IMG/VR virus record: IMGVR_UViG_3300045115_000282
Coordinates: 1-39,217 of that record
DNA length: 39,217 nucleotides
Direction: 5' to 3' (one strand)
Origin: a virus
The notes under the pieces were generated by a model. It had not been told where the DNA came from, made no database searches, and worked only from the letters and a program-made list of their open reading frames with translations. Position 1 is the first letter of the stretch, and every line of letters starts with the position of its first letter. A program made the position numbers and the translations under genes. Positions 1 to 39,217 of the stretch are shown piece by piece.

Positions 1-324
1 TCATTGCTGCGGCTCCGTCGCTTCAATCATGTTCTGCCAATCGCGCACGAGCTCGGCGCACGCCTGCTCGCCCGCCATGTTGGGGAGGCCGAGCGTTCCA
101 CCTACCGCACGCTCGGCGAGCGCCCACGCCTCCGGCGAGGGATCGCCTACCTGCTGAACGACGGCCGCGAGCATCTCGACGGTCGGCACGACAGGGACGA
201 TCGCGAAGCCGTGTCGCTTAAGCGCAGCGGCAACGGTCGCCGCTAGCCTTGCCGTCGTGTAGCTAAGCGGTCGGTTCGACAGCGCGTTGGCGAGCGCCGT
301 CGCGATGATGTCGCTGGATTTCAT
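1..324 (-). CDS. Hypothetical early phage protein
   Basis: A 107-residue protein and the last gene of the leftward early operon; its stop codon is the first three bases of the window. Its ATG overlaps the stop of the upstream gene as ATGA, so it is probably translated by coupling. The sequence is helical and Ala/Val-rich, with a central VVPTVEML stretch followed by GDPSPEAWALAERAV and a Trp-containing C-terminus. I recognise no domain, signal peptide or membrane segment. Phage early operons commonly carry such small host-interaction proteins, but no function can be assigned. Confidence 0.75.
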   Translation of the reverse strand: MKSSDIIATALANALSNRPLSYTTARLAATVAAALKRHGFAIVPVVPTVEMLAAVVQQVGDPSPEAWALAERAVGGTLGLPNMAGEQACAELVRDWQNMIEATEPQQ

Positions 325-578
325 GCGGTCCTCCGGGGCAGTTTGCCGATGGCTTCAATCAGGTGCTCGGACGCGTGATATTGCGCCGAATGGATGGTGC
401 TGCGAACGCTGCAATCGAAAGACTGCTGAATGTCGGCCGGGCTGGTCACCTCGCCGCACAAGAGGGGATCGAGCAGGACGTTATCGCTGCAAATCTTCAT
501 GTTCTCTTCGCCGTAAATCTTGGCCAGTTCGACGACGTCGGCGAGCGCCGCGCGATACCCGCGTTCAAATTCGTTCAC
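321..578 (-). CDS. Hypothetical early phage protein
   Basis: An 85-residue protein starting at GTG, chosen because the GTG overlaps the upstream stop in a GTGA arrangement matching the rest of the operon. The N-terminus (NEFERGYRAALADVVELAKIYG) resembles a short amphipathic helix seen in many small phage proteins, and the C-terminus has a second helix, HASEHLIEAIGKL. There are three cysteines but no paired zinc motif. No family is recognised. Confidence 0.7.
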   Translation of the reverse strand: MNEFERGYRAALADVVELAKIYGEENMKICSDNVLLDPLLCGEVTSPADIQQSFDCSVRSTIHSAQYHASEHLIEAIGKLPRRTA

Positions 579-775
579 CGGCGCCCTACCTCCTCAGCCG
601 TCGCCTCGACCGCCGCCAGCGCGGCCCGGCCGAGCGAGCGAGCAAGATCGCCCTCGGTAAGCTCGTCCGAGGTCATCGCTCGCACCGCACGCGGCCCGAC
701 CTCGTCGGACAGATCGCGTAAGACCGCATAGCCGACGGCCATGATTCGGAACGACCTCGCCTGCGCCTCGCTCAT
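575..775 (-). CDS. Hypothetical early phage protein
   Basis: A 66-residue protein starting with MSEAQARSFR. An open frame extends further upstream, but this ATG overlaps the stop of the preceding zinc-finger gene as ATGA, which is the operon rule here. It is predicted all-helical and rich in Ala, Glu and Arg (MTSDELTEGDLARSLGRAAL). It could be a small regulatory or dimerising protein; no domain is recognised. Confidence 0.65.
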   Translation of the reverse strand: MSEAQARSFRIMAVGYAVLRDLSDEVGPRAVRAMTSDELTEGDLARSLGRAALAAVEATAEEVGRR

Positions 776-954
776 TTCGGTTTCCTTCCGTCCCGGCAAT
801 ATCCGCACCGGCCGTTCACCAGCCGGGGCATATCCTCGCCGCACTGTTCGCATTCGCCGGGTTCGCCGACCGGCACCGCCGCGCGCGCGGCGCGCAGGCT
901 GTGCTCAAGGTGCTGATCGGCCAGATCGGTAGCGTGGTCGACATCATCGGCCAT
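772..954 (-). CDS. TraR/DksA-type zinc-finger protein
   Basis: A 60-residue protein starting MADDVDHATDLADQHLEHSL. A charged N-terminal helix is followed by a C4-type zinc finger: Cys-x2-Cys in CEQCGED and Cys-x2-Cys in CGYCRDG, with a MPRLVNGR loop between. This is the pattern of short TraR/DksA-family phage proteins, which bind in the RNA polymerase secondary channel and alter host transcription, acting without ppGpp in the case of F TraR. The start is the ATG at 954, inside the end of the upstream gene; a longer in-frame extension has no matching family features. An early position fits a role in redirecting host polymerase. Function is inferred from the motif only. Confidence 0.75.
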   Translation of the reverse strand: MADDVDHATDLADQHLEHSLRAARAAVPVGEPGECEQCGEDMPRLVNGRCGYCRDGRKPK

Positions 955-1264
955 ATTTCGGACCCTCCATTTCGAGGAGTTCTCGATGCGCGTCGAAATC
1001 GAAGGAGGGCACCGGCATCCAGCCCCAGACCGGGCTGCTGAATGGGCTGTGGCCTTTGCCGGTCGCCCACCATCCGCCATATTCCTCGTAGAGCTGGCGG
1101 CACTTCTTGCCGTAACCCTCGATGCTCGGAGGCGAAATCCAACGCCCCATGCAGATGAAGCCCGGCCGCTCGTAGGTGATATGGGGCGACACGGCCAAAA
1201 GGATGCTCGTTCCGTCGCGGGGCGCGAGGTTCAGCGGGCGCCAATCGCGGTTCTCGTCAGCCAT
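944..1264 (-). CDS. Hypothetical phage protein, DUF551-like
   Basis: A 106-residue protein. The ATG at 1264 (MADENRDWRPL) is preferred to a GTG two codons earlier. The opening DWRPLNLAPRDGTSILLA resembles the W-x-P-(I/L)-x-x-A-P-x-D-G-T start of DUF551-type phage proteins, and the C-terminal half is rich in Trp and Gly (GGWWATGKG, PVWGWMPVP). No catalytic residues are known for this family. It overlaps both neighbours by about ten bases. Family assignment is from pattern memory and remains tentative. Confidence 0.65.
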   Translation of the reverse strand: MADENRDWRPLNLAPRDGTSILLAVSPHITYERPGFICMGRWISPPSIEGYGKKCRQLYEEYGGWWATGKGHSPFSSPVWGWMPVPSFDFDAHRELLEMEGPKYGR

Positions 1265-1742
1265 CGACACGCACCCGCGCGATTTCTTCGCTGATGATGA
1301 ACTCGGCGCCGGGGTTCTGCTTCGCGAGGCGCGACGCCTCCTGATGCGCCTTGAAGAAATTTGGGTGCTGCCGCCGCGGCCGCGCCGGGTCAGCCTTGTG
1401 CAGGATCATCGGCCCCCGCGATCGAGATGCGGCGTCTTCGTCTGCCCGCGTCGTATCGGTCAGTGTTGTCTTGACCTCGGGAGACTGGCCATAGTTGCCC
1501 ATGCCATACGTTCCCTCGATCCAGTGCGCCCCTTCGGGTCGGTCAGCGGTGCTCATGTCGTTCTCCTGTTGAGCGGGTGGAATATCGGCCGCAGCGGCCA
1601 TTTCGGGGCTGTCGTTGCCGCAGCGCGGACAGAAGGCGGCGATCATCGCCTTGCAAGCGGTAGCGGCCTCCATAGGCAGTTTGACCGGGGCCCAGACGTG
1701 GCCGCACTCGGGGCAGTTCACCCAGATCGCGGCGCCGGTCAT
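1257..1742 (-). CDS. Zinc-ribbon phage protein, two-part
   Basis: A 161-residue protein whose ATG overlaps the upstream stop as ATGA. Residues 10-41 hold a four-cysteine zinc ribbon: CPECGHVW, then CPRCGND after a 25-residue spacer. A linker ending PPAQQENDM leads to a second, basic part containing SRGPMILHKADPARPRRQHPNFFKAHQEASRLA and a FIISEEIARV end. An internal ATG (MSTADRPEG) could begin a separate shorter product, but there is no stop between the two parts. It probably binds nucleic acid or protein through the ribbon; the precise role is unknown. Confidence 0.7.
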   Translation of the reverse strand: MTGAAIWVNCPECGHVWAPVKLPMEAATACKAMIAAFCPRCGNDSPEMAAAADIPPAQQENDMSTADRPEGAHWIEGTYGMGNYGQSPEVKTTLTDTTRADEDAASRSRGPMILHKADPARPRRQHPNFFKAHQEASRLAKQNPGAEFIISEEIARVRVDG

Positions 1743-1885
1743 GATCGCCGGCCTTTGACAAGGATGAATACGGCACAGACAACGAGTAGCCCGTCAAGCG
1801 TGCTCACCGACGACCATCCTTTCGCGGCGACGCCAATTGAAACGAAGGCCAGGAATGCGGCGCAGAAGGCTCGGTGAAAGCTCAT
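1739..1885 (-). CDS. Small membrane protein
   Basis: A 48-residue protein beginning MSFHRAFCAAFLAF; the ATG at 1885 overlaps the preceding stop as ATGA. Two hydrophobic stretches are visible, roughly residues 6-20 and 28-43 (TLDGLLVVCAVFILV), with a basic KGRRS tail. This suggests a two-segment inner-membrane protein of the kind often found among phage early genes (superinfection exclusion or host membrane effects). No homology is recognised. Confidence 0.6.
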   Translation of the reverse strand: MSFHRAFCAAFLAFVSIGVAAKGWSSVSTLDGLLVVCAVFILVKGRRS

Positions 1886-2199
1886 GTTCGCTGCCCCTTG
1901 ATCCGCGCCGGAAACACCGGCGCCCATACGATGGCATTTCTTCCACTGGCGTTCGGCCGGCGCTGGCCGCTGTCGCGGACCTTGCCGAGCCGTGACAATT
2001 CCGTGAGCCGGGGCCGGATCGACAGGATCGACAGGCCCAGCTTGCCCGCGACCTCATCGGCGGTAAGGCCGTTTGATCGCTCGACGACCGCCAGCGCACG
2101 AGCGCGTAGCAATGGCGCGTCGATTTCCGCAGCCGCCGCGCGCGACGTGTCGCGGTCCTGCGCGCCGGGCGCGTGGGGATAGGTGAAGAGATCAGTCAT
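1882..2199 (-). CDS. Winged-helix DNA-binding protein
   Basis: A 105-residue protein. After a disordered start (TYPHAPGAQDRDTSRAAA) come about 60 residues with a winged-helix look: LTADEVAGKLGLSILSIRPRLTELSRLGKVRDSG, in which ADEVAGKLGLS-xx-SIRPRLTEL is the helix-turn-helix and KVRDSGQRR the wing. The end ASGRNAIVWAP is typical of this small phage family. It is likely a DNA-binding regulator in the early operon. The target is unknown, and catalytic features are absent. Confidence 0.75.
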   Translation of the reverse strand: MTDLFTYPHAPGAQDRDTSRAAAAEIDAPLLRARALAVVERSNGLTADEVAGKLGLSILSIRPRLTELSRLGKVRDSGQRRPNASGRNAIVWAPVFPARIKGQRT

Positions 2200-2407
2200 C
2201 TTTGCGGAACCCCGGCTCAGTTTCGCGCTGCTCTACTTCGATCTTGCCCAGCGCTTCGATGGCCGAGCCGATGATCGTCTGCGCGCCATAGGCGGCTGCC
2301 GCCGCATTGATGTCTTCGCTGTGCTGACCGACATATCCCAGCACCGCCTCGGCTTGCGAAAGGGTGGCGCTGATGTCGGCAAGGCGGGTGCTTAGTTTGT
2401 CAGTCAT
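2192..2407 (-). CDS. Hypothetical early phage protein
   Basis: A 71-residue acidic, mostly helical protein (TDKLSTRLADISATLSQAEAVLGYVG and then SAIEALGKIEVEQRE). It overlaps the upstream stop by 8 bases and the downstream start by 8. The pattern suggests a short coiled or helical-hairpin protein. No domain is recognised. Confidence 0.65.
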   Translation of the reverse strand: MTDKLSTRLADISATLSQAEAVLGYVGQHSEDINAAAAAYGAQTIIGSAIEALGKIEVEQRETEPGFRKDD

Positions 2408-2597
2408 CGGTCGCTCCTTCCTGACGCGCGCGTTCGTGTGCGCGCTGCTCGCTCCAACCGAGCTGGTGAATGGTGTTCCACGCGCGAATATGTGCTGGAT
2501 TGCTCGGGTCGAATGGATTGACGCCCGGCAAATATCGGAGAGCCTCGGCCTCCGATTTACGCTGCCGCGCTGCGGCCAAGTCCACGACGTCGCTCAT
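2400..2597 (-). CDS. Hypothetical early phage protein
   Basis: A 65-residue protein starting MSDVVDLAAARQRK, coupled as ATGA to a 53-codon gene upstream. The centre reads YLPGVNPFDPSNPAHIRAWN and IHQLGWSEQRAHERARQEGA, an acidic/basic helical end. It looks like a small soluble protein; no family is recognised. Confidence 0.65.
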   Translation of the reverse strand: MSDVVDLAAARQRKSEAEALRYLPGVNPFDPSNPAHIRAWNTIHQLGWSEQRAHERARQEGATDD

Positions 2598-2755
2598 GCC
2601 GGCTCCCTTTCCGGCTCAGCGGCGGCACCGCCGTCATCGTGGCGCGGTCGGTCGGGAATAACCGGAACGGAGCCGGGCGCCTCGGGCCTCTGGCGCGGCG
2701 CGCGTGGCGCGGGGTAGACCATCATGCGCCGACGGCCAGGCACAACGCAGGTCAT
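2594..2755 (-). CDS. Very small early protein
   Basis: A 53-residue frame starting MTCVVPGRRRMM. It fills the gap between two larger genes exactly: its ATG overlaps the ParB-like gene's stop and its stop overlaps the next ATG, both as ATGA. The product is proline- and arginine-rich (VYPAPRAPRQRPEAPG) with an acidic end, and is probably unstructured. The double coupling is the main evidence that it is real; no function can be proposed. Confidence 0.55.
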   Translation of the reverse strand: MTCVVPGRRRMMVYPAPRAPRQRPEAPGSVPVIPDRPRHDDGGAAAEPEREPA

Positions 2756-3969
2756 TCCGCCACCTCGGCGTCACTGTAAGCCGCGAGCAGGAAGTCGCGG
2801 ATATGCTTGTTGCGGTCGGTCCCGCCCCTGCACTCCGCAATCAGGCTGGCCCAGCCGGGCATATCGAGGGTGCGGACACCAGCGAGCAGGCGCGCGCGGT
2901 CCGGGTTCAACTCGGTATCGCCGAGCATCCCGCAGATGCCGGTGAAGACGGGGGAGCCGACGACAAGCCTCTCGCCCTTGAACGCCTCGGCCATGATTTC
3001 GAGCGCGGTCATTACGAGGCGGTCACCATAGCGGCGGCGAGCCTTGGCGATCGCGCTCGTGAATGCGACTTCGCCCGGCGCCCATGCGCCCGATCCAGTC
3101 TTGCGGCTGACTGTGAAGCCGACGGCTTCGATCAATCCCTTGATCGCCAGCGCATCCTCGTTGCCGCTGGCCTGCGCCGCATGGAAGTCGTCGAGCCGGT
3201 TCACCGCGCGGCGCGCGCGGTTCATGGCGACAAACATTTTCGCCTCTTCCGCCACGTTCTCAAACACGAAAACGCAGCAGGGCAAGAACGGAATGTCGCT
3301 GCGCAGATTCGATGCGGCGAGCCGGTGCTGTCCGTCGATCACATAGAAATAGCCGTCGTCGCGCTTCGACACGACCAGCGGCAGACACATGCGCCAGTCC
3401 CAATCATTTGCGATCCGGTTGATGAGCGCGCGGCTCGGGCCGGTGTCGATCGACCGCTGATAGCTGTCGTCAATCCGCAACTCACCGGGGTTGCGCATTT
3501 CGATCGAAGGCGGGTTGCCCTTCGGCGCCGCGAATTTGCGCCCCGCGGACTTTGGCTTCGGCGGGTTCACGATCCGCATCTTGAACGGTTTCGGCTTTGG
3601 CGCCGGTGGCACCTCGCCGCCGAGCTTGCGAGTTATGTCGTCGGTATCATCCGACATATCGGCTATGTCAGCCTCGCCGCCTTCGCCGCCCCTGTTTGGC
3701 AAGTCCTTGTAAGCCTGCCGGTCGATCTCATCCAGTTCAGCGATGAACCGACGCGCCTCGTCGGCGTCGGCACGGGTATAGGCGATGCCGTTCCGCTCGA
3801 AAACGATCGCGCCCTTATGCACCCGCGCGCGCAAGTCCTCATCTTTGCCGATCTTGGTGCGGATCATGAAGGAGCCGTTATCGTCCGGCCGCCCGACAGC
3901 GTGCTTCAGCAGCCAGTCGGGCCAAGCCGTCTTGGGCTGACCCTTGTTGATGAACGACGGGAGGGTCAT
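2752..3969 (-). CDS. ParB/sulfiredoxin-fold protein, DUF6551-like
   Basis: A 405-residue protein. The core, about residues 155-260, has the ParB-like signature: MRNPGELRIDDSYQRSID, PLVVSKRDDGYFYVIDG, then the DGQHR box at residues 212-216 and a downstream helical domain (EEAKMFVAMNRARRAVNRLD). Phage and plasmid relatives with this fold act as nucleases or DNA-binding accessory factors; none of this subgroup is well characterised to my knowledge. A proline/lysine-rich linker (PPAPKPKPFK) separates an N-terminal domain of about 90 residues. It is coupled by ATGA to both neighbours. It is not a partition ParB by context, since no ParA is seen. It may act in phage DNA replication or host DNA attack. 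Confidence 0.8.
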   Translation of the reverse strand: MTLPSFINKGQPKTAWPDWLLKHAVGRPDDNGSFMIRTKIGKDEDLRARVHKGAIVFERNGIAYTRADADEARRFIAELDEIDRQAYKDLPNRGGEGGEADIADMSDDTDDITRKLGGEVPPAPKPKPFKMRIVNPPKPKSAGRKFAAPKGNPPSIEMRNPGELRIDDSYQRSIDTGPSRALINRIANDWDWRMCLPLVVSKRDDGYFYVIDGQHRLAASNLRSDIPFLPCCVFVFENVAEEAKMFVAMNRARRAVNRLDDFHAAQASGNEDALAIKGLIEAVGFTVSRKTGSGAWAPGEVAFTSAIAKARRRYGDRLVMTALEIMAEAFKGERLVVGSPVFTGICGMLGDTELNPDRARLLAGVRTLDMPGWASLIAECRGGTDRNKHIRDFLLAAYSDAEVAE

Positions 3970-4190
3970 GCTGCGGCTCCCGGCCCAGCGTCGTCGCCGA
4001 GGAAAAGCGACTTGAACTCAGCTTCGAGGCGCTGGACTTCGGCGAACTTCTCAAGCCGATCATCGCGCCCAGCCCCAGTGTCCGTCTCAAGGGCGGCCTG
4101 TTCATACATGGCATGAAGCTCGATTAGCGCGGTGTCGTATGCCGCCCATGCGGCGGCGACCGGCGATTGCTCAAAGGCCAGGTGCATCAT
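3966..4190 (-). CDS. Hypothetical coiled-coil protein
   Basis: A 74-residue helical protein starting MMHLAFEQSPVAAAW; the first ATG overlaps the stop of the HTH-rich gene as ATGA. The second half is a heptad-like stretch, RDDRLEKFAEVQRLEAEFKSLFLG. Being coupled between the sigma-like gene and the ParB-like gene, it may be a partner of either. No family is recognised. Confidence 0.65.
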   Translation of the reverse strand: MMHLAFEQSPVAAAWAAYDTALIELHAMYEQAALETDTGAGRDDRLEKFAEVQRLEAEFKSLFLGDDAGPGAAA

Positions 4191-5128
4191 AGTGCCTCCT
4201 CAAAAATGTAGTCGAATGCGTCGAGCGCGGCCGGGTCGACGAGCGTGTCACCGAGCGTCGTTCCGCTGTCGTCGAACAGTTTCTCGTCCAACGAGCGCGG
4301 GCCGAATTTGCTTTCGAATGCTGCGACGGTGCGGCTGGCAAAGTGCCGTGCTTCTGCGGCGACGTCAGACATCGGCGCGGCTCCTTCAAGGTGTGCCAGA
4401 TACATTTCGCTGATGGCGTCATCGCGCGCTGCGTCACTGAGCCAGCGCGGCATAGCGGCCGCGATTTGGGCATATGTCTCGTCCCTGAAGGGGCGAAACG
4501 CAGTCGCAACCGTGCCGCAACTCCGGGCCTGTTCGAGTGCCTTGCGGCGGTCACGCTGCTCCGGTGTCAGGTATCGAAGATAGGAGCGAACGCTACTCGG
4601 GTGCTTCATGCCGAACCGCTCGGCAATCTGAGCGAACGAGTCGCCGTCCATGATTGCCGCCGCCACCTCGATACGCTTGCGCAACTGATCCTCGGTCACG
4701 TCAATGCCCGGCCCGGCCGTTCGGGAGCAAATTCGCGGGTGGAACCGATCCTGCCCGCAATCGCAAAGCCCAAGGGTGCCCGCCTCCCGCATCGCCGCGA
4801 TCAGCGGTTTTGCGACTTTCGCCACGGTGCTCTTGTCGAGGTTCATTGCCTGAGCGATCTGGCGGACGCTGAACGCCGTCTTCAAGCGCTCCTCGATCTC
4901 GGCCTTCTGCTCGTCGTTGATCCAGGCCCGATGCCCTGCGATTTTTGCAACCCATCGAGGTTGATCGCCGTGCTGGCCGAGAATTTCGATGGCGGGTTGC
5001 AGCCAGCGACGAACGCTCCCAGCCGACATGTTATTGTCGGCAGCGATCTTGTTGAAGCTGTCGCCAGCCCTAAGCGCCGCCGTCATATCCGCGAGACGCC
5101 GGGGCGACATGTAACCGCGCGCGGTCAT
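4187..5128 (-). CDS. Multi-HTH protein with sigma-factor-like C-terminus
   Basis: A 313-residue putative transcription factor. Three helix-turn-helix-like segments are visible: residues about 12-45 (SFNKIAADNNMSAGSVRRWL), 72-110 (SVRQIAQAMNLDKSTVAKVAK) and 146-186 (SFAQIAERFGMKHPSSVRSYL). A possible metal site, CDCGQDRFHPRIC, lies at 122-134. Residues 220-297 look like a degenerate sigma-70 unit: an acidic DAISEMYLAHLEG helix resembling region 2, then FGPRSLDEKLFDDSGTTLGDTLVD, which matches the SLDxxxxxDGxTTLGDLL stretch of sigma factors. There is no region-4 HTH after it; DNA binding would come from the N-terminal repeats. It is a candidate activator of the late promoter-like repeats described at 14732, 20138 and 33075. 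The function is inferred. Confidence 0.7.
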   Translation of the reverse strand: MTARGYMSPRRLADMTAALRAGDSFNKIAADNNMSAGSVRRWLQPAIEILGQHGDQPRWVAKIAGHRAWINDEQKAEIEERLKTAFSVRQIAQAMNLDKSTVAKVAKPLIAAMREAGTLGLCDCGQDRFHPRICSRTAGPGIDVTEDQLRKRIEVAAAIMDGDSFAQIAERFGMKHPSSVRSYLRYLTPEQRDRRKALEQARSCGTVATAFRPFRDETYAQIAAAMPRWLSDAARDDAISEMYLAHLEGAAPMSDVAAEARHFASRTVAAFESKFGPRSLDEKLFDDSGTTLGDTLVDPAALDAFDYIFEEAL

Positions 5129-5241
5129 CGCAGCACCTGTGCAGCCAGATCGGCGACGCCGATGCTAAACCATACCAGGGCGCCGACCACGAGCGCGGCG
5201 AGCACTGCCAGAGGGCCGTCATCGGTGTGCTGCGACCTCAT
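5125..5241 (-). CDS. Small single-span membrane protein
   Basis: A 38-residue frame starting MRSQHTDDGPLAVLAALVVG with one hydrophobic span (residues about 11-28, including GALVWFSIG). Its ATG and stop both make ATGA overlaps with the flanking genes, filling the gap exactly. Single-span phage peptides of this size often target host membrane proteins; here the role is unknown. Confidence 0.55.
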   Translation of the reverse strand: MRSQHTDDGPLAVLAALVVGALVWFSIGVADLAAQVLR

Positions 5242-5585
5242 GCCTCCCGCTCCGCTATGATGCGATCAAGGTCGGCGTGGATGGCCTCCCACGCGCTTTC
5301 CGGCAGGTCGCAAAAGTCCTCATAGCGCTTCCGCGCATATGCGATCTTCCACTTGAGGTTCGCGACCGAGTTCGTCGGCGTCTGGATCAGCGCCTCTTCG
5401 GCGGCGCAGCGGGCGTCGGTGAGCGCCTGCGCCCTGCTGGACACATCATCGGGCACATGCTCGCCAGTGGCGTCGTAGCGGTCGAGCGCGGGGTAATAGA
5501 CAGTGTCGTCATATTCTACCTCGGCGATGCGGGTGGCGAGGAAGCGCTGCATTGAGCGCTCCCAGAGGATCACGGGAACAATCAT
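5238..5585 (-). CDS. Hypothetical early phage protein
   Basis: A 115-residue protein with ATG at 5585 in an ATGA overlap. It starts MIVPVILWERSMQRF and continues with an acidic, Tyr-rich region (EVEYDDTVYYPALDRYD) and a long helix (AQALTDARCAAEEALIQTP). It has the general look of its two upstream neighbours (helical, aromatic, acidic, mentioning repeated TDARCAAEEAL-type helices), so the three may be related by old duplication. No domain is recognised. Confidence 0.65.
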   Translation of the reverse strand: MIVPVILWERSMQRFLATRIAEVEYDDTVYYPALDRYDATGEHVPDDVSSRAQALTDARCAAEEALIQTPTNSVANLKWKIAYARKRYEDFCDLPESAWEAIHADLDRIIAEREA

Positions 5586-5917
5586 GCGACACCCCCAATC
5601 CGCTTGGCGTCGGCGAGGATGATGGCGATAAGCTCTTTCGAGCCTTCATAGTCTTCCATCTCTTCGCGCGCGAAAATCTCGATCTTCTGTGCCAGTTCGG
5701 CCGAAGTTGAGACGGGGCATCGAACGGCATTCACGCCGCTGTCCGTCATCGCGTCGACCAACGGCTGGTATGCGTCCTCATAGTCGCGTTGCAGGGGATC
5801 GTGCTGAGCGAGCGGCGCCTGACACTGATCGCGATGTTTCTCGTAGGCATCGCGCGCGATCCGGTATGCGGCAGCGTGAATGCTGAACGGCGTCTGGCTG
5901 GTGATGGTGACGCTCAT
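5582..5917 (-). CDS. Hypothetical early phage protein
   Basis: A 111-residue protein starting MSVTITSQTPFSIHAAAYRI, with ATGA coupling on both sides. The middle (QRDYEDAYQPLVDAMTDSGVNAVRCPVSTSAELAQKIEIF) resembles the C-terminal half of the next upstream protein (PASSAADMAQKQVVIDQQEAIF), and similar stretches occur in alphaproteobacterial prophages. It is probably a soluble helical protein of unknown function. Confidence 0.7.
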   Translation of the reverse strand: MSVTITSQTPFSIHAAAYRIARDAYEKHRDQCQAPLAQHDPLQRDYEDAYQPLVDAMTDSGVNAVRCPVSTSAELAQKIEIFAREEMEDYEGSKELIAIILADAKRIGGVA

Positions 5918-6609
5918 GCTGCACCGCCTGCGAACGCAATGGCGTCAGCAATGAGGGCGCGGGTGAACTCGGCAACCTCGTCAGCATCCCAGAAAATGGC
6001 CTCCTGCTGGTCGATGACAACCTGCTTCTGGGCCATGTCGGCGGCAGATGATGCGGGGGTGCGTAGGACGGCGCGCGCAGCGTTGCGGCAATCAGCAACG
6101 TGTTTGTCCCACTCGGGTTCGAAGGCCGTGAAATCGCCATCGTCTCCGGGGTAATTGAGCAGATAGAACCCCTGACCCATCAAATAGGTCATCCGATAGT
6201 GGTGCATGGCGGCTGCAAAGCGCTGGGGATCGGAGCAGCCTTGAAGCTGGCGGGCGCAAATGACGAGCGAATGATCGAGCGCCGTGCGCAGACGATCATC
6301 GGCGTGACCAATCTTGTCATCGGCCTCGGACAGCAAGGTCACGGCGTGATCAACCTGCTCGCAAAGGGCAGCGTTCGGCGCGAAACCATCGCGGCGAACC
6401 CATAGTCGGATTTCGTCGAGAAAATTGTCGGCGGCGGCCATGAAGACGCGAGCGACCTGCAATTCGCCGAGTGAGTTGTCGATCAGGTCGGGATCGACAA
6501 AGCTGGCCTCGGGAACCGAGCGATTCTCGCGGATCGCTGCGGCCTTGGCCGCTCGCTCCATATTGGTAGTTTCGCGGACGATCCGCGGCGCTTTGACATC
6601 GGCGGCCAT
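5914..6609 (-). CDS. First gene of early operon, hypothetical
   Basis: A 231-residue protein and the promoter-proximal gene of the leftward operon. The ATG at 6609 has a strong Shine-Dalgarno, AGGAGGT, six bases upstream, the best in the operon, as expected for the lead cistron that the coupled genes depend on. It is all-helical, with a MERAAKAAAIREN start, a four-helix-like centre (EQVDHAVTLLSEADDKIG, DDRLRTALDHSLVICARQLQG) and an acidic end. No catalytic motif is seen. Paralogy with the next two genes is possible from the shared helix (SAADMAQKQVVI against STSAELAQKIEI). Confidence 0.75.
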   Translation of the reverse strand: MAADVKAPRIVRETTNMERAAKAAAIRENRSVPEASFVDPDLIDNSLGELQVARVFMAAADNFLDEIRLWVRRDGFAPNAALCEQVDHAVTLLSEADDKIGHADDRLRTALDHSLVICARQLQGCSDPQRFAAAMHHYRMTYLMGQGFYLLNYPGDDGDFTAFEPEWDKHVADCRNAARAVLRTPASSAADMAQKQVVIDQQEAIFWDADEVAEFTRALIADAIAFAGGAA

Positions 6610-6737
6610 GAGCCAACCTCCTGCTAGTGTGGAGCAGGTGGATCGGCGGAGGCTGGCCCCAATCGCTGGCGGCCGAGCACGACGTTCCTAGCCCTGCATC
6701 ACCGTCTTCGGCCCGAGGGCGATCAGGTGATGCAGCA

Positions 6738-6767
6738 CTTATGCAGTGTGCCGTGGCACACTGTCAA
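6738..6767 (-). promoter_or_regulatory. Leftward early promoter (PL-like)
   Basis: On the minus strand a consensus TTGACA -35 (6762-6767) is followed by an 18-base spacer and CATAAG as -10 (6738-6743). The spacer is occupied by the operator palindrome at 6744-6763. The predicted start is near 6731, about 120 bases ahead of the first gene. The spacer length equals that of the rightward promoter at 7565, which supports both calls. Confidence 0.75.
6744..6763. promoter_or_regulatory. Operator palindrome OL1
   Basis: A perfect 20-base palindrome around a central GT, containing GTGTGCC-GT-GGCACAC. It matches 12 of 16 core positions with the site at 7572-7587, and both lie inside an early promoter spacer. 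It is the expected binding site of the S24-type repressor and/or the Cro-like protein. Confidence 0.75.
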
Positions 6768-6776
6768 GCGCGTTAG

Positions 6777-6790
6777 GTGTTTTTTAACAC
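6777..6790. promoter_or_regulatory. Second operator-like inverted repeat
   Basis: GTGTT-N4-AACAC, 13 bases beyond the first palindrome and upstream of the PL -35. With its flank (GGTGTTTTTTAACACA) it matches 13 of 16 positions of the site at 7542-7557 read on the minus strand. It is a likely second operator, possibly with different affinity. It also lies 12 bases after the repressor gene's stop. Confidence 0.55.
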
Positions 6791-6802
6791 AACCCTTATA
6801 AA

Positions 6803-7504
6803 TCAGACCTTTCGCCCGATCCAAACGACGCGACCAGCTATGAAAACGTCGTCGGCGTCGACCTCCTCGGGCGGGATGGTGGTGTTATCGGACATGATGC
6901 GGACCCGGTTTGGGCTGACCGTGCGGAGCCTCTTGATCATCGCTGCGCCGTGGACGCTGAGGGCCCAGATGCGATCCTGCATGGTGAGGTGCCGCTGAGT
7001 TCTGTCGATTATGACCTGATCGCCATTGATCATTGTCGGGAACATGCTGTCGCCGTCGCCTTGCGCGACAAACAGCATGTCCGGCGGTGCCTGCGTCAAT
7101 CCGCGTAGAAAGCCGGGGTCGAACAAGACCGGCAGCTCGTCGGGATAGTCCTCGAAGTTGCTACCGGCCCCCATTGCGTAGCTAATATCGACCTGCCTGA
7201 GCGCGATCGCTCCATCGCCTGCATGGGCGGAAATCAGCGGGGCGTGGTCTGACGACACGCCCCGCTGCGGCTGGGCTCGACCCAGCGCGTCCGGCAAGAG
7301 ATCGGAAAGGGACAAGCCGAGGGCGGCGGCGAGCTTCTCGATCGTCCCGAGCTTTACGTCCTTGGTCATGCCCTGGAGAATGTCGCGCACGACCGTTTCC
7401 CCCAGCCCCGCCGTTCGGGCCAACCCCTTCGCGCTTGCGCCACGGTGCTTCATCGCGGCTTCCAAGCGGACCCGCAGAATGTCGATTGCTGCCTCTGTGC
7501 TCAT
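6803..7504 (-). CDS. CI-like repressor, S24 peptidase family
   Basis: A 233-residue LexA/CI-type repressor. Residues about 8-70 form an XRE helix-turn-helix (RVRLEAAMKHRG, AKGLARTAGLGETVVRDILQG, IEKLAAALGLSLSDLL). Residues about 110-230 form the S24 peptidase domain, with the serine in GDSMFPTM (S153) and the lysine in AMIKRL (K191) that make the self-cleavage dyad. A GAG at 112-114 or the HAG at 94-96 could hold the cleaved Ala-Gly bond. The ATG at 7504 is chosen because the longer frame to 7609 runs through the promoter and operators. It would maintain lysogeny and be inactivated by RecA-stimulated cleavage, making the phage SOS-inducible (inferred). Confidence 0.9.
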   Translation of the reverse strand: MSTEAAIDILRVRLEAAMKHRGASAKGLARTAGLGETVVRDILQGMTKDVKLGTIEKLAAALGLSLSDLLPDALGRAQPQRGVSSDHAPLISAHAGDGAIALRQVDISYAMGAGSNFEDYPDELPVLFDPGFLRGLTQAPPDMLFVAQGDGDSMFPTMINGDQVIIDRTQRHLTMQDRIWALSVHGAAMIKRLRTVSPNRVRIMSDNTTIPPEEVDADDVFIAGRVVWIGRKV

Positions 7505-7542
7505 GCTTCCGTGTGCCAAAAAACCGCCCTTTCCGCCATATG

Positions 7543-7571
7543 GTGATACAAAACACCATTTTGCTTGAAAA
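7543..7571 (-). promoter_or_regulatory. Repressor promoter (PRM-like)
   Basis: On the minus strand TTTTCA (7566-7571), a 17-base spacer and TATCAC (7543-7548) form a weak promoter about 32 bases ahead of the repressor ATG. Its -35 overlaps that of the rightward promoter back to back, as is usual when one switch region serves divergent genes. An inverted repeat, ATGGTG-N8-CACCAT (7540-7559), covers its -10 and could be the Cro-like or autoregulatory operator. Confidence 0.55.
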
Positions 7572-7594
7572 GTGTTACCGGGCACACCTATAAA
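7565..7594 (+). promoter_or_regulatory. Rightward early promoter (PR-like)
   Basis: TTGAAA (7565-7570), an 18-base spacer and TATAAA (7589-7594). The spacer contains the operator GTGTTACCGGGCACAC at 7572-7587. The predicted transcription start near 7601 is only about two bases before the ATG of the Cro-like gene, so the mRNA may be leaderless. Confidence 0.75.
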
Positions 7595-7602
7595 GGCGGT
7601 TA

Positions 7603-7830
7603 ATGACACCTTCCCTGCTCGATGAAGTGGAGCGTTTCCTGACGCTCACTGGAATGAAGCCAACCGCGTTCAGCGTCGCCGCGACCGGAGGCCGGGATCG
7701 TCATTTCGTCCGGACACTTCGCGCTGGCCGTCAAACTTGGCCCGCGACACAGGAGCGCGTCCGCCAATTCATGAACGACTACGCGCTGGCGAAGCTTGCC
7801 GAAGCGCGCGACGCGGCAGATGCGGGATGA
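7603..7830 (+). CDS. Cro-like regulator
   Basis: A 75-residue protein divergent from the repressor. The N-terminal 58 residues read as a helix-turn-helix: LLDEVERFLTLTGMKPTAFSVAATGGRDRHFVRTLRAG, with recognition-helix-like RHFVRTLRAGRQTWPATQERV. This is the pattern of short alphaproteobacterial phage regulators. Its position immediately downstream of PR and opposite the repressor is that of Cro. It is coupled by ATGA to the primase-like gene. It probably binds the same operators as the repressor, with opposite effect. Confidence 0.75.
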   Translation: MTPSLLDEVERFLTLTGMKPTAFSVAATGGRDRHFVRTLRAGRQTWPATQERVRQFMNDYALAKLAEARDAADAG

Positions 7831-8816
7831 GCGCGCTTGTGGGGAGCGGTTATCGCCGCATTGACGACGCGGGCTTTCGTCGTCGCGTCGATGAGATGAA
7901 AGCCCGCGTCCTGATGTCCGGCGTCGTCGGCCGGGCCACCTCGCTGAAAAAGGTTGGCCGCGAGTATCAGGGCCTTTGCCCTTTCCACAATGAACGCACC
8001 CCGAGCTTCTACGTGAATGACGCGAAGGGCTTCGGGCACTGCTTCGGTTGCGGCTGGCACGGCGACCAGATCAAGTTCGTGATGGAACGCGAAGGCTGTT
8101 CATTCCGCGAAGCATACCAGCGCCTCGCGAACGACGACCTCCCAACATGGTCACCGGCCGAGCGCAAGAAGGCAGAGGCCGAGGACCGGCTAGAAGACCT
8201 CGAAAAAGAGCAGTGGGCGCGGCGGTTTTTCGAGGCGTCCGGTCCGGTCGCCGAGACGCCGGGACGCGTCTATCTCCGCGCGCGCGGCATAACGATCGAG
8301 CCCCCGCCGTTCGTCCGCTTCGGGATGATTCCGTCATGGCGAAACAAGGAAACCGGGGAATGGGGGCGTAACCGCCCTGCCCTCGTCTGCGGCGCGCAGG
8401 ACGGCACCGGCGCCGTCGTCGGCATTCAGCGGATATACTTCAAGGATGACGACCCGGCGCTGGGCTTGAAGGATTGCAAGCTCAGCCTCGGGACCATCCG
8501 CGGGTCGGCGCTGCGGCTGGGCGATGCCGAGCCCGTCATCATCATGGCTGAAGGCCCGGAGGACGGGCTTTCAATCATGCAGGAAGGTCCGGGCTTCCCG
8601 GTCTGGGTTCCGTTCGGAACGAGCATGATGCCGGCGGTTGAGCTGCCGCCGATCGTCCGCAAGGTCATCATCGCCGAGCAGAACAACACGGCCGGGCGGA
8701 TCGCCGCCGCGAAGTCGGCGATTGCGCTGGTCGATCGCGGCCTTGAGGTAGCCAGCGCCCGGCCGAACGATCAGTTTGACGATTGGAACGATCAGCTCCG
8801 CGCGGTGACGACATGA
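7827..8816 (+). CDS. CHC2 zinc-finger / Toprim primase-like protein
   Basis: A 329-residue protein. A CHC2 zinc finger (C51, H54, C72, C75 in LCPFHNERTPSFYV and GHCFGCG) is followed by a linker and a Toprim-like domain at about 185-329. The Toprim glutamate is present (AEGPEDGLSI, E242), but the position usually occupied by Asp-x-Asp reads IIAEQNNTAG (284-287), so both acidic residues appear lost or shifted. The C-terminal QFDDWNDQL is typical of phage primases. No helicase domain is fused. It should make RNA primers for phage replication unless the Toprim change has inactivated it. It starts at the ATG overlapping the Cro-like stop. Confidence 0.85.
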   Translation: MSALVGSGYRRIDDAGFRRRVDEMKARVLMSGVVGRATSLKKVGREYQGLCPFHNERTPSFYVNDAKGFGHCFGCGWHGDQIKFVMEREGCSFREAYQRLANDDLPTWSPAERKKAEAEDRLEDLEKEQWARRFFEASGPVAETPGRVYLRARGITIEPPPFVRFGMIPSWRNKETGEWGRNRPALVCGAQDGTGAVVGIQRIYFKDDDPALGLKDCKLSLGTIRGSALRLGDAEPVIIMAEGPEDGLSIMQEGPGFPVWVPFGTSMMPAVELPPIVRKVIIAEQNNTAGRIAAAKSAIALVDRGLEVASARPNDQFDDWNDQLRAVTT

Positions 8817-10339
8817 GCGGCCGGTTCGCGGACAGCTTCGAGGAAGCGACGCCGACGGCTATCCAGCCGATCGACATCATGGGGGACAAGGGCAAGCAAG
8901 CCGATTACCCCGTCAACGCGCTGGGGCCAGTGCTGGCCGGCGTCGTCGCGGCCGGTGTCGATCATTCCTTTGTGCCGGTGTCCATCGCCGCGCAGTCCTG
9001 TCTCGCGGCGACATCGCTCGCGGGGCAAGGCCATTTCGATGTCGAGCTGCCCACCGGGCAGATTCGACCGACATCGCTCAGCCTCGTGACCGTGGCCGAA
9101 AGCGGGGATCGCAAGTCCACCTCAGACGATTACATGATGGCTCCGGTCTGGGCCTTTCAGGAAAAGCTCGAGGAGGATTTTCACGCCCGCAAGGCCACCT
9201 CGCTGATCGAACAATCGGCGTGGGACGAGGCGAAGAAAGAGGCAACGAACCGCCACAAAAAACACGGTCAGGCCGCACTTGCTCAAGCCTATCGGGATCT
9301 CGGCCCGCGACCGGCGGGACCGCCTGACCCCACTATCGTCATGCGCAGCGGAACGACGCAGGCGCTGGTGAAGCGGTATGTGAGCGGCCGCCCCTCAATG
9401 GGCCTGATGTCCGATGAGGGTGGGTCGTGGCTCGGTGGCTACGGGATGACCCCTGATAATCAGCTTCTGACGATCTCGCTACTAAGCGACTTCTGGGACG
9501 GCAAGGCCGTCCAGATCAACACCGTCGGTGAAGGGTTCACGGTTCTCAAGGGCCGCCGCCTCGCTTTCCATCTGATGATACAGCCGAACCTCGCCGGCCG
9601 ATTGCTTGGCAATGCCGAGGCGCAGGGGCAAGGGTTCCTGAGCCGCCTTCTCGTAGCCGCCCCCGAAAGCATCGCCGGGACGCGTTTCACCGACCCCGAC
9701 AAGCGCCAAGGCGCCGAACATTGGGCGGCCGTCAATCAATTCCGCGAGCGCATCACCAATATTCTCGAAGCCCCGCTTCCGGTCGTCGATGACACGCCCG
9801 TTCTGAAGCCCAAGGTTATCCAGTTCTCCGCTCAGGCCAAGGCAATGTGGTGGGCGTTTGCAAATGCGCTCGAAGCACGGCTTGGCCCCGAGGGCGATTT
9901 GAAGGAGGTCAAGGGCTTCGTTGGCAAGCTGCCGGAACAGGCGGCGCGCCTCGCCGCCAATCTCGCCATCTTCGAGCAGGGTTACCATATCGAGGAGCTT
10001 GACGCGGCGACGCTCGCGCGCGGCATCCAGCTCGCCGAGTTTTACCTGTCAGAGGCGGTCCGGCTGTTCGGGAAGCCCGGCGCCGATCCGCTGATGGCCG
10101 ATGCGCAATTGCTGTCCGACTGGTTGCGCGACAAGTGGACCGAAAACCTGATTTCGGCGCGCGCCATCACTCAGCATGGCCCGAGCCGCATCCGGCGCGG
10201 CGGTGACTATATCCAGTCGCTGATCGACATTCTCGTTCGCCACGACCACCTCTCCGATCAATTGCCGGGCGGCGGGCCGGTCAGCGGAACGCATGTGCGC
10301 AAAGCGTGGCGGGTCCAGATGCGGCAGGTGGCGAAATGA
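8813..10339 (+). CDS. DUF3987 replication protein (helicase/primase-like)
   Basis: A 508-residue protein of the DUF3987 family, recognisable from YPVNALGPVLAGVVAAG, VPVSIAAQSCLAATSLAGQGHFDVELPTG and TVAESGDRKST, where the GDRKS stretch replaces a classical P-loop. Members sit beside primase genes in prophages and are thought to act as replicative ATPases or helicases; the biochemistry is poorly known. Its ATG overlaps the primase-like stop (ATGA), and the next gene is coupled the same way, so the four genes form one replication operon. Confidence 0.85.
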   Translation: MSGRFADSFEEATPTAIQPIDIMGDKGKQADYPVNALGPVLAGVVAAGVDHSFVPVSIAAQSCLAATSLAGQGHFDVELPTGQIRPTSLSLVTVAESGDRKSTSDDYMMAPVWAFQEKLEEDFHARKATSLIEQSAWDEAKKEATNRHKKHGQAALAQAYRDLGPRPAGPPDPTIVMRSGTTQALVKRYVSGRPSMGLMSDEGGSWLGGYGMTPDNQLLTISLLSDFWDGKAVQINTVGEGFTVLKGRRLAFHLMIQPNLAGRLLGNAEAQGQGFLSRLLVAAPESIAGTRFTDPDKRQGAEHWAAVNQFRERITNILEAPLPVVDDTPVLKPKVIQFSAQAKAMWWAFANALEARLGPEGDLKEVKGFVGKLPEQAARLAANLAIFEQGYHIEELDAATLARGIQLAEFYLSEAVRLFGKPGADPLMADAQLLSDWLRDKWTENLISARAITQHGPSRIRRGGDYIQSLIDILVRHDHLSDQLPGGGPVSGTHVRKAWRVQMRQVAK

Positions 10340-10893
10340 CGGCGCAGTTCGACCCCAGCGCGTTCATCGCCGCCGAAGTGTCGCAAAGTGTAGCGACGCC
10401 TCCCGCGTCATTTTCGATGAAGCCGCTACACAAGGAAACGGCGGAAATCTGCGCCACTCGGCCATCCGATCGGCAAAGTGTAGCGAATGTAGCAACTGTA
10501 GCAGGGGGTGACGCCGGAAATCATCCTTGGAGTGCCGACCTGCTCGCCTGGGCGAGCGGTCGCCGTCCACCGTTCGCGCAACCGGTTATATGGGATGCGC
10601 TGATAAACGAGGCCCTCACGATCTCGCGGGCATGGGGTGATCGCGCCATTGCGGCTGGCTGGTCATCACTCGATCTGTTCGGCTGCTATCGTCGGCCTCA
10701 ATACCGTCGTCTCGATTGCAACGGCCTCGTTGCGGGCATCGTCGGTCTCGTCACGCCAGTGCGGTTGACCGACATCACGCCCGGCCATGCCGACCTCACC
10801 GATCATCACGGCAACGTCATGAGGCATTACCGTCGGGCAAAGCCCGAGGCCGTCCATCTGTGGGAGGCATATGTCATGCGCACCGGCCCGTAA
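10336..10893 (+). CDS. Hypothetical replication-module protein
   Basis: A 185-residue protein starting MTAQFDPSAF at an ATGA overlap. The first 70 residues are low-complexity and encode repeated VA(N/T) steps (QSVANVATVAGG), which come from three TGTAGC DNA repeats at 9-base spacing. Residues about 75-185 form a compact domain (WSADLLAWASGR, AWGDRAIAAGWSSLDLFGCYRR, DCNGLVAGIVGL), a pattern that follows DUF3987 genes in alphaproteobacterial prophages. It may be a replication accessory protein. The N-terminal part may exist mainly to carry the DNA repeats. Confidence 0.75.
   Translation: MTAQFDPSAFIAAEVSQSVATPPASFSMKPLHKETAEICATRPSDRQSVANVATVAGGDAGNHPWSADLLAWASGRRPPFAQPVIWDALINEALTISRAWGDRAIAAGWSSLDLFGCYRRPQYRRLDCNGLVAGIVGLVTPVRLTDITPGHADLTDHHGNVMRHYRRAKPEAVHLWEAYVMRTGP
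10479..10502 (+). repeat. TGTAGC repeats, plus orientation
   Basis: TGTAGC at 10479, 10488 and 10497, exactly 9 bases apart, with a further copy at 10389 and an inverted one at 10425. The set lies inside coding sequence. Its mirror set is at 11060-11083. Confidence 0.8.
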
Positions 10894-11017
10894 CCGTAGC
10901 AATGACCTTGCTACGCATTGCTACACCGGCACGATCCGATGCCACTTCATCTACTCTCCCAGCTAGAGAGTGGAATACATATCCTATTGTATTTATTATA
11001 TTTTCAAGGACTTTAGG
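10894..11017. other. AT-rich intergenic region, candidate origin
   Basis: This 124-base gap is the most AT-rich stretch in the replication module. It contains 9-base inverted arms GTAGCAATG (10896-10904) and CATTGCTAC (10916-10924), a hairpin ACTCTC-N7-GAGAGT (10953-10971) and AATACA-N8-TGTATT (10974-10993). It then runs into TTTATTATATTTTC. It is bracketed by opposite-facing TGTAGC clusters. That arrangement suggests iterons around a melting region, but a regulatory role for the next gene is also possible. An AAGGA ribosome site (11006-11010) ends it. Confidence 0.5.
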
Positions 11018-11368
11018 ATGACGCAGAGGGGGAATTTCGACAATGTAGCGGAGGGCGTCGCTACAGTTGCTACACTTGCTACAGTCGCCACCGCGCGCTT
11101 TAGCGAAGGCGACCGCGCTGGCGGCGTTCGCGTCTCGCGACACGCAATTGCCCGCTACCGTGAGCGCGTTGCTGATGGCCCTGATGAGATGATCATCGCC
11201 GCGCTGAGTAGCGTGGCTATTCAGGCGCTGGCCCAGATCGGCCGGGGTGCGGTCATTCTCTCCTGCGGTGCGCGTGTCATTGTCGAGAACGGAACCGTCT
11301 TAACGGTCTTGCCGATCGGCCAGCGGGTAATGAACTGGCACCGCTACAGCGCGACGGAGAATTTCTGA
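11018..11368 (+). CDS. Hypothetical protein with RxSxHAxxRYxERV motif
   Basis: A 116-residue protein; the ATG at 11018 has AAGGA seven bases upstream, better than the earlier in-frame ATG. Residues about 10-25 are VATVATLATVAT, encoded by three inverted TGTAGC repeats. The second part begins RVSRHAIARYRERV and continues with IIAALSSVAIQALAQIG and a beta-rich end (AVILSCGARVIVENGTVLTVLP). That HAIARYRERV start occurs in small phage and toxin-like proteins, but I cannot name a characterised family. It lies between replication and packaging genes. Confidence 0.7.
   Translation: MTQRGNFDNVAEGVATVATLATVATARFSEGDRAGGVRVSRHAIARYRERVADGPDEMIIAALSSVAIQALAQIGRGAVILSCGARVIVENGTVLTVLPIGQRVMNWHRYSATENF
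11060..11083 (-). repeat. TGTAGC repeats, minus orientation
   Basis: GCTACA at 11060, 11069 and 11078, again 9 bases apart, with one TGTAGC at 11044 on the plus strand. This is the mirror of the cluster at 10479-10502. Both clusters encode Val-Ala-Thr steps although their DNA orientation is opposite. Confidence 0.8.
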
Positions 11369-11763
11369 TGCGCCACGAGCAACATCTTCTCAGCCAGGCG
11401 GAAAGCATCGGCGTGATTGACGAGGTCAATTCGTGGATTCGCAGAACGGGCACGAACTACAATCGCCTCATCACTGCTGCCGGGGTCGCGCCGTCCACGC
11501 GCTCGGCAGTCCGCATTCGTCAGCGACGATTGACGATCGACACGGCTGACAAGCTGCGGGCCGCAATGGCCGCGCATCCACACGGCATCGCGCGAGGCGA
11601 ACACAAGGCGCGCGTTCGCCTGGCGGCGCAGACGACACTTGAGCGGCAACGGGCGAAATACTCGCGAGACTTCCCTGCCGCCGCGGTGGTCGTTGACCGC
11701 ACCCCTTGCCCCCGGTGCGGCATTCGCCGCGATCTGGGCTGCGTCCATACCGGGCGATTTTGA
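11368..11763 (+). CDS. HTH / zinc-knuckle hypothetical protein
   Basis: A 131-residue protein whose ATG overlaps the upstream stop (TGATG). The N-terminal half has a helix-turn-helix look: IDEVNSWIRRTGTNYNRLITAAGVAPSTRSAVRIRQRRLTIDTADKLRAAM. The basic middle leads to a C-terminal zinc knuckle, CPRCGIRRDLGC. It is likely a DNA-binding regulator placed at the end of the replication operon, possibly a late-gene regulator by position. The role is unproven. Confidence 0.7.
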   Translation: MRHEQHLLSQAESIGVIDEVNSWIRRTGTNYNRLITAAGVAPSTRSAVRIRQRRLTIDTADKLRAAMAAHPHGIARGEHKARVRLAAQTTLERQRAKYSRDFPAAAVVVDRTPCPRCGIRRDLGCVHTGRF

Positions 11764-11768
11764 GCGCC
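11758..11768 (+). promoter_or_regulatory. TTTTGAGCGCC motif, copy 1
   Basis: The first of four exact copies of an 11-base motif that each precede a late-region gene block (others at 14730, 20136 and 33073). Here it overlaps the upstream gene's stop codon, and no conserved -10 follows at 17 bases (AAGGAT is present and serves as the ribosome site). It is therefore the weakest promoter candidate of the four. Confidence 0.4.
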
Positions 11769-11793
11769 GCGCATTTGCATGAAAGGATTGAGC

Positions 11794-12135
11794 ATGGCTG
11801 AAGACGCACAGACAGAAATCTTCGTTGATGGAAAACTCGTCGCCGGGAGGCTGGAGGACATGCTGCGCGCGCTGCTTCGCGGCGAGCATTCGAGCTTGCA
11901 CCTGAGCTTCAACGATCATGCCTCAAATTATCTCGGCGCGCCCAAGGCGCACGCCGATGGCGATCTGCCCGATGACGAATGGATCTCGGAGTCGGAACGC
12001 GACAAGGCGCTCGGCCTCAATCAGGTCTGGACGCTGCAATGGTATCCCGACACGCCCGTAAGCTGCCATATCATGCGCGCGTCGTCGTTGAACGCTCTGC
12101 TGAGCTGGGTGGCTGAGAATGGCCGTTCAGCCTAA
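11794..12135 (+). CDS. Hypothetical protein before terminase
   Basis: A 113-residue acidic protein starting MAEDAQTEIFVDG, with AAAGGA six bases before the ATG. An in-frame ATG five codons earlier would remove that ribosome site. It shows a mixed alpha/beta pattern (IFVDGKLVAGRLEDMLRALLRG, QVWTLQWYPDTPVSCHIMRASS). It overlaps the start of the small terminase gene by 17 bases. No family is recognised; the position suggests a packaging-linked gene. Confidence 0.75.
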   Translation: MAEDAQTEIFVDGKLVAGRLEDMLRALLRGEHSSLHLSFNDHASNYLGAPKAHADGDLPDDEWISESERDKALGLNQVWTLQWYPDTPVSCHIMRASSLNALLSWVAENGRSA

Positions 12136-12673
12136 GAAAGCGAAGCCGCGAACAAAGCGCGCGAACAAAGCACTGGACCGCGATAAGGCGATCCCGGTCA
12201 TTCTGGCCGGGGTTGCCGCAGGCCAAGCGCTCGACGTCGTATTGAAGGACAATCCCGACCTGCCTTCCCCGTCGACCTTCTGGCGATGGCATATGGATGA
12301 CGAGAAATTGCGGGATAATCTCGCGCGAGCCAGAGAGATGGGCGTCGAAGTCCATATGGACGAGGCGCTCGTTATTGCTGACACGCCGATGCCCGGACGG
12401 ATCGTCACTCGCAAGCTCGACAAGGACGGCAAGGAATATGACGAGGTGCGAACCGAGGACATGCTCGGGCACCGCAAGCTCATGGTCGATACGCGCATCA
12501 AGCGCGCCCAGATGATCGCCCCGCGCAAATATGGTCCCAAGCTCGACGTGACCAGCGACGGCGAGAAAATCCAGATGGACGACGTGTCGGTCGCCACGCG
12601 GCTCGCCTCGATCTTCTCGGAAATCGAGAAGCGCGTCGCAGGTTCACCGGATGGGGAAGATGCCGCAGGCTGA
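12119..12673 (+). CDS. Terminase small subunit
   Basis: A 184-residue protein immediately before the large terminase gene. A basic N-terminus (KKAKPRTKRANK) leads to a helix-turn-helix-like region (RDKAIPVILAGVAAGQALDVVLKDNPDLPSPSTFWRWHMDDEKLRDNLARARE). The middle and end carry the EALVIADTP, LDKDGKEYDEVRTEDMLGHRKLMVDTRIKRAQMIAPRKYGPK pattern that is characteristic of one family of phage small terminase subunits. It recognises the packaging site and loads the large subunit. It overlaps the large subunit gene by 23 bases. Confidence 0.85.
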   Translation: MAVQPKKAKPRTKRANKALDRDKAIPVILAGVAAGQALDVVLKDNPDLPSPSTFWRWHMDDEKLRDNLARAREMGVEVHMDEALVIADTPMPGRIVTRKLDKDGKEYDEVRTEDMLGHRKLMVDTRIKRAQMIAPRKYGPKLDVTSDGEKIQMDDVSVATRLASIFSEIEKRVAGSPDGEDAAG

Positions 12674-14282
12674 TCCGGCCTATCTCGACGCGCTATGGGA
12701 AGCTGCAACGCCCGCCGAGCGCGAGGAGATTCGGCGGCTGCTCGACCATGATCTGTCGCATCACCTCTGGCGGGCACAGGTAGGCCGCCAGTCTGAGGCG
12801 GCCGACAGTCTGGCGTTCATCACCGGCTATGGTGGCGCTGCGGGCGGCGGGAAAACCGACCTCATTGCTGGCTTATCGCTGACCGAGCACCAACGCACCG
12901 CGATTTTCCGAAATGAGAAGACCCAGACCGAGGGCATCATCCAGCGCATGGGCGAAATACTCGGCAGCAACGACGGCTACAATTCGCAGAAGTCCGTTTG
13001 GAAAACGACGGTCGCCAATATCCCGCGGCTGATCGAGTTCGGCGGCCTCGCCGACGCGACCGATCACCAGAAGTGGCAGGGCCGCGCGCACGACGCGAAA
13101 ATGTATGACGAAGTGACGGAGCAGCGCGAGTTTCAGGTCCGCTTTACGATGGGCTGGACGCGATCGTCTGATCCGAAGCAGCGCTGCCGTGTTCTCATGA
13201 CGATGAACCCGCCAACGACGGTCGCCGGCCGCTGGGTCATCCCGTTCTTTGGTCCGTGGCTTGACGACGGCCACCCGAACCCGGCCAAGCCGGGCGAGCT
13301 TCGCTGGTTCACGACGATCAAGGGCAAGGACGTCGAGTGCGACGATGAACGCCCGTTCGTCATCTTTCAGGGCGCGCCGCTCTATGATTTTGACCCAACC
13401 GAGTTTTCGCCCGAGAAAATCATTCGGCCAAAGTCGCGCACGTTCATTCCCTCGCGCACCAAGGACAATTATTTCTACGTCCGCTCGGGCTACATAGACA
13501 CGCTGCAAGGCTTGCCCGAGCCTCTCCGATCGCAGATGCTCGACGGCAATTTCAACGCTGGCGTCGAGGACGACGAATGGCAGGTCATCCCGTCCGATTG
13601 GGTGCAAGCCGCGATGGATCGCTGGCAACCTCGCCCGGACAGCAAGGGCGAAATGGACAGCATGGGCGTTGACGTTGCTTGCGGCGGCAAGGACAATTTC
13701 GTCATCGCCCCCCGCTACGGCACATGGTTCGACCAGCTCGTCCGAATCCCCGGCCACGAAATTCCGCAAGAGACCGCCGGCCGCGTCGGCGCTGCGAAGG
13801 TCATCATGCACCGCCGCGACCGCGCGCCCGTTCATATCGACCTGATCGGCTGGGGCCTCACCGTCCACAATGCTTTGCACGAGGACAAGATACAGGTCAT
13901 CGGCGTCAATGTCGCTCGCGGCTCTAACGAGACGTCGGCCGATGGCATGTTCGCGTTCTTCAACTACCGCTCGGAACTGGTGTGGCGGATGCGCGAGACG
14001 CTCGACCCCGCCAACCGAGTGCAGATTGCGTTGCCGCCCGATCCTGCCCTGAAAGCCGACCTCTGCGCCTATCGCTGGACGCCGGTTAAGGGACCGAAAA
14101 AGACAGTCGTGAAGGTGCGTTCGAAAGAAGAGATGAAGGATGACCTCGGCCGGTCGCCGGATGACGGCGACGCGGTCATCATGGCGAACATCGACACGAT
14201 CAAGACTGAGGTTATCGAGGAGATGTCCGCCGCTCGTAATCGCCGCAAGCCGCACGATCCTTATTCGGAGCTCCACCAGTGA
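12651..14282 (+). CDS. Terminase large subunit
   Basis: A 543-residue packaging motor. Residues 59-69 form the Walker A loop (GYGGAAGGGKT), and residues 149-155 (AKMYDEV) fit Walker B with D153-E154. The C-terminal nuclease has the expected three acidic sites: D341 in GVDVACGGKD, D397 in HIDLIGWG and D504-D507 in RSPDDGDAV. It cuts concatemeric DNA and drives it into the prohead through the portal. Two starts are possible (12651, or 12660 three codons in). The upstream ATG is used here. Confidence 0.93.
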   Translation: MGKMPQADPAYLDALWEAATPAEREEIRRLLDHDLSHHLWRAQVGRQSEAADSLAFITGYGGAAGGGKTDLIAGLSLTEHQRTAIFRNEKTQTEGIIQRMGEILGSNDGYNSQKSVWKTTVANIPRLIEFGGLADATDHQKWQGRAHDAKMYDEVTEQREFQVRFTMGWTRSSDPKQRCRVLMTMNPPTTVAGRWVIPFFGPWLDDGHPNPAKPGELRWFTTIKGKDVECDDERPFVIFQGAPLYDFDPTEFSPEKIIRPKSRTFIPSRTKDNYFYVRSGYIDTLQGLPEPLRSQMLDGNFNAGVEDDEWQVIPSDWVQAAMDRWQPRPDSKGEMDSMGVDVACGGKDNFVIAPRYGTWFDQLVRIPGHEIPQETAGRVGAAKVIMHRRDRAPVHIDLIGWGLTVHNALHEDKIQVIGVNVARGSNETSADGMFAFFNYRSELVWRMRETLDPANRVQIALPPDPALKADLCAYRWTPVKGPKKTVVKVRSKEEMKDDLGRSPDDGDAVIMANIDTIKTEVIEEMSAARNRRKPHDPYSELHQ

Positions 14283-14455
14283 ACGAGCACTGCCGCATCG
14301 GCCTGCACAATTTCACCGACTGGCAAGATGAGGACAAAGGCTTGCGCCAGTCGCGCAAATGCCGGGCCTGCGGCGAGTCTCAACGCCGACCGTGGACGCC
14401 TGACGACAAGCCGCTGCCCGTATGGCCTGATCCCTATCGCGATCTGACTGACTGA
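14279..14455 (+). CDS. Small zinc-knuckle protein
   Basis: A 58-residue protein starting at GTG in a GTGA overlap with the terminase stop, ending in a TGATG overlap with the next gene. It has a single CRACGE pair of cysteines plus C5 and two histidines nearby (EHCRIGLHNF), and ends PVWPDPYRDLTD. The exact fit between genes is the main support. It may be a zinc-binding accessory of the packaging module. Confidence 0.6.
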   Translation: MNEHCRIGLHNFTDWQDEDKGLRQSRKCRACGESQRRPWTPDDKPLPVWPDPYRDLTD

Positions 14456-14718
14456 TGCCTGCGCCCCGTCACCCGGCCGATAGCGCAATGTCGGAGGTGG
14501 AAGCCGCCTATCTGACCGCAATGTGGCTCGAAAGTCCGTCGGCATTCTGGCTTCATCCTGAGGGCCCGCTGTCAGATAAATCGCCGGGCGAATGGCGCGA
14601 GGAGCAGTGCGCGCGCGTCGCTGGACTTTATGCGTCGAGGAAAGAGCGCGAACTGACCGTTGTTGATCGCTTGGCGATCGAACGCATCGAGTTGCTGTTG
14701 GCGCCGCCCGATCTTTAA
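14455..14718 (+). CDS. Hypothetical packaging-module protein
   Basis: An 87-residue protein with ATG overlapping the preceding stop (TGATG). It contains SEVEAAYLTAMWLESPSAFWLHPEG, then a basic and acidic helix (ASRKERELTVVDRLAIERIELLLAPP). It is possibly a small capsid-associated or terminase-associated protein. No domain is recognised. Confidence 0.65.
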   Translation: MPAPRHPADSAMSEVEAAYLTAMWLESPSAFWLHPEGPLSDKSPGEWREEQCARVAGLYASRKERELTVVDRLAIERIELLLAPPDL

Positions 14719-14731
14719 GCGCCGCTGCGTT

Positions 14732-14760
14732 TTGAGCGCCGATACCGGCTGAAATAGCGT
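14732..14760 (+). promoter_or_regulatory. Late promoter-like element, copy 2
   Basis: TTGAGC (14732-14737), a 17-base spacer and TAGCGT (14755-14760), with the shared TTTTGAGCGCCGATA at the 5' part. The copy at 20138 has the same -35, the same 17-base spacing and the same TAGCGT. It precedes the membrane/portal/head block by 24 bases. Confidence 0.5.
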
Positions 14761-14784
14761 CGCCCTCGAAAGGTGACGTCCCTC

Positions 14785-14979
14785 ATGTTCGCTATCTCCG
14801 CACTCCTGATCCTCTCGGCCGGTTACTGCGGTGGCGCTTGGCTATGGCTGTCGTTCAAGGCGTTCCAGCACGGCGCCCGATATTCTTACGACCAGCATGT
14901 CGAGATTGAGCGGCAGACCTTTCACCTCGGACTTTGCTTCATCCTCGCGCTCGGCCTGCTCGGCCTGATCTGGAAATAA
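14785..14979 (+). CDS. Small two-span membrane protein
   Basis: A 64-residue protein starting MFAISALLILSAG. Two transmembrane segments are visible (residues about 3-25 and 46-62, FHLGLCFILALGLLGLIW) with an amphipathic loop between them. An AAAGG site lies about 11 bases upstream; a GTG four codons earlier is possible. It could be a holin-like or virion-associated membrane protein, but a late position ahead of the portal is unusual for a holin. Confidence 0.6.
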   Translation: MFAISALLILSAGYCGGAWLWLSFKAFQHGARYSYDQHVEIERQTFHLGLCFILALGLLGLIWK

Positions 14980-14984
14980 CTGCC

Positions 14985-15170
14985 ATGTGTATGCCGAAAG
15001 CCCCCGACGTGCCGCCGCCCCCGGCCCAGCGGCAAGCCATGAAAGCTCCGGAATCGAAAGCGCCCGGCATGGTCGATGACCCGATGCGTCGTCGCCGTGG
15101 CTATGCCGCTCTGATGTCCATGGGCGCGCCGTCTCTGAACCCCGTCACGACTTCGACCCTCGGTGGCTGA
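14985..15170 (+). CDS. Small structural protein, MC-type start
   Basis: A 61-residue protein starting MCMPKAPDVPPPPAQ, with an RRRRGYAALM basic segment and a TLGG end. Similar short proteins with a Met-Cys-Pro-rich start and Leu-Gly-Gly end lie next to T7-like portal genes in many alphaproteobacterial podoviruses. It is probably a small virion component. The ATG at 14985 is used because the upstream in-frame extension is not like this family. Confidence 0.65.
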   Translation: MCMPKAPDVPPPPAQRQAMKAPESKAPGMVDDPMRRRRGYAALMSMGAPSLNPVTTSTLGG

Positions 15171-15321
15171 GCGCGTCGACATTCGCGGCATTCCGCACCT
15201 TCGCTTCGCGTGTGACTGCGGCCAGCGCCAGCAGACCCCCGAACGGACGCCTGAAGAACTGGAAAAGCTGGGCCCGGTAAAATGCGCGCGCTGCGGCAAG
15301 GAGCATACGGCCGATGGTTGA
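15163..15321 (+). CDS. Small zinc-ribbon protein
   Basis: A 52-residue protein starting at GTG, overlapping the previous stop by 8 bases and the portal start by 8. It has four cysteines in C-x-C (FACDCGQ) and C-x2-C (CARCGKEH), a rubredoxin-like ribbon. It is the third tiny zinc-binding protein near the packaging and portal genes. The role is unknown. Confidence 0.6.
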   Translation: MAERVDIRGIPHLRFACDCGQRQQTPERTPEELEKLGPVKCARCGKEHTADG

Positions 15322-17005
15322 AGGCACGCTGTCCCTGAAAAAAGCACCTGATCACGCGCCCAAGCCTGAGAAGTCGCGCCGTGACCATGTCGAAAAGGTC
15401 GCGAGCGCGCTGAAAGCGCAGCGCAGCGACCACGAAAGCGACTGGTATTCGATCGCGGATTATTCCGGTTACGGTTCTGTCGAAACGCTCTCGACGAACG
15501 CGCAAGGCGGCAAGCGCCCGAAAATGCGCCAGCTGATCGACAGTCACCCGATATTCGCATTCCGCACCGTCGAGGCCGGCATGTATTCGGGCCTGTCCTC
15601 GCCGAACCGGCCGTGGATCGAGTTCAAATTCGTCGACCCTGACCTGAACAATTATCAGGCCGCGCGCGAATGGCTCGACGCATTTCAAGCGGTCATCTAC
15701 GCGATGTTCGACGCGTCGAACTTCTATCAGGTGGCGCGCCAGAATTACGGCTCGATGGCGCGCTTCGGTCCCGCTGCCGGTATCATGACCGAGCACCCGA
15801 TCGAGATCGCCCCGTGCATGGGCCTCGGGATAGGCACATACTGGCTCGGGCTCAACGACGCCTTCAGCGTCGACACCCTCGTTCGCACCTGCCCGATGAC
15901 GGTTGACCAGGTTGTCAAGAAATTCGTTGGTCGGCCGGGTGGCAACTATGATTGGTCGGCCGTTTCAAAGTCGGTCCAGAATAAGTGGGACCAGTCGAAC
16001 TACGGGCATATCGTCCAGTGCAAGCAGCTCATCGAGCCCGGCGCGAATGATGCGTGGGATTCGGTCATTTGGGATTGCAACGACGATCGCAAGGACGGGC
16101 TGCTCGAAGCGAAGCGGTATAGCGAGCAACCGTTCTGGGCTCCGCGCTGGATCACCCGCGACGGCGATGCCCCGAACTATGGGCGCGGGGTCGGGCACGA
16201 TTGTCTTGCCGATATGCGCGAACTTGCCATGCAGGCGCGCCGCAAGCGCGAACTGACCGACCTTCTCGCGAAGCCGCCGACGGTTGGCCCCGCCCGCGAC
16301 CTCGACATGCGACCCGGCGCACACACCCACGTCGCCGATATGTCTCAAGTGTCGGCCGTGAAGCCGATCTACGAGGTGAACTACGGCGCGATCCAAGCCG
16401 TCCGCGAAGACATCAAGGACATCAAGCAAGCGATCGACCGTGGCACCTATGCCGACCTGTTCATGGCGATCACGAACATGCCCGGCATCCAGCCGCGCAA
16501 CGTCGAGGAGCTTCTGAAGCGCGATCAGGAAAAGATGTCGCAGATTGGCCCCGTCATCGAAATGGTCAACGACGACATGCTGCCTGTCGCGGTCAACCGG
16601 ATGATCGGCATTGCTCGTCGCGGCAACCTGATCCCGCCTGCCCCTGAGGAGTTGCAGGGCAAGGCATTGAAAGTCGAGTTTGTGTCCGTCCTCGCGATGG
16701 CCCTCAAGATGCTCGGCCTGTCCACGACCGAACGTGTCGTCGGCTTCGTCGGTTCGCTTGGCTCGATCTTTGGCCCGCAGGTTCTCGACAAGATCAATCC
16801 CGACGCGATCGTCGATGACTACGCCGAGCGCGCCAACATGCCGGCGAAGGCCATTCGTGACGACGCCACCGTCAAAAAGATGCGCGATGCGCGCGCCCAG
16901 CAAGAGCAGATGGCCCAAATGGCTCAGATGGCGCAGCCTGCCAAGGATGCGACGACGGCGGCGCTCAACATCGCTGAGATGTCCAACGATACGGCCCGCT
17001 ACTGA
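15314..17005 (+). CDS. Portal (head-to-tail connector) protein
   Basis: A 563-residue protein of the T7 gp8-like head-tail connector family. Recognisable stretches include YGSVETLSTNAQGGKRPKMR, then GMYSGLSSPNRPWIEFKFVDPDL, and YQVARQNYGSMARFGPAAGIM. The C-terminal part (MSQIGPVIEMVNDDMLPVAVNRMIG) ends in a Gln/Met-rich repeat (QMAQMAQMAQ). Twelve copies form the channel through which DNA is packaged and ejected. Its ATG overlaps the small zinc-ribbon gene, and its stop overlaps the next ATG (TGATG). Confidence 0.93.
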   Translation: MVEGTLSLKKAPDHAPKPEKSRRDHVEKVASALKAQRSDHESDWYSIADYSGYGSVETLSTNAQGGKRPKMRQLIDSHPIFAFRTVEAGMYSGLSSPNRPWIEFKFVDPDLNNYQAAREWLDAFQAVIYAMFDASNFYQVARQNYGSMARFGPAAGIMTEHPIEIAPCMGLGIGTYWLGLNDAFSVDTLVRTCPMTVDQVVKKFVGRPGGNYDWSAVSKSVQNKWDQSNYGHIVQCKQLIEPGANDAWDSVIWDCNDDRKDGLLEAKRYSEQPFWAPRWITRDGDAPNYGRGVGHDCLADMRELAMQARRKRELTDLLAKPPTVGPARDLDMRPGAHTHVADMSQVSAVKPIYEVNYGAIQAVREDIKDIKQAIDRGTYADLFMAITNMPGIQPRNVEELLKRDQEKMSQIGPVIEMVNDDMLPVAVNRMIGIARRGNLIPPAPEELQGKALKVEFVSVLAMALKMLGLSTTERVVGFVGSLGSIFGPQVLDKINPDAIVDDYAERANMPAKAIRDDATVKKMRDARAQQEQMAQMAQMAQPAKDATTAALNIAEMSNDTARY

Positions 17006-17295
17006 TGGCAGCGCGCGGCCCTATCCCCCTTGTCGATCGCGACGAACTGCTGCGGCACCCCGCGTTCAAACGCCTGCTTTTTGAGATTTATAGGGCGAGC
17101 GGTATCACCAGCATCACTCGCGAAGAGCAAGCACGCCTCTTTCTGGAAGGCAAGCGCTCCTTGGGGTTGGACATTCTCGGCTGGTTCTCCGCGACGCCCG
17201 CGGAGCCTGACGACGTCATCGCATTGGCGATCGAGGCCGGGAAGCAAAACACACCCCAAAAAGGAGCGAAACATGACGATCAAGACCCTGAATAA
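17005..17295 (+). CDS. Bbp19-like hypothetical protein
   Basis: A 96-residue protein between portal and scaffold. The central HPAFKRLLFEIYRASGITSI and LFLEGKRSLGLDILGWF resemble small proteins next to the portal in BPP-1-like phages (the Bbp19 group). The C-terminus is acidic. Its last 23 bases overlap the scaffold gene's start. The function is not known; the assignment is by position and pattern. Confidence 0.7.
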   Translation: MAARGPIPLVDRDELLRHPAFKRLLFEIYRASGITSITREEQARLFLEGKRSLGLDILGWFSATPAEPDDVIALAIEAGKQNTPQKGAKHDDQDPE

Positions 17296-18100
17296 TCACC
17301 GTTCAACCCGCATCCGGCTACTGACCGGCTCTCGGCTGTCGCCGATCGAGCGGCAGATGGGCCGCACGATGCGAGCCCCGGATGAGCACGCCGACGCCAC
17401 ATCGTCCGCCGATGCCGCTGATCCTGCGCCGACTACGGCGCTGGGCGACGCCGCTACGGCCGATCCCGCCGCTGAAGACGCGACCGCAACCACGGACGTA
17501 ACCGACGCCGACAAGGCGGGCGGTGACAAGAATGAAGCGGACGACGGAAAAAAGGACGGCGAAGGCGACGACAAGACCGACGCCGCCGATTCCATTGTCG
17601 GAGCGCCGGAAGACTATGACGTCTCGGCGTTCACCATGCCAGAGGGCGTTGAATTTGACGCCGAGATGTTCGATTTGGTCAAGGACGACCTGAAGGGCAT
17701 GGATCTCAGCCAGAAGGGCGCCGAGCGCATCGTCGGGCTGTTCGCCGAGAAGGTTGTTCCTAAAATTTCGGAGCGCGCCGTCCAGCAGCTTGACGACCAC
17801 GCTGCGGAGCTTCGCGCGAACATGGCCCGCGACCTTCAGGCCGATCCCGAAGTCGGCGGGGCCAAGCTCAAGGAAAGCCAAGCCTACGCAGCGAAGGCTA
17901 TCGCTCATTTCATCCCCGATGCCGCTGTCCGGTCGGACTTCTCGAAGTTCCTGAACGAAAGCGGTCTCGGCGATCACCCCCTTCTTACTCGCGTCATCGC
18001 AGGCGCTGGCCGTGCAATTTCCGAGGCCAGCACGCCGCCCGGCGAAACGGCCAAGGCTGAGCTTACCGCATCCGAAAAATTCTATGGAAGAAAGGCATAA
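17273..18100 (+). CDS. Capsid assembly (scaffolding) protein
   Basis: A 275-residue protein. The ATG at 17273 is preceded by AAGGAG eight bases upstream, and earlier in-frame codons overlap the previous gene in a composition unlike a protein. The N-terminal half is disordered and highly acidic, rich in Asp/Ala/Thr (DADKAGGDKNEADDGKKDG). Residues about 110-260 are helical (FAEKVVPKISERAVQQLDD). It lies directly before the major capsid gene, as T7 gp9-like scaffolds do. It guides capsid assembly and is lost before maturation. Confidence 0.85.
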   Translation: MTIKTLNNHRSTRIRLLTGSRLSPIERQMGRTMRAPDEHADATSSADAADPAPTTALGDAATADPAAEDATATTDVTDADKAGGDKNEADDGKKDGEGDDKTDAADSIVGAPEDYDVSAFTMPEGVEFDAEMFDLVKDDLKGMDLSQKGAERIVGLFAEKVVPKISERAVQQLDDHAAELRANMARDLQADPEVGGAKLKESQAYAAKAIAHFIPDAAVRSDFSKFLNESGLGDHPLLTRVIAGAGRAISEASTPPGETAKAELTASEKFYGRKA

Positions 18101-18103
18101 GAT

Positions 18104-19138
18104 ATGACTGTTCTCGGCACTCAGCTTCACACGCTGGCTGACCTCACGGCCCGCCTCGATCCCGACGGCAAGGTCGCTGTTATCGGCGAATGGCTCTCTC
18201 AGCAGAACGAGGTTCTTCAGGACCAGCTCTGGGAAGAGGGCAACCTGCCGACCGGCGAGCGCACGACCGTTCGCACCGGCCTGCCGACCGTCTTCGCCCG
18301 CGGTCTCAATCAGGGCGTCCCGCGCTCCAAGAGCCGCGTCGCCCAGATCGACGAGGGCGTGGCATGGTTCGAAGGCCAGAGCGACATCGACCGGCAGGCG
18401 GCAATGATGTCGGGCAACCCAGACAATTATCGCCTTACCGAGGCGAGCGCCTTCTATGAGGCGCTCGGGCAGGCTAACGCTCAGTGCATCTTCTATGGCA
18501 ACGCCGCGGCGAGCCCGCAGCAATATACGGGCATGTTCCCGCGCTATAACAGCCTGAGCGGCTCGACCAAGGACCAGATCATCGACGGCGGGGGCACGGG
18601 CACCGATAACTCGTCCATCGCGCTGATCGTCTGGTCGCCCACCGGCTTCAAGGGCATTTACCCCAAGGGCTCGAAGGCCGGCATCACGCACATCAACGTG
18701 ACGGGCAGCACCGGCACGGCCGACGATGGTTACGAGATCGGTCATTATGTCACCGACGCGGACGGCAACCGCTTCCTCGCGGTGTCGGACAACTTCATCT
18801 GGAAGACCGGCCTCTCGATCAGGGACTACCGCAAGGGCGTCCGCATCGCGAACATCGACAAGTCGCTTCTGACGCCGAACTATTCGACCGGCGCGCAGAT
18901 CGAAATGCTGATGGCCCGCGCTCTGGAACGTGTCGAGGGTCTCAACCTGCCGGGCTCGAAGGCTGCGTTCTACATGCCGCGCATCATCCGCGAGAATTTC
19001 CGGATGCAGCTCGTCAACAACGCCAACAACTCGAACTTCTCTTACGAAACCGTCGGCGGCCAGCGTGTGATGATGTTCGGCGGCGTCCCCGTCCGCATCG
19101 CTGACGCGCTCAAGGCCGATGAAGCCCGCGTGGTTTGA
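18104..19138 (+). CDS. Major capsid protein
   Basis: A 344-residue protein of the BPP-1-type major capsid family, recognised from the N-terminal DPDGKVAVIGEWLSQQNEVL and QLWEEGNLPTGERTTVRTGLPT, then IFYGNAAASPQQYTGMFPRYNSL and the C-terminal VMMFGGVPVRIADAL. The fold should be HK97-like. A GGAAGAAAGG ribosome site lies upstream, fitting high expression. It is followed by the cement gene. Confidence 0.93.
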   Translation: MTVLGTQLHTLADLTARLDPDGKVAVIGEWLSQQNEVLQDQLWEEGNLPTGERTTVRTGLPTVFARGLNQGVPRSKSRVAQIDEGVAWFEGQSDIDRQAAMMSGNPDNYRLTEASAFYEALGQANAQCIFYGNAAASPQQYTGMFPRYNSLSGSTKDQIIDGGGTGTDNSSIALIVWSPTGFKGIYPKGSKAGITHINVTGSTGTADDGYEIGHYVTDADGNRFLAVSDNFIWKTGLSIRDYRKGVRIANIDKSLLTPNYSTGAQIEMLMARALERVEGLNLPGSKAAFYMPRIIRENFRMQLVNNANNSNFSYETVGGQRVMMFGGVPVRIADALKADEARVV

Positions 19139-19162
19139 TCGAGACAAGAAAGGAATAGATCA

Positions 19163-19585
19163 ATGCTTACCGATCGCGAAATGACCTTCTCGAATAACCA
19201 GGCGGTTACGACGGGAACGCAGGTCTCGACCGACGTTTACGACCAGGGCGTCGCGAACGTGAACATCAACACCAATCGCGAGCTTCAGGTTTTCGTCAGC
19301 GTGACGACCACCTTTGCCAGCGGCACTAGCCTCGCGGTGAACCTCATCCAGAGCGCCAATTCCGACCTGTCGTCGCCGGACGTGCTGATCGGCTCGGGCG
19401 TCATCGCCGAGGCCAATTTGACCAAAGGCGCTGTCCTGCTCCGCGCGGCCGTGCCCCGCACGACCAAGCGCTATCTCGGCCTTCAGTTCGTCACTGTCGG
19501 CACCCACACCGCGGGCAACGTGTTCGGTGGCATCGTCCGCGATACCGACGACGCCGCGATCCCCGCCTTCAACACCGGCTATTAA
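19163..19585 (+). CDS. Bbp16-type capsid cement protein
   Basis: A 140-residue, beta-rich protein (NNQAVTTGTQVSTDVYDQGVAN, LQVFVSVTTTFASGTSLAVNLIQS, YLGLQFVTVGTHTAGNVFGGIV). This matches the capsid cement proteins encoded right after the major capsid gene in BPP-1-like phages, which stabilise the shell from outside. An AGAAAGGA ribosome site lies before the ATG. Confidence 0.85.
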   Translation: MLTDREMTFSNNQAVTTGTQVSTDVYDQGVANVNINTNRELQVFVSVTTTFASGTSLAVNLIQSANSDLSSPDVLIGSGVIAEANLTKGAVLLRAAVPRTTKRYLGLQFVTVGTHTAGNVFGGIVRDTDDAAIPAFNTGY

Positions 19586-19599
19586 GGAAGGTCCTGATC

Positions 19600-20067
19600 A
19601 TGGGTAAAATCGTTGAAGCAATCGTCCGCGGCCCCGAACCGTATTTCGATGGCGAAATGCACGAGCCCGGCGACATCGTCCGCGTGGACGAAGACTTCGT
19701 CTCCGACGAAGATTTCATCGAGAAGGAAGTCGACGTCGAGCTGAAGCAGCCCGTCGTCGTCGATGGCAAGATCACGCGCTCCTTCAAAGAGACGGTGAAG
19801 GTCCGCACTCGCTTCCGTCCGCTGGGCTCGATCCCGACGCTGGGCGCCGCAGACGGCCCTCCGGCTGTTGGCGGCACCGATCTTGACCGGCTGAACGTCA
19901 CCGACTTCCTCAAGGGCGGCACCGAGGAAATCGTCAAGGCGATCGTCAACGGCAACGTCGATGATCACCTGGGCGCGATCGAACAGGGCGAGCTCGGCCG
20001 CAAGGGGCCGGCGCGCGCCGCGGTCAAGGATGCCATTGCTGCACGGCTGGCGGCCAAGGCCGGTTAA
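19600..20067 (+). CDS. Hypothetical head protein
   Basis: A 155-residue acidic protein starting MGKIVEAIVRGPEPYFDGEMHEPGDIVRVDEDFVS. The N-terminal part is beta-rich, and the C-terminal part is helical (VNGNVDDHLGAIEQGELGRKGPARAAVKDAIAARLA). It closes the head operon and is followed by a strong terminator. It is probably a head-completion or minor structural protein; no family is named. Confidence 0.75.
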   Translation: MGKIVEAIVRGPEPYFDGEMHEPGDIVRVDEDFVSDEDFIEKEVDVELKQPVVVDGKITRSFKETVKVRTRFRPLGSIPTLGAADGPPAVGGTDLDRLNVTDFLKGGTEEIVKAIVNGNVDDHLGAIEQGELGRKGPARAAVKDAIAARLAAKAG

Positions 20068-20098
20068 TCCGCTCTCTTGTGGACCATTTCCTGTGGGG

Positions 20099-20139
20099 TG
20101 AAGGGCCGGGCGTCTATGGGCGTTCCGGCCCTTCATTTT
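20099..20139 (+). terminator. Head operon terminator
   Basis: An 11-base perfect stem, TGAAGGGCCGG (20099-20109) with CCGGCCCTTCA (20125-20135), a 15-base loop, then TTTT. The T run is also the start of the next late promoter-like element. Confidence 0.8.
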
Positions 20140-20166
20140 GAGCGCCAATAGTCATCGGCTTAGCGT
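20138..20166 (+). promoter_or_regulatory. Late promoter-like element, copy 3
   Basis: TTGAGC (20138-20143), 17-base spacer, TAGCGT (20161-20166), identical in both boxes to the copy at 14732. It begins inside the terminator's T run and ends seven bases before the next ATG at 20173, so that transcript could be leaderless. Confidence 0.55.
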
Positions 20167-20172
20167 TCGGCC

Positions 20173-20295
20173 ATGGCAGCGCATCCCAATCATCCGCGCG
20201 GGTCCACCCGCAAACCGAAGCGCGTTCCGGCGGACCGCCGCCGCGTCGAGGCGCTTGAGGAAGCTGTGGAGCAGCTAAAGGAGGCCGCTGAGTAA
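20173..20295 (+). CDS. Very small basic/acidic protein
   Basis: A 40-residue frame, MAAHPNHPRGSTRKPKRV followed by an acidic helix (RRRVEALEEAVEQLKEAAE), ending in a TAATG overlap with the tail gene. It has a coiled-coil look. No ribosome site is visible if transcription starts at 20173, so translation could be leaderless. Support comes from its fit between promoter and next gene. Confidence 0.55.
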   Translation: MAAHPNHPRGSTRKPKRVPADRRRVEALEEAVEQLKEAAE

Positions 20296-20966
20296 TGGCC
20301 CGCGATATTGTCCAGATATGCAATGAGGCGATCTCCGATCTGCCCGCACACGCCATCACCGGAATCGAGGACACCCGAACCGAGGGTCGCGAGTGCAATC
20401 GCCATCTTAACGGCGTCGTTTCCGAGCTGATCGCGATGCACGACTGGTCATTTGCCCGTCGTCGCATTTCTCTGTCTGTCGTCACGAACGATCGGCCGGG
20501 TGAATGGGCCTATGCCTATGCCCTGCCCGATGAAATCATCTCGCCTATCGTGCTGGTTCGCGACATCGCTGCGTCCTCAGTGCCGGGCTATGTCGTCACG
20601 CCAATGCTATATTGGCCAACGGCGAGCACTGGATATGAGCTGATAGATTACACGCTCGCCGACACGACGCTCTACACCAATCTCGAGAACGCCATTCTCG
20701 ATTACACGCTCGACGCGGTGCAGCCGAACAAGTGGCACCCGCTGTTCGCGCAGGCCGTCATTCGGCTGCTGGCGGCGCGCATCTATCGCCCGATCCTTGG
20801 CGAGAAAGCCGACACGCGCGAGTGGCTGGTAAAGCAACAGACGGCCGAACGCGCGCTGAACGAGGCTATTGCGGACGATCTCAATCGCTTTCCTCGGCGC
20901 CGAAAGGAATATGTGCCCGAAGCGGTGATTGCTCGCGGCGGCTATGGTTATGGGGTCGTCGCGTGA
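20295..20966 (+). CDS. Tail tube adaptor (gp11-like)
   Basis: A 223-residue protein, the T7 gp11-like tail tubular protein A or adaptor. Recognisable parts: MARDIVQICNEAISDL, REINRHL-type ECNRHLNGVVSELIAMHDWSFARRR, WAYAYALPDEIISPI and WHPLFAQAVIRLLAARI. It links the portal to the tail nozzle. It precedes the nozzle gene with a GTGA overlap. Confidence 0.8.
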   Translation: MARDIVQICNEAISDLPAHAITGIEDTRTEGRECNRHLNGVVSELIAMHDWSFARRRISLSVVTNDRPGEWAYAYALPDEIISPIVLVRDIAASSVPGYVVTPMLYWPTASTGYELIDYTLADTTLYTNLENAILDYTLDAVQPNKWHPLFAQAVIRLLAARIYRPILGEKADTREWLVKQQTAERALNEAIADDLNRFPRRRKEYVPEAVIARGGYGYGVVA

Positions 20967-21616
20967 CGACGGCCAGCAAGCGCAATTTTACGCGCGGCAT
21001 CTTCTCCGACGTCGTCCAGTCGCGCCGCGACGTCGATTCATGGGCGGCAGGCGCGCGGCGTCTGCAAAACGTGACGCTCCTGAAATATGGCGGCGTCCGC
21101 AAGCGCCCTGGCACGCGGTTCGTTTACAAGCTGCCCGACGATGACGCCACGACGCGGTTGCTCCCGTTCACCTATTCGCCCGGTCAAAGCTACGCCCTGT
21201 TGATGGGACAGGCGACGATGAAGCCGCTGGCGCTCGGGGGGGCGGTCCTGTCTGTGGGTTTCGGAATCACGGCCATCTCTCGTTCAAATCCCGGCGTCGT
21301 GACAGCCCCCTTCCACGGCCTCGAAGACGGCGAGGAAGTCTTTATCTCCGGCCTGACCGGAATGGACGAACTCGACGGCCGCGTCGTCACCGCAACGGTT
21401 CTGGACGATGATCGCTTCAGCATCGGCGTCGATACAACCGATTTTGCGGCATTCGTCTCCGATGATGGCGTTGTCCGCGCTGCGCCGCCTACGCCTCCCC
21501 CTCCTCCTCCGCCCGTCCCTGCTCCCACACCTGCTCCTACTCCTGCCCCCACCGTGCCGCCCGGGGGCGGCGGCGGCTGGGGCGGCGGTGGTGGCTGGAA
21601 CAATCCGATACCCTGA
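20963..21616 (+). CDS. Tail nozzle protein, N-terminal part (split)
   Basis: A 217-residue protein starting at GTG. Residues 1-100 match the start of T7 gp12-like nozzle proteins (NVTLLKYGGVRKRPGTRFVYKLPDDDATTRLLPF). Residues 101-174 look like a ubiquitin-activating-enzyme FCCH-type insert (PGVVTAPFHGLEDGEEVFISGLTGMDELDGR). It then ends with a Pro/Ala/Thr run (175-200) and a Gly/Trp-rich tail. In related phages one polypeptide continues past this point; here a TGATG stop/start follows and the rest is the next gene. The Pro- and Gly-rich end may act as a flexible connector. Confidence 0.75.
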   Translation: MTTASKRNFTRGIFSDVVQSRRDVDSWAAGARRLQNVTLLKYGGVRKRPGTRFVYKLPDDDATTRLLPFTYSPGQSYALLMGQATMKPLALGGAVLSVGFGITAISRSNPGVVTAPFHGLEDGEEVFISGLTGMDELDGRVVTATVLDDDRFSIGVDTTDFAAFVSDDGVVRAAPPTPPPPPPPVPAPTPAPTPAPTVPPGGGGGWGGGGGWNNPIP

Positions 21617-23382
21617 TGGCTGTTTATCCTCTCTACAGGCTCGCTACGCCCTACAATGCGTCCGAACTGCACGACCTCGATTTCGCGCAGTCGTTCGACA
21701 CGATGTATCTCGCCCACCAATATTATCCGGTGTCGAAACTGGTGCGCGCGGATCACGCGGACTGGGAATATAGCGAGGTGACATTCGCGCCGGGCATTGC
21801 CCCGCCAACGAGCGTCACCGCGACCGCGACCGTGGCCAATACCGATTCCGCGAACTCGGGCGACTCCTACTTCCCGCAGACCTATGCCTATGTCGTATCG
21901 GCCGTAAACGCCGACGGGCAGGAAAGCCGCGGCTCAGCGCCCGACACGGCCACCAACGACACCGAACTGCCGCGCAATTACACAACCATCACATGGGCGG
22001 CACCGGCCGGGACCGTCGATTATTACCGGATATACAAGGCGCACGAGAGCGGCAGTTTCGGGTTTATCGGCGAAACGACTGGCCTGTCGTTCACCGACGA
22101 CGGGTTTCAGCCAGATTACGCCGACGCTCCGATCGAGGCTTACACGCCGTTCAACGGCCCCGGCAAATATCCTGCGCGCCTCGGCTTCTGGGAGCAGCGC
22201 CTATGGCTGGGCCGAACCGGCAACAGCCCGAACGGCGTTTTTGCTTCCCGCTCGGCTGACTTCGAGAATATGGACTTCGCCCGCCCGCAGCGCGAGAACG
22301 ACAGTATCGCGATGTCGATCTCGACCGGAGAGAGCAATGTTATCGAGGCGTTCATTCCGATGGATCGCCTCATCGTCGGCACGAGCGACAACATCTTCTC
22401 TCTTGTCGGCCCGAATGACGATGTTCTCGTGCCCACGCCGCCACCCGGCGCGAAACGGCACGTCGGGCGAGGAATCTCGCGCCCCAGCCCCGTCATGGTC
22501 GGCGAGGTCGCTTTCTATCAGCCTTTGGTCGAAACCGGCTTGCGCACGCTCGGCTATACCTTCGAAATCGACGGGTATCGGTCGAGCGACGTTTCGATTT
22601 TCGCGCCGCATCTGTTCGAAAATTACCGCATCGTCCGTATGGCCTATCAGGCTGAACCGGGCTCGGTGCTGTGGTGCGTGCGCAACGACGGCAAGCTGCT
22701 CGCCTTCACTTGGGAAGCCGAGCAACAGGTCTGGGGTTGGACGGAAATGGACGTCGGCGGAAAGGTGCTCGACGTCTGCTGTGTGCCTGAGGGCGAAGAG
22801 AGCCGGGTTTACCTGACCGTCGAGCGGCAGATCAACGGGGCGACCGTCCGCTATGTCGAGTATCTCGATCGCCTGAAGTGGTGGGACTATCGCACAGCAT
22901 CGTTTCTCGACTGCTCCCGCATCTATGCGTTCGACGCGCCGCAGAAAGACATCTTCGGCCTCGGCTTCCTCGAAGGCCAAGACGTGTCGGTCTTGGCCGA
23001 TGGCTACTGGATTCGAACCAAGGTGGTCGATGGCGCGATCCATCTCGACGACGCGGCTCGATATGTCGTCGTGGGACTGACTTATGACGCGATCATCGAA
23101 ACGCTGCCGCTGCCGCCCGAGCCGAAGAAGAAAATCACCGGCGAGATTTTCGTCGAGCTGGTCGAGAGCTTCGACGTTTACGCTGGCCGCGTCGAAAGCG
23201 AACTGGAACTGATTACGACGCGTGCCGAGGGCGAGATAGGCCCACCGATCATGTTTACCGGCCTGCCGGAACCCGCTCGCCCGCAACAGCTCGTTGACCG
23301 CGATTCGACGATCATCGTCAAACAGTCGTCGCCCTACCCGATGACGGTGACGGGATTGTATTACGGCGTCGAGGCCAAGTGA
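21616..23382 (+). CDS. Tail nozzle protein, C-terminal part
   Basis: A 588-residue protein that begins with the sequence normally found inside the nozzle protein (YRLATPYNASELHDLDFAQSFDTMYLAHQYYPVSKLVR). A fibronectin-III-like insertion follows at about 55-170 (TYAYVVSAVNADGQESRG, YYRIYKAHESGSFGFIGET). The remainder is the beta-propeller-like body (RLGFWEQRLWLGRTGN, SRSADFENMDFARP). It forms the distal tail tube with the previous gene product. The ATG overlaps the upstream stop in the -1 frame. Confidence 0.85.
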   Translation: MAVYPLYRLATPYNASELHDLDFAQSFDTMYLAHQYYPVSKLVRADHADWEYSEVTFAPGIAPPTSVTATATVANTDSANSGDSYFPQTYAYVVSAVNADGQESRGSAPDTATNDTELPRNYTTITWAAPAGTVDYYRIYKAHESGSFGFIGETTGLSFTDDGFQPDYADAPIEAYTPFNGPGKYPARLGFWEQRLWLGRTGNSPNGVFASRSADFENMDFARPQRENDSIAMSISTGESNVIEAFIPMDRLIVGTSDNIFSLVGPNDDVLVPTPPPGAKRHVGRGISRPSPVMVGEVAFYQPLVETGLRTLGYTFEIDGYRSSDVSIFAPHLFENYRIVRMAYQAEPGSVLWCVRNDGKLLAFTWEAEQQVWGWTEMDVGGKVLDVCCVPEGEESRVYLTVERQINGATVRYVEYLDRLKWWDYRTASFLDCSRIYAFDAPQKDIFGLGFLEGQDVSVLADGYWIRTKVVDGAIHLDDAARYVVVGLTYDAIIETLPLPPEPKKKITGEIFVELVESFDVYAGRVESELELITTRAEGEIGPPIMFTGLPEPARPQQLVDRDSTIIVKQSSPYPMTVTGLYYGVEAK

Positions 23383-23825
23383 GGCTTGTTGAGGCCGCCG
23401 AGGCGCATATTCCGTTCCTCGCTGCCAACATGCGTTCGGCTGACGTGACGGAATGCGCCGCGCTCGGCCGACGGCCGGCGAGCGCGCTGACCAACGCCCT
23501 CAAGTCCTCGCTGTGGGCGCTGACAGCGATCGTCGATGGCGAACCACACGCGATGATGGGTGTGACCTCCCGAAGCATGGTCGAGGCTGTCGGTGTGCCG
23601 TGGATGCTCGGCACTGAGCGCGTTTATGACCATGCGCGCGATCTCGTCCGGTATGCACCCGTCATCATCGCCGAAATGCACCTCACCTTCGACCGGCTCG
23701 AAAACCTTGTCTCAAACGACAACCACCGGGCGCTGCGCTTCCTTCGCCACGTCGGTTTTGAGATTTGCCCCGACGCAATCAATGTCGGCGGAACCTCGTT
23801 CGTTCACTTTCACAAAGGGGCGTAG
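23379..23825 (+). CDS. GNAT-like gp13-type protein
   Basis: A 148-residue protein starting at GTG in a GTGA overlap. It has an acetyltransferase-like pattern (MRLVEAAEAHIPFLAANMRSAD, LTAIVDGEPHAMMGVTSRS, LENLVSNDNHRALRFLRHVGF), with the last stretch resembling the acetyl-CoA site. It is similar to the DUF2833/T7 gp13 group found at this place in T7-like phages. Whether it acetylates anything is unknown. Confidence 0.8.
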   Translation: MRLVEAAEAHIPFLAANMRSADVTECAALGRRPASALTNALKSSLWALTAIVDGEPHAMMGVTSRSMVEAVGVPWMLGTERVYDHARDLVRYAPVIIAEMHLTFDRLENLVSNDNHRALRFLRHVGFEICPDAINVGGTSFVHFHKGA

Positions 23826-23830
23826 CCGCT

Positions 23831-24331
23831 GTGTGCAATCCTGCTCTTCTTGCCGTCGGCGCTGCCGCGGTCACTGCGACGGGCCAGATACAGGCGGGCA
23901 TCTATCAGTCGCAGATGTCGCGCTACCAGGCGCGAGTCGCCGAACAGAATAAGCAGCTTACGCGCGAGAATGCAGCCGATGCGATCGTGCAAGGACAGGA
24001 TCAGCAGCGCCAGCTCGGGCGCGAAGTCGCGGGCCGCGTCGGAGCGCAGACGGCCCGAATGGCGGGAAACAACGTCGACATCGCCACGGGCTCCGCAGCG
24101 CGCGTCATCGCTGACACCCAAATGATCGGTCGCGAGGACAGCGAAGCTCTGAATGAGAACATTCGCCGGAAGGTAAAGGGCTTGCAGGTCGACGCGTGGA
24201 ATTATGAAAGCAAAAAGCGGGCGTCGAGGGCTGAAGGCAAGCAGGCGATGATTGCTGCTGGCTTCGGCGCCGCTTCAACCCTCCTTGGCGGCGCGCAGCA
24301 GTATGCGAAATTCACCAGCGGTGGCGCATAA
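23831..24331 (+). CDS. Internal virion protein (gp14-like)
   Basis: A 166-residue protein. The GTG at 23831 gives MCNPALLAVGAAAVTATGQI; the open frame upstream is unlike the family. A hydrophobic N-terminus is followed by a long Gln-rich helix (YQARVAEQNKQLTRENAADAIVQGQDQQRQLGREVAGRVGAQ) and a Gly/Ala-rich end. T7 gp14-like proteins are ejected first and form the outer-membrane part of the DNA conduit. It is coupled to the next gene. Confidence 0.8.
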   Translation: MCNPALLAVGAAAVTATGQIQAGIYQSQMSRYQARVAEQNKQLTRENAADAIVQGQDQQRQLGREVAGRVGAQTARMAGNNVDIATGSAARVIADTQMIGREDSEALNENIRRKVKGLQVDAWNYESKKRASRAEGKQAMIAAGFGAASTLLGGAQQYAKFTSGGA

Positions 24332-26460
24332 TGGTAACTGTTCCCGTCACTCCCGGCCGTTCCGTGCAGGTGCAAGAACTGCCCTCGCAACGCTTCTCCT
24401 ATGCGGAATCGCGCAACTTCGTCGGTGAGGCGATCCAGCAGGCGGGCCAGCAACTTGGTCGTGCTGCGGCGGGCTGGGACGAGGTGCAGGCCACCTATGA
24501 TGAGGCAGCGGTAAAGAAACTCGCAGTCGAGGCGGATCAGCGCAAGCGCGAAATCCTCTACACCGGCGATGACCCGTTCTTCAACAAACAGGGGTTCGAC
24601 GCTGGCGACGCCCGCGAGGGTGTCGAGACCCGCTTTACCGAGCTTCGCGAGGAAGCGATGCGCGGCGCGCAAAATGATCGCCAGCGTAATATGCTGGCCA
24701 ACGTGCTCGAAAAATCCTTCGGTGACAGTCTTGTCGACGTCGCCAAGCACACGACTGCTCAGCTCAACGTCGAATGGCAGAAGCAGAACGAGGCGCGCCT
24801 TGCCGGTTTCCAGCAGGACGCCGTGCGTCTTTATAGTGACCCCGAGCGCTATACCGACAACATCGCTGGCGGTCTTCTCGAAATTCAGAGCGCCGCCGAG
24901 CGTCAGGGCTGGTCCGAGGAGCGCGTTGACGAAGCAGAGGAACGGTTCATCTCCGGCGTCCACACGGCTGTCATCAACGGGCGGCTGACGGCTGACGACA
25001 TCGACGGTGCGCTGGCGATCTTCGACAAGTATCGCGATGATCTTTCCTTCACCGACGCTCAATCCATTCAAGAGAAACTCCGGCCCGCAATTCAGTATCG
25101 GCAGGCTGAAGATGACGCGCTTGTCGCGCTCGGCTCCGTGCCGATTTCCGGGCCTGACGACACGCCCACCCCCGGGGTGGCGGCCGATCTCCATGCCCAG
25201 CTCAAAGCGATCGAGAGCAACGAGAGCGGCGGCAAGCAGTTCGACAAGCGGGGGCGTCCGCTGACGTCGAGTGCTGGCGCGATCGGCGTCATGCAGGTCA
25301 TGCCCAGCACTGGCCCTGAGGCCGCGCGCCTGGCCGGTCTGGCATGGGACGAAAAGCGCTTTCGTGAGGACGAGCATTACAATCGCGCACTTGGCCAAGC
25401 ATACTATAAGGAGATGTTGAGAAAGTTCGGCGGCGATCCCGTCAAGGCCGCCGCAGCATATAATGCCGGGCCCGGCTCCGCGGCGAAGGGAACGGGCGTG
25501 AACGGCGCGATGGCGCGGGCGCGCAAGGCTGGCGAGCCCGACAATTGGGTCGCCTATTTGCCTGCCGAGACACGCGACTATGTCGACAAGTTCCAGAGGA
25601 AAACTGGGACGCCAGCAGGCGGGGGGAGCGAGGCGCGCAAGTGGGACTTGTCCGCGGCCTACAGCGCTTTGGAGGATCGGGCGAAGCTCGAAGGATGGAC
25701 GCCCGAACGCCTTGAGCGAGCGCGTCAGCGTGTTGATGAACACGTCCGGCGCGATGAGAGGCTGGCCCAGCGCCGGGAGGACAGCGAATGGGATGCCGCG
25801 CTTGGCACCGTCGACAGCCTCGGCGACAATTTCACGGACGTTTCGCAGATACCGAACTTCGATAAGTTGCCTCCCGAGCGTCGTGTCCAGCTTCGCAACA
25901 CCGCGGACTCCAACCGCCGCGCCATCGCGGCGGGCCAGGAGGTCAAGGCGAATGGCGATGACGCGATCATTCTTGGCAAAATGGCGATCGAGCAGCCCGA
26001 CGCGTTTCTGCGCGTCGACCTGCGCGAGTATCGCAGCCGGGTCACCCCGGCCGAGTTTGCCCAACTGCAAGAGCGGCAATCCCGGATCAGCGCGAACCCG
26101 GCCGAGGAGAAGTCCTTCCTCAGCGTCGTCAGCGGTGCAATTTCGGCCTTCGCGACGCCGGATATGAAACTTAACGGCGACCGTAACGCGTTGCGGCGCA
26201 CACGCGTCGCCAACGCGATGCTGACCTATTTGCGCAAAAACGTCGATCCGAAGCGGCTCCCGACGGATAGTGAGCGCCGCGCGGCATTTAATTGGGCCGT
26301 GGGTGAAGTCCACGGCGAGATGCGCGCCGACAACGAGGTGTTCGACGTCCCCGCGCAGTTCATCAACGCCTATGGCGCTGGGGTCAAGAAGCGCACCGGA
26401 GCATGGCCCACCAACTCTCAGATTCAAGATGCGTGGGCTCGCAGTCAGGCAGGAAAATGA
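24331..26460 (+). CDS. Internal virion protein with lytic transglycosylase domain
   Basis: A 709-residue ejection protein. Residues 1-260 are helical. A Slt-type transglycosylase domain occupies about 285-425: the catalytic glutamate E298 sits in ESNESGG, followed by GAIGVMQVMPSTG and AAAYNAGPG. The rest is helical with charged repeats. In T7 the comparable activity is at the start of gp16; here it is in the preceding protein, so the task is split differently. It should open peptidoglycan so the DNA conduit can cross. It is coupled to the giant protein gene by ATGA. Confidence 0.88.
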   Translation: MVTVPVTPGRSVQVQELPSQRFSYAESRNFVGEAIQQAGQQLGRAAAGWDEVQATYDEAAVKKLAVEADQRKREILYTGDDPFFNKQGFDAGDAREGVETRFTELREEAMRGAQNDRQRNMLANVLEKSFGDSLVDVAKHTTAQLNVEWQKQNEARLAGFQQDAVRLYSDPERYTDNIAGGLLEIQSAAERQGWSEERVDEAEERFISGVHTAVINGRLTADDIDGALAIFDKYRDDLSFTDAQSIQEKLRPAIQYRQAEDDALVALGSVPISGPDDTPTPGVAADLHAQLKAIESNESGGKQFDKRGRPLTSSAGAIGVMQVMPSTGPEAARLAGLAWDEKRFREDEHYNRALGQAYYKEMLRKFGGDPVKAAAAYNAGPGSAAKGTGVNGAMARARKAGEPDNWVAYLPAETRDYVDKFQRKTGTPAGGGSEARKWDLSAAYSALEDRAKLEGWTPERLERARQRVDEHVRRDERLAQRREDSEWDAALGTVDSLGDNFTDVSQIPNFDKLPPERRVQLRNTADSNRRAIAAGQEVKANGDDAIILGKMAIEQPDAFLRVDLREYRSRVTPAEFAQLQERQSRISANPAEEKSFLSVVSGAISAFATPDMKLNGDRNALRRTRVANAMLTYLRKNVDPKRLPTDSERRAAFNWAVGEVHGEMRADNEVFDVPAQFINAYGAGVKKRTGAWPTNSQIQDAWARSQAGK

Positions 26461-29400
26461 TCATCAATGACTTCCTCGGTCCGCGCGCGCCTAAGCGCCG
26501 CCCGGACGCTCTCGAAGATGAAGCGCGCCGCCTTGCAGATGAGGACACGGGGCAAAACCTCACCGCGGGCCTGTTGCTCTCCGGTCCCCCCGACGTCATC
26601 GGTCAGTCGAACCGGCTTGCTCGCAGCCTCGGCGTCCCCTCTCCGATCGTCGAGAGCGACATTCCCGGCTTTCAGCGACAGAAAGATATTCAAAACTTCG
26701 TCTCTACAAGCCTGAAGTTTGCCGGAATGTCCGTTTGGGCAAGCGAGCCGCGTAACGCGGCGCTCGCCGTCGATGACAGCGACAATCTCGGACTGCTCGG
26801 CAGCGCGTGGCAGGGTATCAAGAATATCGGCTCGGCCCTGAAGGCGGGCACCTATGACATGATCGGCAACGCCGGCGACTTCACGGCCGGCGTCATCGAA
26901 AGTGAAATTGCTCAGACGCGCGCGAACTGGGCGGACCCGAACAGCGACATCAACAGGCTGGGGCTCGGCGCACTCGACCAAAAGCTGAGCGGCCCCGTTC
27001 TAGAAATGCTTGAGGAATATCAGCGGTGGAACCAGCGCGAGGCAAAGGCTTTCACGAGCAAGGCTGATGCGGCCGGGCCGGAATCGTCTGGCTTCATCGT
27101 CGATAACCTCCTGATGGGCGTGCGTTCGATGCCGAGCACGCTATTCGGCATTGGGCTGGGTGTGGCAACGCGCAGCCCCGGCGCCGCGTCTTCTTTCATT
27201 GCCGTGCCGACCGCTGGCGCCGCTTATCGGCAAGCCCGCGACAAGGGGCTCGATCCCGGCAAGTCGATGGATTTCGCCATCACGCAAGGCGGTATCGAGT
27301 ATCTCACTGAGCGCCTTCCCGCTTCGCAGCTCATTGGCGACATCGCGAAAAAATCTCCGCTTGGCAAAAAATTGCTCGGCCAGTTGCTGACCGAAGTTCC
27401 CGGCGAGCAGGCGGCCACATTCCTGCAAGATATGTCGGAATGGGCGACGCTTAATCCCGAAAAGACCGTTGGCGACTTCATGCGCGAGCGCCCTGAGCGC
27501 GCCGCGCAGACGCTTCTCGCGACCATCGGCGGCGTGGGCGGGACAGTGGGCGCCGTGACTCTGATCGAGAAGTCGGCCGGCGCGGGCAAGAAACTCGCCT
27601 CGCGCGTCAATCGCAGCCAGCAAGCCCGAGACGAGGCCGAATTGCTCGACGCCGCCGCTGCGGCAGCGGTTGAATCGAAGGTCCGGGGGCGCGATCCTGA
27701 AGCATTCAAGTCGCTAATGGATGCGCTGGCCGAGGAGAGCCCCAACGACAAGATTTACATTCCGGCCGAGGAGGTCGTCGCATATATGCAGAGCGACAGC
27801 TACGACGGGTCTTTCGACCAGTGGAGCGAGCAGGCATATGAAGCCGAAGGGCTCGGCGGCGATGTGGTCATTCCGATCTCTGAAGCGTTGGCCAGTCTAG
27901 CGGGAACCAAAGGCTGGGAGGCAACCCGCGAAAGTATGCGTCTTTCGCCCGGCGGCATTTCCCCGAAAGAGGCGCAGACCTTCGACGAAGCGATGGCCGA
28001 TGTCATTGCCGAGATGGAAGCCACTGACGTCGCCGCGCCGACCGGCCGCGATGCGCTATTCCAGTCCATCGCCGATAAGCTGATGAACGCCGGTTACACG
28101 CCGACGATGGCGCACACACAGGCTGAACTGCTCGCGCAACGATATGCGACCCGACAGGAGCGGCGCGGACGGCATGTGGCGGGTGACGAGTTTGCTGGCG
28201 TCGAGGTGCGGCAGATTTTGCCGGAGCAGGTCGCGCTTGCGCAAAAGGCGACCGGCCTCGATCGCGTCATCGACGCGATGCGGCGCGGAGTGAAGGGTGA
28301 AAGCCTCGGGCCGTCCCTTCTTGAGTTTATTGCCAAGCGCGGCGGCATTGATGACCCTGGCGGGGACATCGCGTCTATGGGCGGGGAGACGTGGCATAAA
28401 GGCAAGCCCGGCACCCGCAAGCTGATCCGAAAGACCGACAAGCGACAGGGTAATATTCTCGGCACCGACGGCTCGCGCGACACGTCGCCCGAGATGGTGC
28501 TGCGCGCCGCGATTAATGCCGGTTACTTTCCTGAGCTGGAAGGCCGCGAGATCACGGACGCAGACGACGCCATCGACAACCGTGTCCTGCTCGAAGCGAT
28601 CGGCGCTGAACTTTCGGGCGCTAAGCGGTTTGCGCGCGAGGTCGATACCACATTAGCCGACGGCGCAAGCGAGTTGGAACGGCTGCTGCGCGAACGTGGC
28701 ATTGATCCCGCAGCCGCTACCCGCAAGGAAATAGCCGCCGCGGTCGAGGCTTACGCGGCTGAACAGGAATCGGGGCAGGCTTTCGACCAGGATGAGGACG
28801 GCGGGCCGCGCGGTCGCATAGTGTTCCCCGAAAGCGGATTCGATGGCTTTAACGCTGTCATCGAGCTTTTCAAATCCCGCGACCTGTCAACCTTCCTGCA
28901 CGAGACCGGCCACCTCTGGCTAGAGGAGTTGCGACACGACGCGGCCGATCCCGATGCGGCGGCTTCCGTCGTCGCGGACTGGGCGATGGTCGAGCGGTGG
29001 TTCGCCGAAAACGGCCATCCGATTGTCGATGGCGTCATCCCCGTCGAGGCTCATGAGATGTGGGCGCGCGGCGTCGAGCAATATCTAATGGAAGGGAAAG
29101 CGCCGGTTTCGTCGCTGGCGCGCACCTTTGAAGCGTTCAAGACTTGGCTGACCAATATCTATCGTTCGGTGACGCGCCTAAATTCCCCGGTCACAGCGGA
29201 CATTCGCGGGGTCATGGATCGCCTCATCGCCACCGATGACGAGATCGCTGCGGCGGAAAGCCAGCAGGCGATCGACCTGATGTTCGAAGATGCGGACGCG
29301 GCCGGGATGACGATCGAGGAATATTCGGCTCTGCAAGACCTTGCCAATTCCGCGCGCCAGAAAGCGAACGATGCCTTGCTTGCAAAGGTCATGGCGCCGA

Positions 29401-32400
29401 TCCGCGCGCGCGTGACGCGAGAGCACCGCGAGCGCGCCGCCGTCGTGCGCGAGGAAGTGACGGCCGATGTCGACAGCCGCGCCGTCTTCCGCGCCATCAA
29501 GGCGCTGCGGTCTACCCCGATGGATTCGGAACTGATCCGCGAGCGGATGGGCGATGATGTCATCGCGCGCCTGCCTCCGAATGTGCCGCCGCTGGTGAAG
29601 TCGGGCGGCGCCAACCCCTCGGACATTGCGGAAATGGCTGGCTTCGGCACCGCGCAGGAAATGGTCGATGCTCTGCTTGCCGTTGAAGTGAGCCGTAAGG
29701 AAATGCGCGAGAGCGGCGATAGTCGCTCGGTTCGCGCCGCCCTTATCGAGCAGGAAGTCGAGCGGATCATGAATGAGCGCTACGGCGACCCTTTCACCGA
29801 CGGCACGATCGAGGACGAGGCGCTCGCCCTTATTCATAACGACACCGCCGGCGAAGTGATGGCTGCCGAATTGCGCGTGCTTTCTCGAACCACGGGCCGC
29901 ACTCCAACGCCATACCGTGTTGCGCGGGAATGGGCGCGCAACCGTGTCCGCTCGGGGATTGTCAACGACGTGTCGAGCGCCGCCGCTATACAGCGTTACC
30001 AGCGCGCCGCCGCAAAGGCCGGTCGCGCGGCGATGGACGCGGCAATCGCTGGCGATCGCAACGCGGCCTTCCGGGCCAAGCAGCAGCAGATGATCAACAA
30101 CGCCCTGGTGTCCGAGGCCAAGGCCGCACAGGACGAAATTGAAACCGCGCTCAACCGGCTCAGCAAGGTTGCGAAGCGCCGCACGTCGCCGTCGATCGAC
30201 CAAGATTATCTGGAACGCGCGCAGGGTTTGCTTGAGCAAGTTGAACTCCGTCCCCGGTCTCAGGTGAACCTCAAGCGCCAGGCCCTTTTCGAAGAGTGGG
30301 CTCGCGCGCAAGAGGCTGAAGGTGTCGATGTCGTTGTGCCCGCTTCATTCGCCGCGTCGATCGGCACAACGCACTGGTCGAAGCTGTCTGTCGATGAGCT
30401 GCTGGGCCTCGATGCTGCCGTGCGGCAGATCATCCACCTCGGCCGCCTCAAGCAGACCTTGCTCGATGGGGCCGAGCGCCGCGCCTTCGACGAACTCGTC
30501 GGCGAGGCGCAGGACGGCATGGGCGGACTTCCGCAAAAGCCGCCCAGCGACTTGTTCGAACCGTCATGGTTCGACCGGCTGAAGTCTGGCATCGCCAGCG
30601 CCGACGTGGCGCTGTTGAAGATCGAAACGCTTGTCGACTGGCTCGACCAGGGCAATTCGAACGGCGTTTTCAACCGGATTGTCTTCAAGCCAATTGCAGA
30701 TGCGCAGGATCGCGAGAACGATATGCTCGCGGACTATCAGTCGCGCCTCAGCAACATCATCGGGAAATTGTCGAAAGACGACTTGCGCCGCTGGTCCGAA
30801 CCGGTGTCGACGCCGCAGTTGCGCAACCGCGAAACCGGCAACGCTTGGAAGGGCACCCGATCCAACCTGATCGCAATGGCGCTCAATGTCGGGAACGAGG
30901 GCAACCGCCAGCGCCTTGTCGACGGTTACGGCTGGACCGAGGCCGGCGTGATGGACGTTCTCACGCGTGAATTGACAGAGGCAGACTGGCAATTCGTTCA
31001 AGACGTGTGGGACATGATCGACACGCTATGGCCGGAGACAGCGGCGATGGAGAGGCGCGTCAACGGCGTGGCGCCGGACAAGGTTGACGCGATCCCCGTC
31101 GAGACGCCCTACGGCATCCTGCGCGGCGGCTATTATCCTGCAATCTATGACTCGGCGAAAGATTACAATGCCGAGCGCAACGAGCAGCGTGCCGAGGATT
31201 TGTTCTCGGCGAAATATACTCGCGCAAACACCGCCGCATCTTCGACGAAAGAGCGTGTCGAGCGGGTCGAGCGGGTCGAGCGCCCCATCCTGCTCAGCCT
31301 TGGAGTGATCAACCGCCATATCGGCGAGGTCATCCACGACATCACCCACCGCGAAGCCGTAATGCAGGCGCACAAATTTCTGAACGATCCGCGCATCAAG
31401 CGCGGCATCGACGAGACGCTCGGCCCAGAATATCGGAAGGCATTCACCCCCTGGCTGAAGCATGTCGCGAACCAATGGGCCAATGAGCGCGCAGGCAACG
31501 AAGGCATCGGCAAATTCATGTCGGGCCTGCGCTCGAACACCACCGTCGTCGGCATGGGCTTCCGCTTTACGACTGTAATGATGCAGGCGGCCGGTTACTC
31601 CAACAGCCTCGAATTTATCGGTGCGGAATGGGGTGCGAAGGGCGCGGCGCAGTTTGCCGCTCACCCTGTCGAGACCTTCGATTTCGTCATGGAGAAATCG
31701 GGCGAGATGCGGCACCGTATGGACACGCTCGATCGCGATATTCGCTCAACTATCGCGAAGATGGCGGGGCAGCAGAACCCGCTCACCGCGGCGAAGCGGT
31801 TCGCGTTCCACGGCATCGGCTATATGGATCGCATGGTCACGATCCCGACGTGGATAGGCGCCTATAACAAGGCACTACACGAGGGTATGAGCGAGGACCA
31901 GGCGGTCTATTACGCCGACAAGGCCATCCGCTCGACGCAGGGCTCGGCGTCCGCGAAAGACCTTGCCGCCGTTGCGACCGGACAAGGCCAATGGGGTCAG
32001 GCGCTAAAGCTGATGACCCTGTTCTACAGCTATGTGTCGACCGTCTATCAGCGGCAGCGCGCCCTCGCGCGAGATGTGCGCCGTGCTGGTGCGAAAGACA
32101 TCCCCCAGCTCATGGCGCGCGCTTGGTGGCTGATGGTTCTGCCTCCCCTGCTCTCGGAGCTTCTCGCCGGACGCGGGCCTGAGGATGACGAGGACTGGGG
32201 CGCATGGGCTTTCAAGAACATGCTGTTCCAGACGGTCGGCGCGATCCCGGTGATCCGCGACGCAGCCCGGCCTCTCTATGACAAGCTCGCTGGCAATCGC
32301 GGCTTCGACTATCAGATGTCGCCCATTCAGCGCTCGGTGCAAACTGTCATCAACGCGGCCGGCGACATCAAGAGCATCGCGACCGGCGAAGAAACGACAA

Positions 32401-32567
32401 AAGCGACGCGCACGATCATGGAAGCCACCGGCTATGTTACGGGCATGGTGCCAGGCCAGCTTGCGCAGTCGACGCAATTTCTTGTCGACGTCGGCTATGG
32501 CGAGCAGGACCCGCAGACGTTCACGGAATGGCTTGACGGCCTAAAAGACGGCAAGATCGAAGATTAA
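26457..32567 (+). CDS. Giant ejection protein with HExxH motif
   Basis: A 2036-residue protein, one of the largest possible in this phage class. It starts MIINDFLGPRAPKRR at an ATGA overlap. Visible parts: a Gly/Ala-rich segment around 215-260 (NLLMGVRSMPSTLFGIGLG), an HExxH zinc-protease-like motif, HETGH at 815-819 (STFLHETGHLWLEEL), and long helical stretches. Around 1600-1930 a C-terminal block (RFTTVMMQAAGYSNSLEFIGAEWG, MDRMVTIPTWIGAYNKAL) resembles large polyvalent protein domain LPD38. By place it is the gp16-like internal core protein that enters the host with the DNA. The protease motif suggests an additional enzymatic role. Confidence 0.85.
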   Translation: MIINDFLGPRAPKRRPDALEDEARRLADEDTGQNLTAGLLLSGPPDVIGQSNRLARSLGVPSPIVESDIPGFQRQKDIQNFVSTSLKFAGMSVWASEPRNAALAVDDSDNLGLLGSAWQGIKNIGSALKAGTYDMIGNAGDFTAGVIESEIAQTRANWADPNSDINRLGLGALDQKLSGPVLEMLEEYQRWNQREAKAFTSKADAAGPESSGFIVDNLLMGVRSMPSTLFGIGLGVATRSPGAASSFIAVPTAGAAYRQARDKGLDPGKSMDFAITQGGIEYLTERLPASQLIGDIAKKSPLGKKLLGQLLTEVPGEQAATFLQDMSEWATLNPEKTVGDFMRERPERAAQTLLATIGGVGGTVGAVTLIEKSAGAGKKLASRVNRSQQARDEAELLDAAAAAAVESKVRGRDPEAFKSLMDALAEESPNDKIYIPAEEVVAYMQSDSYDGSFDQWSEQAYEAEGLGGDVVIPISEALASLAGTKGWEATRESMRLSPGGISPKEAQTFDEAMADVIAEMEATDVAAPTGRDALFQSIADKLMNAGYTPTMAHTQAELLAQRYATRQERRGRHVAGDEFAGVEVRQILPEQVALAQKATGLDRVIDAMRRGVKGESLGPSLLEFIAKRGGIDDPGGDIASMGGETWHKGKPGTRKLIRKTDKRQGNILGTDGSRDTSPEMVLRAAINAGYFPELEGREITDADDAIDNRVLLEAIGAELSGAKRFAREVDTTLADGASELERLLRERGIDPAAATRKEIAAAVEAYAAEQESGQAFDQDEDGGPRGRIVFPESGFDGFNAVIELFKSRDLSTFLHETGHLWLEELRHDAADPDAAASVVADWAMVERWFAENGHPIVDGVIPVEAHEMWARGVEQYLMEGKAPVSSLARTFEAFKTWLTNIYRSVTRLNSPVTADIRGVMDRLIATDDEIAAAESQQAIDLMFEDADAAGMTIEEYSALQDLANSARQKANDALLAKVMAPIRARVTREHRERAAVVREEVTADVDSRAVFRAIKALRSTPMDSELIRERMGDDVIARLPPNVPPLVKSGGANPSDIAEMAGFGTAQEMVDALLAVEVSRKEMRESGDSRSVRAALIEQEVERIMNERYGDPFTDGTIEDEALALIHNDTAGEVMAAELRVLSRTTGRTPTPYRVAREWARNRVRSGIVNDVSSAAAIQRYQRAAAKAGRAAMDAAIAGDRNAAFRAKQQQMINNALVSEAKAAQDEIETALNRLSKVAKRRTSPSIDQDYLERAQGLLEQVELRPRSQVNLKRQALFEEWARAQEAEGVDVVVPASFAASIGTTHWSKLSVDELLGLDAAVRQIIHLGRLKQTLLDGAERRAFDELVGEAQDGMGGLPQKPPSDLFEPSWFDRLKSGIASADVALLKIETLVDWLDQGNSNGVFNRIVFKPIADAQDRENDMLADYQSRLSNIIGKLSKDDLRRWSEPVSTPQLRNRETGNAWKGTRSNLIAMALNVGNEGNRQRLVDGYGWTEAGVMDVLTRELTEADWQFVQDVWDMIDTLWPETAAMERRVNGVAPDKVDAIPVETPYGILRGGYYPAIYDSAKDYNAERNEQRAEDLFSAKYTRANTAASSTKERVERVERVERPILLSLGVINRHIGEVIHDITHREAVMQAHKFLNDPRIKRGIDETLGPEYRKAFTPWLKHVANQWANERAGNEGIGKFMSGLRSNTTVVGMGFRFTTVMMQAAGYSNSLEFIGAEWGAKGAAQFAAHPVETFDFVMEKSGEMRHRMDTLDRDIRSTIAKMAGQQNPLTAAKRFAFHGIGYMDRMVTIPTWIGAYNKALHEGMSEDQAVYYADKAIRSTQGSASAKDLAAVATGQGQWGQALKLMTLFYSYVSTVYQRQRALARDVRRAGAKDIPQLMARAWWLMVLPPLLSELLAGRGPEDDEDWGAWAFKNMLFQTVGAIPVIRDAARPLYDKLAGNRGFDYQMSPIQRSVQTVINAAGDIKSIATGEETTKATRTIMEATGYVTGMVPGQLAQSTQFLVDVGYGEQDPQTFTEWLDGLKDGKIED
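31257..31283 (+). repeat. 9-base tandem repeat coding Val-Glu-Arg
   Basis: Three copies of GTCGAGCG(G/C) in frame, giving (VER)3 at residues about 1601-1609, preceded by ERV. The length can vary by slippage without breaking the frame. Confidence 0.7.
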
Positions 32568-32602
32568 CCCTTTGCTGGGACAAGTCGTGTAGCAACGCCA
32601 TG

Positions 32603-32631
32603 TTGAAAAGGCGCTCTATGGCGAATATGCC
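32603..32631 (+). promoter_or_regulatory. Promoter candidate for lipoprotein gene
   Basis: TTGAAA (32603-32608), 17-base spacer, TATGCC (32626-32631), about 22 bases ahead of the lipoprotein ATG. A TGTAGC repeat also lies at 32589-32594. It fits an independently expressed cargo gene. Confidence 0.4.
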
Positions 32632-32849
32632 TTGCGACCAAGGGGAACGAATATGCGACTGTTTCTATTGATTGCGACACTTGCCCTGGCTGGCTGCGCA
32701 ACAACTGGCGCCAACGTCACCGGCAACGAGGTGGGCGTAACCGTCAACAATGTCTGGAATCGCAACGTAGCCTTCCCCAAGGCTGATGAGCATTGCCGCA
32801 AATATGGCAAGGTCGCAAAGCCGACCGATAGTGATGGCGAATATGCCTT
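32618..32849. repeat. 16-base direct repeat around lipoprotein gene
   Basis: ATGGCGAATATGCCTT occurs at 32618-32633 and again, exactly, at 32834-32849, 216 bases apart. The second copy lies inside the lipoprotein gene's 3' end and the first in its leader. Confidence 0.8.
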
Positions 32850-32880
32850 CACGTTCGAATGCGTAAAGCCCGGCACATGA
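32653..32880 (+). CDS. Small lipoprotein
   Basis: A 75-residue protein with a lipoprotein signal peptide (MRLFLLIATLALAGC, Cys15 after LALAG) and an AAGGGGA ribosome site. The mature part is short and contains two cysteines (DEHCRKYGKV, FTFECVKPGT) that could pair. Phage-encoded lipoproteins of this kind often change host surface properties or block superinfection, and are usually expressed during lysogeny. Function is inferred from location and signal only. Confidence 0.75.
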   Translation: MRLFLLIATLALAGCATTGANVTGNEVGVTVNNVWNRNVAFPKADEHCRKYGKVAKPTDSDGEYAFTFECVKPGT

Positions 32881-33050
32881 CAGCCGATCGGTCGCAATGG
32901 CTAGTGGTGTTTTTTGTCCTGCTCACCGCCATACCGTTGCAGGCGGGGATCATGTGGGCTCGCCCATCTACCGATTGGTTGGACTGGTTCCTGCTGGCAC
33001 TGCTGATCGTTTTGGGCTGGGCACATATCGGAACTAAAGCCCCAGAATAG
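32877..33050 (+). CDS. Small two-span membrane protein
   Basis: A 57-residue protein, ATGA-coupled to the lipoprotein gene. Two hydrophobic stretches (QWLVVFFVLLTAIPLQAGIMWA and DWFLLALLIVLGWAHI) are separated by an acidic turn. The pair lipoprotein plus membrane protein suggests a moron-like unit acting in the envelope. It could instead be an early-acting holin, but lysis genes lie further downstream. Confidence 0.65.
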   Translation: MTADRSQWLVVFFVLLTAIPLQAGIMWARPSTDWLDWFLLALLIVLGWAHIGTKAPE

Positions 33051-33063
33051 GACCATCGCGGGG

Positions 33064-33103
33064 CGGCGCTTTTTTTGAGCGCCGATACCCTACGGCTTAC
33101 CTC
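33064..33103 (+). promoter_or_regulatory. Hairpin plus late promoter-like element, copy 4
   Basis: GGCGCT-N7-AGCGCC with seven T residues in the loop could end the moron transcript. It overlaps TTGAGC (33075-33080), a 17-base spacer and TACCTC (33098-33103). This copy shares TTTTGAGCGCCGATA and the 17-base spacing with copies 2 and 3, but its -10 differs. It precedes the tailspike gene by 17 bases. Confidence 0.45.
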
Positions 33104-33120
33104 ATTGCCGAGGTGAGCCG

Positions 33121-35463
33121 ATGCCAGTATCCAACGAAAGCTACATTTCCGGTCCGTATTTTCCGAACGGGTCGACCGTGGGCTTCCGCTTCGACTTCAA
33201 GGCCGCTTCGGCCGCCGAAGTGGTTGCGGTGGATGGCGACGGCGTTCTCATTCCGAAAGCGCTCTATAACGTCACCCTGGACAGCGACGAAGGGGGGATG
33301 CTGACGTTCGGAACGGCGCCTGATGCTTCGGATTATCCGCAGCTCTACGTGATGAGCGATCCCGACCTCACGCAGCCTTCAAATTTCGACAACACCGGTC
33401 CTTCTTACAACCCCGCTGCCCTGACCCGCGCGCTCGATCGCGCTGGCGTTCGCGACCTTAAATTGAAGCGGCAGATTGATCGAGCTGTCATGATGCCCTT
33501 CGGCGAAACTGGCGGCGTGCTTCCGAAAATGGCGGACCGCGTCGGCGCCTTCCTTTCGTGGAACGCCGATGGTGAGGCGATTGCGAGCGCGGGCACTGGC
33601 AACGATGCGGCGTTCCGAGCCGATGCGGCGTCATCGGACCCGGCCAAGGGTGTCGCGCTTTTCAATTACCTCGGCCGGAGCCAGGCGAAGCGCAACAAGG
33701 ACGTGCCGTCGCTGTTCGATCAGGTGCCGGCCGGGCAGCATAACGCGATCCTCAACGATACTTCGGATTACGACGCGACCTCGGACTGGGCGATCATGCT
33801 GGCGCAGGTCAATGGCACCGGCCTCACCCTGACCGTTCCGGGGAAGGGCTACCGTGTGCAGCAGGTGGAGTTCCAGGGCTCGGACTATCAGGTAAATTCG
33901 CGGGGCGTATGGCTACGGCAGGTCGACGGTATGTCGGGCGACCATCCCATCGCGATCATCGGCGCCGACGCGCATCGCATCCGGCTCGGGGATTTCCGGC
34001 TCAAGGGAAATATCGACACTGATTCGGGCGAATTTTCGCACGGCATGGTCGCCGCGTCGAGCAAGGACGTTGTGGTCGGCCACCTCTATGGCGAGGACAT
34101 TCGCGGCGACCTCCTATACCTCTATGCCCGGGACAGCAGCGAGGCTGAGATCACCCGCGGCTTCAGGTCCGGCATCATTCGCGGGAACAATATTCATCGC
34201 TGCATCGTCGCCGCGATCGGCGGCGACTTCGACATTCAGGGTATCTGTCAGGCCGGGCCTGTCGGGTATCGCGATTTCGACGCGGAGCCCAACCCGGAAG
34301 CCGCTTATCAGCCGCCGCGCGGTCGCGTGGGATGGCTCTACGGCTCGATCGTGCAATGCACGTCGGCGAATGAAGCCAATCTAACGAACAACGAGAGCAT
34401 CGAGTTCGGCTGGATGGATCTCGACGGGTCGAGAATTGAAAACTCATCGTCGCCCTACCCTGGCGGCGCGGGAGTCAACGCCATTGCGCTCGCGATCAAC
34501 CGCACGGATCACTTCAAGGTCGGGCACCTGAGGCTGCGGAATTACAACAGCTATCCCGTGTCTCTCTTCGACCGCTGGCAGACTATTGAGATCGGCAAGC
34601 TGGACTTTGCAAATTGCGGAGCAGGTGAAGCGTCGTTGCGCGCTATCATCGTCCAGCAGGGCGGCCCGACGCCCGATGGCGCCCTTCTCAAGATTGGGCA
34701 CATCAAGGGCACTCTCGCCAGCCCGCTCCACTGGGTTCTCCGCGCAACCCATACCCCGCTGCCCGTCGAGATTGGAAAGTGGGACGTGAAAGGCGGTATG
34801 CCGGGCGTAAGCCTGACCGGCAAGATCGGCTACGGAAAGGTCGCTTGCGGCTGGCCCGTTGGCGAGATCATCATGAACGGCTGGAAAAAGGCCCGTTGCG
34901 GTATCGAGTTCACCGAAACCAATTCGATGAGCTGCACTGGCGCGATTTCTGGCACGACGCTGACGGTGTCGGCCGTCGCGAGCGGCGCGCTCGGCGTCGG
35001 CCAGGTCATCACGGGCACGGGCGTAACGGCCGGGACCAAGATCACCGCCCTCGGCACCGGGACGGGCGGGGCCGGCACTTATACGGTATCGCCGAGCCAG
35101 ACGGTCGCATCCACGACGCTCACCCATGGGGGCGCTTACGGCTTTTATGACTGCGACGATGTGACGTTCGATTCCGCCTCCGGCGTGTTCGGGGCGGGGC
35201 TGGACTATACCGGCCTGTCGTCGAACATCGTCTTCATCAACAGCCCGTTTCAGGGAATGCCGGGTTCTGGCGTCAACCTCTACAACTGCACCGGCTTCTA
35301 CATGAACGGAGTGAAGGTGCTCGGGGCGCCGGGCGCTGCCATTGCGGATGCAGTGGTCGCCGCAGGCGCGACGCCCACAAAGGCTGAGTTTGACGCCCTC
35401 GTGGCGAAATTCAATGCGCATCTTGCGCGAGCACGCGCAGGCACCCCGACGATCGTGCCATGA
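33121..35463 (+). CDS. Tailspike / tail fibre protein
   Basis: A 780-residue receptor-binding protein. The N-terminal 110 residues ([39 protein letters not shown], then [17 protein letters not shown]) resemble the virion-attachment domain of T7-like and other phage tail fibres and tailspikes. The middle ([27 protein letters not shown]) has the rung-like pattern of a right-handed beta-helix. Residues about 603-669 hold a Gly/Thr-rich module, [20 protein letters not shown] and [21 protein letters not shown], found scattered in many unrelated phage tail proteins. The C-terminus is a short helix ([15 protein letters not shown]) likely for trimerisation. It follows a late promoter-like element. 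Confidence 0.85.
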
Positions 35464-35825
35464 CCGACTTCGCCAACGCCGAGACGGTCCGCGCCATCGT
35501 CGAGCCCACCGCCAAGGCCGCGGCGTCTGCGGCGATCAGGGACTTTGTGAGCCAGCATCCCCATTTCGCTCCGCCGCCGAAGGCCGAAATCCCGGCGCCG
35601 CTAAAATGGGCAGGCATCATCGCCGCAGCGGTGATGACGCTTTCCGTGACTGGCATGGCGGCGTGGATGGTCACCACCCTCAACGAGCTGCAGTTGACGG
35701 TGCGCGAGATCAGCACGCGACTGCAGACCGATACGACGGTCAAGCGGCTCGACGCGGTGGAAGAAGCCAATGCGAAGCAGGCCGAGCGCATCACTGCCCT
35801 CGAACAAGGAAAGGTCCGGAGATGA
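35460..35825 (+). CDS. Single-span membrane protein of lysis cassette
   Basis: A 121-residue protein coupled by ATGA to both neighbours. One transmembrane segment (residues about 49-73, [22 protein letters not shown]) is followed by a coiled-coil helix ([35 protein letters not shown]). It resembles phage membrane-coiled-coil proteins placed between tail genes and endolysin. It could assist holin function. No precise family. Confidence 0.7.
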
Positions 35826-36430
35826 CGATTATCAGCGATGATGCGTTCGTGCGCCTGTTTCAGGAGCGTGCCGGGATCGAGCCCGTAGACGGATGGGCGG
35901 GCAAAGACACGCTTGCCATGCTCGACCAGCTTTTGCCGCCGAAGCCATCGACCGATCATAATGCGGCGGCTGGCGAAATCCCCGAAAGCTATTGGCCGAT
36001 GCTGTCGAAGATCGAGAGCGGCGATCGTCCGTATATCAAGGCGCCGACCTCGAGCGCGTCGGGCCTGTACCAGTTCATCCGGGGGACGTGGATCGGCGAG
36101 GGCGGGAGCTGGGGCAGCAATTCGGCGCTGGCGTTCGGCGGGTTGCGGCCGAGTGCGGAAGAGCAACTCGCCCGCGCCAAAACCTTCACCGCCAAGAATG
36201 CCGCATATCTGCGCAAGAAGGGCATCCCGATCAACCGCGCGTCACTCTATGCCGCCCACTTCCTGGGGCCGCTAACCGCGGTGCAAGTCATCGGCGCGGA
36301 GGTTGACATGCGCGCCGATTATATCGCGGGCGCCGCAGCGACGAACGCGAACCCCACGATCCTCCGCGGCAAGACCGTCGGTCAGTTCCTGACCTGGCTG
36401 AACAAGAAAACGGGGGACTGGGCGCGATGA
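35822..36430 (+). CDS. Endolysin, transglycosylase type
   Basis: A 202-residue protein. An N-terminal segment (residues 6-40, DDAFVRLFQERAGIEPVDGWAGKDTLAMLDQLL) looks like a peptidoglycan-binding or substrate-sensing domain. The catalytic domain starts at about 55: E65 in LSKIESGDRPYIKAP, then SSASGLYQFIRGTW. This is the pattern of lytic transglycosylases used as phage endolysins and tail hydrolases. It has no signal peptide, so it depends on a holin. It is coupled by ATGA to the holin-like gene. Confidence 0.85.
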   Translation: MTIISDDAFVRLFQERAGIEPVDGWAGKDTLAMLDQLLPPKPSTDHNAAAGEIPESYWPMLSKIESGDRPYIKAPTSSASGLYQFIRGTWIGEGGSWGSNSALAFGGLRPSAEEQLARAKTFTAKNAAYLRKKGIPINRASLYAAHFLGPLTAVQVIGAEVDMRADYIAGAAATNANPTILRGKTVGQFLTWLNKKTGDWAR

Positions 36431-36864
36431 GCTGGATGCGCGCCTTCTCCCATTGGCTCGGGACGCCGTTCCGCGCCGTGGGCAACTTCCTGCGCGCGCT
36501 GGTCAATCTCTCCCGCCAGCAGATTCGCGCGATCTTCTCGCTCGCCATGCTGCTCGGCATCATCGCCCTGTCGTTCCAAAATATGCTGCTGCTCTATTGG
36601 GTCTTCTCGTTCCTCAAGGGCGCCGCGCCCGGTTCGCTGTTCGGGCAGATGGCCCTATCGCAACAGTTTTGGAACAACGCCATTGCGGCCGGGTTCGCGG
36701 CGATCGTCGCGCTCGTCGTCTGGGGCGCGGACTATCTGAAGGCGAAATACGGCGGCGTCGAGCTTGAGGCGGGCGACGGCAAGCTGAAGGTCGACGCGAC
36801 CCCGCCGCCGGCTGATCCTCCGCCTCCATCGCCCGAGCCGGTCGAGGGCGAGGTTCCGCAATGA
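36427..36864 (+). CDS. Holin-like membrane protein
   Basis: A 145-residue protein with two membrane segments (residues about 35-60, FSLAMLLGIIALSFQNMLLLYWVF; and about 82-103, FWNNAIAAGFAAIVALVVWG), a basic N-terminus and a Pro/Glu-rich tail (PPPADPPPPSPEP). It sits right after the endolysin gene. The topology with two spans and a charged end fits a holin or antiholin. It is coupled to a tiny membrane gene downstream. Confidence 0.7.
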   Translation: MSWMRAFSHWLGTPFRAVGNFLRALVNLSRQQIRAIFSLAMLLGIIALSFQNMLLLYWVFSFLKGAAPGSLFGQMALSQQFWNNAIAAGFAAIVALVVWGADYLKAKYGGVELEAGDGKLKVDATPPPADPPPPSPEPVEGEVPQ

Positions 36865-36998
36865 TCTCGGCCCTCGCCCTGCACCTGATGGACAAGTGGG
36901 CCTTAGACCCGATGCCCGCCTATGCGGCGGCGTGGGCGGTCATCCTATGCGTCGCCGGACTGCTGTTCGGTCTCGCCAATCTCATTTTCGGAGGCTGA
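36861..36998 (+). CDS. Very small membrane protein of lysis cassette
   Basis: A 45-residue frame whose ATG overlaps the previous stop (ATGA), starting MISALALHLMDKWALDPMPAY with one long hydrophobic segment (AWAVILCVAGLLFGLANLIF). It ends one base before the Rz-like ATG, with a GGAGG ribosome site for Rz inside its end. It may be a pinholin or antiholin, by position only. Confidence 0.6.
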   Translation: MISALALHLMDKWALDPMPAYAAAWAVILCVAGLLFGLANLIFGG

Positions 36999-36999
36999 C

Positions 37000-37443
37000 A
37001 TGGCCCTGCCCTTAATCCCGCTGCTCGGTCCGCTTCTTGTCAAGGGCCTCGCTAAATCCCTGCCCGCGCGCCTCGCCGAGAAATGGGCGCCGCGGATCGG
37101 CAAGCTCATAGCCCTTGCGATCGCTGCCGGGCTGCTCTGGCTCGCGATCAACGCTGCGATCGGCGCGATCCGCGAGGACGCGCGCAACGACCTTCTCGCC
37201 GACCAGGCTGAACAGCGCCGCCTCGCCCTCGAAGCCCAGCGCAAGCGCGAAGCGGACGCGGCGGCCGCTCGCGATGCCGACCTTGCCGCCGGTGCGAAAA
37301 CCGACGCCGACCAGGAAAAGGAAATCACCGATGCAACGAAAGACCTTCCTGATTCTCGCCCTACTGCCCGCCAGCGTGCTCGCGTCTGCGTCGAGCTGCA
37401 ACAGCAAGATAAAGCCGCAGGTCGCGCTCCGCGTCCCTGCTGA
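37000..37443 (+). CDS. i-spanin (Rz-like)
   Basis: A 147-residue protein. The N-terminus holds two hydrophobic stretches, ending with a membrane span (residues about 36-58, LIALAIAAGLLWLAINAAIG). A long Ala/Glu/Lys coiled coil follows (QAEQRRLALEAQRKREADAAAARDADLAAG). This is the inner-membrane spanin topology. An out-of-frame gene for an o-spanin begins within it at 37331, the classical Rz/Rz1 nested arrangement. Together they fuse inner and outer membranes at the final lysis step. Confidence 0.75.
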   Translation: MALPLIPLLGPLLVKGLAKSLPARLAEKWAPRIGKLIALAIAAGLLWLAINAAIGAIREDARNDLLADQAEQRRLALEAQRKREADAAAARDADLAAGAKTDADQEKEITDATKDLPDSRPTARQRARVCVELQQQDKAAGRAPRPC

Positions 37444-37642
37444 CACCTTCGACCGCGCCGACCGGCCCGAGATGACCGCTGAGGCGCTCGACAGCGCCGA
37501 GGCGGGCGAGAAGGTGCAGGATGCCCGCGACGCGTGGGGCAAGGCCATCGCGCGCCAGCTCGACGCCGCGTGCCGCCTGCTGCGCGACAGCGGCGTGAAG
37601 GGGCTCAATCCGTGCCGTTCGGCCAAAGCCGAATGGGAATAG
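37331..37642 (+). CDS. o-spanin (Rz1-like), nested
   Basis: A 103-residue protein starting MQRKTFLILALLPASVLASASSC in the +1 frame relative to the Rz gene. The signal peptide leads to Cys23 (SASSC), an imperfect lipobox. The mature part is unusually long for Rz1 (about 80 residues; ADTFDRADRPEMTAEALDS) and extends 199 bases past the Rz stop. Nested Rz1 genes are found in many phages. Its embedded position is the best evidence. Confidence 0.7.
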   Translation: MQRKTFLILALLPASVLASASSCNSKIKPQVALRVPADTFDRADRPEMTAEALDSAEAGEKVQDARDAWGKAIARQLDAACRLLRDSGVKGLNPCRSAKAEWE

Positions 37643-37788
37643 GGATTCCTCTTTCGTCTCCGCTCTGTTATACGGCTTTCGCAATACTCTACGTCGTCAT
37701 TGGCGGCGATAATTTTGGATTTGATCGGGGAGTAACCCGGCCCTGCGCTTCGGACTGACATCGACGCAGTGCTTGCCCCGATTAGAAG

Positions 37789-37817
37789 GCCCGGTGTTGG
37801 TAGCGCCGGGCTTTCCT
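37789..37817 (+). terminator. Terminator after lysis genes
   Basis: GCCCGGTG (37789-37796) pairs with CGCCGGGC (37804-37811) around a 7-base loop, followed by TTTCCTC. It lies 146 bases after the Rz1-like stop. It could end late transcription or be a stem of the structured region. Confidence 0.55.
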
Positions 37818-38167
37818 CTGACCCGCGAAGGTGCAACCTAATGGGTGCGGGCTGGGCCGTCAGGTGACGCGGAGTGCGGACGAAAGCCAGAATGCATCAC
37901 AAGGCGGCGAGTAAGGACAGGGAGTTCCCGGTCGGCTCGCCGCCTTCTCTGCCCCCGTGCGATCAAGGGGTGCCAGCCCAGGGACGGGTTCCGCGAATGC
38001 GGGGGTGAGTGGCTCGCGAGGGGTTTGGCCCTGAGGAGTAGCGCCTGCGGGCGCTATTTCTTTGACTGGCGGGCGCGACCAAAATTCCGAATGGGAATTA
38101 TGCCCGACGCCACGCCCTAAGGCCCCCGCTCTCAACTACAGGCGCCGACCAGCCGGGGAAGTGTCCG

Positions 38168-38257
38168 ATGGAATCGGACTGTTGGCAAGAGGAACAAGAA
38201 CCAAATCCGCAGGCTATTGGGGCTGCTCGGTCCTGTGACCGGCCGCTTCATTATTAG
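38168..38257 (+). CDS. Possible 29-residue peptide
   Basis: MESDCWQEEQEPNPQAIGAA and nine further residues, with GGGGAAG about seven bases upstream of the ATG. The stop overlaps the 3' end of the convergent XRE gene. It could be a real small peptide or an accidental frame in a structured RNA, since its start lies in the GTCCGA/TCGGAC hairpin. Confidence 0.25.
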   Translation: MESDCWQEEQEPNPQAIGAARSCDRPLHY

Positions 38258-38850
38258 CCCGCCTCGGCAACCCTCGCGCGCAGTTCGGCGACGACCGCCT
38301 CTTGGGACGGGTAGCCCTTCCCATGAAAGAAGGTCGCCTGTAGGCCGAAAATATCATCGAGCGCCTCGACGAAATGCCCGATCGTCACAGCCCCCCACGC
38401 CTTGCCGGCAATCTGCCCGATCCAGTTGAGCACGACGCGCGCGCTGATCATCTCATCTAGCGGGACATAATATCGCTCGCGCCGTTCGACGACGTCATTC
38501 CCGTCATCATCGCGGCCGACAACCTCCTCGCGGCTGTCGAGATCGAGCGTCATCGTCTCAGCCGAAAAGCGCCAGCGCCCCCATGTCCGGCCGTCGGTGA
38601 GGCCGGGCTGAGAGAGATACATCCCGATCAAGTCGGACGCACTATACGAGCGCGGCTCGTCGTCAGGCCGGGCCTCGGGATGGTCGACGAGATAGAGCAC
38701 CGACAGCGCGGTGCGCGGCTCGATCGGCTTTTCGCCCCGCTCCATCATCCCGACGAATTGCGGTGTGACGCCGAGCGCGTCCGCAAGCGCTGCCTGTCTG
38801 AGATCCATGCTCTTTCGCAGAGCCTTCAATTCGTGTCCTTGCATCATCAT
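38254..38850 (-). CDS. XRE-family regulator
   Basis: About 198 residues from ATG at 38850 (ATGs at 38847, 38844 and a GTG at 38871 are alternatives). Residues about 4-58 form an XRE helix-turn-helix: QGHELKALRKSMDLRQAALADALGVTPQFVGMMERGEKPIEPRTALSVLYL. The C-terminal part (DLIGMYLSQPGLTDGRTWGRWRFSAETMTLD, then VVERRERYYVPLDEMIS) is beta- and aromatic-rich and has no serine-lysine peptidase pair, so it is not an S24 repressor. It is a separate regulator from the one at 6803, on its own minus-strand transcript convergent with the late region. Confidence 0.75.
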   Translation of the reverse strand: MMMQGHELKALRKSMDLRQAALADALGVTPQFVGMMERGEKPIEPRTALSVLYLVDHPEARPDDEPRSYSASDLIGMYLSQPGLTDGRTWGRWRFSAETMTLDLDSREEVVGRDDDGNDVVERRERYYVPLDEMISARVVLNWIGQIAGKAWGAVTIGHFVEALDDIFGLQATFFHGKGYPSQEAVVAELRARVAEAG

Positions 38851-38876
38851 CTTCGTGCCTATATCTTGCACCCTAT

Positions 38877-38905
38877 CCCGCCCCGGAGTTCCAGTCCGGG
38901 GCGGG
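38877..38905 (-). other. GC-rich leader hairpin
   Basis: An 11-base perfect stem, CCCGCCCCGGA with TCCGGGGCGGG, loop of 7, between a 20-codon leader frame and the XRE gene. No T run follows on either strand, so it is not a typical terminator. It could be an attenuation or mRNA-stability element. Confidence 0.5.
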
Positions 38906-38910
38906 GGCTC

Positions 38911-38973
38911 TTAGGCTTGGATCGTGAAGGTGAAGGTCACTTTCCAAACCCGGAGCCGGATCGAGAATTGCAT
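38911..38973 (-). CDS. Possible 20-residue leader peptide
   Basis: A frame starting MQFSIRLRVWKVTFTF and ending IQA, with a strong GAAAGGAAAGAG site just before its ATG. It ends six bases before the GC-rich hairpin that precedes the XRE gene. The basic and aromatic composition fits a leader peptide that couples translation to hairpin formation. It is too short to judge by composition alone. Confidence 0.35.
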   Translation of the reverse strand: MQFSIRLRVWKVTFTFTIQA

Positions 38974-39217
38974 TCTCTTTCCTTTCGGGTTTGTCGGCGG
39001 GATCAGGTGGGTTCCCTCTCCGTCCGACAAGAGAAGAAATACAAACTCAGTTGCTATCCGTCAAGCGGAAAAGCAACTGAGTTTTCTTTTTATGGTGGTG
39101 CTGAAGCCGGTCGAATCGGTGCCGAAGCCCGCAGAAAACTGCGGTGCAGCGGCGGTGCTCTCACGCTTTTCGGTGATTTGGAATCGCACCCTCAACGGGC
39201 ACTGGACGCCCCTTTGA
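38924..39217 (+). CDS. Doubtful terminal reading frame
   Basis: A 97-codon frame starting at GTG (MKVKVTFQTRSRIENC) whose stop is the last codon of the window. Its composition is unlike the phage genes, and it crosses the hairpin at 39043-39084 and the opposite-strand leader frame. It may be an annotation artefact or the start of a gene fragment at the phage edge. A shorter start at 39092 would leave 41 residues. Confidence 0.2.
   Translation: MKVKVTFQTRSRIENCILFPFGFVGGIRWVPSPSDKRRNTNSVAIRQAEKQLSFLFMVVLKPVESVPKPAENCGAAAVLSRFSVIWNRTLNGHWTPL
39036..39064 (-). promoter_or_regulatory. Promoter candidate for XRE leader
   Basis: On the minus strand TTGACG (39059-39064), 17-base spacer, TATTTC (39036-39041), with a start predicted near 39029. 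The -35 sits in the loop of the long inverted repeat, so protein bound to the repeat would cover it. Confidence 0.4.
39043..39091. terminator. Long inverted repeat / terminator
   Basis: AAACTCAGTTGCT (39043-39055) pairs exactly with AGCAACTGAGTTT (39072-39084), loop of 16 bases containing CCG/CGG, followed on the plus strand by TTTTCTTTTT. It is a strong rho-independent terminator for plus-strand transcription. The 13-base arms also make a possible operator for the divergent minus-strand promoter. Confidence 0.75.

Follow-up and report, generated by a model that had tools for sequence, protein, structure and literature searches.

HEARO, or omega RNA, is a structured RNA able to stand without its nuclease gene, and integron attC sites carry GTTRRRY/RYYYAAC core sites and are recognized by the integron integrase. 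The GOLLD and ROOL phage RNAs are ornate and hundreds of nucleotides long (Rfam; PMC12286853). The convergent anti-sRNAs of lambdoid prophage moron sites, AgvB and AsxR, have been shown experimentally to be Hfq-bound transcripts of 51-60 nt (PMC4104026), and the boundary (linker) sequences of mosaic phage genomes have been discussed in PMC3029335. The role of conserved joints in mosaicism is usually left open because boundary sequences are seldom identifiable, and non-coding cargo is easily overlooked in phage annotation. Here we describe two recurring conserved structured elements, A and B, located in a gene-free gap of a viral DNA stretch of 39,217 nucleotides (hereafter the window), which matched no known RNA family and probably represent a new phage-borne structured RNA or hairpin.

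When the window was searched with cmscan against Rfam, no match reached the gathering score. HEARO, GOLLD and ROOL gave no match in 37600-38300 even at E values up to 10, and relaxed thresholds yielded nothing credible for the gap or its homologues. The HEARO/omega-type resemblance raised in the original prediction was consequently abandoned, as this Rfam model was unmatched in the window, the gap and the homologues, and features of omega RNA were not found; the likeness lies in a candidate structured RNA that stands without a nuclease gene. The GOLLD-like option fell in the same search, and also by size, since the conserved unit is only ~150 nt versus several hundred for GOLLD or ROOL. With these RNAs, A shares being structured, non-coding, borne by phages or prophages and without a known protein partner. 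Like AgvB and AsxR, A is a small non-coding element that recurs across many prophages at a single type of site, flanked by cargo genes and a convergent phage ORF, and has conserved and variable parts; unlike them, it is ~150 nt long, has no conserved terminator, belongs to another host group and is a putative RNA. Like phage linker sequences, A is short, conserved and placed where exchanged modules meet, but it combines conserved unpaired blocks with a hairpin that covaries, and it lies at non-equivalent joints. A can be likened to integron attC sites by description only (bulged stem, variable tip, location behind ORFs). No paper on small RNAs of Sphingopyxis prophages was found in the literature.

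The window corresponds to a temperate podovirus, with a GP7-type major capsid protein (PF20911), a T7/epsilon15-type portal, a DnaG-type primase and a DUF3987 helicase. Its late/lysis block ends with an inner-spanin-like ORF (37000-37443) and, in overlapping frames, the final gene of the block, which encodes an outer-spanin-like lipoprotein (37331-37642, + strand; codon score +0.37; lipobox-like ASASSC). Both were named from their arrangement, as neither matched a PHROG; a homologue of the latter was present in contigs L004/L006. An HTH transcriptional regulator (38254-38871, - strand; PF01381 HTH_3 and PHROG regulators) is convergent with the late genes. Between them lies a non-coding gap of 611 bases (37643-38253), in which the ORFs scored -0.27 to -0.44 bits per codon in codon usage versus +0.36 to +0.50 for the neighbour genes, and the gap frames tested matched no NCBIfam family. 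The absence of a gene from this region, as originally predicted, was thus confirmed. Neither tRNA nor tmRNA was found in the window.

In a close relative (G400, capsid protein 91% identical), only ~97 bp separate the same two genes, whereas in a sister phage (G002/L006) the same gap covers 3.4 kb and holds ORFs and a truncated copy of A. One of these ORFs resembles the DNA-modification protein Mom (L004 998-1441, - strand, and L006; phrog_1384, E 8e-4), and two others, of 262 and 209 aa, had no family matches. The gap between the late genes and the regulator therefore varies among relatives and, on comparison of these phages, behaves as a cargo site. The sister phage, with its two ORFs, Mom-like ORF and truncated A, could suggest that the gap of the window is the remnant of a decayed cargo gene, which the original prediction had named as the case against itself. 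This reading is disfavoured and very improbable, as the gap of the window has no protein similarity and no coding or family signal, and both A and B recur elsewhere as conserved non-coding elements.

Dense hairpins had been predicted across the whole region, but neither inverted-repeat counts nor folding scores were outlying. The gap has 3 perfect inverted repeats of at least 7 bp; shuffled sequences gave 1.7 (123/500) and windows elsewhere in the phage 2.6. The folding z-score of the gap, taken over 615 nt, was -1.9 (-3.0 in a second run); the rest of the phage averaged -0.5 and went down to -3.3, and the best of its 150-nt folding windows ranked 25th of 521. As both measures fall within the phage's own range, hairpin density by itself is no evidence, and the whole gap as one exceptional RNA was rejected. 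Two individual predictions did hold. The 11-base perfect stem at 37901-37946 was present and rare, stems of at least 11 appearing in only 4 of 500 shuffles, and the three-part nested hairpin placed at 37724-37782 folded as described, at 37720-37786 (+ strand), although a homologue search for it gave none.

Three further hairpins on the + strand were terminator-like. A 14-bp hairpin followed by TTTCCTCT lies at 37785-37815 (z -5.6), for which the plasmid collection gave only an unrelated short match; a second, terminator-like by its sequence, at 38039-38063 (TAGCGCC-TGCG-GGCGCTA, then TTTCTTT); and a weak one, with a CTTCATTATT tail, at 38228-38255. Together with the convergent gene arrangement, these T-tailed hairpins would suit an ordinary terminator-rich spacer, whose hairpins just end late transcription before the convergent regulator. 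Such a spacer accounts for the hairpins at 37785-37815 and 38039-38063, but not for A. Neither A nor most copies of B have a U tract in either direction, the unpaired blocks of A are conserved, and the close relative manages with its far shorter spacing between the same genes, so that the spacer is an unlikely explanation.

The conserved hairpin of A was first exposed by BLAST with L006, and a pattern scan then added L042, a Sphingopyxis MAG. A covariance model (CM) built from the window, L006 and L042 recovered additional copies within the genus, and an extended model then yielded more. Of 80 Sphingopyxis genomes searched with the CM, 8 carry A, at 11 places in total (E to 2.5e-24), one of the eight being the L006 phage. 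Beyond these, A is present in the window and in two nearly identical viral contigs (L159/L160). Two copies each were present in G412, G430 and G439, and the A-bearing prophages are otherwise unrelated to one another. In a sample of 398 genomes spanning the whole family, G001 alone gave a convincing match, and no copies of the elements were found in the phage and plasmid collections. Several matches were attributed to chance: a marginal ninth genome (G450), a 31-bp match to an MFS transporter gene (L055), and occurrences of the GC-rich arm pattern in 46 genome contigs and coding sequences, set aside after inspection or testing. The matches set aside were L007-L053 except L042, L056, L057, L100, L108-L117, L148-L152 and L138/G450.

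Element A, detected by its CM matches, occupies 38064-38222 (+ strand), with a sharp start, G(A/G)CTGGCG, and an approximate 3' end (~38220). Hairpin 1 (38068-38116, + strand) consists of a bulged lower stem conserved in sequence and a hypervariable paired tip. In the arms, GGCGGGCGCG / CGACGCC-R-CGCC, an A and a purine are bulged, and changes there often break pairs rather than compensate, which indicates that the lower stem is constrained by sequence. In contrast, the tip differs wholly in sequence and length and is still paired in nearly every copy (weakest in G420), re-pairing with unrelated sequences such as AATTCC/GGAATT in the window, AGGGACG/CGTCCCT in G444, CTCACTGTAA/TTACAGTGAG in G439b and CTC/GAG in several others. 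A is non-coding, given its negative codon scores and tip-length differences that are not multiples of 3. Hairpin 1 is followed by a weakly supported mini-hairpin, P3 (AGGC-CCCC-GCT, 38120-38131, + strand; AGGC-nCCC-GCTT in the copies), and by a conserved block that is largely unpaired, ACGACAGGnGCCGACCAGCCG (ACTACAGGCGCCGACCAGCCGGGG in the window; 38137-38160, + strand). Hairpin 2 (GTCCGAT/ATCGGAC, 38163-38179, + strand) is variable, its stem in the window being common to G421, with other stems in G420 and G439b. The conserved 3' block (38184-38219, + strand) is GGCAAGAGGAACAAGAACCAAATCC..CTATTG in the window, GGCGAACGGAACTG..CAATTTGGTTATTG in others, and GGCrAnnGGAAC..CAATTTGGTTATTG across copies. 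The version in the window includes AACAAGAACC, so that the part singled out in the original prediction belongs to A. A closing stem proposed by RNAalifold (P1, CTGG/CCAG) was rejected, as it had no covariation and competes with hairpin 1.

Covariation among homologues, which had been proposed as a check on the original prediction, was detected: the structure of A scored 0.170 in 12 sequences versus 0.101±0.015 in shuffles (0/500), and slid controls reached at most 0.10. Compensatory stem changes beyond chance, as in structured RNA families, are therefore present in A. Wobble counts in hairpin 1 (7 G.U versus 9 A.C) favour neither strand, nor RNA over DNA. Of the predicted structured phage RNA, a conserved covarying element thus stands, putatively an RNA; its extent of ~570 nt does not, as A is ~150 nt and B is a separate unit of 46 nt.

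Element B (37901-37946, + strand) is the hairpin GGCGGCGAG..GACAGGG..CCCGGTC..CTCGCCGCC, which recurs in Sphingopyxis, 4 of the 80 genomes carrying it at 6 places in total with 87-95% identity. G430 holds three copies, and a diverged copy was found in G420. B lies directly behind A in G430b and in L159/L160, whereas in the window it precedes A by ~120 bases.

Spanin-like genes were located upstream of A in the window, G439a, G430a, G420, G412a and L159; the spanin stop codon overlaps the first bases of A in L159, and the spanin ends within a few bases of A in G420. An integrase is upstream in G001 and G421, and a shortened integrase in G444. The gene downstream converges on A in many copies. 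However, A is not always a 3' UTR, because the upstream gene points away from it in G412a and G430b. No T run was found behind the hairpin of A in any copy inspected, a separate terminator behind A in G412a being the sole convincing case among the 12 copies, and a promoter scan upstream of these copies, limited to a sigma-70-like consensus, gave none above shuffles. A promoter and terminator of its own, which would mark a prophage moron sRNA, were thus not detected for A. In a prophage remnant (L128 5943-6105, + strand), an integrase is cut short after ~53 codons right before A, near a tRNA-Gly.

Pairwise BLAST revealed that homology between prophages starts or stops at the borders of A. G412b and G430b share -334 to +154 relative to A, and G412a and G430a only from -1 onward; L159 and G430a have the spanins and A in common, but not the following sequence, and L159 and L154 share sequence from B onward. 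As homology stops at its edges, A sits at module boundaries, and the shared and unshared flanks indicate that A and B are discrete units at module joints. A is a self-contained, conserved unit whose hairpin is constrained; copies of it lie at operon ends, and the flanks around them are shuffled.

These breaks, at both edges of A and near B in several pairs, would also be expected if A and B worked as DNA, either as short sequences of a boundary or recombination type or as very small non-autonomous mobile hairpins, for module swapping by phage or host recombination, the hairpin acting as folded single-stranded DNA or being a by-product. The repeated copies (A twice in G412, G430 and G439, B three times in G430), tip stems that are almost all Watson-Crick, the missing promoter or terminator consensus, and sites between modules and near integrase genes, within ~0.6 kb of a tRNA in G430a and G444, are all compatible with such DNA elements. 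However, covarying stems and conserved unpaired blocks are more than a mere homology block needs, neither terminal inverted repeats nor target duplications were seen, and neither the searched plasmids nor the sampled remainder of the family contain A. A DNA-level role is regarded as possible, but as less likely than a role as RNA.

Covariation, conserved unpaired blocks and the positions of A agree with a reading as RNA. Our preferred explanation, held with a confidence approaching an even chance, is a phage-borne structured cassette that may act as RNA, either at the 3' ends of operons or as a small RNA of the moron type. In this reading, the podovirus is a temperate Sphingopyxis phage whose gap, where the late/lysis operon meets the convergent lysogeny regulator, would be a cargo site of the moron type, and A and B would move between unrelated prophages of Sphingopyxis where modules join. 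The upstream phage operon's transcript, or a separate short RNA, would end in A, whose hairpin of fixed arms and variable tip, with the conserved single-stranded blocks, may bind a host or phage factor. Such binding could define or protect the 3' end and insulate convergent transcription; alternatively, A might be released as a small regulatory RNA, like the convergent anti-sRNAs of lambdoid moron sites. The pair-breaking changes in the lower stem, the wobble counts that favour neither nucleic acid, the lack of a conserved promoter or intrinsic terminator, and the upstream genes that point away in G412a and G430b all count against this explanation. More speculatively, A (with B) might be a structured RNA class of sphingomonad phages that has not been described before, produced by transcription at the ends of lysis or integrase operons and regulating host or phage genes, with a conserved sequence that doubles as a module-exchange joint. 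This travelling covarying hairpin offers a testable case, either of a new small-RNA family of Alphaproteobacteria phages or of mosaicism in phages driven by conserved joints.

Genes of the SRAP domain (SOS response associated) adjoin A in several prophages (L142 4216-5206, - strand; L144; L143), and in L142 and L144 a 103-aa ORF without assigned function lies between the SRAP gene and A. Within the window, a 13-bp inverted repeat (AAACTCAGTTGCT ... AGCAACTGAGTTT, 39043-39084) upstream of the regulator could be an operator or a terminator, and lies within the phage's second-strongest folding window. Further strong local folding was detected near inter-ORF gaps at 10876-11025 and 7501-7650 (z -4.9 and -4.0, respectively).
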